IMG/VR virus record: IMGVR_UViG_3300021420_000070
Span: 1-42,659 of that record
Origin: a virus
Length of the DNA stretch: 42,659 nucleotides
Reading direction: 5' to 3' (one strand)
Part shown: positions 1 through 42,659 of the stretch, one piece after another
Layout of the letters: every line of letters begins with the position of its first letter
Numbering within the stretch: position 1 is the stretch's first letter
Notes under the pieces: generated by a model
What the model was told of the DNA's origin: nothing
Databases searched by the model: none
Seen by the model: only the letters and a program-made list of their open reading frames with translations
Program-made: the position numbers and the translations under genes

Positions 1-100
1 AGGGGGGTCGAACACGATCGAAAATATCCAACTCTTGTGTCCTCGCTGCAATTTGGCGAAAGCGAGCAAGCTGCCTGGCGGGCGTGGGAGAGGGGTCTAA
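1..100 (+). CDS. HNH endonuclease, C-terminal end (gene continues from the right edge)
   Basis: This is the last 32 codons of the HNH nuclease gene that begins at 42373. Read across the junction, the two bases at the right edge plus base 1 form a Lys codon. The frame then gives GGSNT, NIQLLCPRCN and a TAA stop at 98-100. That is the standard second half of an HNH motif (Asn plus CxxC), following the HIDHIVPLA half at the right edge. The fit shows that the two edges are adjacent in the real molecule. The whole protein would be 128 aa. Confidence 0.9.
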   Translation, partial: GGSNTIENIQLLCPRCNLAKASKLPGGRGRGV

Positions 101-121
101 GCGCCGTTGAGGGGTGTGTTT

Positions 122-147
122 TTGCTCGTGCGCTAGTGCACTCGCAA
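122..147. promoter_or_regulatory. 26-bp imperfect dyad upstream of the first late-operon gene
   Basis: The arms are TTGC (122-125)/GCAA (144-147) and GTGC (128-131)/GCAC (138-141), around a CTAG centre (133-136). Twenty of 26 positions are symmetric about 134/135. The dyad lies between the HNH stop at 100 and the GTG start at 176. A weak sigma70-like pair, TTGCTC (122-127) and AAATAT (146-151), would overlap it, so an operator at a late promoter is possible. The T-run at 119-123 precedes the hairpin, so it does not look like a plus-strand terminator. Confidence 0.4.
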
Positions 148-175
148 ATATCACGGATTTTGGGGGAAGTCAACT

Positions 176-400
176 GTGGATAACTTGCGCGCTGCAAAGC
201 AACAAATGATCTCGAGGCGTGGCTTTCTGGCGACGCTCGGTGCGGCGGTGATTGAAGCGCCGGCGATCGAGGTCCTCGCGCGTCGACGGTCACCACCAGA
301 AAACCGTGTGGCAATAACGGACTCAGCGGGCATGGGCTCTCGCACAGCGATTCTCCATCGCCCAGGACCCCGCCCGGAGCACTCCGGCGGAGGAGCGTGA
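176..400 (+). CDS. Short ORF with Tat-like N-terminal motif
   Basis: Seventy-four residues from a GTG start; GGGGGA at 164-169 gives a plausible ribosome site. Residues 13-19 read SRRGFLA, close to the twin-arginine export consensus S-R-R-x-F-L-K, and are followed by an Ala/Val-rich stretch. The rest is Arg/Pro/Gly-rich and has no domain I recognise. It is the first ORF before the terminase block. Either it encodes a small exported protein, or it is a fortuitous ORF in GC-rich DNA; the stretch after the motif is only weakly hydrophobic. No function is assigned. Confidence 0.45.
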   Translation: MDNLRAAKQQMISRRGFLATLGAAVIEAPAIEVLARRRSPPENRVAITDSAGMGSRTAILHRPGPRPEHSGGGA

Positions 401-449
401 CAGTGGGTAATTTGGGGCCTGCGAGTCCGACCACCGCCGGAGCCGGTTA

Positions 450-650
450 GTGATTGAGAAAGCGAAACGCGGGTTCGCAGTGATGTCGCCGGCGAAGCGC
501 CGAGCCATCGCCGCGCTCGGTGGGGCCGCGGTGCCGGCGGCGCGGCGAGGCTTCAGCAACAGGAAAGTCGCGCGCCGCGCGGGTAAACTCGGCGGCAAGC
601 AGGTCCACAAGAAGGAGCGCGACCGTGCCCAGGCCAATCAAGCCGACTGA
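450..650 (+). CDS. KGG-motif small basic protein
   Basis: Sixty-six residues from a GTG start preceded by GGAG at 440-443. Residues 9-27 (FAVMSPAKRRAIAALGG) and 40-49 (ARRAGKLGGK) match the pattern of the stress-induced KGG repeat family (YciG-like), in which F-x-x-M-S-P-E-K-R-R-E-I-A-x-x-G-G is typical. These are small, hydrophilic, probably disordered basic proteins of unclear biochemistry. The gene overlaps the next one by 26 bases. The motif match is visible by eye; the role in the phage is unknown. Confidence 0.65.
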   Translation: MIEKAKRGFAVMSPAKRRAIAALGGAAVPAARRGFSNRKVARRAGKLGGKQVHKKERDRAQANQAD

Positions 651-843
651 CAACGACTACGAGCCGAAGCAACTGCTGTCGAAGGCGGAGTTGAAGCGGT
701 TCAACCCGAAAGATCAGTCACATATTGCAATCCTCGAGGCGCGGCAGCAAGATCGCGAGCGTCGACTGGCCCAGGGCGAGAAGTTGCCCGAGCGGCCCGA
801 CGATCGACCGACCACCAGGCGGTTCGGACCACATGGAGCGTGA
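625..843 (+). CDS. Small hydrophilic protein of unknown function
   Basis: Seventy-two residues from GTG 625. The AAGGAG at 611-616 is a good ribosome site and decides this start over upstream in-frame codons that would lie deep in the preceding gene. The protein begins MPRPIKPTDNDYEPKQLLSK and is rich in Lys, Arg, Glu and Gln, with a likely helix around residues 18-50. I do not recognise the family. It sits directly before the Tad2-like gene in the pre-terminase block. Confidence 0.6.
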   Translation: MPRPIKPTDNDYEPKQLLSKAELKRFNPKDQSHIAILEARQQDRERRLAQGEKLPERPDDRPTTRRFGPHGA

Positions 844-847
844 CGCG

Positions 848-1078
848 ATGGAGCAGCACTTTGGCTTCGGACCCGCGCTCCGGCTGCTCCGCGAGGGCAA
901 GCAGCTCCGCCGCGCCGGCTGGAACGGCAAGGGGATGTGGATCGACATCCAGATGCCGACCACCAGCTCGAAAATGACCTTGCCGTACATATACCTACGC
1001 ACGGTGACCGGCGATCTGGTCCCATGGTTGGCGTCGCAGACTGACTTGCTCGAGGAAGATTGGGAGCTCGCGAAGTAG
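848..1078 (+). CDS. tad2: DUF2829 protein, Tad2-like (predicted Thoeris anti-defence)
   Basis: Seventy-six residues carrying the whole DUF2829 pattern: an N-terminal FGxALxxLREGKxLxRAGWNGKG block (residues 5-29) and the C-terminal VPWLASQTDLLxxDW signature (about 58-73). DUF2829 is the family of Tad2, a small phage protein that binds and sequesters the cyclic ADP-ribose-type signal made by Thoeris TIR proteins and so blocks that abortive-infection defence. ATG 848 is preferred because GGAG lies at 836-839; an in-frame ATG at 833 would add five residues. The stop falls just before the next small gene. The family is clear; activity against Thoeris is inferred. Confidence 0.85.
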   Translation: MEQHFGFGPALRLLREGKQLRRAGWNGKGMWIDIQMPTTSSKMTLPYIYLRTVTGDLVPWLASQTDLLEEDWELAK

Positions 1079-1119
1079 TAGGACGCTCGTCGGCCGGGGG
1101 GTCAGACGGAGTCATATAT

Positions 1120-1428
1120 ATGAGTAAGGCCGTAGCCAAGACGAACATCCCCGCCGAGACCAACTGGGAAGAACTCAAGGCCCACATCCGCGCCGGCGAG
1201 GACCTCATCGAAGGCAACCTGGAGCATGAGGCGATCCTGTTCGCCCGCTGGCTCCATACCAAGCGCATGTCCGACAACCTCGCCGCTGGCACCGACCCCT
1301 CACCACCGCTTGATCCGGTCACGGGGCTGCCGGCAACGCAGCTCCACCCGGTCACCAGCGCGCCAGTGCCGGGTAGCGGCAAGGCCGCACCTGCTCCGCT
1401 GACCGGTCAAGCGCGCACGGCGGGGTGA
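1120..1428 (+). CDS. Small protein before the terminase; possible small terminase subunit
   Basis: One hundred and two residues from ATG 1120. The N-terminal 55 residues look helical and acidic (NWEELKAHIRAGEDLIEGN); the C-terminal half is Pro/Ala/Thr-rich and probably disordered. Its stop overlaps the terminase GTG start as GTGA, so translation is coupled. A small terminase subunit usually sits here, but I see no helix-turn-helix and the protein is short for that role, so this is only a positional guess. An upstream in-frame start at 1060 would overlap the Tad2-like gene. Confidence 0.65.
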   Translation: MSKAVAKTNIPAETNWEELKAHIRAGEDLIEGNLEHEAILFARWLHTKRMSDNLAAGTDPSPPLDPVTGLPATQLHPVTSAPVPGSGKAAPAPLTGQARTAG

Positions 1429-3296
1429 AGTTCCCGCTCGACCAGTTCCTCGGGTTCTGTCGCGCGCTGAAAATCGACTCGAAAGAGCGCGGCGTCATAT
1501 CGCTCGGGGAGTCGATGCTCGGCACCCAGAAATGGGTGCTCGAGCGCATCGTCCGTGGACTCGAGGAGGATGTCCACGAGTTTGATATTTTGAAGTGCCG
1601 GCAGGCTGGCATCTCGACGTTCTGCCTGGCGCTCGATCTCTTTTGGCTGTTCAAACACAACGGCATCTCGGGGATGCTCGCCGTCCATGAGGACACCGCG
1701 CGTGACCAGTTTCGCACCACTCTCGAGCTTTACTACAGCTCGCTGCCCGACCTGTGGAAGCGTCCTATCCGCGATCACAATCGGAACCAGCTTGTCCTTA
1801 CCACCGGGACAAAGCTGTTCTATCGAGTTGCAGGAGTTAAGAAATCTGGTAAGGGATCTCTCGGCCGCTCATCTGCGCTTAGTTTCCTCCACGCCACCGA
1901 GATGTCCTCCTGGGGTGATAAGGAAGCATTCGCCGCACTCAGGGCCGCGCTAGCCCAGAAGAACCCCCGCCGCCTGTACATCTGGGAGTCGACGGCCCGC
2001 GGGTTCGAGAACCTGTTCTACGACCAGTGGTGCGAGGCCAAGGATGCGGCGTCGGTGGTGCCGATCTTCGTCTCGTGGTGGGCTAACGACCTGTACCGGT
2101 TGCCGCGGCGCGAGTCGCTCTACCAGCTCTACTGGGGCAAGGCCGGCCGCGCCAATGCGCAGGAGCAGGTGTGGTCGCGCGAGGTCAAGAAGCTCTACGG
2201 CCGCGAGATTGACGACGAGCAGCTCGCCTGGTGGCGCTGGCTGTGCGCCGAGCAGCAGCCAGATCCCTCCATCCGCCTCCAGGAGTATCCGTGGACCGAA
2301 AACCAGGCATTCCAGTCGACCGGGTCGCAGTTCTTCAGCTCGACGGAACTATCACGCTTGTACCTCGAGGTGGCCGGCCATCCAAACCCGGAATACTTCC
2401 GCCTGACCTTCAAGGACAACTTCCACGAGACCCAGGTGCTGGCGTCGAACGCCAAGAACTCGAGCCTGAAGGTGTGGAAAAACCCCGAGAAGCACGGGTT
2501 CTACGTACTGGGAGCGGACCCAGCATACGGTTCAAGCGAAAGCTCTGACGGGTTCTGCATATCCGTGTGGCGCGCGTGGGCCGATCACGCCGAACAAGTC
2601 GCGGAGTTCATCGACTATGGAATCACAACTGCCCAGTTTGCTTGGGCCATTGCGTACCTGTGCGGAGCCTATGGGCCGTGCACCTTCAACCTCGAGGTAT
2701 CGGGACCAGGTCACGCTGTGCTTAACGAAATTCAAAACATGCGGAAGGAAAGGGTGTTTGGTCTTGCTCGCGCCCGACCAGTCCTGCGCGATGTACTCGG
2801 GTCTATGCGTGATTTCCTCTGGCGGAAGTACGACGCCATCTACGGCACTCCCGCCGCTATCCACACCCAAACCACCTTCCAGGTGAAAGAGCGGCTGATG
2901 AACACCTTCCGCGACTACGTCGAGCGGAAGATGGTGGTGCCGTACTCGCGCGAGCTGGTGTCCGAGATGACCAGCATCGAGCGGCTCGCCGGCCAGGCTC
3001 CGGGCGCTCCCGACCACCGCAAGGACGATCGCGTCATCGCCGCGGCACTCGCGATCCTCGCCTGGAACGACCAGGTGCGCCCAAAACTCATGGCGCAGGG
3101 ACTCATCTTCAAGAACGCACAGCAGGAAGCGGCCGAGCTCGCCGCACAGAACAACGGCGTCGCAGTCGCCGGCCCGCGCATGGTCAGGACCTACATGAAG
3201 TCGCTGGGGATACTCTATAACAAGCCGGATGTTGGACTGGGGAACGTCAAAACAGCTCTCCCCCGGAGACTTGGACAAAGGGTGTCGCGCACATGA
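1425..3296 (+). CDS. terL: Terminase large subunit
   Basis: This 623-residue ATPase-nuclease packages DNA into the prohead through the portal. Residues 58-65 (CRQAGIST) are the degenerate Walker A of phage terminases. A hydrophobic strand ending HATEMSSW (about 159-166) matches the Walker B and catalytic Glu region. The C-terminal RNase-H-like nuclease starts at GADPAYGSS near residue 363, and DDRVIAAALAI near 534 supplies late acidic residues. Length and architecture are normal for the family. The GTG start overlaps the upstream stop by 4 bases, and its stop overlaps the next ATG the same way. Confidence 0.93.
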   Translation: MKFPLDQFLGFCRALKIDSKERGVISLGESMLGTQKWVLERIVRGLEEDVHEFDILKCRQAGISTFCLALDLFWLFKHNGISGMLAVHEDTARDQFRTTLELYYSSLPDLWKRPIRDHNRNQLVLTTGTKLFYRVAGVKKSGKGSLGRSSALSFLHATEMSSWGDKEAFAALRAALAQKNPRRLYIWESTARGFENLFYDQWCEAKDAASVVPIFVSWWANDLYRLPRRESLYQLYWGKAGRANAQEQVWSREVKKLYGREIDDEQLAWWRWLCAEQQPDPSIRLQEYPWTENQAFQSTGSQFFSSTELSRLYLEVAGHPNPEYFRLTFKDNFHETQVLASNAKNSSLKVWKNPEKHGFYVLGADPAYGSSESSDGFCISVWRAWADHAEQVAEFIDYGITTAQFAWAIAYLCGAYGPCTFNLEVSGPGHAVLNEIQNMRKERVFGLARARPVLRDVLGSMRDFLWRKYDAIYGTPAAIHTQTTFQVKERLMNTFRDYVERKMVVPYSRELVSEMTSIERLAGQAPGAPDHRKDDRVIAAALAILAWNDQVRPKLMAQGLIFKNAQQEAAELAAQNNGVAVAGPRMVRTYMKSLGILYNKPDVGLGNVKTALPRRLGQRVSRT

Positions 3297-3493
3297 GCTA
3301 CCAGATATGCGACGAGGATGAGACACCACTGCCGCTCGTGGAATTCTGCCGCTGGCTGCGCTGCTACGTGGCCTCGGAAGGCATCGCCAACGGCATGTCG
3401 ACCTTCCACTGGAATGAGATCCAGCACCACGCCTCGGAACTCGGCGTGAAGGTCGACATCGACGGCCTGCTCAGCCTGAGACACCCGCTATGA
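3293..3493 (+). CDS. Small protein of unknown function
   Basis: Sixty-six residues. The ATG overlaps the terminase stop as ATGA, and the gene's own stop overlaps the next gene by 4 bases. The sequence (MSYQICDEDETPLPLVEFCR at the N-terminus) is mixed and compact, without a membrane segment or a metal-binding cluster. Position between terminase and portal suggests packaging or head assembly. No family recognised. Confidence 0.7.
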   Translation: MSYQICDEDETPLPLVEFCRWLRCYVASEGIANGMSTFHWNEIQHHASELGVKVDIDGLLSLRHPL

Positions 3494-3975
3494 CCATGTC
3501 AACGAAGCCGGGCGATGACGACGAGAATGCCTGGAACGACCGGCACTTCCAGCACGTCTACCTGTGGCTCACGCTGAACCCAAACAGCCCGTACGTGTCC
3601 TCGCCAGCGATGCTGCTGACCGCGATGGGCATCGACAAGGTGTACTGGAGTTCGTTTCGGACCGGGTTCAACCGCGCCGACCTGCACCGCTACCGGTTCT
3701 CGGTGCGGGTCAGCCTCACGTCGCGATTCAAACGGGTTTTGAACGGCGAGTACACGCCGATCGTGCTGCGCAGGGACAAGAACAACCGGATCACGAAGTA
3801 TGAGATCAAACCGGCCGAAAATCCACAGCCGCTGCCGTGCCCGGCGTTCTACAGGGGGTCAATCAAGATAACAAACAAGGGGCTGATCTGCACCTTGCGG
3901 CGTTCCGAAGCCACCATGGCACCGAAGCACGACCCGGAAGGCCGGAATCGCTTGCTAAACGCATTCCAAGGGTGA
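3490..3975 (+). CDS. Hypothetical protein
   Basis: One hundred and sixty-one residues beginning MTMSTKPGDDDENAWNDRHF; a second ATG at codon 3 could be the real start. The middle is rich in aromatic and basic residues (YWSSFRTGFNRADLHRYRF), and the C-terminus is basic. No signal, membrane segment or known motif is visible. It is translationally coupled to the preceding gene (ATGA) and followed by a 13-base gap. I do not recognise it. Confidence 0.7.
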   Translation: MTMSTKPGDDDENAWNDRHFQHVYLWLTLNPNSPYVSSPAMLLTAMGIDKVYWSSFRTGFNRADLHRYRFSVRVSLTSRFKRVLNGEYTPIVLRRDKNNRITKYEIKPAENPQPLPCPAFYRGSIKITNKGLICTLRRSEATMAPKHDPEGRNRLLNAFQG

Positions 3976-3988
3976 TAAGGGGTCAAAA

Positions 3989-4459
3989 ATGGGCATTTTG
4001 AAGGAATTTTGCTGCAAGGCACACGGTCCTTTTGAGGCGATTGTGGCCCAGGATGAGACCCCGGATTGCCCTGTTGGATGCTCAAAAAGCCGCGTAAAAC
4101 GCGAAATTCGCACCGCTCCGGCCGCCCGCAGCGCCGTGATGGGCACGCTCGACACCCAGATGCGCGGGCTGGCCCACGATTTCGGCCTCTCCGACCTCAA
4201 AGTCGGCCGCGACGACGGCAAGTCGGTGATGGACAACCTCCGCAAAGGCGAGACCTTCGCCCCACACTGGGTCGGCGTGCCCGGACACCTCGCTCCCGGC
4301 TGGATCGGCCGCGGCGAGAAGCCGGCCGCGATCAATCCGTCCGCCCTCTATGGCACGAAGGACGCAAACCTGCTCTCCGAACTCACCGTGCCGACCAGCC
4401 TGCCGACAAAAGTGGTCGGGCGTGACACCACCGACATCAACACCGTGAGCGCACCGTGA
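3989..4459 (+). CDS. Hypothetical protein with N-terminal zinc-ribbon-like cysteines
   Basis: One hundred and fifty-six residues. The N-terminus carries C-C-x-x-H (residues 8-12) and CPVGC (27-31), a spacing like the short zinc ribbons seen in FmdB-type and phage head-assembly proteins. The rest is unassigned, with a Gly/Pro-rich segment around residues 95-115. The stop overlaps the portal GTG (GTGA), so it is probably co-translated with the portal. A packaging or head role is inferred from position only. Confidence 0.7.
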   Translation: MGILKEFCCKAHGPFEAIVAQDETPDCPVGCSKSRVKREIRTAPAARSAVMGTLDTQMRGLAHDFGLSDLKVGRDDGKSVMDNLRKGETFAPHWVGVPGHLAPGWIGRGEKPAAINPSALYGTKDANLLSELTVPTSLPTKVVGRDTTDINTVSAP

Positions 4460-6117
4460 AACTTCCGCCGTTCAACGAGCGCTACGAGTTCTACGTCGAG
4501 GTGATGGGCAAGTGCACCGCGACGCGCGACGAGCGGCTGCGGCTCTATACCGTGTGGCGCAACTTCTTCCTATTCGGGGCCGGGCCGGAAACTACCGAAA
4601 ACGTCGTCAACAAAATTTGGTCGCACCTGGACCAACTCACGTCACTGATGTACTCCGGAGAGACGACCCGGTTCTCGATTGACCTCTCGCCGAGCGCATC
4701 GGACCTCCACAAGACTCAGATCTCGCCGCTGATCCGCTCGCTCAACGACGACTGGCACCTCGCCAACGCCGACATCGTGTTCGGCATCGCGCTCAAGTGG
4801 GCGTTCGTCTACGGCAGTATGTTCGTGAAGCTGCGCGTCAACCAGGGCCAGATCGAGCCGCACGTCGTCGAGCCGTTCGACATCGGCGTGCTGCGCGAGG
4901 ACATCCACGGGCTGTGGCGGCAGGAGGCGTTCTGCCACTCTTATTATATGAGCCGCTCGCAGTTCGTCTACGAGATGGAGCAGATCCCGCACCCTCGGCT
5001 CAACCAGATCCTCAAGGAGATCGTCTCGGTTCCGCGGCCATCGCAGGTCGCTACCACCGCCACGCTCGACAAGATCGTCACCAGCGCGTCGCAACCGCTA
5101 GTCGTCGGCAACGTCAACTTCGACCTGCTGTCGCCCAACAAGTACCAGCCGAAGGTGACGGAAGATCTGCTGCAGATGCACGAGCTGTACGTATTCGACG
5201 ACGAGGAGAAGGATTTCCGCATCGTCACGATAGCTGAGCCAGGCGTCGTCGTTTTCGAGCGCCCCATCAAGGAGGTATTCATCCCCGGCGAGCAGCCAAT
5301 CGTGCAGATTTGCCCGAATCCGGCTCACGATTATTTCTGGGGTTACTCCGAGGTCGACCGGCTGATCCCGCTGCAGAAAATGCGCAACGAGCGCATGACT
5401 CAGATCAAGCACCTGCTGAACCTTCAGGCCAACCCACCATCGTTCGGCTCCGGGTTCCAGGGGACGATGGACGAGATCGCCGACACCCTCGACTCCCCGA
5501 GCGGCGTCGTCATGGCCGACATGCCGGGTGCCAAGCTCGAGAAGCTGACACCCGAGATCCCCGAGGATCTTTATAAGGAGATTCGCGAACTCGACTCGAT
5601 GTTCGAGGAGATGTCCGGCATTTCCAATGTCATGCAGGGCAAGGGCGAGATGGGCGTTCGGTCCAAGGGCCACGCCGAGCAGCTCGCGCGCCTCGGCGCA
5701 TCGCGCGCCAAGCAACGCGCACTCATCATCGAGGACAGCCTCGAGAAAATCGCGATGCTGTTCATGCAGTTGAAACAGGCGTACGACAAGAGCCGGCTCC
5801 AGACGGAGACCGGTATCCAGTTTGTCGCCGACCAGTTCACCGACAAGTACATCGTCAAGGTTGACGCTCATTCCAACTCCCCGATCTTCATGGAGGATCA
5901 GCGAGCGCTCGCGTTCGACCTGTTCAAGAACAAAGTCATCAGCCGCGAGTCGCTGCTCGATCTACTCGACGTACCCATGAAAGAACTGCTAAAACACAGG
6001 TTGAAGGAAATCGAGGCCGCTGAAAAGGCGCAGCAACAGCAGGAGCAGCAGGCGCATTCCGCCGAGCTCGCTGCCAAGCACGCCAGCAAAGTCAGCCCAA
6101 TCAGGGGGGGCGGATGA
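4456..6117 (+). CDS. Portal protein (podovirus type)
   Basis: This 553-residue protein occupies the slot two genes after the terminase and two genes before the scaffold region. Size and composition suit a podoviral portal: helical N-terminus (residues 1-50), an alternating alpha/beta middle, a long helical segment with [20 protein letters not shown] near 310-330, and a C-terminal Gln/Glu/Ala coiled coil (about 505-545). A portal forms the twelve-subunit DNA gate at one capsid vertex. Its stop overlaps the HNH ATG. The call rests on position and general portal-like features, not on a single diagnostic motif. Confidence 0.8.
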
Positions 6118-6569
6118 TGCTAGGTATAGAGGACCGATTGTACAGTCGTGTGGAGGTTTCTGAGTCAGATTGTTGGATCTGGCAAGGATGCGTGGCGTAC
6201 GGTGGTTACGGACAAATAAGATTCCGTGGCAAAGACACACTGGTCCACCGCGTATCGTGGATCATTGCCAATGGCGAAATCCCGGCCGGGATGCAGGTGT
6301 GCCACCGGTGCGACGTTCGTCGGTGCGTAAACCCTCAGCACCTGTTCTTGGGCACACAGGCAGACAACATCCACGACATGGTCGCCAAACGGCGCAATAA
6401 CAACCAGTTCGGGAAGCTGCCGCCGGATACTTGTTCGAGAGGCCACGTTGGGCACTACTACTCGTGGAGCGGCAATAAGGCCGGGTATCGAGGCGTGTGT
6501 CGTATATGCCGTCTTGCGAACGAGCAACGTCGGCAGCGAGGCTTGACTCTAGCATCGGCCGAAGCGTAG
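6114..6569 (+). CDS. HNH homing endonuclease (HNH_3-like) number 1
   Basis: One hundred and fifty-one residues. The N-terminal block [17 protein letters not shown], then [25 protein letters not shown] and NIHDM, is the usual order of free-standing phage HNH_3 nucleases: CWxW, H-R, CH-C-D---C-NP-HL. A second Cys set (CSRGH and CRICR) lies near 107-133, followed by a basic tail. It probably nicks or cuts DNA and spreads by homing. It directly follows the portal gene, inside the head operon. A related nuclease lies at 6792. Confidence 0.92.
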
Positions 6570-6581
6570 AAAGAGGTGTCC

Positions 6582-6626
6582 ATGAAACGCGGCAAGCACC
6601 GATCAAAGAGGAAGATGCGTAGGTAA
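6582..6626 (+). CDS. Tiny basic peptide, 14 residues (MKRGKHRSKRKMRR)
   Basis: A 14-codon ORF in which 10 of 14 residues are Lys, Arg or His. AGAGGTG at 6572-6578 is a strong ribosome site at correct spacing before ATG 6582, which argues that it is translated. It lies between two HNH genes, 12 bases after the first. Such peptides could neutralise DNA, as the small J protein does in microviruses, but no homology is claimed. It is below the size normally annotated. Confidence 0.5.
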   Translation: MKRGKHRSKRKMRR

Positions 6627-6672
6627 CTGCGCGTCCCGGCCTGGGGGCTGGTGAGTCAGTAGGAGAGCCACA

Positions 6673-6711
6673 ATGGCACGCAGGGGCAGACGCCGCCATA
6701 AGCGGAAATAA
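6673..6711 (+). CDS. Tiny basic peptide, 12 residues (MARRGRRRHKRK)
   Basis: A 12-codon ORF with 9 of 12 residues basic. AGGAGAG at 6661-6667 gives a strong ribosome site five bases from ATG 6673. It is the second such mini-ORF in 130 bases; two independently well-initiated Arg/Lys-only peptides in a row are unlikely by chance. A terminator begins about 50 bases downstream, so it would be the last gene of this transcript. Function unknown; DNA or RNA binding is the natural guess. Confidence 0.5.
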   Translation: MARRGRRRHKRK

Positions 6712-6763
6712 TTGCGGTCGGTCGAAGCACTCCGAGTGCTCCGGTCCTAACCGTACAGAACCG

Positions 6764-6791
6764 GCCGCCAGCTCCTAACTGGCGGCTTTTT
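6764..6791 (+). terminator. Rho-independent terminator
   Basis: A perfect 8-bp stem, GCCGCCAG (6764-6771) with CTGGCGGC (6779-6786), 7-base loop, then TTTTT at 6787-6791. It ends the terminase-portal-minipeptide transcript. The next HNH ATG begins at the base after the T-run. Two smaller hairpins lie just upstream: AGCACT/AGTGCT at 6726-6740 and CCGGT/ACCGG at about 6741-6764. Confidence 0.85.
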
Positions 6792-7199
6792 ATGAGTCCA
6801 CTAGAACGATTCAAGGAGAAATTCGCTCCGGCACCCGATGGGTGTTGGTTATGGATTAAGTGTGTAAACAGCAACGGGTACGGTGTTTTTGATAGGAACC
6901 AGATGGCGCACCGCGCTGCTTACGAATTCTTTGTCGGACCCATCCCTCAAGGGATGAATGTACTGCACAACTGCGACGTTCGGCTGTGCGTCAATCCTGA
7001 CCACCTTCGGCTGGGAACTCAAAAAGAAAATCTTGCTGAAGCCCGAGCCAAAGGCAGAATGGCTCCTGGTGCTCACCAACGAGCCAAGACTCATTGCCCG
7101 TACGGTCACGAGTACACCCCAGAAAACACCCGAATCAATAACTGTGGGCGGGTCTGTAGGACCTGCGAGCGTAACTATCGGATTAGAAAGGCCGCCTGA
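6792..7199 (+). CDS. HNH homing endonuclease (HNH_3-like) number 2
   Basis: One hundred and thirty-five residues with the same block order as the nuclease at 6114: GCWLWIKCVNSNGYG, AHRAAYE, LHNCDVRLCVNPDHLRLGT and ENLAEA. A C-terminal Cys pair region (HCPYGHEYTPEN, VCRTCER) follows. The two proteins are clearly paralogues. Its ATG abuts the terminator T-run, so the gene looks inserted between a terminator and a promoter. Expression would need read-through or a promoter I cannot see. Confidence 0.9.
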   Translation: MSPLERFKEKFAPAPDGCWLWIKCVNSNGYGVFDRNQMAHRAAYEFFVGPIPQGMNVLHNCDVRLCVNPDHLRLGTQKENLAEARAKGRMAPGAHQRAKTHCPYGHEYTPENTRINNCGRVCRTCERNYRIRKAA

Positions 7200-7202
7200 C
7201 CC

Positions 7203-7232
7203 TTGACTCGCGCATTCCGCGGGTAGTATTAG
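7203..7232 (+). promoter_or_regulatory. Candidate sigma70-like promoter for the capsid genes
   Basis: TTGACT (7203-7208) is five of six bases of the -35 consensus. TATTAG (7227-7232) follows after 18 bases; TAGTAT (7224-7229) after 15 is an alternative. It lies directly downstream of the second HNH gene and eight bases before the GTG at 7240, after the terminator at 6764-6791. The location suits a restart of transcription into the scaffold and capsid genes. The GTG would then sit very close to the transcript start. Confidence 0.4.
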
Positions 7233-7239
7233 GCGAGGG

Positions 7240-7656
7240 GTGTCAGTTCCCCCTCAGATAATGCAAGCCCTTGGCGGCGCAGGCGGCCCGAAACCACCTG
7301 GCCCACCCGGCGCAGCCCCTGGTGGTGCCCCGCCGATGCCCGGACCCGGCGGCGGGCCGATGATGGCTCCGGCTCCCAAGGAAGGGAACATGGCCGGTGC
7401 CAAAGCAGACGTGCAGGTCTGCATCAAAAAGCTCACCCAGGCGCTGCAGACCTTCCAGCCGACCACCGACGATGGCAAGGCCATCATGAAGGCCATCGGC
7501 GCGCTGACGAAAGCGTTCGGCGAGACGGAAGGCAAGGACAAGGAACTCGTGCCCGCTGAGATCATGCAGGCACTCGCCGGCGTCGCAGGACCCGGCAAGC
7601 CGCCGCCGGGACTCCCCGCGCCGGCCGGACCCGCAGCACCACCAGCTCCAATGTGA
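7240..7656 (+). CDS. Pro/Gly-rich structural-region protein
   Basis: One hundred and thirty-eight residues. The two ends are Pro/Gly/Ala-rich and low in complexity (GPPGAAPGGAPPMPGPGGG near residues 21-41). The centre, about 50-105, is a compact helical segment. The IMQALGGAGG at the N-terminus recurs as IMQALAGVAG near 107-116, a short internal duplication. GTG 7240 follows GCGAGG; ATG 7261 is an alternative. It precedes the scaffold and capsid genes. No family recognised. Confidence 0.65.
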   Translation: MSVPPQIMQALGGAGGPKPPGPPGAAPGGAPPMPGPGGGPMMAPAPKEGNMAGAKADVQVCIKKLTQALQTFQPTTDDGKAIMKAIGALTKAFGETEGKDKELVPAEIMQALAGVAGPGKPPPGLPAPAGPAAPPAPM

Positions 7657-7667
7657 GGACCTAAGTC

Positions 7668-7889
7668 ATGGCAGGTACAGGCGTATTCGACCCTTCTGGC
7701 AGTCTGCGTATCCGCGATCCGCAGGACAACGCGAGCCCCAACGACAAGATCCGCAACCCACCGCGGTACATGGAGTTCGGCGGGCTCAAGAGCCAAGGCG
7801 TCCGCGGCTTCATGGTGAACGATATGCGTCTGCGCTCGCCGGGTGCGTCGCAGACGAAAGTCCCAGTCTCGCGTAACCGGAACTTCTAG
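7668..7889 (+). CDS. Small protein of unknown function
   Basis: Seventy-three residues after a GAGGA ribosome site (7655-7659). It starts MAGTGVFDPSGSLRIRDPQD and is polar and Asn/Arg/Gly-rich, with no membrane segment. It lies two bases before the scaffold-like gene. A minor head or packaging role is possible by position. Family not recognised. Confidence 0.7.
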   Translation: MAGTGVFDPSGSLRIRDPQDNASPNDKIRNPPRYMEFGGLKSQGVRGFMVNDMRLRSPGASQTKVPVSRNRNF

Positions 7890-7891
7890 CC

Positions 7892-8404
7892 ATGGCTATC
7901 AAGTCGCTCGAGGACATGACGCCCGAGCAGCAGACGCAGGCGGCGCAACTGTTCCAGTTCGTCAAGGCCAATCCCGACATCGAGAAATCGCTGCGCCGGG
8001 AGGCCAAGAAGAAAAACCCGAACATGGCCGCGCCGGACATCGAACTCGAGCAAGCGCTCGAAAACCAGAAGAAAGAGTTCGAGGAAAAGCTCGCGGCGGA
8101 ACGCAAGGAACGCCTCGACGGCCTGCAGGCCGAGCGCCGCCGCGAAGCGCACGACAAGATCAAAGCCGCCGGCCTCGACCCAGAAAAGGTCGAGAAGGTG
8201 ATGGTCGACGAGAACATCGGCAACTACGACACGGCGATCAACTACCTGAGCGCGCAGGCCAAACTCGCACCCGGTACTTCGCGTTCGTTTACGCCACACA
8301 CGATGCCGGATACCAAGGAACTCTGGGCGGACCGCAACAAGTTCGCCAAGACCCAGGCGTTCCAGGCGATCAACGAAGTCATTGCCGGAAGGAAAGCCGG
8401 ATAG
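7892..8404 (+). CDS. Probable scaffolding protein
   Basis: One hundred and seventy residues, highly charged. A long Glu/Lys/Arg helix (about residues 35-90, with EQALENQKKEFEEKLAAERK) and a basic, helical C-terminus (near 140-170, ending INEVIAGRKAG) are typical of scaffolding proteins, which direct shell assembly and then leave. It is immediately upstream of the major capsid gene, the usual place. No protease was recognised nearby. The call rests on composition and position. Confidence 0.65.
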   Translation: MAIKSLEDMTPEQQTQAAQLFQFVKANPDIEKSLRREAKKKNPNMAAPDIELEQALENQKKEFEEKLAAERKERLDGLQAERRREAHDKIKAAGLDPEKVEKVMVDENIGNYDTAINYLSAQAKLAPGTSRSFTPHTMPDTKELWADRNKFAKTQAFQAINEVIAGRKAG

Positions 8405-8462
8405 CTGGATTCATGTGCTGCGGGGGCAGTGCGGCATGAAGATCACAATCAGGAGTTAAGCC

Positions 8463-9473
8463 ATGCCAGTTTTCGGTACCGGTATCGTCCCCGCCGCAGG
8501 CCCGATCGCCACAGAACTCACGTACGTCACCCGGCGCGCGTTCATCCCGAAGATGGTCGTGCAGATCTACCAGGCATCGCCGGTCATCGCGGCGCTCCTC
8601 GGCAATGCACAGACCGCTTCCGGTGGCGTCTCGAGCGTGTCGGTCCCGGTCCAGGGCCAGCCGTTCGTCAACAGCCAGTGGACGGACTACTCCGGCTCGT
8701 TCAACCAGCCGCAGGCCCAGCAGGGCGCGTTCCTCGGCGAGTTCAACCTAAAGGCGATCGTCACTCCGATCCCGTTCCTCGGCATGGAAGGCGCGGTCCA
8801 GATGGACCACGCGATCATCCCGCTCATCGAAGCGCGCATGAACGACGCGACCAACTCGATGGTCGACGCCTTCGCCAACGCCCTCTACAACAACGTCACC
8901 AACGGGCAGCAGCTCGTGGGTTTGAACGGCGCGGTTGACGACGGCACGAACCTCGTCACCTACGGCAACATCAACCGCACGGCGTATCCGTGGTGGCAGT
9001 CGAAGCTCTACAGCGCCGGCTCGGTCCAGTTGACCCGCAAGCTCGTGCTGCAGTACATCGCCGGCTGCCAGAAGTACGGCTCTGAAATGCCGACCTTCGG
9101 TGTCATCGGCATCGGGACGTGGCTTGGACTCGCCAACGACTTCGTCGGCCAGGAGTCCTACCAGATCCAGCCAGGCAAGGGATTCGACTCTGATGCTGAT
9201 CGTCCGCGGTCAGCGTTCCGCGCGCTCGACGTGGGCGGCGTGCCGATCTACGCCGACCCGTACTGCCCGGAAGGCACGATGTACCTGCTCAACAGCAACT
9301 ATTGCAACCTGTACGTCCACGAGCAGGCTGCGTTCGCCTTCACTGGCTTCGAGTCGCTGCTCTCGAACTACCAACTCGGCTATATCGGGGCAGTTCTGAC
9401 CATTGCGGAACTCGTGCTCACAAAGCCAAAGACGGCCGTGAAGGTCACCTCCATCACAGCGGTCACCATCTAG
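8463..9473 (+). CDS. Major capsid protein
   Basis: Three hundred and thirty-six residues with an excellent ribosome site (AGGAG, 8451-8455, seven bases before ATG). It follows portal and scaffold and precedes adaptor genes, and the size suits an HK97-fold coat protein. Visible features are an N-terminal arm (1-30), a helical segment near 25-50, strands around 55-110, and an Ala/Asn-rich helix around IEARMNDATNSMVDAFANAL (about 120-140), resembling the long spine helix. It should be the most abundant virion protein. The fold is inferred. Confidence 0.87.
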   Translation: MPVFGTGIVPAAGPIATELTYVTRRAFIPKMVVQIYQASPVIAALLGNAQTASGGVSSVSVPVQGQPFVNSQWTDYSGSFNQPQAQQGAFLGEFNLKAIVTPIPFLGMEGAVQMDHAIIPLIEARMNDATNSMVDAFANALYNNVTNGQQLVGLNGAVDDGTNLVTYGNINRTAYPWWQSKLYSAGSVQLTRKLVLQYIAGCQKYGSEMPTFGVIGIGTWLGLANDFVGQESYQIQPGKGFDSDADRPRSAFRALDVGGVPIYADPYCPEGTMYLLNSNYCNLYVHEQAAFAFTGFESLLSNYQLGYIGAVLTIAELVLTKPKTAVKVTSITAVTI

Positions 9474-9483
9474 GAGCACGGCA

Positions 9484-10125
9484 ATGGCAGACCTCAAGAT
9501 TGCAGTTCCTGGCCTCGACTACGTGTCGGAGCTGACGACCACTCAGTTCGTGATCCCGGCGGGCGCATCCGGCGCGTTCGCGGTGTCCAACAACATCGCG
9601 ACCATCACGACCAACGCGGCACACGGCCTGACGTACTCGCCAGCGGCCGGCACGCTCGCCAACTACTTCATCCAGTTCGCGACCGCGGCTACGGGCATCA
9701 CCGGCGTCGGCGTGCTGCTCAACAACTTCTTCCGCATCCTGTCGATCCCGACCACGACGACGTTCACCATCTACACGACCGTCACCGCGGCGACCCTCAC
9801 ATCGACGACCTGGAACTGCGTGTTCATGGGCACGCTCCAGACCTCGCTCCTGACCACGATCGCGCTGCAGCCGGCCGGCGCATACCCGCTACTCGGGACC
9901 GTGCAGGAACTCAACTGCACGTTCGGTGCGAACCTGCTCGCGCAGTACAACCCTGACAACACGATGACCGCGCAGGACCCGACCACCGGTGCGACGCTGG
10001 CAACTGCGCCGACGATGCGTACCCTGCTAGCCGCCTCCTCGAGCGGCCAGATCCGCCTCGGCCCGCAGGACATCCTGATCGCGTCCGGCACCACCGCGAC
10101 CAGCCGCGTCTCGATCATCGAGTAA
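9484..10125 (+). CDS. Beta-rich virion protein, possible head decoration or head-tail protein
   Basis: Two hundred and thirteen residues, strongly Thr/Ala/Ser-rich with alternating hydrophobics and no charged helices, which indicates a beta structure. AGGAG at 9472-9476 gives a ribosome site as good as that of the capsid gene, so high expression is likely. Position right after the capsid gene suits a decoration (capsid-stabilising) protein. No specific motif was recognised. Confidence 0.65.
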   Translation: MADLKIAVPGLDYVSELTTTQFVIPAGASGAFAVSNNIATITTNAAHGLTYSPAAGTLANYFIQFATAATGITGVGVLLNNFFRILSIPTTTTFTIYTTVTAATLTSTTWNCVFMGTLQTSLLTTIALQPAGAYPLLGTVQELNCTFGANLLAQYNPDNTMTAQDPTTGATLATAPTMRTLLAASSSGQIRLGPQDILIASGTTATSRVSIIE

Positions 10126-10128
10126 TCC

Positions 10129-10539
10129 ATGAACACGATCGACCTGTCGCAGTACATCCGCATCGTCAACCGCACCGGCTCGATCATCAAGGCGCGCTAC
10201 GATAGCGTCGACTACGTGTTCGTGCCGGACGAGCCGACCGATGTCCATGAGCTCGCCGCGGCCCACATCTTCGGCTACGGGGTCGACGACAAGATCCCTG
10301 CGTTCCACCGCCTCGGCTGGCTCAACCACATGTCGCTCGAGATGTGCATAGAGCGCGTCAAGGACATCGACTTCGACGACGTTCCTGCGCCCGCCGTGGA
10401 CATCGCGCCCGGCAAAAAGCGCAAAAAGACTGGCAGTCCAACCCCCCTGGCCGATGCCGGTGCGGAGGGCGGGGACGGGGGTGGCCCGTCCCCTCCTGAT
10501 GCTGCCAAGGGTCGCCGTGCCGAGGGGGACCTGATGTGA
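10129..10539 (+). CDS. Hypothetical protein in head-completion region
   Basis: One hundred and thirty-six residues. The first 90 are mixed and compact (MNTIDLSQYIRIVNRTGSII at the N-terminus). The last 45 are disordered: a Lys/Arg cluster GKKRKK, then Gly/Pro/Ala/Asp-rich sequence. Three bases separate it from the preceding beta-rich protein. A role in head completion is inferred from neighbours only. Confidence 0.65.
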   Translation: MNTIDLSQYIRIVNRTGSIIKARYDSVDYVFVPDEPTDVHELAAAHIFGYGVDDKIPAFHRLGWLNHMSLEMCIERVKDIDFDDVPAPAVDIAPGKKRKKTGSPTPLADAGAEGGDGGGPSPPDAAKGRRAEGDLM

Positions 10540-10548
10540 GGAGGATGA

Positions 10549-11190
10549 GTGCTCACCTTCTACAACACTCAGGTCCGCAGGTTACTGCACGATCCTAACG
10601 GTCAGTATTGGACAGACGCTGAGCTAACGGACTACATCAACGAGTCTCGCAACCGCGTCTGCAAGGACACGCGCTGCCTGCGGCAGCAGATCCTGTCGCA
10701 GACGCTGACGAGCGGCGTCGAGCAGTACGCGATCTCGGCGCTCACCTTGCCGGCCGGGCTCACCGGCTACCAGCCCATCGACGTGATGGGCATCAACTTC
10801 TATTTTGGCAACACGCGCGTCAAGCTCGCGTACCTGCCGTGGACGCGCTTCGACGTGCAGTTCCGCTACTGGCAGAACATGCAGTCGCGGCCGGTGTGCT
10901 TCACCCGCCAGGGTGCGCTCACCATCTATATCGGCCCGACGCCCGACCAGAACTACGTCAGCGACTGGGACTGCTCGTTCATCCCGCCACCGCTGACCAA
11001 CGACTCGACGCCGGAGCCGATCCCGGAGCCGTTCACGACGCCGATCAAATATCACGCCGCCTACCTCGCCAAGTTCCGCGAGCAGGCGATCGGCGAGGCC
11101 AAGCTGTTCGAGGGACAGTACATGCGGCAGGTGTTCACCGAGGCGCGCGCCTTCCAGCAGCGGATCATCCCGGACCCGTACGCCAAGTGA
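10549..11190 (+). CDS. Head-tail adaptor protein
   Basis: Two hundred and thirteen residues. The N-terminus (MLTFYNTQVRRLLHDPNGQY, then WTDAELTDYINESRNRVCKDT) has the pattern of podoviral adaptors, in which a WTDAELxxYIN motif opens a helical bundle that rings the portal. The C-terminal helix (YLAKFREQAIGEAKLFEGQYM) fits the same family. GTG 10549 is preceded by AGGAGG (10539-10544). An overlapping ATG at 10545 is in another frame. Family and position agree. Confidence 0.75.
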   Translation: MLTFYNTQVRRLLHDPNGQYWTDAELTDYINESRNRVCKDTRCLRQQILSQTLTSGVEQYAISALTLPAGLTGYQPIDVMGINFYFGNTRVKLAYLPWTRFDVQFRYWQNMQSRPVCFTRQGALTIYIGPTPDQNYVSDWDCSFIPPPLTNDSTPEPIPEPFTTPIKYHAAYLAKFREQAIGEAKLFEGQYMRQVFTEARAFQQRIIPDPYAK

Positions 11191-11191
11191 C

Positions 11192-12757
11192 ATGCCCACA
11201 AAGCAAAAAGAGATCGCAGACAAGGGCGAGCAGGAGATACGGACCAAAATCTTCCGCGAGTTCAAGGGTGTAAACACCAAAGCCGCGCGCGTTTCGATCC
11301 CGCCGGACACCTTCTACGACCTCGTGAACCTGATGCCGATCGGCCACTCGAACCTGCACACGGTTCCCGGCCTGTCAGCCTCGCTCGTCAACTACGGTGC
11401 CGACACGATCTACTGGGCCGAATACGCGAACATCAACTCGACCGACTACATCATCTCGTTCGCGACGACCGGCAAGATCTTCGCCTACAACATCACCGGC
11501 AACAGCTCGTCACAGATCAACGTCGGGCACCTTTTCTCTGGCGCGGGCTCGAGGATGGACCAGTGGAAGAACACCAACATCCTGTTCGTCGACTCGACGG
11601 CTGGTTACTGGACGTGGGACGGCTCGACCTTCAACAACACCAACCTGACCGGCGGCATCATCCCCGGCAGCTTCGGTACGGTGGTTGACATAGCGGTTTT
11701 TTCCAACCGCGTGTGGCTGTATACGAACCGCCTGCTTTATATCAGCGGACTCAACGACTTCACTGCGACCGTCAGCACCGGTGGCTTCCTAGTCGCGAAC
11801 GGCGCGCTGATCCAGAACATCACCGACCCGCAGGCGCGCGGCGAGTGCGTGCGGCTCATCGGCGCAAACGGCTACCTGTACATGCTGTTCAAGTCCTCGA
11901 TCTTCGTCGTCAGCGATGTCTACATCCCGACCGGAGCCTCGCCGCCGACGCCGGTGTTCACGATCCTGAACGTGCAGGCAAACATCGGCTGCGACCAGGC
12001 CCCGTCTATCTTCCCGGTCAACCGCGACCTGATGTTCGCCAACAAGTACGGCCTGTGGGCGCTGCGCGGCGTCACCGCCGACCGCATGTCGGAGGACATC
12101 GACGGCACGATCCAGTACCTCGACACGACCAAAACGATCTCGGGCGGCACCGCGACGGTCAAGAACATCCAGTGCGCCGGCTTCCTCATCAACCAGTTGA
12201 ACGACCCGGTCATCGGCACGCGCACCGTGGTCGCGCTCAACTTCGACAAGAAGTGGTGGTTCGCAAACCTCGGCGCGTTCACGTTCATCCTGCAGGCCAT
12301 CAGCAACGGCATCCCGTGCCTGTTCGGGTTCATCGGCAACCAGCTCTACCAGTTGTTCTCGACAGGTGCGACCCCGCCGGCTGCCTCGTGGCAGACCGCG
12401 CTGTGGCCGATGGAGGACCAGCTCTCCGACAAGGAAGTGCAGCGCGTCGGCTTCGAGATCACGACCGCGACACCTGGCTCGTTGACGTTCAACGTTGACA
12501 CACCCACGACCAGCAATCCGGTCAACATCACCAACTCGCTGGGAGAGATCGTGTTCACCGGTGCCAGCGGGCTGGCGATCCAGTTCCAGACCGGTGCGGT
12601 AAACCTCAACTTCATCAGCGGCACCTACGGGTTGATCCTGACGGACGGCCAAGGGGCCTATGCCAAATATGTGGGTGTGTCCGGGATGTCCGGCGCGGGT
12701 GCCGACTTCGAGTTGAACTCATTCGAGCTGGACTATTACCTACGGAAGCGGTGGTGA
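11192..12757 (+). CDS. Tail hub or tail tubular protein (beta-propeller-like)
   Basis: Five hundred and twenty-one residues. After a charged N-terminus come FKGVNTKAARVSIPPDTFYDLVN and repeating beta-strand blocks with Trp/Asp/Gly turns (SRMDQWKNTNILFVDSTAGYWTWDG). This is the style of podoviral tail-hub proteins such as P22 gp10 and T7 gp12 relatives, which form the tail tube below the adaptor. It follows the adaptor gene directly, as expected. The propeller assignment is inferred from repeat style, not computed. Confidence 0.65.
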   Translation: MPTKQKEIADKGEQEIRTKIFREFKGVNTKAARVSIPPDTFYDLVNLMPIGHSNLHTVPGLSASLVNYGADTIYWAEYANINSTDYIISFATTGKIFAYNITGNSSSQINVGHLFSGAGSRMDQWKNTNILFVDSTAGYWTWDGSTFNNTNLTGGIIPGSFGTVVDIAVFSNRVWLYTNRLLYISGLNDFTATVSTGGFLVANGALIQNITDPQARGECVRLIGANGYLYMLFKSSIFVVSDVYIPTGASPPTPVFTILNVQANIGCDQAPSIFPVNRDLMFANKYGLWALRGVTADRMSEDIDGTIQYLDTTKTISGGTATVKNIQCAGFLINQLNDPVIGTRTVVALNFDKKWWFANLGAFTFILQAISNGIPCLFGFIGNQLYQLFSTGATPPAASWQTALWPMEDQLSDKEVQRVGFEITTATPGSLTFNVDTPTTSNPVNITNSLGEIVFTGASGLAIQFQTGAVNLNFISGTYGLILTDGQGAYAKYVGVSGMSGAGADFELNSFELDYYLRKRW

Positions 12758-12760
12758 CCT

Positions 12761-13732
12761 ATGGCTGGTAGTTACGCGGTCGGAACCGTATTCGCTGGTG
12801 AGTCTGGGAACCAGCCCTCGAGCCAGCTCGACAACAACTTCAACCAGGCGCAGGTCGCGCTCAACACGCTGCAGACCTTCGGCAACTACTACGTCGACAC
12901 GGGCGCTGCGAACGTCATCACGATCACGGTCAGCTCGCCGCAGCTCGTCGCCATCGCCGCGGGACTTCCGTTGCAGATCAAAGTGCTGCACTCGGTCACC
13001 GGCGCGACCACCATCAACATCAACGCGCTGGTAGCGCAGGCACTCGTCAACCAGGATGGCAGCGCGATCGTCAGCGGCCAGTGCCCGGCCGGCTCGATCA
13101 TCTCGATCCAGTACGACGGCACAAACTTCCAACTCCTGACACCGTTCCCGGGACTCTGGGGCGGAATTATGACCGCGCAGGCGTTCACGCCGACCGGGAA
13201 TCTCAGCGGCACGTCTCCGGGTATGTACCTGAACGGCGGGCTCTTGTGGCTCACCGGGCAGTATGGCAGTGGCACCGGCCTCACGTTCTCAACGGGCGGT
13301 AACATCGTCAGTGGTACGCCGACCGGCGGCACAACGATGGTGTTGCAGGCGCACGCCGGAGCCAACGCGCTGCAATTCTGGGACGAGCTTGGGAACGTAC
13401 AGGATGCTGGCTATCGAGGTATCCCGCAGAACATTCAGAACGGCAACTACACCACGGTCCTCGCGGATCGAGGCAAGCACCTCTACCACACCAGCGGTTC
13501 GGCCCACACCTGGACGATCGACTCGAACGCGAACGTAGCCTACCCGATCGGTACGGCGCTGAGCTTTATCAACGATGGCACCGGCGCAGTCACCATCGCA
13601 ATCACGGCCGACACACTGGTCTTTTCATCTGCTGGCACGACCGGTTCCAGGACCCTCAACCAGTACGCGATGGCGACTGCGGTCAAAGTCACCTCAACCC
13701 GCTGGTTCATCAGCGGATCTGGTCTGCTATGA
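12761..13732 (+). CDS. Tail fibre-like protein
   Basis: Three hundred and twenty-three residues, Gly/Thr/Ser/Asn-rich and almost without Lys. The N-terminus (FAGESGNQPSSQLDNNFNQ) resembles the virion-attachment start of many podoviral tail proteins, with a Q/N-rich helix. The C-terminus (near 235-323) alternates hydrophobic and small polar residues and ends TSTRWFISGSGLL, a common ending of fibre knobs. It overlaps the glycine-rich gene by 4 bases. It probably contributes to the tail fibre or its tip. Confidence 0.7.
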   Translation: MAGSYAVGTVFAGESGNQPSSQLDNNFNQAQVALNTLQTFGNYYVDTGAANVITITVSSPQLVAIAAGLPLQIKVLHSVTGATTININALVAQALVNQDGSAIVSGQCPAGSIISIQYDGTNFQLLTPFPGLWGGIMTAQAFTPTGNLSGTSPGMYLNGGLLWLTGQYGSGTGLTFSTGGNIVSGTPTGGTTMVLQAHAGANALQFWDELGNVQDAGYRGIPQNIQNGNYTTVLADRGKHLYHTSGSAHTWTIDSNANVAYPIGTALSFINDGTGAVTIAITADTLVFSSAGTTGSRTLNQYAMATAVKVTSTRWFISGSGLL

Positions 13733-14334
13733 GCGGAATGCAGCAAATGGAGATCGCTGGTGGGTCGGCAGGGATCGTCCACACCTATGGCGACAATACC
13801 GGCGGTACGGAAACTGTCCCGAGTGGCTCATCGACGGTTGTCATCGAAGCGTATGCGGGCGGCGGCGCTGGTGGCATCGCCTCGGGAGGAGCGACCGCGG
13901 GTGCAGGTGGTTCCTACGGCAAGAAAACGCTGTCGGTCTCCGGGGGGCAGACCTTCGTCTACGGTGTTGGCCTGCACGCTCCGGGGTTGCCACTATCGGA
14001 TGGTTCAACGGGTGGCAATGGTGGACCTAGCGCCACCGTGGATACAGGCACAGGCCCTGCAATCGCCCTTCACGCGACTGGCGGAGCGGGAGGGCCTGGG
14101 TTCAGCAGCTCGGCGGCGGGTGGCACCTGCACGGGCGGCGATACCAATACCGGCGGATTCTCTGTGACCGGCGGCGTTGGTACGGGCGGCGCTGGCGGTG
14201 GGCCATTGGGCGGCGCTGGCGGTAGCCCCAGCAATCAAGGCAGTCCTTTCGGCGGAGGCGGCGGCGCAGGGCAAAGCAGTGCCTACAACAGCGGCGCTGG
14301 TGGGGTTGGCAAAGTGACCTTCACCTACTCGTGA
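13729..14334 (+). CDS. Glycine-rich tail protein (adhesin-like)
   Basis: Two hundred and one residues with very high Gly, especially GGGAGG, GGAGG and GGGGGAG runs between residues 44 and 190. It ends in VGKVTFTYS, a closing strand typical of glycine-rich phage tip proteins. Polyglycine sandwiches occur at receptor-binding tips such as T-even gp38, and this gene directly follows a fibre gene, so a tip adhesin is plausible. Low complexity makes homology uncertain. Confidence 0.7.
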   Translation: MSGMQQMEIAGGSAGIVHTYGDNTGGTETVPSGSSTVVIEAYAGGGAGGIASGGATAGAGGSYGKKTLSVSGGQTFVYGVGLHAPGLPLSDGSTGGNGGPSATVDTGTGPAIALHATGGAGGPGFSSSAAGGTCTGGDTNTGGFSVTGGVGTGGAGGGPLGGAGGSPSNQGSPFGGGGGAGQSSAYNSGAGGVGKVTFTYS

Positions 14335-14888
14335 TCCTCATCCAAATCCTGCTGTGGATACCGATGCTGGTCATCACCGCGATCCTGTCGCTGCTTGGAT
14401 TGCCGATCGTCGGCATCCTTGCGTTGAATCACGAGTGGACAAAAACGAAGTCGGTACTGGGGAAGGACATCTGGACGTGGCCGAAGCCGTTCTGGTTGTG
14501 GAGCAACGACGAGGACGGTGTCGACCCGGCGGCGGTTCCAACTGCCGCGGGAGCTTTCAAATGGTCAGCGATGAGAAACAAAGTCTCGAACCTCCGGTTC
14601 GTGAAGCCGTTCTACCTGGAGATCGACCGGGCCAAGCTGCAAGGCAAGGGCAACAACCGCAACCTCTACCTTCCGATACCTGCCTCTGCCACGGGCACTC
14701 AATGGTCCTTCGCCTGGCAGGGCGTCTACGCGGGCTACTGGGTGGTCTGGAGCAACGGGATGCAATTCCGCATTGGATGGGACGTGGTCCCGGCCGACGC
14801 TGACCCAGTGACCTACGACAAGGCGCTCAACCTGCGCCTCACCTACTGCCCCTGGACTTTGCAATTTAACAAGTGGAGCACCACGTAA
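14331..14888 (+). CDS. Membrane-anchored hypothetical protein
   Basis: One hundred and eighty-five residues from GTG 14331, overlapping the previous stop. Residues 1-32 are strongly hydrophobic (one or two membrane segments). The rest is soluble and rich in Trp (WTWPKPFWLW near 67-76 and several later), suggesting a beta domain. Similar Trp-rich, N-terminally anchored proteins occur in phage tail regions, but I cannot name the function. It overlaps the next gene as TAATG. Confidence 0.65.
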   Translation: MILIQILLWIPMLVITAILSLLGLPIVGILALNHEWTKTKSVLGKDIWTWPKPFWLWSNDEDGVDPAAVPTAAGAFKWSAMRNKVSNLRFVKPFYLEIDRAKLQGKGNNRNLYLPIPASATGTQWSFAWQGVYAGYWVVWSNGMQFRIGWDVVPADADPVTYDKALNLRLTYCPWTLQFNKWSTT

Positions 14889-15097
14889 TGGCAATGATTA
14901 TCAACCTTCTGATCTGGGCGGTCATCCTCGGAGTCGCCTTCGCGATCATCAAATACTTCATCATGCCGGCCGTCCCGGCACCGGCGGCGGTGTTCGTGTG
15001 GGCGATCATCGGCATCATCATGCTCATCGCGCTGCTGTACTTCTTTTCCAGCGGGCACAGCTTCTATGGGCCTAGTGCGTCGCTGAAGTTCGGATGA
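14888..15097 (+). CDS. Small two-span membrane protein
   Basis: Sixty-nine residues from ATG 14888, overlapping the preceding stop by one base. Two hydrophobic segments (about 4-25 and 32-53) are separated by a short Pro/Ala turn, with a polar C-terminus. The topology would fit a holin, but the gene is in the tail region, 13 kb from the lysis cassette. A membrane role during infection or ejection is equally possible. Confidence 0.65.
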   Translation: MAMIINLLIWAVILGVAFAIIKYFIMPAVPAPAAVFVWAIIGIIMLIALLYFFSSGHSFYGPSASLKFG

Positions 15098-15432
15098 TCG
15101 TCACCCCCTTCGGCGACCTCGAGTACCGCGATTTCGGTGCGCTGATGTCGTGGGCCGATGCCCATGACGATCGGCACCGCGCGCAACGGCATGTGCTGGG
15201 CCTCAAGGGCACGCCGATCTCGGGGTTCCCGATCGTGGGTCCGATCGACAAGGAGTGGTTCGGGCGGCACATCTTCATGCACCTGGCGCTGATCAGGTTC
15301 GTGCCCCCACAAACGACGGTTTGTCAATTAGACCTTGAGCGACTGTGGGAGGACGAGGGCGACTTCTACCGCTGGCACGACCTCCACAACGACATCCACG
15401 CCTGGCAGGACCAGGCGCTCGGGCTCGTGTGA
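15094..15432 (+). CDS. Hypothetical protein
   Basis: One hundred and twelve residues, compact, and rich in His, Trp and Asp (SWADAHDDRHRAQRH near 19-33 and YRWHDLHNDIHAWQDQALG at the C-terminus). The regularly spaced His and Asp could bind metal, but no known motif was identified. It overlaps both neighbours by 1-4 bases in the operon leading to the internal virion proteins. Related small proteins occur beside virion genes in other podoviruses, function unknown. Confidence 0.7.
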   Translation: MIVTPFGDLEYRDFGALMSWADAHDDRHRAQRHVLGLKGTPISGFPIVGPIDKEWFGRHIFMHLALIRFVPPQTTVCQLDLERLWEDEGDFYRWHDLHNDIHAWQDQALGLV

Positions 15433-17900
15433 TGGGGCTGCGTGGCTCAGGAATAGCAGCCGGCGACAGCCCCTACGGTGGCGATACCGCGCTGGTGCCC
15501 CACACCGGCGGGCTCGATCTGATGCAGGGGATGACGCCCGCCGCGGTCCAGCAGGCAGCCGCGGCCGATCCCATCAAGCCTGGCGAGACGCTCGACCAGT
15601 ACACCCAGCGGCTCAGCTCCACGATGATGGCGCAGGGCGGCAACACGATGGGGCTGGGGTCGTTCTCGCAGAACTGGAACAACGGCCTCAAGCAGATGCT
15701 GGGCCAGATGCTGGCGATGGGCGGCGGCGCGGCGATCCCAGCGATAGCACCAGCCTTGGGCGGCGCTCTCGGCATCGGCGCGGCGGGCGGCGGCGCGGTG
15801 GCCGGGGCTGGGTGCGGGGCTGCTGAGTCCGGGTTGGCAGGCACCTCGGTCGGCAAGGGGGCGCTGACCGGCGCGGTGGGCGGAGCGTTCACAGGCGGGC
15901 TCGGCAAGGACATCAGCGGCGCGGTCACGGATACGCTCACGCCAGCCGATCCGACCGCCTCCTATTTCGGCGACATCGGCGGCAGCGCCGACGTTAACCC
16001 GCCGTGGTACGCGACGACCGCAGGGGGCGCTGCGTCCGGTGCGGCAAAGGGCGGCCTCACGTCTCTCGCTACCGGCGGCAATCTGGTCACTGGGCTTGAG
16101 ACAGGGGCTGCCGGCGGGGGAGTAAACGCTGGGGTGAAGGATCTGACTGGCGGCACCGCGGCGCAACCATTCGCGCCAGAAATCGGTGGCGTCGCCACTA
16201 GCCTCGCCAAGACCGCGATCACCGGCGGTGGCACCAGCACCGCGAACGTAGGGCCATCGACACCCGGACCATCAGGCTCCGGCACCGGACCCAGCACCAC
16301 GCCAGCCGTACCGACAGCCGCCACGCATTCTAGTAGTGTAGGAAGCGGCACGGGTGCCGGGGCTGGACCTGATACCTCGACGAAATCAACAGCAGGGCAA
16401 GGTATGCCTCCAGCAGCACCAGTCGGGAACACCGACCCGACCAACGTAACAGCCAACACCCTGCCTGTCCCCGGCGCACCGCCCGCTGGACCTGGTGTAG
16501 CGACGCCGCCAACTGCGGTCAATCCAGCGCTGCTCCCGGGACCTGCTGGTGGCGCTCCGACCGCCCCGATCACCGCTCCCGGCGTCTCCAAGGACGCCAC
16601 CCAGCCAGGGGCCACACCGACCGCCCCACCCGCTGCCACTCCAGACCCGACCGGGACCTCTAGCGGAATCCCGAGCTGGCTCAGCAGTTTGTTCCCCGGC
16701 GGCGCGGCCAACATCCCGCCGGCGCTCATGGCCGCGCTCGGGATCTACGAGGCGAGCAGCCAGAAGGCCCAGAACCAGACTGAGGCCAACACCCTCTCCG
16801 CGCTCGGTACGCCGCTAGTCAACGCCAGCAACACGGCGCTGACTCAGGCCCAGATGGGGACGCTCAACCCGCAGCAGTCGGCGCTCCAGCAGTCCCAGCT
16901 CTCTCAGGGCAAGACCTTGACCGGGCAGGCCGGGCCGCTCCTCGACATCGCCAACACCGGGTTCGCGCAGTTCCAGGCCGGCGCTCTTCCAGCTTGGCAA
17001 CAGGCCGAGCTCGACCAGCAGAAGGCCGCGGCGACCGCCCAGCTCAAGCAGTCCTTGGGATCGCAGGTCGACTCGAGCGCGCTCGCCGCCCAGCAGACGC
17101 AGATCGACCAGCAATACGACATCGCCAAGGGTCAGTTGATGATCCAGAACCTGAACCAAAGCGAGCAAGCGTTCACGATGGGCATCAACACCCAGAACAT
17201 GGGGTACGCGGACATCCAGGCCGGCTACCAAACCGGCGTCAACGCGATCCAGCAGTCGTACAACAACGCCATCAGCCTCGCGACCTCCGGGTTCGGGCCG
17301 ATCGAGCAGGCGATCCAGTTGCTGATTCAGGGTGACTCGCAGCTCAGCTCGAGCCTGATGGAGATGTTCGGGCTCATCGGCATGGGGTTCGCCGAGGCGC
17401 AGGCGAAGAACAAGGGCACGACGCCCGGAGCGACGCCGACGCCGCCCGCCGCGGCACCGCCCGGGGCACCGGGAGCGCCCGGAGCGCCTGGAGTCGGCCC
17501 GCCGAACAGCCCGCTCAACCCGCCAGGAGGCAGCGGGACGACGATCGGCGGACCTTGGCCGACCCAGTTCCAGAGCAACGACCCCAACGCGCCGAACTAC
17601 CAGCCATCCAACCCACAGGTGCCGACGCTCACCAGTGGCACGCCGCTCGACCCGAGTCAGCAGGTGCCTGGAACGTCGGTGCAGCAGAATCCGCCCGGCG
17701 GTAACGTGCCGGGGACCTCCGTGAGCAACATCAACCCGATGACCGGGCAGCCGTACACGATGGGCGGCGGTACGCCTCCAGGTACGCTGCAGCCTGACCC
17801 GACTCAGCCGGTGACCGACCCCGGCCTGCCGCCGCCTGACGTGTTCCAGGGACCGATCGACACCGGAAGTCCGTGGGACCCGGGGAGCAACACGACATGA
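15432..17900 (+). CDS. Large Gly/Ala/Pro-rich virion protein (probable internal or ejection protein)
   Basis: Eight hundred and twenty-two residues from ATG 15432, which overlaps the previous stop; an in-frame start at 15345 lies inside that gene and is less likely. The N-terminal 300 residues are Gly/Ala-rich. A Pro/Thr-rich stretch follows, then a Gln/Ala/Leu-rich helical section (about 440-660), and a disordered tail with a collagen-like GAPGAPGAPG run near residue 677. First of three large consecutive genes after the tail, it fits a protein stored in the capsid and ejected with DNA. No enzyme motif seen. Confidence 0.65.
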   Translation: MGLRGSGIAAGDSPYGGDTALVPHTGGLDLMQGMTPAAVQQAAAADPIKPGETLDQYTQRLSSTMMAQGGNTMGLGSFSQNWNNGLKQMLGQMLAMGGGAAIPAIAPALGGALGIGAAGGGAVAGAGCGAAESGLAGTSVGKGALTGAVGGAFTGGLGKDISGAVTDTLTPADPTASYFGDIGGSADVNPPWYATTAGGAASGAAKGGLTSLATGGNLVTGLETGAAGGGVNAGVKDLTGGTAAQPFAPEIGGVATSLAKTAITGGGTSTANVGPSTPGPSGSGTGPSTTPAVPTAATHSSSVGSGTGAGAGPDTSTKSTAGQGMPPAAPVGNTDPTNVTANTLPVPGAPPAGPGVATPPTAVNPALLPGPAGGAPTAPITAPGVSKDATQPGATPTAPPAATPDPTGTSSGIPSWLSSLFPGGAANIPPALMAALGIYEASSQKAQNQTEANTLSALGTPLVNASNTALTQAQMGTLNPQQSALQQSQLSQGKTLTGQAGPLLDIANTGFAQFQAGALPAWQQAELDQQKAAATAQLKQSLGSQVDSSALAAQQTQIDQQYDIAKGQLMIQNLNQSEQAFTMGINTQNMGYADIQAGYQTGVNAIQQSYNNAISLATSGFGPIEQAIQLLIQGDSQLSSSLMEMFGLIGMGFAEAQAKNKGTTPGATPTPPAAAPPGAPGAPGAPGVGPPNSPLNPPGGSGTTIGGPWPTQFQSNDPNAPNYQPSNPQVPTLTSGTPLDPSQQVPGTSVQQNPPGGNVPGTSVSNINPMTGQPYTMGGGTPPGTLQPDPTQPVTDPGLPPPDVFQGPIDTGSPWDPGSNTT

Positions 17901-19414
17901 ACAGCGTAGATCCGTTCGACGATCCGATGCCCCCGCCGGACGACTACTTCAAGGTCAACGGCCGCAATCCGCTCGCGGGACTTCCTGGCAAGGGCGACTA
18001 CTTCGGCCTGACGCTCGACCCGCAACACAAGGATTTGTTGACCAAGCTTGAAGGCACGCCCGGCGCACCGGCGTCCGAGACCGAGGGCCCGCCGCAAATC
18101 CCGCTCGTCGGCGATACCGGCGTGCAGTCGGTTGAGCATGGTGAGCCGCGCGAGGATGACCCTGAGTCGCTCATCAAAAAGGCCCTCAACTACGATCCAG
18201 ACAAGGACCCCGACTACATCAAAGCGCGCGAATCTCGGGATAAGCACCGTGCCGAGGAGGAGAAGCGGGTTGCCAAACAGGCCGAGATGGACGACCTCAT
18301 CGCGAAGGCTCCTGGCCCGCCGGAACCGCCTGTTCTCAAAAAAGCAGCCCCTGAACTGCGCGACTTTGCGGTCAAGGGGATGCCGTGGCTGATGATCCTG
18401 ACGGCGCTCGGCGGCAAGGTTGGCAAGTTGTCCGGCCAAAACATGATCGGCGCGATGACCGGTATGTTGAAGGGCGCGCAGGCCGGCCAGCAGAAGATGT
18501 TCGACGAGGCGTACAAGCGTTGGCAGGACAACTGGGCGCGGCAACAGGAGGACTGGAAAAACAAACTGGCCTTCTATAACGCCCAGATGGGCTGGCGGAA
18601 GGGTCAAGTCGACGCCGAGCAGCGCTCAATCGAGGCGTACCACGTCATGGCCGGCGAGGACAAGGAGGACATGACCCTAGCAGTCGGCAAGCACGGCGCG
18701 ATGGACAAGGCGATGCTGGCACTCCGCGCGCAGAACCTGCGTATCGAGGCTACCCGTGAGCGCATCCACGAGATGCAGGAGAAGCGCGTCGACGCCGAAA
18801 CCAAACTGTGGGGTGACAAGACGACCAACTGGGCGCGCGTCGTGGCCGCGAACCGTGATATCGACGTGGCGATGGAAGTGCTGCCGAAGATCATCGCCGC
18901 ATACAAGAACACCGATGAGGGTCGCAACACCACCGTTCCACCGCCGCTCAGCAAGATTCTCACGGCGCTGAAGGACGATAAAAATGTCGGTATTTTCGTA
19001 GGCGCGATGCGCGCTGCTGAGCCGCTCCTCACGATGATCGACACAGCCCAGAGCGGTGCGCGCAGCAACATGCTGCTACAGGCGATGATTCAAAACACGA
19101 TCACGACGGACTTTTGGACAGCCCCGATGTCGCAGATCGTCTACTCAACGCAAGCGGCGCAGGGTATCCTCAGAACCGCGATGAACGAGCAGCGCGACGT
19201 TCTCAACGTCTACAAGCAGCGAGCTGAATCGTCGCGGCGCGACTTGGGAATGGCTGATTGGCAGCTCCCCGAGCTTGAGGGCGTCAACATCCAGCCGCAC
19301 AACGTCCCAGGGATGCCGGCGTACCGGGATTCCCCATCGACCGAGGGGCCAGGAGGCACGGAAAAAAAGGCTGATACGGTCGTGAAGTACGACGACAAGG
19401 GTAACCGGCTGTGA
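17897..19414 (+). CDS. Probable internal virion protein
   Basis: Five hundred and five residues from ATG 17897 (ATGA overlap). The Pro/Asp-rich N-terminus is followed by a charged helix near 105-135, an amphipathic stretch MPWLMILTALGGKVGKL (about 167-183), then long coiled coils with many Gln/Glu/Lys (190-330). Such helical proteins with one membrane-active segment are typical of podoviral ejection proteins that form a conduit through the envelope. The role is inferred from architecture and neighbours. Confidence 0.65.
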   Translation: MNSVDPFDDPMPPPDDYFKVNGRNPLAGLPGKGDYFGLTLDPQHKDLLTKLEGTPGAPASETEGPPQIPLVGDTGVQSVEHGEPREDDPESLIKKALNYDPDKDPDYIKARESRDKHRAEEEKRVAKQAEMDDLIAKAPGPPEPPVLKKAAPELRDFAVKGMPWLMILTALGGKVGKLSGQNMIGAMTGMLKGAQAGQQKMFDEAYKRWQDNWARQQEDWKNKLAFYNAQMGWRKGQVDAEQRSIEAYHVMAGEDKEDMTLAVGKHGAMDKAMLALRAQNLRIEATRERIHEMQEKRVDAETKLWGDKTTNWARVVAANRDIDVAMEVLPKIIAAYKNTDEGRNTTVPPPLSKILTALKDDKNVGIFVGAMRAAEPLLTMIDTAQSGARSNMLLQAMIQNTITTDFWTAPMSQIVYSTQAAQGILRTAMNEQRDVLNVYKQRAESSRRDLGMADWQLPELEGVNIQPHNVPGMPAYRDSPSTEGPGGTEKKADTVVKYDDKGNRL

Positions 19415-20970
19415 GCATCCGCGCCGAGGCCCCCGGCCTGCCGCCGATGGAGTTCCCTGACGGGACCGACCAGGCGGTCATCGACAAGACTATCAAACGC
19501 GAGCTTGCAACCAAAACCGCGCGAGACAAACCAACCGCGGAGAACTGGGAGACGCGCAAGGCCGCCGATCGCGCGAGCATGGGCCAGTTTGCCAGCCGCA
19601 CAGGAAAGGCGGCCGGCAAGGCGCTCACGGCCGTATCGAACGTCCCCGGCGAACTGTGGGAGGGCATGAAGCACCCTATCGACTACTACTCCCGAATGGC
19701 GGGCAAGGCTGCCGATGTTGGCACGACTGCCATCGCGGCGGTCGAGGATCTCCCAGGTACGGCCAAAAAGCTACGGGAATTCATCGACAACTTCGACGTT
19801 GGCCAGGCTGGCGATCTTGCGGGAACGGCAATAGTAGGCGGCGCTGTTGGAAAGGCTGCAGGCGCTGCGGCTGAGATGGTTGCCCCGACCGAAGCCACGC
19901 TCGCCAAGCGCGCGTTGGAGGAACATCAGCGGACGCTGCCTGAAACGGCCAGGAACCACAAGTTCGCGGCCACTAATGCCGGTCTCCCAGCGTCTGACGA
20001 GTTCGGTCACACGACCCCTGGCAATGATCTTGAGAGCACCACCGTCAAAGTTGGCCGCGGGACTTACGCTAGCGTGCGCGATGCACGCAAAGCCAGCGCT
20101 GACCCGCTATACACCAGATTCAACGCGCGGATGCAGGATTTGGAAGCACATGGCCGCGACTTCCCGATCGAGACACCGGGGGCCGACCTGCTCGTTGAGT
20201 TAGGCGGCATCGAAACCGGTGAAGGCGAAGTTAGCACCGCGTTTACGCCGGAGGAGCGCGCACTCGCCAAGGAAGCGCGTACCGCGCTGAGTGGTTACGA
20301 TCCTGAAAATCCCGCCAAATTTCCGGTCACCGGCGAGGTGGTAGACAGGATCTTGCGGAAGTACCGCGCCATGCAGGCTGGTGCCGGCGAGACAGGGTTC
20401 AACAAGGTGGTCTCCGATCGGGCGCGCGGGATCGCCGACCGAATCGAGGGCGCGCTTAGATCATGGGTCGGTGAGGACTACTATCCAAAACAGCACTACA
20501 AGGATCTATCCGCGGAAATCGACCAGTGGGGGACGCCGCTCGGCCGCGCGCTCGCCGGCCACAAGGACATCGAGTACCTGCTCGATGTTGAGTCTCCCGG
20601 CGAGTTCCAGCAGGTGACCAACAAACTGTTCTCGAGCATGGCGAACGTCACCGAGGGAATCGGGCTGCTCGGACAGGATCAGATGCTCAAACTAGCCGAG
20701 CGGTACGTCTCTAATAACTTCCGGTTTAAGAATGCAGAGGCTGCGCGGACATGGCTGGACCGTAATCTGTGGATCAGCAAGTTCCCCAAGCTCGAGCAAA
20801 GTGTTTGGGACTACCACAAGGAACTAGCGGCCCGTGAGCGGAGCGCCGCGGAGCTGAAAAAGAACGCCGAGAAGCGCAAGAACCTCGCCAAGCACGCGGC
20901 CCAAGGGGCTGCCACGGCGGTCGCCGGTGGAGCTGGTTACGAGACCGGCAAGAAGCTCGGCCTATGGTAG
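19411..20970 (+). CDS. Probable internal virion or DNA-ejection protein with FPDGT motif
   Basis: Five hundred and nineteen residues from GTG 19411 (GTGA overlap). The N-terminus PPMEFPDGTDQAVIDKTIKR matches the short FPDGT-x5-I motif found at the start of many phage virion and ejection proteins. Ala/Gly-rich amphipathic stretches (about 130-160 and 495-515) flank a helical centre. No lysozyme or protease catalytic pattern is visible. Third of the three large late proteins, it probably leaves the capsid with the DNA. Confidence 0.65.
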   Translation: MSIRAEAPGLPPMEFPDGTDQAVIDKTIKRELATKTARDKPTAENWETRKAADRASMGQFASRTGKAAGKALTAVSNVPGELWEGMKHPIDYYSRMAGKAADVGTTAIAAVEDLPGTAKKLREFIDNFDVGQAGDLAGTAIVGGAVGKAAGAAAEMVAPTEATLAKRALEEHQRTLPETARNHKFAATNAGLPASDEFGHTTPGNDLESTTVKVGRGTYASVRDARKASADPLYTRFNARMQDLEAHGRDFPIETPGADLLVELGGIETGEGEVSTAFTPEERALAKEARTALSGYDPENPAKFPVTGEVVDRILRKYRAMQAGAGETGFNKVVSDRARGIADRIEGALRSWVGEDYYPKQHYKDLSAEIDQWGTPLGRALAGHKDIEYLLDVESPGEFQQVTNKLFSSMANVTEGIGLLGQDQMLKLAERYVSNNFRFKNAEAARTWLDRNLWISKFPKLEQSVWDYHKELAARERSAAELKKNAEKRKNLAKHAAQGAATAVAGGAGYETGKKLGLW

Positions 20971-21161
20971 CCAGGGACCCACTCGACGCGGGCGAGAAGC
21001 AGCTCGAGGCGCTCGTCAAGGAGGCCAAGAGCTTCGACGACCGCTACAAGGCGTTCACCGCCTGGGTCCGGTTTCAGGAAATGAAGGAGCGCCGCAAGCG
21101 CAGCGCTATGGGGCAGGGGTTTGACGAGCCGGGGGGCACAACCGATGGAGACGACCTATGA
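20964..21161 (+). CDS. Small charged helical protein
   Basis: Sixty-five residues from ATG 20964, overlapping the upstream gene by 7 bases. It is Lys/Glu/Arg-rich and likely a single helix (EKQLEALVKEAKSFDDRYKA near 11-30), with a flexible acidic tail. It overlaps the next small membrane protein gene by 17 bases. Function unknown. Confidence 0.65.
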   Translation: MVARDPLDAGEKQLEALVKEAKSFDDRYKAFTAWVRFQEMKERRKRSAMGQGFDEPGGTTDGDDL

Positions 21162-21357
21162 GTTGATGGCAGTAATCAACGCGGCAACACGTATCGTTGC
21201 GGCGCGTATTCTGTCCATGTTATGCCTCGTGATGACGTGCGGATTGGCCTCGTGGGCCATGATCTTGCAGACTATTTTGGGGTCAGTTATCGCGGGTGGG
21301 TTTGCAATTTTAGTGTTCCTGCCGTGCCTGTGGGCCGAGCGCAGGAAGGGAGACTGA
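21145..21357 (+). CDS. Small two-span membrane protein
   Basis: Seventy residues from ATG 21145, preceded by GGGGGG at 21131-21136. Two hydrophobic segments (about 18-38 and 40-61) end in a WAERRKGD basic tail, so the C-terminus is probably cytoplasmic. Size and topology are holin-like, but the dedicated lysis genes are 7 kb away. It could serve ejection or membrane remodelling. Not a family I can name. Confidence 0.6.
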   Translation: METTYELMAVINAATRIVAARILSMLCLVMTCGLASWAMILQTILGSVIAGGFAILVFLPCLWAERRKGD

Positions 21358-21358
21358 C

Positions 21359-21589
21359 ATGAAGGGCAAACAGCGGTTTCAACAGAGTTCGCTATCGACT
21401 CTGCGCTCCCGGCCACCGACTGCGCGCGCCAATCTGGTCGACAGCAACACGCAGATGGTGTTCGCACACTCGCCGAAAAACTGCTTTGGACCGATCGCCA
21501 GAGCCAACGTCGGCGGCCACAAGAATGAGGTTGGCTTGGCTGGCAGGGAGAGGAACTTCAAAATCCCGCGCAACATCACTAGGGATTAA
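21359..21589 (+). CDS. Small basic protein of unknown function
   Basis: Seventy-six residues from ATG 21359, one base after the previous stop. It is rich in Arg, Lys, Asn and Ser, without hydrophobic segments or cysteine pairs. The basic charge suggests nucleic-acid or virion interaction. It precedes the fibre genes. No family recognised. Confidence 0.6.
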   Translation: MKGKQRFQQSSLSTLRSRPPTARANLVDSNTQMVFAHSPKNCFGPIARANVGGHKNEVGLAGRERNFKIPRNITRD

Positions 21590-21594
21590 CTGCC

Positions 21595-21957
21595 ATGTCT
21601 ATCGTGCAAGCGTTCACGCCGCTTCCTGATTCGGACAACGCTGATGGTGGGTTCGGCGATACCATCGCCATCACGATTGGGGCCGCCAACGTCGCTACTC
21701 TGATAACGACCGCTACCCAGTCGTTCACGCAATGGCGGTTCTATAACTCCGGAACGGCGATTGCGTTCGTGTCTCCGGGGCTCACCGCGGCGCTGGCGGT
21801 CGCGATCATTCCAACCTCCGGCACTCCGGCCAACGGCTTCCCGATCGCGCCAGGTGAGGACTGCATCCTCACGGTTCCGCCAAACTCATCCTACCTCGGT
21901 GTCATCGGCTCAGCGGCCAACGGCACGCTGTACGTGACAGTAGGCGAGGGCGTATGA
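21595..21957 (+). CDS. Small beta-rich tail-associated protein
   Basis: One hundred and twenty residues, Thr/Ala/Ile/Gly-rich with strand-like alternation and a C-terminus of NSSYLGVIGSAANGTLYVTVGEG style. Small beta-sandwich proteins with this final pattern often accompany phage fibres and structural genes. It is translationally coupled (4-base overlap) to the large repeat-built fibre gene, so a fibre-base or decoration role is likely. No exact family. Confidence 0.65.
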   Translation: MSIVQAFTPLPDSDNADGGFGDTIAITIGAANVATLITTATQSFTQWRFYNSGTAIAFVSPGLTAALAVAIIPTSGTPANGFPIAPGEDCILTVPPNSSYLGVIGSAANGTLYVTVGEGV

Positions 21958-24101
21958 GCGTCCGGATGAATCCAGGCGTCGGCGGCGCAGGTGGTGCTGG
22001 TAGCATCACCGTCAGCGCCGGCGCAGCATCCGCCAATCTTGGCAATCTCGTATTCTCGAATTCCAACGGGGTGTCGTTCGGCCTCAATGGCTCGACCGTC
22101 ACGGCGAGCGCGGCGGCCGGTGCAGGGGGCGTGGCACTCTCGGCTGGCACGCAATCCGTCAGCACCGGCACAGTAGCCTTCTCTAATTCGAACGGCGTCA
22201 CTTTCGGGATGTCCGGCTCGAATACCATCACAGCCAGCGTCGCGGCTCAAAGCGTCCAGACCGTTGGTCTCTATGCGGTTAGCAACACAACCCAAAGCAG
22301 CACTGGAACGGTCGATGCGAGGTCCTTGAGCTTCGCTGGCGCGGGCGTGGCATCAGTCGGTGTTACCGCCGGAACTGTCGTTGTGTCGGTCGCGGCTGGT
22401 GCGCAGACCAACCAGACGATGGGGCTCTATGGCCTCGGAAATACCACCCAGAACAGCTCGACGACCCTAGACGCTCGGAGCCTCTCGTTCGACGGCCTGG
22501 GCATCGTCACGGTCGGCTACAGCAATGGGTCGATTCAACTCTCCGCATCGACCGCAGCCCAGACGAACCAGAGCGTCGGCATCTACGCCTCGAGCAACAC
22601 CACCGGGCAGAGCTCATCGAGCACCTACGACGCGAGGTCGTTGACGATCCAGGGCTACGGCATCATCAGCGTCGGCAACTCGGGCGGCGTCATCCAGATC
22701 AGTGCGCCGTCAGCCGTCAACCTCACGCAGTTCTCCGGCGGCATGTCGACCGGCGGCAACACGACAGGCACCACTGGCAACGTCACTGGTCAGGTGATCC
22801 TCGCCGGCGGCAACAACATCATGCTCTCGGGCAGCACGAATGCCGGGAGCATGACGATTACGATCTCGGGCCAGGCGCTCAACGTCTCGGCAGCGGGTGG
22901 CACCAGCAACAACCTTTCTGGCCTCACGTTCAGCAATCTGAACGGTGTCAGCTTCGGGCTCTCGACCGGTGCCAGTGTTGGCACCCTCACGGCGAGCGTG
23001 GCGGCCCAGACCAACCAGACCGCCGGGTTCTACGCGGTCGGCAACACGACGCAGAACTCATCCACGACGCTCGACGCCCGCACGCTGAGCTTCGACGCCC
23101 TCGGCGCGATGACGATGGGGTTCTCGAACGGCTCGATCCAGGTGAGCGCGCCGGCGACCTCGAGCCTCGTCGGGGTCGGCGGGATCACCGTGTCGACGGC
23201 TGGCAGTACGATCTCGGTCAGCCAGATCGGTATGCCGATGTCGTACTTCGAGCCTTCCGCGAACGGCGTGACGATGTCGCAAAGCAACCTGAACGGCACC
23301 GTCTACATCCAGCCGTTCGTCATCTCGGCCCCCATTTCGCTCTATCGCCTGCAGATGCTGGGGCAGGTCACGACGCAGCCACAGACGACGTTCAGCGTTT
23401 CAGGCTCGATCTCCGCCGCCGTCGCGTCGAGTGGTACTGGGGTCTGGGGCCAATCAGGAACCGTCCTCCTGATGAGTCGCGCGAGCACGGGCACCGTTGC
23501 GCAGAGCACGAACCTCATCTCGTTCTACTCGACAACCTACAGCTACGAGATCGGCCAGTCACTTAGCTTGTCGCAGAGCACCAATGCCTCGAGCGCCACG
23601 GTGTCGTGGACCACCTCCGGCGCGATGTCCTACATCGGCAACATCAACTCTACTGGTGGCGTCACGACGACCTCGTTCGGTACGAGCGGCTCGATGTCGT
23701 TCTCGAGCACGAGCGCGCTCGGCAGCACATTCAGCTCGTCCACGGTGTTCAGCTTTGCCTCGCAGGTCATGAGCGGGCTGCGGCCGATCCTCGTGCCCGT
23801 CAATACCTCGCTCACCCCAGGCGAATACTGGCTCGCGCACATCCAGTCGAGCAGCTCGGCGAGCACCAACTACTCGCTCCAGAACGTCGCCAGCGTCGCG
23901 CCTGGGCTGCTCTACTTCACCAGCAACTCGGGCGGCTATGCCGAGATTGGCTCAACCGCCTCGATCGCGGGCAGCAACGTCAAGCAGGGCTGGGGCTCGT
24001 ACAGTTCAAGCGGCAACACCACGACGACGCTCGCCATGAGCGCGATCTCGGGGATGTCCCAGATGCAGCTCTGGTTCAACATGATGGCGGCGACGAAGTA
24101 A
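21954..24101 (+). CDS. Large tail fibre protein built from internal repeats
   Basis: Seven hundred and fifteen residues, dominated by Ser, Thr, Gly and Asn with very few charged residues. Residues 99-400 contain repeats of roughly 50 residues with the core QTNQ-xxG-(L/I/F)Y-xxx-NTTQ, DARSLSF, G-x-(I/V) and S-x-GSIQ-(L/V)SA. A second short motif, S-N-x-NGV-(S/T)FG, recurs three times. The C-terminal 280 residues are unique and likely form the receptor-binding part. Repeating beta units indicate a trimeric fibre shaft. Host recognition is the probable role. Confidence 0.75.
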   Translation: MSVRMNPGVGGAGGAGSITVSAGAASANLGNLVFSNSNGVSFGLNGSTVTASAAAGAGGVALSAGTQSVSTGTVAFSNSNGVTFGMSGSNTITASVAAQSVQTVGLYAVSNTTQSSTGTVDARSLSFAGAGVASVGVTAGTVVVSVAAGAQTNQTMGLYGLGNTTQNSSTTLDARSLSFDGLGIVTVGYSNGSIQLSASTAAQTNQSVGIYASSNTTGQSSSSTYDARSLTIQGYGIISVGNSGGVIQISAPSAVNLTQFSGGMSTGGNTTGTTGNVTGQVILAGGNNIMLSGSTNAGSMTITISGQALNVSAAGGTSNNLSGLTFSNLNGVSFGLSTGASVGTLTASVAAQTNQTAGFYAVGNTTQNSSTTLDARTLSFDALGAMTMGFSNGSIQVSAPATSSLVGVGGITVSTAGSTISVSQIGMPMSYFEPSANGVTMSQSNLNGTVYIQPFVISAPISLYRLQMLGQVTTQPQTTFSVSGSISAAVASSGTGVWGQSGTVLLMSRASTGTVAQSTNLISFYSTTYSYEIGQSLSLSQSTNASSATVSWTTSGAMSYIGNINSTGGVTTTSFGTSGSMSFSSTSALGSTFSSSTVFSFASQVMSGLRPILVPVNTSLTPGEYWLAHIQSSSSASTNYSLQNVASVAPGLLYFTSNSGGYAEIGSTASIAGSNVKQGWGSYSSSGNTTTTLAMSAISGMSQMQLWFNMMAATK
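22250..23160 (+). repeat. Protein-level repeats in the fibre gene
   Basis: Four clear copies of a unit of about 150 bases begin near 22250, 22404, 22560 and 23006. A diverged segment of about 290 bases lies between copies 3 and 4. The shared protein core is NTTQ...DARSLSF...SxGSIQ. Copies 2 and 4 are nearly identical in QTNQT and GNTTQNSSTTLDAR, pointing to recent duplication or exchange. Confidence 0.75.
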
Positions 24102-24102
24102 G

Positions 24103-25656
24103 ATGTCGGTCTACACGCAAAGCGGGGCAGTGGCGCTGCTCGGCGGAAGCATCATCGTGAGCGCCGGCGGCGGCGTGCCAGACTACTATCCGAGCGGCAC
24201 GAATCCAGATGGTGTCGTATTTCCAGGCGTGACGACCACCGATCCATTCGCTGCGTACTCGACCTGGTACATGTCCTCGGCAGGAGTCGATCCAACTGTC
24301 GGCAGCCATCAAGCGGCTGGGTATGTTTACCTGACCCTGCAGGCCGCCCTGAACGATGTGTTCTACGCCTCCGGACTTGGAGCTAGGCGGCTCGTCATTC
24401 GGAGCGGCACCTACACCCAAACGTCACCGGCCGTGTTCCCGAGCTTCAGCGGCGTTGCTGGCACTCCGTACGTGGTGCAGGGTGACCCCGCCTACAACGG
24501 TCTGCCGTACTTTGATGGTGGCTGGACGAGCGCGAGTTACGTACGCACCGGCGGCTTCATCTCGTTCAGCGGTACCACGTCCTACGTGACGGTGCGGAAG
24601 ATCGGGATACGCAACCTCACGGCGAACGCCTTCTCTGGCGACGGCACGGTTACCAACCTGACGATCGAGTATTGCGCCTGCCATGACATCTACTACAACA
24701 CCGCTGGCGATTCCTCGGTTGCGTTCTTCGGCAGCGCGTTCGATCAGGCAGCGACGTACATCATCGTCCGGTACTGCAATCTCTACACGTTCAACAACTC
24801 GTCAGCGCCATTCGGGCCGTTCAACTACAATTGCAACATCTTCGAGACTTACGGCAGCAATAACGTCCAGATTTCCAACAACTACATGGCGTTCAGCAAC
24901 CGGATGCTGCGGACCAAACTTGCCGACGGAGGCACTGGCGGAACGTCCGGGCACGCGGATAGCTGGACTGTCCAGAACAACATCTTCTCGAATGCCTACT
25001 CGGCCTTGCAGCAATCCACGCAGGGCAACAACGCGAACGGACTCAGCAACTGGACGGTCAGTAATAACCTGTTCTATGGGACGTTGAGCGCCTACGGCAA
25101 TGGCGGCAACGCGATGGGCGGCAAGGGCGAGCTGGTGACAGCCTATTCTCAGGGCACGAACATCAGTTTCACGAACAACACCTTTGCCGAGGATCTGACC
25201 AATGCCTTGAACTGGTGCAGTGTCTCGTCAGGTCTCGTATTCAGAGACAACGTGGTGATGTGCAGTTCCGGGACCAGCGCCACCGTCGTTTACACACCAA
25301 CGACGGCAACCAACTTTGGCGTTGTGTTCTCGCAGATCGACTACAACGCCTACATCAGCACGGGCACGAACCCGTGGCAGACGGATGCGGCACACAACTT
25401 CTCGACGTTCGCGCTCTGGCAGAACGCCTATACCGCGACCAGCACGCCGTGCCTCGCGACGACTGGCAACCCGGACGCGCACGGGATCTGGATTCCGAAC
25501 CTGTCCGCGTCGTATAACACGGAGGTAAAGAACTTCCCGAACTACGCGACGCGGGACTATACATTGGTGGCTGGCTCGCCGCTGCTCACTGCGAGCAGCA
25601 CGGGTGGCGCGATGGGTTGCAACATGGCAACCGTTGGGCCGGGATGGTTTGCATAG
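24103..25656 (+). CDS. Right-handed beta-helix tailspike-like protein
   Basis: Five hundred and seventeen residues. From about residue 130 the sequence shows repeated short turns of the type V-x-I-x-x-N and N-x-I-F (VQISNNYMAF, WTVQNNIFSN, WTVSNNLFYG, ISFTNNTFAE), the ladder of parallel beta-helix proteins in the pectate-lyase fold. Such proteins serve as tailspikes that bind or cut surface polysaccharide. I cannot point to catalytic residues, so enzyme activity is open. It follows the fibre gene by one base. Confidence 0.75.
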   Translation: MSVYTQSGAVALLGGSIIVSAGGGVPDYYPSGTNPDGVVFPGVTTTDPFAAYSTWYMSSAGVDPTVGSHQAAGYVYLTLQAALNDVFYASGLGARRLVIRSGTYTQTSPAVFPSFSGVAGTPYVVQGDPAYNGLPYFDGGWTSASYVRTGGFISFSGTTSYVTVRKIGIRNLTANAFSGDGTVTNLTIEYCACHDIYYNTAGDSSVAFFGSAFDQAATYIIVRYCNLYTFNNSSAPFGPFNYNCNIFETYGSNNVQISNNYMAFSNRMLRTKLADGGTGGTSGHADSWTVQNNIFSNAYSALQQSTQGNNANGLSNWTVSNNLFYGTLSAYGNGGNAMGGKGELVTAYSQGTNISFTNNTFAEDLTNALNWCSVSSGLVFRDNVVMCSSGTSATVVYTPTTATNFGVVFSQIDYNAYISTGTNPWQTDAAHNFSTFALWQNAYTATSTPCLATTGNPDAHGIWIPNLSASYNTEVKNFPNYATRDYTLVAGSPLLTASSTGGAMGCNMATVGPGWFA

Positions 25657-26280
25657 ATGGCCTGGACCAACAAGAAAGGGCTCAATCTCAGAGATACGCT
25701 TGCGTACGTCAGCGATCCTGGCGGGACGATTGCGATCTATGGCAACCAAGGAGGAAACACTCCCCTCTATTCCTCCTCCTCGTGGACACTCGACAGCGAC
25801 ACCTTCAAAGCCGGAGCTACTTCTGCCGTTGACGGAATGAGGAACAGGAACGCGGGGGTCGATGCGCGGCTGGCGGGTCAATACTTCAACAACAGCAACA
25901 CGTTCCAGTTGCAACTCGGGACTGCCCCCGGCAATTACAAGATCTGGATTGGGTTCACCAATCAGAATGGCACTGGATACGCGGCTCAAACCATAACCGT
26001 TGCCGACGCGAACGGGACCTTGTTCACACTCGGGATTCTCGTCCAGACAGGAAGCCAAGTCGCCGACGCCAATAACACCGTTTATGCGACTGCCGCTGCG
26101 TGGGCCGCTACCGCCGACACGTCTGGGACCTCTCAAACAATCACGTCCACGGATACCTCCAACGGCAACGGCGGTCCGCTGATTACTATCAGCTCCTCTG
26201 TGAACAGCGCGATGGCGCTGTCGCACCTTGCGGTCCAATACATTCCGGCCACTGGGGCCACCCTTGCCTGGATAACCTGA
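25657..26280 (+). CDS. Beta-rich protein, possible carbohydrate-binding or tail module
   Basis: Two hundred and seven residues. The N-terminus (MAWTNKKGLNLRDTLAYVSD) leads to a beta-rich body with AGQYFNNSNTFQLQLGTAPG and YKIWIGFTNQNG near 68-112, and a Thr/Ser-rich C-terminal part. The GxYxIWIGF style resembles beta-sandwich modules that bind sugars, but no defining motif is present. Next to the tailspike-like gene it may be an accessory tail protein. Its TGA overlaps the next ATG by one base. Confidence 0.6.
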   Translation: MAWTNKKGLNLRDTLAYVSDPGGTIAIYGNQGGNTPLYSSSSWTLDSDTFKAGATSAVDGMRNRNAGVDARLAGQYFNNSNTFQLQLGTAPGNYKIWIGFTNQNGTGYAAQTITVADANGTLFTLGILVQTGSQVADANNTVYATAAAWAATADTSGTSQTITSTDTSNGNGGPLITISSSVNSAMALSHLAVQYIPATGATLAWIT

Positions 26281-27020
26281 TGAAACCCCAACTCGTCATG
26301 AGCGACCTTTCCGGTAAGCACAATGCCGACCTCGAGCAGACGCGCAACCGGCTCATCAAGGGTGGGTCGTGGCGCAAACAGCGCATCGTCGTGCTGGTGC
26401 CATCCGCCGACATGATCGCGGCGAAGGTCGCGATGAATTACTGGAACCTCGCGTTCCCGCCGAACAATGGTGTGGTGCGGATTCTCGCGCAGGGGATGGA
26501 GGTCGGCGACGCCTACTCGACCGCCATCGAGAACGTCCTCGCCCACCCAGACCTGTCACAGTGGGAATTCCTCCTGACGATGGAGTCCGACAACCTCCCG
26601 CCGAGCGACGGGGTCATCAAACTCGTCGAGCGGATGGAAGCGCACCCCGAGTTCGCGTGCATAGGCGGTCTCTACTTCACGAAGGGCGAGGGAGGCGTGG
26701 CGCAGATCTGGGGCGATCCAAAAGACCCCATCCTCAACTTCCGCCCGCAGCTTCCGGACCCGGCTGGCGGTCTCGTCGAGTGCTGCGGAACGGGGATGGG
26801 GTTTAACCTGTTCCGCATGAAGATTTTTCACGATTCGCGGCTGCGGAAGCCTTGGTTCAAAACCTACAACGGCAAGGATGGGCAGGGAGTTGGCACCCAG
26901 GATCTGACGTTCTGGACGGACGCGCGGAAGTATGGCTACCGGTGCGCGATCGACTGCGCCGTGAAGGTCGGCCACTACGATCTCACGGGTGCGTTTGGAC
27001 CTCCGGATATGGTGTGGTGA
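26280..27020 (+). CDS. Glycosyltransferase-like (GT-A type) protein
   Basis: Two hundred and forty-six residues from ATG 26280. RIVVLVPSADMIAAKVAMNYWNL (about 35-57) is a first nucleotide-fold strand. EFLLTMESDNLPPSDGVIKLVE (about 95-116) is the GT-A strand carrying the acidic metal-binding site, here ESDN in place of DxD. ACIGGLYF and VECCGTGMGFNLFRM match acceptor-region blocks, and GTQDLTFW carries an acidic pair. It would transfer a sugar to an unknown acceptor, perhaps the virion or host surface. The gene sits among host-recognition genes. Confidence 0.7.
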   Translation: MKPQLVMSDLSGKHNADLEQTRNRLIKGGSWRKQRIVVLVPSADMIAAKVAMNYWNLAFPPNNGVVRILAQGMEVGDAYSTAIENVLAHPDLSQWEFLLTMESDNLPPSDGVIKLVERMEAHPEFACIGGLYFTKGEGGVAQIWGDPKDPILNFRPQLPDPAGGLVECCGTGMGFNLFRMKIFHDSRLRKPWFKTYNGKDGQGVGTQDLTFWTDARKYGYRCAIDCAVKVGHYDLTGAFGPPDMVW

Positions 27021-27226
27021 TGCTCACCGTTTACGAAATCAACGGCAAATTCTACATCCGCGACCACTTGTGGGAGCGGTCCAAGCCAGTCTCACTCCCT
27101 GAGATCATCGAGATATTGAAGGAGGCCGAATCCAATGGAGGCTCTACAAGCGATCGCTACCGACCAGTTGCTGAAGCTCGACCTTGGGTGTGGCAAGACG
27201 AAGAAGGCCGGGTTTCTGGGCGTTGA
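27020..27226 (+). CDS. Short ORF overlapping the methyltransferase gene
   Basis: Sixty-eight residues from ATG 27020, which overlaps the previous TGA by one base. The first 38 residues (MLTVYEINGKFYIRDHLWER, then LPEIIEILKEAES) look like normal coding sequence. The last 30 lie in DNA that is also the methyltransferase start, a 92-base out-of-frame overlap. The methyltransferase ribosome site (AAGGAGG, 27119-27125) is inside this ORF. Either a real small gene with a long overlap, or a gene whose end was displaced. Confidence 0.5.
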   Translation: MLTVYEINGKFYIRDHLWERSKPVSLPEIIEILKEAESNGGSTSDRYRPVAEARPWVWQDEEGRVSGR

Positions 27227-27698
27227 CCGCCGCCCCTACGAGGGGGTGGATGTAGTAGCGGATCTCCTTGAGCCATGGCCCTGGGGTGATGGGACGGTGG
27301 GTGAGATCCACGCGAGCCATGTGATCGAGCATTTCACTGGCCTGCAGCGCGTCCACATCATGAACGAGATGTACCGCGTTCTCGCAAAAGGCGGCACCGC
27401 CTTCATCGCCACCCCCTACTGGTGCAGCAACCGCGCGTACGGTGATTTCACCCACCAGTGGCCGCCCGTGAGCGAGATGTGGTTCTACTACCTGCGCCGG
27501 GAGTGGCGGCTGGCGAACGCTCCCGACACTGACATCTCGATCAACCCCGAAGGCTTCTCCTGCGACTTCGAGTGCCCAACCTACAGCTACGGTGTCCACC
27601 CCCAGATCCTCTCTCGCCACGGCGAGGCCCAGCAATGGGCTCTGACCTTCTACAAAGAGGCCGCGCAGGACCTGATGGCGACCGTCACCAAACTATGA
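27135..27698 (+). CDS. Class I SAM-dependent methyltransferase
   Basis: One hundred and eighty-seven residues. LLKLDLGCGKTK (about 12-23) is motif I for S-adenosylmethionine binding; GVDRRP supplies the acidic motif II residue, VVADLLEPWPW motif III, and IHASHVIEHF with MYRVLAKGGTAFIATP are motifs IV-VI of the Methyltransf_11 type. The strong ribosome site AAGGAGG fixes the ATG. The acceptor is unknown. Next to a glycosyltransferase it may modify a surface sugar, a precursor or the virion. The sequence just after its stop continues an open coding-like frame at +1. Confidence 0.87.
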   Translation: MEALQAIATDQLLKLDLGCGKTKKAGFLGVDRRPYEGVDVVADLLEPWPWGDGTVGEIHASHVIEHFTGLQRVHIMNEMYRVLAKGGTAFIATPYWCSNRAYGDFTHQWPPVSEMWFYYLRREWRLANAPDTDISINPEGFSCDFECPTYSYGVHPQILSRHGEAQQWALTFYKEAAQDLMATVTKL

Positions 27699-27741
27699 CG
27701 AGGCTGTCATTTACAAGGACAGCGGCTACCCATCCCCTGGC

Positions 27742-27969
27742 GTGCTGCTTCTGTACAAACCCGGCAGCGGGACCACCGCTCCTGACAAGTGGATACCTAT
27801 CAATCTCGATGGCACGATTCGGCCTGCCCATTCAAATCGAGCCAGCTACGTGCTGAGTGCGCTCGCCACCAGGCCGTACGTGGAGGTGGCCGAGCTACTC
27901 CAGAAGCTGAAGGCCGAGGCAGATCGCCAAGTAGCGATGCAGCAAGCAGATAAGCCGGGACCTGCGTGA
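27742..27969 (+). CDS. Small protein of unknown function; start uncertain
   Basis: Seventy-five residues from GTG 27742, the only conventional start in this frame. The frame is coding-like further upstream, to about 27694 (YDEAVIYKDSGYPSPG before GVLLLYKPG), but has no ATG, GTG or TTG there. There is no ribosome site before the GTG. The C-terminal half is helical (VAELLQKLKAEADRQVAMQQ). Either initiation is unusual, or the protein is made as a +1 frameshift extension of the methyltransferase. It overlaps the PASTA gene by 4 bases. Confidence 0.55.
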   Translation: MLLLYKPGSGTTAPDKWIPINLDGTIRPAHSNRASYVLSALATRPYVEVAELLQKLKAEADRQVAMQQADKPGPA

Positions 27970-28205
27970 GCACGGTCACAGTCCCGAGCGTGGTGGGCCT
28001 GACACTATATCAGGCGTGGGAAGCGCTGTGGGCCGCGGGGCTGGTCGTCACGACTTCTGCGTATTCCTACGATCCGACCGCGCCGTTAACCTCGGTGCTG
28101 GCGCAGTCGATTTCGGCAGGCTCGATCGTCCAGCAAGGCTCGAACATCTTTCTGACCCTCAGCTTAGGCGTCGCGCCGGTTGCGGTTCTGGTGACTGTCC
28201 CATGA
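27966..28205 (+). CDS. Stand-alone PASTA-domain protein
   Basis: Seventy-nine residues from GTG 27966, essentially one PASTA domain: VTVPSVVGLTLYQAWEALWA (PxVxGLxxxxAxxxLxxAGL pattern), then a Pro-rich loop and VLAQSISAGSIVQQGSNIFL (xQxPxAGxxVxxGxxVxLxxS). PASTA domains bind peptidoglycan or beta-lactams in penicillin-binding proteins and Ser/Thr kinases. Here there is no signal or enzyme domain. The gene is translationally coupled to the DUF5675 gene at the head of the lysis cassette, so cell-wall targeting is likely. Confidence 0.8.
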   Translation: MSTVTVPSVVGLTLYQAWEALWAAGLVVTTSAYSYDPTAPLTSVLAQSISAGSIVQQGSNIFLTLSLGVAPVAVLVTVP

Positions 28206-28690
28206 ATTTGCTGCTCACTCGAACCATGTACGGCAACAGCTACACCAGCGGGTTGATGATCGTCGGCAAGTCGACGCTCAACTCGATCGAGCAGCCGTGG
28301 GCGCTGAACCTGGTCGGACACTCATGCGTGCCGGATGGGACCTACGACCTGATCCCGTACCACTCGCCGAAGCACGACAAGGATACCTGGTGCCTCGAAA
28401 ACCTCGACCTGGGTATCTCCTCGAAAGCGCTTGAGGGCGAGCGCTCGTACTGTGAGATCCACGCCGCCAACTGGGCTCCGCAACTGGCGGGCTGCATTGC
28501 GTTCGGCGTCAACAATCGCCCGATGTTCTACCCGGCTAGCGGGACCGTACAGCCTGCCATCGAGGGCTCGAAAGATGCCGTCGAGGAACTGACCGCTATG
28601 CTGGGACCAATGACGACCGGCCACATCCTGACGATCGTGCCGGCGAAGGGGCTGAGCGGGACCTACGGGTACTACTTCACCCCGCCATGA
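28202..28690 (+). CDS. DUF5675 family protein, candidate lysis enzyme
   Basis: One hundred and sixty-two residues from ATG 28202. The order is: N-terminal LLLTRTMYGNSYTSGLMIV, IEQPWALNLVG, SCVPDGTYDLIPYHSPKHD, a CEIHAANWAPQLAGCIAFG block, and a final helix with ILTIV. This is the DUF5675 pattern, with conserved His and Cys in the IHxANxxxxLxGCI motif that recalls L,D-transpeptidase or peptidase active sites. It is next to PASTA, holin-like and spanin genes, and no other endolysin is visible, so it is the best endolysin candidate. Confidence 0.72.
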   Translation: MNLLLTRTMYGNSYTSGLMIVGKSTLNSIEQPWALNLVGHSCVPDGTYDLIPYHSPKHDKDTWCLENLDLGISSKALEGERSYCEIHAANWAPQLAGCIAFGVNNRPMFYPASGTVQPAIEGSKDAVEELTAMLGPMTTGHILTIVPAKGLSGTYGYYFTPP

Positions 28691-28983
28691 ACAAAACCGC
28701 CTGGCTCGATTTGTTTGAACTGATCGACGCCTCGCGCATCGTGCCGCGAATCGTGCTGGGCGGCTTTGCGGTCTGGACGATCTACATTTTCGACGTGACT
28801 CTGCACTGGTACTTCACCCAGCCGGCGGTTGAGCGGAGTGTGCAAGACGCTGGGATGGTGACCGCGCTTTTGTCGGCGATCACTGGTTTGTTCACCCTGG
28901 TCGTCAAGTTCTACGTGAACTCGGGACGGCAGTGGAGCGGGGAGAGCTCCGTGACCACCACCGCAACGAGGTCATCGTCGTAA
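28687..28983 (+). CDS. Holin-like membrane protein
   Basis: Ninety-eight residues from ATG 28687 (ATGA overlap). Two hydrophobic segments (about 18-41 and 55-76), a charged N-terminus and a YVNSGRQW segment before a Ser/Thr-rich tail. The layout (ELIDASRIVPRIVLGGFAVW, then a second helix ending in FYVNSG) is like the small membrane protein preceding Rz in many podoviral lysis cassettes. It likely permeabilises or regulates the inner membrane to time lysis. Confidence 0.65.
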   Translation: MNKTAWLDLFELIDASRIVPRIVLGGFAVWTIYIFDVTLHWYFTQPAVERSVQDAGMVTALLSAITGLFTLVVKFYVNSGRQWSGESSVTTTATRSSS

Positions 28984-29438
28984 TGCCGTCGCGGCTCATG
29001 GTCGAACTGTGCGCGGCAGCAGCCATCCTGCTGCTCGGGACGATCCTGTGGATACACCACAACGGCGTCGAACAGAAGATCGGCGAACACAACATCGAGC
29101 AAGCGGACAAGCAGGGAGCTGATCGGCAGAAAAAGCTCGACGACGAACTTCTCAAGAGGGCTAACGATGCACATGCTGTTGAAATTGCTGGCCTTCACCG
29201 GCTGTATTCTGGCGGTGGTGAATTTAGTAGCGTGCGCTACACCCTCCCACCCCGTTCCGTACCAAAAGCCGTCTTACCAATGGGTGAATGTCCCACCGGA
29301 GGGGTGGTTCAAGCAGACGAAGGACTGTATCGTGACCGCGTCCGCGCCCTTGACATGCTTGCCTACGCCGGAGACAAGCTCGCCGCAGACTGCCGTGAAC
29401 TCAACTCCGCCACCCACCCAGTAGCGGCGTCGCAGTGA
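28983..29438 (+). CDS. Rz: i-spanin (Rz-like inner membrane subunit)
   Basis: One hundred and fifty-one residues from ATG 28983, overlapping the upstream TAA. Residues 6-25 form one N-terminal membrane anchor, followed by a coiled-coil periplasmic part (HNIEQADKQGADRQKKLDDE). This is the Rz layout. The decisive evidence is a lipoprotein gene nested in the +1 frame at 29167. Rz joins the outer-membrane Rz1 and fuses the two membranes at the end of lysis. It indicates a Gram-negative host. Confidence 0.85.
   Translation: MPSRLMVELCAAAAILLLGTILWIHHNGVEQKIGEHNIEQADKQGADRQKKLDDELLKRANDAHAVEIAGLHRLYSGGGEFSSVRYTLPPRSVPKAVLPMGECPTGGVVQADEGLYRDRVRALDMLAYAGDKLAADCRELNSATHPVAASQ
29167..29424 (+). CDS. 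Rz1: o-spanin (Rz1-like lipoprotein), nested inside Rz
   Basis: Eighty-five residues from ATG 29167, wholly inside the Rz gene in another frame. A Leu/Ala-rich signal sequence ends in the lipobox LVAC with Cys23 as the lipidation site, and the mature part is Pro-rich (TPSHPVPYQKP and PPPTQ at the end). Both features are typical of Rz1. The mature lipoprotein would sit in the outer membrane and meet Rz across the periplasm. At 62 mature residues the length is normal. Confidence 0.87.
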   Translation: MHMLLKLLAFTGCILAVVNLVACATPSHPVPYQKPSYQWVNVPPEGWFKQTKDCIVTASAPLTCLPTPETSSPQTAVNSTPPPTQ

Positions 29439-29439
29439 A

Positions 29440-29649
29440 ATGTTCACGCTCGTCGAGGAACCCGATCCGCTTGTCACGTTCACCGTGCGCGCGAGCGTGC
29501 TCGAGGAAGCGATCAAAGGCTTGATGGCGGCGACGGTCTACTATCACCGCATGGCCGCGATGGAACCGGAGCACGCCGAGGAATGGAGAGCACAGGGTAA
29601 CGCCGCAGCCGCCGGGGCCAACGTGTTCGCCAAAGCGCTGGGCCGGTGA
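29440..29649 (+). CDS. Small helical protein of unknown function
   Basis: Sixty-nine residues from ATG 29440, one base after the Rz stop. The first 15 residues are polar and acidic. The rest is helical and Ala/Glu-rich (EEAIKGLMAATVYYHRMAAM). No cysteine, signal or membrane segment. It overlaps the next gene by 4 bases at the end of the late operon. Function unknown. Confidence 0.65.
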   Translation: MFTLVEEPDPLVTFTVRASVLEEAIKGLMAATVYYHRMAAMEPEHAEEWRAQGNAAAAGANVFAKALGR

Positions 29650-29981
29650 CTGCCGAGGCCATTGACCCGAACCTGACCGCGCTGCTGAAGATTCACGATC
29701 CGTTCTGGTATCGGATACGCAAGACACTGACGCTGCCGGTGGCGATCGGGTTCCTGGGGACGGCCACGGTTGGGTCCGGCGGGGCCATTATGGAATTTGT
29801 TCTGTTGCGCCAGGAAGTTGCCAGGGTGACCGCGATCCTGGCGACCGACAACGAGCGCGCGATTGCCGACGCGGCGCTTCACCAGCACGTCGAGGATCTG
29901 GATGACCGGGTGACGAAGATGGAGGCGCTGCGGGACTACCAGCAGGGGATCGTCAGCGAGCCGCGAAAGAAGCGGCGATAG
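29646..29981 (+). CDS. Single-span membrane protein with coiled coil
   Basis: One hundred and eleven residues from GTG 29646. One hydrophobic segment (about residues 30-52, TLPVAIGFLGTATVGSGG), then a helical coiled coil (HQHVEDLDDRVTKMEALRDY near 78-97) and a basic RKKRR end. It could be an anchored lysis regulator or a second holin-like protein. Its 3' end overlaps the convergent minus-strand gene by 29 bases, and I see no clear terminator there. Confidence 0.65.
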   Translation: MTAEAIDPNLTALLKIHDPFWYRIRKTLTLPVAIGFLGTATVGSGGAIMEFVLLRQEVARVTAILATDNERAIADAALHQHVEDLDDRVTKMEALRDYQQGIVSEPRKKRR

Positions 29982-30216
29982 CGAGCCCGGTGCCACCCGC
30001 ATAGCCGAGCCAATCCTTGAGGTTTTCGGAGAACGGCTGCGGCGGCGTCTCCCACAGGTGATCGACGACGAACTCCTTGACCGCTGCGGCTACCAGCATC
30101 CCGCCGACCGCCCACGGGCTCGCGTGGAACGTCAGCACCACCGCGTAGGCGAACCAGATATGGGAGTTCGCCGCTACGAATTCTGGGTTCGTCGTGATGC
30201 TGGTGGGGAGGTTCAT
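29953..30216 (-). CDS. Small phage membrane protein
   Basis: Eighty-seven residues read on the minus strand. Two hydrophobic segments (about 18-45 and 70-85) flank KEFVVDHLWETPPQPFSENLKDWLGYAGG. This layout, a membrane helix, KEFxxD, a polar loop with an LxDWxxYxxG stretch and a second Ala/Gly-rich helix, is seen in small phage proteins of unknown function. It is the last gene of the leftward recombination operon and converges with the late operon. There is no strong ribosome site before the ATG. Confidence 0.65.
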   Translation of the reverse strand: MNLPTSITTNPEFVAANSHIWFAYAVVLTFHASPWAVGGMLVAAAVKEFVVDHLWETPPQPFSENLKDWLGYAGGTGLAIAASFAAR

Positions 30217-30239
30217 TGCGAGTCTGAGTTAGACGAGCG

Positions 30240-30605
30240 TCACCAGACAAGTAGGCCACATGCGGCGCATACACCGTCGTCGGCTTCATTCTCGTCTGGG
30301 ATGGCTCCGCAATCGCAATAGTGCCGCACGGCGGGAATTGAACCCGCGACCTCCCCTCGCGAGGGCGCTCTACCATCGGCTTGCGGCCGGCCGCTTTCAG
30401 GATATGGCGGCTGATTCTGAGCTACGTGCGACATTGGATCATTGACCTGTGTTTGGCCCGTCTCAGCGGCCAATCGACGGATCTCTCGAAGATCGCCGAG
30501 CAAGCGCTGCGCGTGGCACATACGGCAGACGCGTTTGCGCGGACTCCCGCTTTCGCGGTCCGGCACTTCCGCCGGATGTTTGTGGCAGAGGATGCAAATG
30601 CTCAT
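30240..30605 (-). CDS. Cys-rich zinc-ribbon-like protein containing a tRNA-like segment
   Basis: One hundred and twenty-one residues from the ATG at 30605-30603, with GGGAG seven bases upstream; this start is chosen over an in-frame one at 30701. The N-terminus has CILCHKH and CRMCHAQR (CxxC twice); the C-terminus has HYCDCG and CAACG. Both are zinc-ribbon patterns. The middle (GEVAGSIPAV) is a translation of a tRNA T-arm, because a tRNA-like remnant occupies the same DNA. The protein may therefore be a chimera of real ends joined by inserted sequence. Confidence 0.6.
   Translation of the reverse strand: MSICILCHKHPAEVPDRESGSPRKRVCRMCHAQRLLGDLREIRRLAAETGQTQVNDPMSHVAQNQPPYPESGRPQADGRAPSRGEVAGSIPAVRHYCDCGAIPDENEADDGVCAACGLLVW
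30322..30387 (-). pseudogene. Degenerate tRNA-like element
   Basis: On the minus strand, a canonical T-arm (GCGGG-TTCAATT-CCCGC, 30347-30331) is followed by an acceptor end (TGCGGC, 30328-30323) that pairs with GCCGCA at 30387-30382. A D-loop-like GGTAGAGCGC precedes it. The element is 66 bases, about ten short. Where the anticodon arm should be there is only the palindrome CCCTCGCGAGGG (30354-30365), so no seven-base anticodon loop exists. It is probably a decayed host- or phage-derived tRNA, not functional. Confidence 0.6.
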
Positions 30606-31183
30606 TTCTGACTCCCAGCCGTTTGATCTGCTGGCCCTAGGACGTGCTCCAGCATCGCGCGAGCCTGCGCGGCGGTCAGCAAGTTCGTGCCGACCGGCCA
30701 CCAGTGCGGATTGTTAGGCGGCGTAAAGTTGACCCCGGCATCCGGTGAGAAGTCGGATGGCAGCCGCCACCCTAGGAACCGCGTCACCATTTCCTCGGTA
30801 ACTTTCATCTGACTCGGCTCCGGTTGGGGTGTTGCTCCGCGCAGGGCTTCACGGGCGATCTGAATGCACTCGGTTAACATCTGCTGATTGCCCTTGTATG
30901 CCTCGGCATACTCCTGCGCCGTCCGCTTAGCCGCGATCCGCTCCAGCGCCGCGCGCAGGCGGTCGCGGTCGGCATTAGCATCGGCCCTGACACACGCTAC
31001 CCATGCTTCGCGCGTCACGTTGATGTCTCTCAACTCGGCTACGAGCCTCTGTACCTCGGTCCCCAGAGCAGTAGCCGCTGCGTCCATTGCGTCGTAGTCG
31101 CTGGCGGGGACAAAAACGGCGGCGTCGCTGCTGGCAATTCCTAGCCGATCCCACGTCGTTTTGTACCGCTTCACGTCAGTCAT
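30602..31183 (-). CDS. Hypothetical protein with conserved C-terminal GWxLP motif
   Basis: One hundred and ninety-three residues from the ATG at 31183-31181. The N-terminal 120 residues are helical and charged (KRYKTTWDRLGIASSDAAVF, then a long helix). The C-terminal 55 residues (EEMVTRFLGWRLPSDFSPDA, PHWWPVGTNLLTAAQARAML) match a small recurrent phage segment often found alone as a ~60-aa ORF: GWxLPxDF...WPxGTNLLTAxQAxxM. The gene therefore looks like a fusion of that segment to a helical protein. Function unknown. ATGA overlap with the next gene. Confidence 0.7.
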   Translation of the reverse strand: MTDVKRYKTTWDRLGIASSDAAVFVPASDYDAMDAAATALGTEVQRLVAELRDINVTREAWVACVRADANADRDRLRAALERIAAKRTAQEYAEAYKGNQQMLTECIQIAREALRGATPQPEPSQMKVTEEMVTRFLGWRLPSDFSPDAGVNFTPPNNPHWWPVGTNLLTAAQARAMLEHVLGPADQTAGSQK

Positions 31184-31403
31184 TGCGAGCAACCGATGTG
31201 GGGACGGAACGTCTGTCCTTGGCGGCGAGATACATGCTCTCAAAATCAAAGAACGAGATCACCCACGCGCCGCGTCCGGTGTCCAGAGATACGCCATCGT
31301 GAATATCACCGCACCGGCAAATCCCAGGGCAAAAGGTCATTTTGTTGCCACTGCTTAGGCCAGCGGCTTTGATCTGCATGAAATTTGGGTGTTCTTCGGT
31401 CAC
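31176..31403 (-). CDS. Small protein of unknown function
   Basis: Seventy-five residues from GTG 31403-31401, overlapping the gene before it by 4 bases and the gene after it by 8. Two cysteines lie close together (CPGICRCG, about 25-32), and the rest is mixed (GRGAWVISFFDFESMYLAAK). It may bind metal, but the cluster is incomplete. Part of the recombination operon. Confidence 0.6.
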   Translation of the reverse strand: MTEEHPNFMQIKAAGLSSGNKMTFCPGICRCGDIHDGVSLDTGRGAWVISFFDFESMYLAAKDRRSVPTSVARND

Positions 31404-31573
31404 TTCTGACTCTCAGGTGCGCTGGTACTTGCTCGCCACTTCACCAGCTCGTCCACGCTGACGTACGCCACGAACCGCCCCGGTGCGCTGCATACGACGC
31501 GGCCGCGGAGCTGGCGGTTATCCACGAGTCCCACGATCTCAGCGTCGGTGGTCGCGGTGAGGCGGGGTTTCAC
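31400..31573 (-). CDS. Small protein of unknown function, GTG start
   Basis: Fifty-seven residues from GTG 31573-31571, short enough to be missed. It overlaps the upstream stop as GTGA and its own stop overlaps the next GTG start as GTGA, so it fills an otherwise empty 170-base slot in a fully coupled operon. The protein is MKPRLTATTDAEIVGLVDNR, followed by a strand-rich VVCSAPGRFVAYVSVDELV. The perfect fit to both neighbours is the main evidence. Confidence 0.7.
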   Translation of the reverse strand: MKPRLTATTDAEIVGLVDNRQLRGRVVCSAPGRFVAYVSVDELVKWRASTSAPESQK

Positions 31574-31800
31574 TTCACCCTCGCAACGCGGTGTTCCTTG
31601 CCCTTCCTGACGGTCCTGAACTTGCGCTCGAGCACGATCGCAGCGGCGTTCATCGCCGCGCGCTGGTAGGGGCCTATCTTATACATGAACGACTCGCCGA
31701 TCTTGAGCGCCTTGAGCGCCAGCAGGAACTCGGCCAGTGGCCTCTCGTCCCGGTCCCCGATGGGGTTCGGGATGTTCTCGATTTTGATGTTGGCTGACAT
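31570..31800 (-). CDS. Small basic protein of unknown function
   Basis: Seventy-six residues from the ATG at 31800-31798, overlapping the RecT stop. It begins MSANIKIENIPNPIGDRDER, and the C-terminal half is basic (RKFRTVRKGKEHRVARVK). Position right after RecT, plus a basic tail, suggests DNA association, but there is no recognised motif. Confidence 0.65.
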   Translation of the reverse strand: MSANIKIENIPNPIGDRDERPLAEFLLALKALKIGESFMYKIGPYQRAAMNAAAIVLERKFRTVRKGKEHRVARVK

Positions 31801-32675
31801 TAGAAGATGTCCCCCTCATCTGTTGCGGTCCCAATGGCTCCAGCCGATGACTGCGGCTTCGCCCGCTCGATGACCTTCTGCAAGCCGGTCGGGCGGCGGG
31901 TTCCAGGCGGCGGCGGTGGCGGCTGCGGCTTATCCTCGACGACCGCGGGTACGACCTGCTTCGTCTCGACCACCGTGAGCGCCGGCCCAAGGTCGGTATC
32001 TTCCTCCGGGTCCCGCAGCGCCTCGGCGATCTTGGGGTCGAGGATCGGCACGCGCTTCTTGATGCGGTGCAAGGCCGACTTCTGCCACATGCGATCTTCC
32101 CACATGCGCCACGGTCCGCTGTCGCCAGAGCGGCTGGACTTGCGGATCAGCTCAGCCTGGTCGCGGTTCAGAGTCTCAACGAATGTACGCTCGCCGACTT
32201 TGGCGACCGCGTATGCGCCGATCATCGGACCGCGATCCTTGAACGGGTTGGGGCGGTGCTTGACGTGCTGGCCGTTGTCGTCGTTCCAAACCTCGATCTC
32301 GTCTTTCTCGTAGACGGACGAGGCGTAGGCGGTGATGCCGGCCTTGCCGAGCTGCTTGATGATGCCCTCCACCATCGGCATCCACTTGACGACGCGGCGC
32401 ACGCCCTCGTTGTTGTCGCGCACGTTGAAGCACACGAACGCGCCTTCGCGGCCGTCCGGCATCAGCCCATCGGACGCCGCGCGCGCAATCGCGTTATAGA
32501 ACGACTGCCGATCGGCGTTGAGCACGTCCGGGGTGTGCTGGATCGCGACGATGGTCGTCTGCGTGAACCGATCGAAGTCAACGTCCGGCGGCAGCAGCGA
32601 CACGATGGTCGACTGCGAGGCGCGGAGGTACTCCGCGACCTGCGTAACGCCGGGGACGGGTCTGTCAGTGCTCAT
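31800..32675 (-). CDS. recT: RecT-family single-strand annealing protein
   Basis: Two hundred and ninety-one residues. The N-terminal helices (LPPDVDFDRFTQTTIVAIQH), then ADRQSFYNAIARAASDGLMP with the DG(R)EG turn, and WMPMVEGIIKQLGKAGITAY match RecT, whose hallmark is AxxxGLxP...hhP(F/Y)..GY.G. Acidic and Arg residues follow in AELIRKSSRSGDSGPWRMWE, the RecT DNA-binding region. The C-terminus is a Pro-rich disordered tail ending DEGDIF, like an SSB-interacting acidic tail. With the YqaJ-type exonuclease upstream it makes a two-component recombination system. Confidence 0.87.
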   Translation of the reverse strand: MSTDRPVPGVTQVAEYLRASQSTIVSLLPPDVDFDRFTQTTIVAIQHTPDVLNADRQSFYNAIARAASDGLMPDGREGAFVCFNVRDNNEGVRRVVKWMPMVEGIIKQLGKAGITAYASSVYEKDEIEVWNDDNGQHVKHRPNPFKDRGPMIGAYAVAKVGERTFVETLNRDQAELIRKSSRSGDSGPWRMWEDRMWQKSALHRIKKRVPILDPKIAEALRDPEEDTDLGPALTVVETKQVVPAVVEDKPQPPPPPPGTRRPTGLQKVIERAKPQSSAGAIGTATDEGDIF

Positions 32676-32684
32676 TGCAAACTC

Positions 32685-32924
32685 CTACGAATCCAGTGTC
32701 CGATCGTACTCGCCGCACACGTCAGTCTTTTTGACTTCCGGCCAGAGCGTGATCGTACGGATCTCCATGCCCTTCGGCGACGGTAGTACCAGCGTCTCAA
32801 TCCTGGGCGGGTAGCGGGAACAAATCATCTGGAGCTCGCTCGAGACGGCGTTGGTAATCATCCGGCTGTGCCGGCAGGTGCCGCAGGAGCGATCCCAGGT
32901 CTTGTTCAGGTCGGTCTTTTCCAT
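32685..32924 (-). CDS. Small Cys-containing protein
   Basis: Seventy-nine residues. CGTC near 14-17, Cys35 and Cys70 give a CxxC-Xn-C-Xm-C set that could bind one zinc ion. The centre is strand-rich (RIETLVLPSPKGMEIRTITL). The pattern recurs in small phage recombination-operon proteins. Its start overlaps the upstream stop by one base. Function unknown. Confidence 0.65.
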   Translation of the reverse strand: MEKTDLNKTWDRSCGTCRHSRMITNAVSSELQMICSRYPPRIETLVLPSPKGMEIRTITLWPEVKKTDVCGEYDRTLDS

Positions 32925-33265
32925 TACAACTCACCTTGCAACGTCCGCAGCGCCAGCAGCGCGTACAGGTCGGACCCGTCCACCTTGCCCTTTTTGAGTA
33001 TGATCTTCTCGGCGTGTCTGAGATAGATCAGCGCGTCGTGCGAGCGGCCGTCGCCGTTCATGCGCGGCAGACCAGACTTGGCGTACGGTCCGCGCGTGTA
33101 TCCCTCAGCCAGCTTGCGCTTCCTATACTCGGCGTTGTAGTCGCGTTTCTTGGCTTTCGCCCGCGCCTCCGCGTCATACTTGGTGCCCCACGTCCCTTGC
33201 TTGAGCCGCCGGGCGTAGGTCGCCTTGAACTTGGCTTTCTGCGCTTCCGACCATTTACCAGCCAT
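32924..33265 (-). CDS. Basic, Lys/Arg-rich protein
   Basis: One hundred and thirteen residues from the ATG at 33265-33263; a longer in-frame form would overlap the exonuclease and is rejected. The first 65 residues are extremely basic (KWSEAQKAKFKATYARRLKQ, KAKKRDYNAEYRKRKLAEGY). The last 45 are helical and neutral (KIILKKGKVDGSDLYALLAL). DNA or RNA binding is likely. Similar basic helical ORFs accompany RecT systems, but no family is claimed. Confidence 0.65.
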   Translation of the reverse strand: MAGKWSEAQKAKFKATYARRLKQGTWGTKYDAEARAKAKKRDYNAEYRKRKLAEGYTRGPYAKSGLPRMNGDGRSHDALIYLRHAEKIILKKGKVDGSDLYALLALRTLQGEL

Positions 33266-33480
33266 TACGCGGCTCTCCTGCTTGGGACGGCCTTTGGCTT
33301 TCTGCGCTCGATGAGCGTGTCGAGCCTTGCGCCGTACATCGTCAGTTTTCGACGGCGTTCCAGCATCTGGGCCGGGCGCTTCTTCAACCAGTAGTACAGG
33401 CCCGACCGGCACAGTTGGCAGATCGTCAGCTTGGACCGCTTGCTGATCTCGTTCACACAGCCCTCTATCGCGCAGTTCAT
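33265..33480 (-). CDS. Small zinc-finger-like protein
   Basis: Seventy-one residues. CAIEGC (3-8) and CQLC (21-24) give a C-x4-C...CxxC set of a small zinc finger, followed by a strongly basic helix (WLKKRPAQMLERRRKLTMYG). This suits a small DNA-binding regulator or recombination accessory. It overlaps the exonuclease stop by 4 bases and the next gene by one. Confidence 0.7.
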   Translation of the reverse strand: MNCAIEGCVNEISKRSKLTICQLCRSGLYYWLKKRPAQMLERRRKLTMYGARLDTLIERRKPKAVPSRRAA

Positions 33481-34457
33481 TCCTTTGCTCCATTTTTGCT
33501 GGCCTTTTTGGTGACCTTGAAACTCCGGTACGCCTTCCTGTCGTACGCCTCAATGCGCGCGGCAGCAACCGTCCCGGCAGTAATGGTGATAGCGCCGTCG
33601 ACCAGCACGCGCGACGCATCGCCAATCAAAAGCAGTAACTTGGCCTTGGCCGCATCCTGGCGGTCGCCCGCGCCTTTCTTCAAGAGCGCCGCGTCCATGT
33701 ACTCGGTGCACAGCGCCTCGATCTCAAGGTTGCCCTGCGCGTCCAACACCTTCGACGGGTCGCCGTACGAATAGATGTGCGCGATCAGGTCGGCGTCCTG
33801 CGGAAACACGGCGGGCGGCACCTTGCCGGCCTTGAGATCCTTCCAGAACTGTTTGGTCCTGGCCTCGAACGCCTTGCCCACATCCGCGTCGTAGTCGCGG
33901 ACCAGCAGCTTGAACTCGTTGCCGCCGACCAGCACGCCGATGGCCGCCCACTTGCGCTCGATGACGTGCAATTGGGCCTGAACCTGAATCTCGATGTGCG
34001 CCGGTGCTTCGCGCTCGCCTTCAACCTCTGGCCACTGGCGCTGGAATTGCAGCCAGTCGACCGTTTTGACTTCAAGGATGCCGGGACCGTTGTTCTCGTA
34101 CATTTCCTGCAACACGCGGCCCTCGGCGGGTTCCCCCTCCTTGACGCCGACAATTTCGTAATCAAACGACGCACCCATGCCGGTGCCATCCTTTGAGACG
34201 TACGCATTCAGCTTGCGTACCTTGATGCCGTAGTCATCCGCCATGGCGCGCGCGACGGCTTCCTCCTGGCGGAGTCCCCACTTAGCGCGCTCACCAGCTT
34301 CAAAATCCGTATACGTATCTTTTGCCTTCGAGTGGTGCAGCTCGAACGCGGTCATGTAAGGTGACAGCCCGTGGAGCGCGGCCTGCTCGGTGCTCGACAC
34401 GTACTTGTGCCTGAGCGTCAGCCACTCGTCACGGGACTTGGGGAAGTGAATTGCCAT
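33477..34457 (-). CDS. YqaJ-type recombination exonuclease
   Basis: Three hundred and twenty-six residues. The pattern is that of YqaJ/lambda-exo nucleases: an N-terminal W-x-x-LR-x-x-x-(V/I)-SST-E segment (12-24), G-L-R-Q-E-E-A-V-A-R-A (about 61-71) with the first catalytic Glu, GASFDYEIVG (about 95-104) with the Asp, LEVKTVDW (about 128-135) with the E-x-K pair, and HIEIQVQAQLHV. It would resect double-stranded ends 5' to 3' and hand single strands to RecT. AGGAG lies six bases before the ATG. Confidence 0.87.
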   Translation of the reverse strand: MAIHFPKSRDEWLTLRHKYVSSTEQAALHGLSPYMTAFELHHSKAKDTYTDFEAGERAKWGLRQEEAVARAMADDYGIKVRKLNAYVSKDGTGMGASFDYEIVGVKEGEPAEGRVLQEMYENNGPGILEVKTVDWLQFQRQWPEVEGEREAPAHIEIQVQAQLHVIERKWAAIGVLVGGNEFKLLVRDYDADVGKAFEARTKQFWKDLKAGKVPPAVFPQDADLIAHIYSYGDPSKVLDAQGNLEIEALCTEYMDAALLKKGAGDRQDAAKAKLLLLIGDASRVLVDGAITITAGTVAAARIEAYDRKAYRSFKVTKKASKNGAKE

Positions 34458-34468
34458 TTACAGCTCCT

Positions 34469-34481
34469 AGCTTTGCTGTAG
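34469..34481 (+). repeat. 13-bp motif AGCTTTGCTGTAG, copy 1
   Basis: This 13-mer lies in the divergent region between the exonuclease and helicase genes and overlaps the leftward -10 region. An exact second copy occurs at 41546-41558, just upstream of the HNH gene at 41568. Two exact copies, both in intergenic regulatory positions, suggest a shared operator or promoter element. Confidence 0.5.
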
Positions 34482-34508
34482 AGTAGCGCCCTCTATCAGA
34501 CACGTCAA
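34480..34508 (-). promoter_or_regulatory. Leftward promoter of the recombination operon
   Basis: On the minus strand, TTGACG (34508-34503) and TACTCT (34485-34480) are separated by exactly 17 bases. The start point would be near 34473 and AGGAG sits just before the exonuclease ATG. The divergent helicase gene begins at 34514, so the whole 56-base gap is regulatory. The -35 is good (5 of 6) and the -10 weak (3 of 6), which suggests need for an activator or early-phase regulation. Confidence 0.5.
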
Positions 34509-34513
34509 CAACT

Positions 34514-35935
34514 ATGATCCATCTCAGACAGTATCAGCAAGAGTGCCTCTTAGCGCTTCGCAATGCCTATCGGGCTGGTGCGCGCGCGCCGCTCCTAGTC
34601 GCGCCCACGGGCTCCGGCAAAACGGTTCTATTTTGTGAAGTGGTGCGTGGCCGCATCGCCAAGGGTGGGCGGCCGATGATCATTGCCCACCGCTCCGAAC
34701 TCATCGACCAGATCGACCGCACACTTCGGGAGTTCGGCATAGTTCCCGGGATAATCGCCGGAGATTACCCCGAATCGCCGCACGCTCCGGTGCAGATCGC
34801 CAGCGTGTTCACGCTGGTCAAGCGGCTCGAGCGCACCCCCGCGCCGGACCTGATTGTGGTGGACGAGGCACACCACGCGATCCGAAAAACGACATGGGGT
34901 CGCATTTTGACCCACTACGAGAAAGCGTGGCTTTTGGGGGTCACCGCGACGCCTACCAGGCTGTCCGGCGAGGGGCTTAACGATTTGTTCGACCACATGA
35001 TCTTGGGTCCGAGCGTCCGCGAACTACAAGCTATTGGGGCGCTGTGTCCGGTGTCGCTGTATGCACCACCAGGTCCTGACTTGTCCAACGTGCCCATTCG
35101 TATGGGCGATTACGCACAATCGGCGTTGGCAGAGGTTATGTCTGGTGGTACGGTTCTCGGCGACGCCGTCGCCCACTATCGCCGCCACGCGCACCAGCTC
35201 CCGGCCGTTGCGTTCTGCGTAAGCGTTGAGCACGCCGCCAAGGTCGCCCAGAAATTCCGCGATGGAGGGTATACAAGTGCCAGTCTCGATGGCTCGCTCA
35301 AACAACACTTCCGGCGACAAATCGTCGACGACTTCCGAACCGGACGAGTCCAGGTCCTCACCTCCTGCGACCTCATTGCCGAGGGCTTCGACCTCCCTCG
35401 ACTCACGGTGGGCATTTTACTACGGGGCACTCAGTCAACTGGCCTCTACTTGCAGTGGTGCGGGCGATGCCTTAGACCGTTTGAAGGAAAGACTCGGGCC
35501 GTTATCCTCGATCACGCCGGAAATACACTCCGCCATGGCCTACCTACAGATGATCGAGAATGGTCTCTGGAAAGTGTGCCAGTCGCTGATCGACGAGGGC
35601 GTAATGAACGGGTGCCCGGAGTTCGAGTCTGCAACCGATGCTTTGCAGCGAGTCCAGCGGGCCGACCTACGTGCGTCAACTGCGGATTTCTATTCGAAGT
35701 CGACCGCCCGCACCGGGAGATCGAAGGTGAACTCGAAGAAGTCACCGAATCCAACAAACGAGATCAAACAAAGCGAACCCCCAACGCCGCCCGAGACCTT
35801 GCCGGACTCATCCAGCTAGGCCGGATGCGAGGCTACCGGCAGCCCGAAGCCTGGGCACGCCACGTCTGGTCCGCGCGACAGCGGAAGCTGGCCGAGAAGA
35901 TGCGAGGGGTTCGACATGGGGAGACAGAAAGCTGA
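34514..35935 (+). CDS. Superfamily 2 DNA/RNA helicase with C-terminal zinc finger
   Basis: Four hundred and seventy-three residues. Motifs in order: LRQYQQECL (Q-like), APTGSGKT (Walker A, about 31-38), AHRSE (Ia), VVDEAHH (Walker B, 114-120), GVTATPTR (III), TSCDLIAEGFDLP (V) and QWCGRCLRP (VI, about 313-321). This is the UvrB/RecG/type I restriction-like SF2 helicase group. CNRC and CVNC (about 371-394) form a zinc finger. It likely unwinds DNA in replication or recombination. There is no strong ribosome site before ATG 34514. Confidence 0.92.
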   Translation: MIHLRQYQQECLLALRNAYRAGARAPLLVAPTGSGKTVLFCEVVRGRIAKGGRPMIIAHRSELIDQIDRTLREFGIVPGIIAGDYPESPHAPVQIASVFTLVKRLERTPAPDLIVVDEAHHAIRKTTWGRILTHYEKAWLLGVTATPTRLSGEGLNDLFDHMILGPSVRELQAIGALCPVSLYAPPGPDLSNVPIRMGDYAQSALAEVMSGGTVLGDAVAHYRRHAHQLPAVAFCVSVEHAAKVAQKFRDGGYTSASLDGSLKQHFRRQIVDDFRTGRVQVLTSCDLIAEGFDLPRLTVGILLRGTQSTGLYLQWCGRCLRPFEGKTRAVILDHAGNTLRHGLPTDDREWSLESVPVADRRGRNERVPGVRVCNRCFAASPAGRPTCVNCGFLFEVDRPHREIEGELEEVTESNKRDQTKRTPNAARDLAGLIQLGRMRGYRQPEAWARHVWSARQRKLAEKMRGVRHGETES

Positions 35936-36368
35936 CGGCATTCGGCTGCGCCGTGAGCACAAGCTGCTCAACGAACTCAGGGTCAAGCACTCCCGCGGCG
36001 CGATCCGGCTCTTTCGGAACACGGTCGGGGCGGGATTTGTTGGGCCGCACTACTGGCACGGGGACGGGACCGTCACGGTCATCCGACCGCAGCGCATCAC
36101 GTTCGGGCTGTGCCCCGGCAGCTCGGACCTGATCGGCTGGCGGTCCAGGCTCATCACCCAGGCCGATGTCGGCACCCGGATCGCCCAATTTGTTGCGATC
36201 GAGGGCAAGACCCCCCAGGGACGGACCACGTTCATGCAGGAGGGGTTCATCGCCCAAGCGGCCGAGGCGGGCGCGATCGCCGGGGTGGTGAGGTCCGAGG
36301 ACGACTTCCTAGCCCTTCTGCGGGCACCGAAGGCACCCCCTGGTGCTGACAAGGGGGGAAAGCCATGA
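35916..36368 (+). CDS. VRR-NUC domain nuclease
   Basis: One hundred and fifty residues, overlapping the helicase by 20 bases, with AGGGG before ATG 35916. The centre shows the VRR-NUC pattern: FRNTVGAGF, then GLCPGSSDLIGW (catalytic Asp), FVAIEGKTPQGRTT (E-x-K) and FIAQAAEAGAIAGVVRSEDD (Gln/Gly-rich helix, AGA-x-AGV-x-RS). These are PD-(D/E)XK-type Holliday-junction or flap nucleases common in phage replication modules. Confidence 0.87.
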   Translation: MGRQKADGIRLRREHKLLNELRVKHSRGAIRLFRNTVGAGFVGPHYWHGDGTVTVIRPQRITFGLCPGSSDLIGWRSRLITQADVGTRIAQFVAIEGKTPQGRTTFMQEGFIAQAAEAGAIAGVVRSEDDFLALLRAPKAPPGADKGGKP

Positions 36369-38377
36369 GCGCCGCCGAGATTCCGACGTTCATGCTGCCG
36401 CCGGCGGACGCCTCGCTGGACCCGACCGAGTTCGTTCACCAGAAGCACGGGACGCCGAGCGTGATTTTGCCGTACCGCAGCAGGGACGGTCGGCTGTTGT
36501 TCGTGGATGCGGTGTACCCCCGGGACGAGTCGCGGAGCCGCCTGAAGCGCATCACCCTGTCGTGGCGCTGGTCGTCGGACCTGTGGATGTGCGAGGGGCC
36601 TCCGGGGCAACGGCCTTTGTTCGGACTCGAAACTTTGGACCGCTTCCCCGAAAGGGCAGTGGTGCTGGTCCAGGGACCGCTGAACGCACAACTCGGTGGC
36701 GAGTTGTTTGACCAGAATGCCTGCCTCGGCTGGTCGGACGGGATTTTTCCGTGGGGACGGACGGACTACGAGCCGTTGACGGGACGGCGCGTACTCATCT
36801 GGCCGACGCATGGGGACGCGGGGTTGCTCGCGGCGCTCGACATCGGCAAGTACCTGACCACGCTCGGGTGCCAGGTCGCCATTGTCGATACGCAGGGCAA
36901 ACCGGAGGGTTGGGACCTGATGGCGGCAGTCGGGGACGAGTCGTCCCCGCTCGCGATTAAGACGTGGCTTAAGGAGCACCAGCGTCCGCTCGGGTTCCCC
37001 GTAGAACAACCGAAAGACGAGCCGCTGGAACTCGATGATCCGCCTCACGAAAGTCAGGTCGAGCTGTGGGAGATGTTGAAGCTCACGCGGATCGGCAAGG
37101 CCGAGCCCTACGCCAACATGGCGAACGCGGGACAAATCCTCGCGCACCTCTACCCCCAGGACACGCTGCACTACGACCCTTTCCTCAACCGCACCCGGAT
37201 CGTGACGGGACGGGGGGTGGTTAACCTTGCGGATCATGTGGTTGGGGGGATGCAGCGCACGATGCAGCGGCGGTTCGGGATTCCCCGGATGCAGCGCACG
37301 TCGGTCATCGACGCGGTGGTGCTGCACGCGCGGCACCATCGGCACAACTCCTTGCAGTTCTGGCTCAACAAATTGATGTGGGATGGCCAGGCCAGGCTCG
37401 AGGTCCTCCTCGAGCTGGGTTTTGGGGCAACAAATACCGTCTATCACCGGGCCGTCTCGAGGTGCTTTGTTCTGGGTATGGTCGCGCGCGCCCTGCGCCC
37501 CGGCTGTCAGGTGGACACATTGCCGATTTTCGAGGGTCCTCAAGGGGTTGGGAAGTCGATGGCATTGAAAGCCCTTGGCGGCGAGTTCTATGCCGACATC
37601 GATTCGACGATGGGGACGAAAGAGTTCTGCGAACAAATCCAGGGGAAATGGCTGGTTGAGCTCAGCGAGCTCTCGGCCATGCGCCGGTCCGAGGTCGAGC
37701 GGATCAAGACGGGACTGACGCGGCAGGTCGATGTGTACCGCGAGCCGTTTGCGTTGCTCGCGTCGGATCACCTGCGACAGTGCGTTTTTGCCGGGACGAC
37801 CAATGCCCACCAATATCTGATGGACGACACGGGTAATCGGCGGTTCTGGCCGGTGACCTGCGGGACGGTGAGCTGGGACTGGATCACAACAAATCGCGAG
37901 CAGTTGTTCGCGGAAGCCGTGGCCCAGTTGGGACTGGGCGCAAAATGGTGGGACGTGCCGATACGGGAAGCCGACGAGGCGACCGCCGCGCGCACGTTTG
38001 TCGATGCGATAGACGAAAAAGTAGCCGACTATCTCAGCATCCACACCGGGGACGTACGGATAACCGCCATGCTGGACTCTTGGGACGTGCCTATCGGGCA
38101 GCGCCACGCGGGAATCCAGAAAAACATCGGGACGGCCTTGCGGACGCGCGGGTATGTCCTGGTCAAGACGCGCACGCACAACTTGTGGCGTCACCACGGG
38201 ACGGACGGGACGGGACGGGACGACGGGACGGGACGGGACGGGACGACAGTTCTTCCGTTCCGACGTGCGCGCCGACTCGGGGACGGGGACGGCCGGGACC
38301 AAACGCCGGACCCGTTCGAGCCGGCGCTTGAGGACCAGCTCCACGAGGGACCAGGCGAGCACGAGCTGGATGTGTGA
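36365..38377 (+). CDS. VapE-type primase-helicase-like protein with a degenerate Toprim-like N-terminus
   Basis: Six hundred and seventy residues. The N-terminal 240 resemble a Toprim/primase fold (VVLVQGPLNAQL, GRRVLIWPTHGDAGLLAALD), but the catalytic residues appear replaced: Q where the Toprim Glu is usual, THGD where DxD is usual. The C-terminal VapE/D5-like ATPase has FEGPQGVGKSMAL (Walker A, about 388-400), KWLVELSELSAM (Walker B) and FAGTTN plus GNRRFWPV (sensor and Arg finger). It likely drives replication at the origin. The C-terminal tail is low-complexity (Gly/Asp/Arg/Thr) from a GGGAC array. The coding strand is extremely GGGAC-rich. Confidence 0.82.
   Translation: MSAAEIPTFMLPPADASLDPTEFVHQKHGTPSVILPYRSRDGRLLFVDAVYPRDESRSRLKRITLSWRWSSDLWMCEGPPGQRPLFGLETLDRFPERAVVLVQGPLNAQLGGELFDQNACLGWSDGIFPWGRTDYEPLTGRRVLIWPTHGDAGLLAALDIGKYLTTLGCQVAIVDTQGKPEGWDLMAAVGDESSPLAIKTWLKEHQRPLGFPVEQPKDEPLELDDPPHESQVELWEMLKLTRIGKAEPYANMANAGQILAHLYPQDTLHYDPFLNRTRIVTGRGVVNLADHVVGGMQRTMQRRFGIPRMQRTSVIDAVVLHARHHRHNSLQFWLNKLMWDGQARLEVLLELGFGATNTVYHRAVSRCFVLGMVARALRPGCQVDTLPIFEGPQGVGKSMALKALGGEFYADIDSTMGTKEFCEQIQGKWLVELSELSAMRRSEVERIKTGLTRQVDVYREPFALLASDHLRQCVFAGTTNAHQYLMDDTGNRRFWPVTCGTVSWDWITTNREQLFAEAVAQLGLGAKWWDVPIREADEATAARTFVDAIDEKVADYLSIHTGDVRITAMLDSWDVPIGQRHAGIQKNIGTALRTRGYVLVKTRTHNLWRHHGTDGTGRDDGTGRDGTTVLPFRRARRLGDGDGRDQTPDPFEPALEDQLHEGPGEHELDV
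38198..38247 (+). repeat. GGGAC tandem array inside the primase-helicase gene
   Basis: Eight GGGAC units in 50 bases, arranged as GGGAC(G) tandems with two GACGGGAC breaks. The array encodes GTDGTGRDDGTGRDGT, low-complexity residues near the C-terminus. It is the densest point of a bias that runs through the whole gene (about 33 GGGAC on the coding strand by hand count). Simple tandem expansion, or selected sites; both are open. Confidence 0.85.
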
Positions 38378-38403
38378 ATTTGTAATTTGTTCCGATCCGG
38401 GGC

Positions 38404-38433
38404 AAAAAAATCCCGCGCGGGTCAGGCGCGGGA
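38404..38433 (-). terminator. Rho-independent terminator of the leftward AAA+ operon
   Basis: Read on the minus strand: an 8-bp stem TCCCGCGC/GCGCGGGA (38433-38426 and 38418-38411), 7-base loop, then seven T's (38410-38404). It is 33 bases downstream of the gene that ends at 38467, so it closes the minus-strand module. A second hairpin, CCGGGCG/CGCCCGG (38439-38455), lies just before it. On the plus strand there is no T-run, so primase-helicase transcripts are not obviously stopped here. Confidence 0.85.
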
Positions 38434-38466
38434 CAAATCCGGGCGAATCGCCCGGCTAGCGGGGTT

Positions 38467-38826
38467 TCAATTCACGTCGAACGGCTTGCGCGCCACGCTC
38501 GCGTACACGCCCGGCGCGATCTGCGTCCCCTCCGCTTTGATCGCGTCCGCTTCCGCTTCCGTGGTGGCGCATTGCGCTCCAAAGTCGCCACGCTCAAACG
38601 CCGCGTGTAGTTCGCGCGGTCCGCCCTTGTAGATCTGCGCCGCGCGCGACTTGCAACGCTCCACTGCCGCGTCGCGCGTCTCATCGTCAAAATGGCAGAT
38701 GCAGAACTTCGCGGCAGACTCCGCGATTGCCTCGCGCTTCGCCTTGTTGTTGTTGATGAGCATGGCGAGAATCATCATCGTCGCCACGTTTTCGGGATTG
38801 TCGGTTTCCACAAACGTTGTATCCAT
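38467..38826 (-). CDS. Small acidic protein, last gene of the AAA+ operon
   Basis: One hundred and nineteen residues from the ATG at 38826-38824. It is Ala/Glu/Asp-rich with helices around 20-70, and has CICH near 42-45 and two more Cys (58 and 86), without a clear zinc pattern. It shares an operon with the ATPase and VWA-like genes, separated by an 80-base structured leader. Its role with them is unknown; such small partners could be substrates or regulators. Confidence 0.65.
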   Translation of the reverse strand: MDTTFVETDNPENVATMMILAMLINNNKAKREAIAESAAKFCICHFDDETRDAAVERCKSRAAQIYKGGPRELHAAFERGDFGAQCATTEAEADAIKAEGTQIAPGVYASVARKPFDVN

Positions 38827-38840
38827 CGGTGCTAAGTCTC

Positions 38841-38899
38841 CATCGGTTCAAACGATGCCGGTATGGCATCCCTGAGCGCACCCTAGTCGGATGCGCTCA
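38841..38899 (-). promoter_or_regulatory. Structured leader before the small AAA+-operon gene
   Basis: The 81-base gap between VWA-like and small-protein genes contains three inverted repeats. They are TGAGCGCA/TGCGCTCA (38873-38899, 11-base loop), GATGCC/GGCATC (38854-38870) and CATCG/CGATG (38841-38857). The last two share bases 38854-38857 and cannot form together. No T-run follows any of them. Alternative hairpins before a gene suggest RNA-level regulation or processing. Confidence 0.4.
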
Positions 38900-38907
38900 A
38901 GGCTACG

Positions 38908-39735
38908 TTACCCCTGCGATTGCTCTTTGATTGCCTCGCGCATGGCAGCGACTACCGCGCGCGTGTCGCCGCGTTTAGTAGCGTCGCTGACTGCATCCAT
39001 ATCGGGGAGTATCACGGCACCCTCCGCGTCCTGCCCGATTGACGCGACCGCATACTCGCGTGTCGGCGAGCGCACCGAACCGTAGCCGCCATCCGCGACA
39101 CCGATGCGGCACGCGACCGGATCTAACTCGCGCCACGCGAACAACACGCGGCGCAGAAACATCGGATGGAACGCAAACGCGATTTTTGACAAGTCAAGCG
39201 GTTCGCCGAACTGACGCACGGCAACGCTCATGCAATACGTTGACCCTGAGCCGCGCGTCACGTCTAGCGCGTACACGGCAACGTCTACCCCTGCCGCGTC
39301 TAGCTCCGCGACTACCTGAGCCAATGCCGCCGCGTAGCACGCGGCTTGCTCTGCGCTGTACCCGCAGTTATAGATGCACGACACGACAAGCACGACGCGT
39401 TGAATGGTGCCGCGCTCGCCCGGAACGAGCATACATTCCGGATCACCTGCAACGTACGCGCCGACGACGGGCAGGTAGCCTGCTACGTCTAGTTCAAACG
39501 CCGGGCCGTTGTCGCTAGTGACGCCACCGCGCGTGAGCTTCTCAATCTCGCGCACACCCCCAGGCCAACCGAAGCGGAGCTTTTTCATGGCGTCAGCCCA
39601 TGACCCGCCGGACCATTCCGTTGACGTGCGCTGACTTGAGTTGCCGGAATTTGCAGGCCGATCATTCTTGCGCGTCGGCCGATCCTTGACTGTGCGTAGC
39701 AGCGTCGGCCAATCAATTGTTTTGAGTGTACTCAT
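38908..39735 (-). CDS. VWA-like (CobT/DUF7192-type) partner protein
   Basis: Two hundred and seventy-five residues from the ATG at 39735-39733, which overlaps the ATPase stop as ATGA. The middle (RVVLVVSCIYNCGYSAEQAA, then AALAQVVAELDAAGVDVAVY) is the alpha/beta pattern of von Willebrand A domains: a strand, a helix, then DVAVYALD. The classic metal-binding D-x-S-x-S is absent (VSCIYNCGYS instead), as in divergent VWA proteins that accompany MoxR ATPases in phages. It probably forms a complex with the adjacent ATPase. The assignment rests on pattern and pairing. Confidence 0.65.
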   Translation of the reverse strand: MSTLKTIDWPTLLRTVKDRPTRKNDRPANSGNSSQRTSTEWSGGSWADAMKKLRFGWPGGVREIEKLTRGGVTSDNGPAFELDVAGYLPVVGAYVAGDPECMLVPGERGTIQRVVLVVSCIYNCGYSAEQAACYAAALAQVVAELDAAGVDVAVYALDVTRGSGSTYCMSVAVRQFGEPLDLSKIAFAFHPMFLRRVLFAWRELDPVACRIGVADGGYGSVRSPTREYAVASIGQDAEGAVILPDMDAVSDATKRGDTRAVVAAMREAIKEQSQG

Positions 39736-40958
39736 GCGCGCGCTGCCTCTTTGATTTTCTCTACGGTGTCGGTGTCCAGTCCCGCGAACACCGTTGCTGC
39801 TTCCGCTTGTTGCAGCGTGAAGCCTGCCGCGAGCATGGCGCAACCTTGCAGAGTAGCGCGGGGCGTGACCAGTACTTTGACGCCGACTTCAATCACGGCG
39901 CGGCGGATGGACTGTACGCGGCGGACCCATTCGGCACCTGCCGCGCCTGCCAAGTCACGCTCTAACGTTTCGTCGTACGGCATCTCAACACGTATGAACC
40001 GTTGCAGCGTCGCGTTATCCAAGCGATTGCGTCCGACATACTCGGCGGTCGCGCCCGTTCCCCATGTGTTAGCGGATGCGATGCACACAAAGTCTGTATG
40101 CCGCGTGACCATTTTGTCCGGGAAAGCCGCGACGCCGGAATCCATCATGCCGTTGAACGAGTTGATTGCCTTAGCGTCGCTCGCATCGAATTCGTCCCAC
40201 CCGAACACGCCACCAAACTCCCATGCCATGCGTAGCGGCGTCCGTAGCGTTGTTGAATTACCGTTCGGCGACACAAAGCCTATCAATTGGAACGGTGTGC
40301 TGACTGCGCCGGTATACGCATACGGCAGGTTCAATGCTTCGGCGATTTGTGCTGCGAGGTGTGACTTGCCTGAACCGGACGGACCGACAAGCATTACGTG
40401 TTGCCGGCGTCCGCCCGACGGGCGCATGTTGACGTAGCGCAACACCGGTTCAAACACCGCATGGCGATGTGCGGCGGGCAGTGTGTTGACGGTCGCGCCG
40501 TTGCAGGTGATGTCGATTGAGCGCGGCGCGAGCTTCTCAAGTTCCTCGCGCACGACGGCGCGAATGTTTTCCGGATCGGCGGCATTGCCTAGTAGCTCGG
40601 CGAGTGCGTCGGCGAGTGTGGCATCGGTGCGCTTGCGTTGTGCGGTAGCCTGCGTGCGCTCGGACGGTGCGGCGACGGCTGGCGTGTTTTGAATATGGCG
40701 CGACATTGCGCCGTTCACGTTGTCGGAACATTCGTCGCAGAACGTGTCGTCGTCGTGCGAGCAGGGGCAGTCACACTGACTCTTGAGTTTATCAAAGCAC
40801 GCTTTGATAACGTTTGAACGCAAGTCGCCACCGACTTTCGCTGGCGAATATATCCGCCCGTGGTCGCCAGTCACGCCGCACGCAGCCGCTATCTTGAATA
40901 GCGTCCGGATGTCGCACTGATCCGGCGCGAGTTTGAATGTGTTTGAATGGTTGAACAT
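39732..40958 (-). CDS. MoxR/CbbQ-like AAA+ ATPase
   Basis: Four hundred and eight residues. A Cys-rich stretch (CDCPCSHDDDTFCDEC, about 63-78) could bind zinc. The AAA+ core has MLVGPSGSGKSHLA (Walker A, about 187-200), GVFGWDEFDASD (Walker B, about 248-259), CIASANTWG (sensor 1) and NRLDNATLQRFIRVEMPYDE (Arg finger region). MoxR-type ATPases act as chaperones that remodel a VWA partner or its target. GGGGA lies eight bases before the ATG. Related proteins in phages are often labelled CobS-like. Confidence 0.9.
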   Translation of the reverse strand: MFNHSNTFKLAPDQCDIRTLFKIAAACGVTGDHGRIYSPAKVGGDLRSNVIKACFDKLKSQCDCPCSHDDDTFCDECSDNVNGAMSRHIQNTPAVAAPSERTQATAQRKRTDATLADALAELLGNAADPENIRAVVREELEKLAPRSIDITCNGATVNTLPAAHRHAVFEPVLRYVNMRPSGGRRQHVMLVGPSGSGKSHLAAQIAEALNLPYAYTGAVSTPFQLIGFVSPNGNSTTLRTPLRMAWEFGGVFGWDEFDASDAKAINSFNGMMDSGVAAFPDKMVTRHTDFVCIASANTWGTGATAEYVGRNRLDNATLQRFIRVEMPYDETLERDLAGAAGAEWVRRVQSIRRAVIEVGVKVLVTPRATLQGCAMLAAGFTLQQAEAATVFAGLDTDTVEKIKEAARA

Positions 40959-41020
40959 GGTCGCGATTCCCCGCTAGCTTTGGTTGCGGCTTGCGCCGTG
41001 TCGGTGTGTCCGACTTGTCA

Positions 41021-41048
41021 AGCATAGCAGATACGCGCGCTAGCTCAA
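41021..41048 (-). promoter_or_regulatory. Leftward extended -10 promoter of the AAA+ operon
   Basis: On the minus strand, TTGAGC (41048-41043) and TATGCT (41026-41021), 16 bases apart, preceded by TG at the -15 position (an extended -10). It lies 63 bases upstream of the ATPase ATG. The inverted repeat AAGTG/CACTT spans 41048-41063, and ACTTGTCAA is repeated at 41013-41021 and 41059-41067, flanking the promoter. These repeats are candidate operators. Confidence 0.55.
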
Positions 41049-41072
41049 GTGCTTGCACACTTGTCAATAGCC

Positions 41073-41351
41073 GTGGACCCGTGGACCGTCCGTTGACCTA
41101 ACTCGGCGCACAGTCCACTACATAACCTACTGTTAACCCTCTATATGTGGACCTATTACCCATGTGGAGTGTGTTGTGACTATATATGTGGGGTAGAGGG
41201 TATATATGGCCTCTATATAGGTATAGGCAGTAGGGCCCACACCCTCCACACGGTCCACACTTCAGGGGGGTCAAGGGCTTAGCGCGGGGAGGGTCCACGC
41301 TCCTAGGGCAGGGTCCACGGGGTATTTGCACCATTTGTTGCCGTGGTCCAC
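41073..41351. other. Candidate replication origin: GTGGAC/GTCCAC cluster
   Basis: Non-coding stretch of about 500 bases between the AAA+ promoter and the HNH gene. GTGGAC occurs at 41073, 41081 and 41147, and its complement GTCCAC at 41113, 41253, 41293, 41313 and 41346. Chance predicts far fewer than one such hexamer in 280 bases. An AT-rich core (about 41140-41225, with TATATGTGG twice and CTCTATATAG) lies among them. Iterons plus an AT-rich unwinding region in a gene-free gap, next to replication genes, suit an origin. Three GGGAC sites follow at 41450-41479. Confidence 0.5.
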
Positions 41352-41545
41352 GCGGTCCGCCGTGGTCGGCGGCGAATTACAAATCGGTGCCCTGTATGTA
41401 TGTCCTCCCTCGATGGATATACAGCCTGTATGTTTGTACAACAAATCCCGGGACGGACGGGACGGATCGGCCCCGGGACGCGATGGGGCTGGTGACTGAA
41501 ACGGGGTAGCACCCCCTGGCCTAGCCCGAAAAAAGCAACAAACAG

Positions 41546-41558
41546 AGCTTTGCTGTAG
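41546..41558 (+). repeat. 13-bp motif AGCTTTGCTGTAG, copy 2
   Basis: Exact copy of 34469-34481. Here the TAGGA partly inside the motif's end also serves as ribosome site for ATG 41568. The sequence just upstream is A-rich (GAAAAAAGCAACAAACAGAG). The two copies share no longer similarity, so they are not part of a duplicated gene. Confidence 0.5.
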
Positions 41559-41567
41559 GATTAATGG

Positions 41568-42134
41568 ATGGCGTGTCAGGGATGTCGGAGGGCGATGAGT
41601 TACGCGTGGAAGTACGCGCGCTCGACGGTGCATCCCAAGCGGATATGTTTTGATTGTTTAAAGAAGCGAGCGTGGGCGAAGGAGAAGCGGAAGGCGCAGC
41701 GGAGGGCGACGCGGCCGTGGTTATTTGGTCCGCCGAAGCCGGTAGTTGAGAGTTTGCTGCGGAGGTGCAGCAAGTGTAAGCGGACGAAGCCGCGTGGAAA
41801 TTTCTACCGGTACTGGTCGACTGAGAAGGGACGGTTTCGGCGGCGATCGTGGTGTTTGGAATGTGAGAAGGGACCGAAGGCGGCGCGGATGGCGCGGCGG
41901 AAGTTTTTGGAGAGAGGTTGGTACACTGGCGAGGACGTGCAACGGAAGATCAGTGAGCAGCGTGGGATGTGTGGGATTTGTTTTAAGCCGTTGTTACCGG
42001 ACTTTCACGTTGACCATATCGTGCCGATTGCGCGTGGTGGGTCGAACACTGCTGGAAACATCCAGGTGGTACATGCGAAGTGCAACTTGAGGAAAGGGGC
42101 TAAATTGCAATATTTTCCGAGGGGGGTAATGTGA
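41568..42134 (+). CDS. HNH endonuclease with N-terminal zinc fingers
   Basis: One hundred and eighty-eight residues. CQGC and CFDC (N-terminus), then CSKCKRTKP and CLEC (about 67-99), form two paired-Cys zinc fingers. The C-terminal HNH is CGICFKPLLPDFHVDHIVPIARGGSNTAGNIQ with VVHAKCNLRKG. It probably nicks DNA and homes. It is paralogous to the HNH gene at 42373 (shared KAARMA, YTGED/YTAEE, HVDHIVPIA/HIDHIVPLA). Codons are G-rich and different from those of the head genes, which suggests acquisition. Confidence 0.9.
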   Translation: MACQGCRRAMSYAWKYARSTVHPKRICFDCLKKRAWAKEKRKAQRRATRPWLFGPPKPVVESLLRRCSKCKRTKPRGNFYRYWSTEKGRFRRRSWCLECEKGPKAARMARRKFLERGWYTGEDVQRKISEQRGMCGICFKPLLPDFHVDHIVPIARGGSNTAGNIQVVHAKCNLRKGAKLQYFPRGVM

Positions 42135-42373
42135 TGAAGAAGTTACCGATCCGAGGGGCTCGGGTGAAGCAGCTTCCAGCCGAGCGGGTTCACAAGCGAC
42201 GGCGGAGTGACGCGAATGGTGCGGCACTCAAGACCGCGTTTGAGAGGAGAAAAGCGCTATCGTTAGCGGACGGGTTACGTGCTGCTTTCCAATGGGAGGA
42301 GACAGCGCAAGGGCTGAAGTATTGGAGTGAGGTAGCGACGCATTTAGAGAAGCTGGCGGGGCTGTTGGAGTGA
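42134..42373 (+). CDS. Small protein with AFxWxxTxQGxxYW motif
   Basis: Seventy-nine residues from ATG 42134; a GTG at 42131 would add one residue, but GGGGGG at 42121-42126 is better spaced for 42134. The N-terminus is basic; the C-terminal half has LRAAFQWEETAQGLKYWSEV, like the AF-x-W-x-x-T-P-Q-G-x-x-(F/Y)-W-x-x-(V/I) segment common in small phage ORFs. Function unknown. Its TGA overlaps the following ATG. Confidence 0.7.
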   Translation: MKKLPIRGARVKQLPAERVHKRRRSDANGAALKTAFERRKALSLADGLRAAFQWEETAQGLKYWSEVATHLEKLAGLLE

Positions 42374-42659
42374 TGGGGCCGACGCCGCTGAGCAAGGTAT
42401 GCACGCGCTGTGGTTGTTTGAAGGCGCGTGGATTATTTCGGCGGAAGGGAGTGAGGTGGAGTGCGCAGTGTAAGGAGTGTGAGCGGCCGGGGAAGGCGGC
42501 GAGGATGGCGAAGCGGCGGTTGAGGATGAAGGGTGGTGGGTCGTACACGGCGGAGGAGATGCAGGGTGTTGCGCGGCGGCAGGAGTGGCTGTGTGCGGTG
42601 TGTCGGAAGCACTTATTGGTGGTGGGTTATCACATCGACCACATCGTGCCGCTGGCGAA
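42373..42659 (+). CDS. HNH endonuclease, N-terminal part (continues at base 1)
   Basis: Ninety-five complete codons from ATG 42373, continuing at base 1 to the stop at 100 (128 aa in all). CTRCG and CKEC form the zinc finger; GKAARMAKRR leads to YTAEEMQ and LCAVCRKH; HIDHIVPLA is the H-x-D-H core of the HNH. The remaining Asn and CxxC are supplied from bases 2-60. It is a shorter paralogue of the nuclease at 41568. Confidence 0.93.
   Translation, partial: MGPTPLSKVCTRCGCLKARGLFRRKGVRWSAQCKECERPGKAARMAKRRLRMKGGGSYTAEEMQGVARRQEWLCAVCRKHLLVVGYHIDHIVPLA

Follow-up and report, generated by a model that had tools for sequence, protein, structure and literature searches.

In the chaperone for nitric oxide reductase, a MoxR-clade AAA+ ATPase and a VWA adaptor work as separate proteins, and the solved NorQ-NorD complexes of this chaperone (PDB 9qh4, 9qh6 and 9qhd) reveal how the two engage. 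The finger of the VWA protein (residues 403-448 of NorD) reaches into the pore of the hexamer and contacts the helix-2 inserts. The C-terminal end of NorD binds to the ring, and the adaptor is set in motion by ATP hydrolysis (PMC13036017). The MIDAS of NorQD is required for action on the target and not for binding to the ATPase, and its mutated residues, T534 and D562 (PMC9976466), lie C-terminal of the finger. Pairs of this kind have also been described in viruses. The CobS-CobT pairs of haloarchaeal tailed viruses and cyanophages and the MoxR-vWA pairs of group 2.2 jumbo phages are likewise encoded by two genes, and Acidianus two-tailed virus has a MoxR ATPase and a VWA co-chaperone, p618/p892 (PMC4124505). 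On large plasmids, a MoxR-family ATPase is encoded in an operon with a DUF3150 protein and a peptidase-VWA protein. Bacterial conflict systems use MoxR-vWA cores as well, and some of their vWA domains are without the MIDAS aspartates (PMC7159879).

The locus considered here lies in the virus record IMGVR_UViG_3300021420_000070, which is classed as linear and was analysed over its whole 42,659 nucleotides (the window). Positions 38467-40958 comprise exactly three open reading frames on the minus strand, coding for an ATPase, its partner and a small protein (Table 1). The ATPase and partner genes are very likely one operon, because the stop codon of the first and the start codon of the second overlap as ATGA. 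In the preliminary description, the three genes were proposed to be a self-contained MoxR-VWA module with its own promoter, leader and terminator, and this proposal was confirmed in part. The plus strand of the window carries terminase, portal, major head and tail-like genes, so that the pair is oriented opposite to the terminase block of its own genome. The same description placed the unit on the strand opposite to its replication neighbours, which holds for the helicase, VRR-NUC, VapE-type and HNH genes (plus strand) but not for RecE/RecT, which lie on the minus strand like the unit itself. The pair is flanked by the VapE, helicase and VRR-NUC genes on one side and by an origin-like repeat cluster on the other.

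Table 1 Features of the ATPase-DUF7192 locus in the window
Feature	Positions	Strand	Basis and remarks
MoxR-clade AAA+ ATPase, 408 aa	39732..40958	-	PHROG_249, Pfam AAA_5, AF2 model, Foldseek
N-terminal Cys cluster CDCPCSHDDDTFCDEC, residues 62-77	40728..40775	-	Possible zinc site, lineage-specific
Walker A GPSGSGKS, residues 192-199	40362..40385	-	G192 and K198 invariant (41 sequences)
Likely helix-2 insert, residues 222-241	40236..40295	-	Inferred; placed by position relative to NorQ (PMC13036017)
Walker B VFGWDE, residues 251-256	40191..40208	-	D255 and E256 invariant (41 sequences)
Overlap (ATGA) between the ATPase stop codon and the partner start codon	39732..39735	-	Translational coupling likely
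Partner, DUF7192/PHROG_1909, 275 aa, degenerate VWA-type adaptor	38908..39735	-	Pfam, PHROG, AF2, Foldseek
Candidate pore-inserting finger, residues 78-106	39418..39504	-	Inferred; DSSP of model, conservation, NorD position
Loop at the MIDAS D-x-S-x-S position, reading S119-x-I121-x-N123	39367..39381	-	Family alignment
Second conserved segment, residues 177-205 (D181, H190-P191, R195-R196, F199)	39121..39207	-	Conservation profile
Two strong hairpins, lacking a U-tract, between the partner gene and the small gene	38827..38910	-	z -3.96, 0/200 shuffles
Small protein, 119 aa	38467..38826	-	Coding-like (GC3 0.78), no relative found
Intrinsic terminator	38410..38434	-	9-pair stem followed by seven T; fold z -3.7

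The first gene encodes a complete MoxR-clade AAA+ ATPase of the NorQ/CbbQ/CobS branch, and the canonical core attributed to this protein beforehand was borne out. It matches Pfam AAA_5 with 40 bits (cut-off 22), and the domain contains Walker A, Walker B, sensor 1 (ASANT at residue 294) and sensor 2, with a PRA motif at residue 366; this full set of catalytic motifs is conserved across 41 sequences. Among solved proteins, the closest to it in sequence are midasin, CobS, CbbQ and NorQ. In the AF2 model the core has a pLDDT above 90 and the N-terminus is of low confidence; the top 21 Foldseek matches of this model were all NorQ or CbbQ, with TM-scores (by target) of 0.69-0.75. The family to which the ATPase belongs, PHROG_249, is usually annotated as CobS or "porphyrin biosynthesis". 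Residues 222-241, in which G227 is invariant and G233 is conserved in at least 90% of the 41 sequences, are likely the MoxR-clade pore element that would be expected to contact the finger of the partner. The N-terminal Cys cluster, also pointed out earlier, is indeed present, but it falls within the low-confidence part of the model and is not conserved in relatives. A zinc-binding Cys cluster was therefore rejected as a defining feature, since some relatives have scattered CxxC or CxC motifs and most have none.

The partner matches Pfam DUF7192 with 82.4 bits (cut-off 27), and this was the only Pfam model to exceed its cut-off; none of the Pfam VWA models did. Its relationship to VWA domains was found at the level of structure. 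The AF2 model (pLDDT 86.9, pTM 0.82) gave the VWA domain of NorD as the top Foldseek match in the PDB (E 1.8e-4, probability 1.00), and mostly other VWA folds below it. Among viral models, other DUF7192 proteins came first, followed by phage CobT/VWFA proteins, whose predicted models are structurally similar to DUF7192. An hmmsearch of the PDB with the partner gave no sequence match, and an hhalign profile comparison of DUF7192 with two of the plasmid VWA proteins detected no homology. Because the TM-scores to NorD are low (0.24-0.34) and the model beyond the third core strand is mostly helical and has no clear strands, the partner would be a reduced VWA at best and not a full one. The preliminary description had assigned to it a VWA-like fold without D-x-S-x-S, and the motif is indeed missing, reading S-x-I-x-N, while the predicted fold is nearest to the NorD VWA domain. 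In the family alignment of 62 non-redundant sequences, the first-position aspartate occurs in 13 and a D-x-[ST]-x-S motif in only three, which indicates that the MIDAS is lost across the whole DUF7192 family.

The two most conserved segments of the partner, according to the conservation profile, are residues 78-106 and 177-205. The former is a strand-helix-strand element in the DSSP assignment of the model, with G86 invariant, G97 and M102 nearly invariant and P99 strongly conserved. Since it is placed immediately before the first core strand and includes several of the most conserved residues, it was read as a candidate finger. The latter is, from its conservation, a candidate docking or target-binding surface. 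In the collection of papers searched, the DUF7192 family is not mentioned.

The two genes occur together in very diverse phages. In the 80 viral contigs retrieved with the ATPase alignment, which served as the sample for the pairing count, a DUF7192 gene lay directly downstream of the ATPase gene on the same strand in 76; in two of the remaining four it was elsewhere on the locus, and the other two contigs end inside the ATPase gene. The same order was found in ten named phages retrieved around the ATPase, namely Gordonia phage Kudefre, Rhizobium phages RHph_X2_24 and P106B, Sinorhizobium phage phiM5, Tunturiibacter phage Tunturi_4, Staphylococcus phage GH15, Listeria phage LP-125, Lactobacillus phage 3-521, Acinetobacter phage YMC13/03/R2096 and the uncultured crAss-like phage cr118_1, with one or two small genes between ATPase and DUF7192 in RHph_X2_24, P106B and 3-521. 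The divergence of the two proteins was correlated (r=0.80, 61 pairs), a value reached by none of 2000 permutations, the largest of which gave 0.20. The ATPase and DUF7192 genes thus form a near-obligate operon, which is common to phages of Staphylococcus, Listeria, Mycobacterium, Gordonia, Rhizobium, Acinetobacter and Lactobacillus and is also present in a crAss-like phage and many environmental phages. No constant third gene family accompanies it, as every family besides the module genes was confined to 14 or fewer of 61 loci. Pfam DUF7192/PHROG_1909 and PHROG_249 are listed as separate families, without a joint function. Mycobacterium phage Finemlucis carries a second DUF7192 gene in addition to the pair.

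In bacterial genomes of two sampled phyla DUF7192 was rare, with one match in 397 genomes and none in 399, the latter being weak evidence because nothing at all scored in that search. The single bacterial match is also paired with the ATPase, and its neighbours look chromosomal. A scan of genome contigs was uninformative on distribution, with two weak P-loop matches among the matches listed. Stenotrophomonas phage Philippe was rejected as a relative, its match being confined to a short P-loop region in a protein annotated as ClpP-like protease.

Two independent Foldseek searches led to the two components of a single solved complex, the ATPase finding NorQ and the partner finding the NorD VWA domain, and NorQ-NorD is the best fold match to each phage protein independently. 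The ATPase and adaptor are separate proteins in both systems, and the phage adaptor would likewise have a finger-like element, placed ahead of its first core strand. There are also differences. The partner, with 275 aa in total, is without the N-terminal domain, the long linker and the MIDAS of NorD, its C-terminal half is mostly helical, and there is no NOR substrate for the phage pair. CobT has been described with a MIDAS (PMC8651126), which DUF7192 lacks, and the vWA proteins of group 2.2 jumbo phages have an N-terminal metallopeptidase (PMC7824862) that is likewise absent from DUF7192. The p618/p892 pair comes from an archaeal virus, where it is linked to extracellular tail growth, and is likened to the present pair by description. 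In the large-plasmid operon the ATPase is related (about 27-36% identity), but that operon has three genes, and its VWA protein retains DxSxS intact and has a peptidase motif of the HExxH type.

Taken at the level of the machine class, to which this estimate is restricted, we consider it probable that the module is a NorQ-NorD-type MoxR/VWA remodelling machine encoded by the phage, whose dedicated adaptor is devoid of MIDAS. In such a machine the ATPase, judging from its fold, would form a hexameric ring. The structure match and the conservation suggest that one DUF7192 protein would dock on the ring in a NorD-like manner, with its finger (approximately residues 78-106) threaded into the pore so as to lie against the helix-2 inserts. 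ATP hydrolysis may then twist or pull the adaptor. As the MIDAS of NorQD is dispensable for ATPase binding, an adaptor without it can still work as a partner; its loss in DUF7192 means that the target would be held in another way, and the adaptor may grip it by a non-MIDAS surface, possibly residues 177-205, so that the target is remodelled. The weakest step is the nature of this target, which would most likely be a host or phage protein complex outside the late programme, rather than the virion, with host takeover, removal of an inhibitor or DNA metabolism as the options. A motor of the MoxR/VWA type with a MIDAS-less adaptor offers a concrete molecular hypothesis, with a finger in the pore and non-metal target binding, and it raises a testable question: which protein complex do many unrelated phages need to have dismantled or rebuilt?

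For this target, takeover or counter-defence on the one hand and replication on the other have a similar likelihood, and virion assembly has a lower one. The three roles suggested in the preliminary description, namely disabling host defence, remodelling replication proteins and protecting against other phages, are all conceivable. A role of the pair as a remodeler of the phage's own replication or recombination machinery is possible, if doubtful. The setting of the pair in the window, between replication-type genes and origin-like repeats, is consistent with it, as are the DnaB, DNA polymerase or processivity-factor genes which adjoin the pair in some other phages and the recombinase and toprim genes found near the plasmid relatives. 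However, none of the replication genes accompanies the pair consistently, given the ceiling of 14 loci noted above, and the carriers differ in their replication systems.

Counter-defence or anti-phage cargo, in which the pair would disable a host defence complex or block superinfecting phages, deserves the same tentative standing. The use of MoxR-vWA cores, some of them without MIDAS aspartates, in bacterial conflict systems speaks for this possibility, together with the broad distribution of the pair and its position outside the packaging operon. Against it, the ATPase showed only weak P-loop similarity to PADLOC families and the partner matched none, so that a catalogued anti-phage defence system was rejected, there being no match over a substantial part of either protein. 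No effector or third component was found beside the pair, and the third conserved component required by a vWA-MoxR ternary conflict system (VMAP type) is absent, with no family in more than 14 of the 61 loci. A bare pair kept in many lineages would also fit a broadly useful function better than it would a gene directed at one particular defence.

It is rather improbable that the pair serves as a virion-assembly chaperone which remodels a structural protein in head or tail maturation. This role has a precedent in the one studied viral MoxR-VWA pair, as p618 is a major virion component that binds p892 and is involved in tail development (PMC4124505), and a like role has been predicted for the MoxR-vWA pairs of group 2.2 jumbo phages (PMC7824862). 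Moreover, RHph_X2_24 and P106B carry the pair among head and tail genes, although on the opposite strand. The orientation is in fact general: wherever TerL, TerS or portal genes lay near the pair, they were on the opposite strand (44 of 44 cases), which argues against membership in a late morphogenesis operon. In several phage isolates the pair is found amid nucleotide-metabolism and DNA genes. In GH15 it lies at 20.6-22.6 kb, whereas a related Kayvirus has its late promoters mainly at 36-66 kb (PMC7698491), a comparison which is approximate since the two genomes differ. The main texts of the Listeria and Kayvirus transcriptome papers contained no usable statement on the timing of the ATPase-DUF7192 genes, and it is the strand orientation, not expression, that argues for a place of the pair outside the late morphogenesis operon.

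The interpretation of the pair as an auxiliary metabolic CobS-CobT cobalt chelatase boosting host vitamin B12 synthesis, which is encouraged by the PHROG_249 label, by CobS being among the nearest solved sequences of the ATPase and by proposals that viral CobST hijacks host CobN (PMC8651126) or feeds B12 synthesis (PMC11705849), is most improbable and was disfavoured, because CobN was found in none of 20 related phage records (control positive in five; the records are possibly fragments, and a host CobN is still possible), CobT_C had no match in this phage while control genomes were positive, NorQ/CbbQ is the better fold match for the ATPase, and the hijack proposal deals with CobT-type partners having a MIDAS, whereas the partner here is a DUF7192 protein without one. 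As the ATPase of the pair frequently appears in reports under the name of a vitamin B12 gene, caution is advised against counting it as cobalamin metabolism in virome studies. A bolder version of the remodelling-machine reading can be put forward as a speculation which we hold to be on the unlikely side: DUF7192-MoxR would be a distinct, phage-specialised machine, its adaptor reduced to a finger and a partial fold without metal-dependent target binding, which remodels one common host or defence complex early in infection by unrelated phages. If this host-takeover motor is real, reports of "cobS" auxiliary metabolic genes for ATPases of the PHROG_249 type would be misannotations.

The third gene and the signals around the unit fared unevenly. 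A tblastn search of 50,697 phage records with the small protein gave no match at a threshold as loose as E 10, and the surroundings of the ATPase-DUF7192 pair contain no conserved small gene. For these two reasons the module stands as a two-gene unit in very diverse phages and not as a three-gene one, and the small protein is probably a passenger gene. The predicted promoter was rejected as no better than chance: 3.4 kb contained a single weak site where 1.2 would be expected, and that site lies within the ATPase gene. The terminator, by comparison with these elements, was clearly recovered and starts 32 bases beyond the last stop codon of the unit. The leader at 40959-41070 is structured (z -2.5, 3/200 shuffles), but only moderately, and the strongest RNA structure of the unit in the shuffle test is instead the pair of hairpins between the partner and the small gene.

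Eight GTCCAC/GTGGAC hexamers, out of 31 in the window, were clustered within about 280 bp, whereas none of 300 Markov simulations gave more than four per 281 bp. The sequence that these hexamers flank is comparatively rich in A and T and carries TATATATG-like repeats; the region is a candidate replication origin or operator. The hairpins downstream of the DUF7192 partner gene are a possible processing or attenuation element.

In seven related loci, the MoxR-clade ATPase gene was preceded on the same strand by a gene for a protein with a peptidase-like HELVHVY motif (PHROG_6361). The ATPase and DUF7192 pair also occurs, apparently on the chromosome, in G367, one of the bacterial genomes sampled; genes for pantothenate kinase and a ferredoxin-like protein are among the neighbours of the pair there. 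The ATPase of this copy (709 aa) has a long N-terminal extension, which by eye recalls a glutamine-amidotransferase-like domain. Related ATPase genes on two large plasmids had recombinase or toprim genes nearby, and the DxSxS motif was intact in their peptidase-VWA protein.

The record of the Sinorhizobium phage phiM5 places a short frame within the ATPase gene and marks it as found in the proteome of the phage particle; this may reflect a wrongly assigned peptide, or the ATPase locus may be linked to the virion. Mycobacterium phage Finemlucis carried two DUF7192 genes but only one ATPase copy was seen on the stretch of its genome that was covered.

Locations of features in the window and in related loci (L handles, local coordinates)
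Feature	Location	Remark
Hexamer cluster	41073-41351	window
Two strong hairpins without U-tract	38827-38910	window, between partner and small gene; fold z -3.96
PHROG_6361 protein, family without annotated function	L011:4135-4749	example of the seven loci
ATPase and DUF7192 pair	L101:9391-12468	G367
Related ATPase, DUF3150 and peptidase-VWA protein	L091:4857-9327; L092:4839-9278	large plasmids
Small frame	L004:1349-1546	phiM5
DUF7192 genes	L006:1041-1892; L006:4740-5591	Finemlucis
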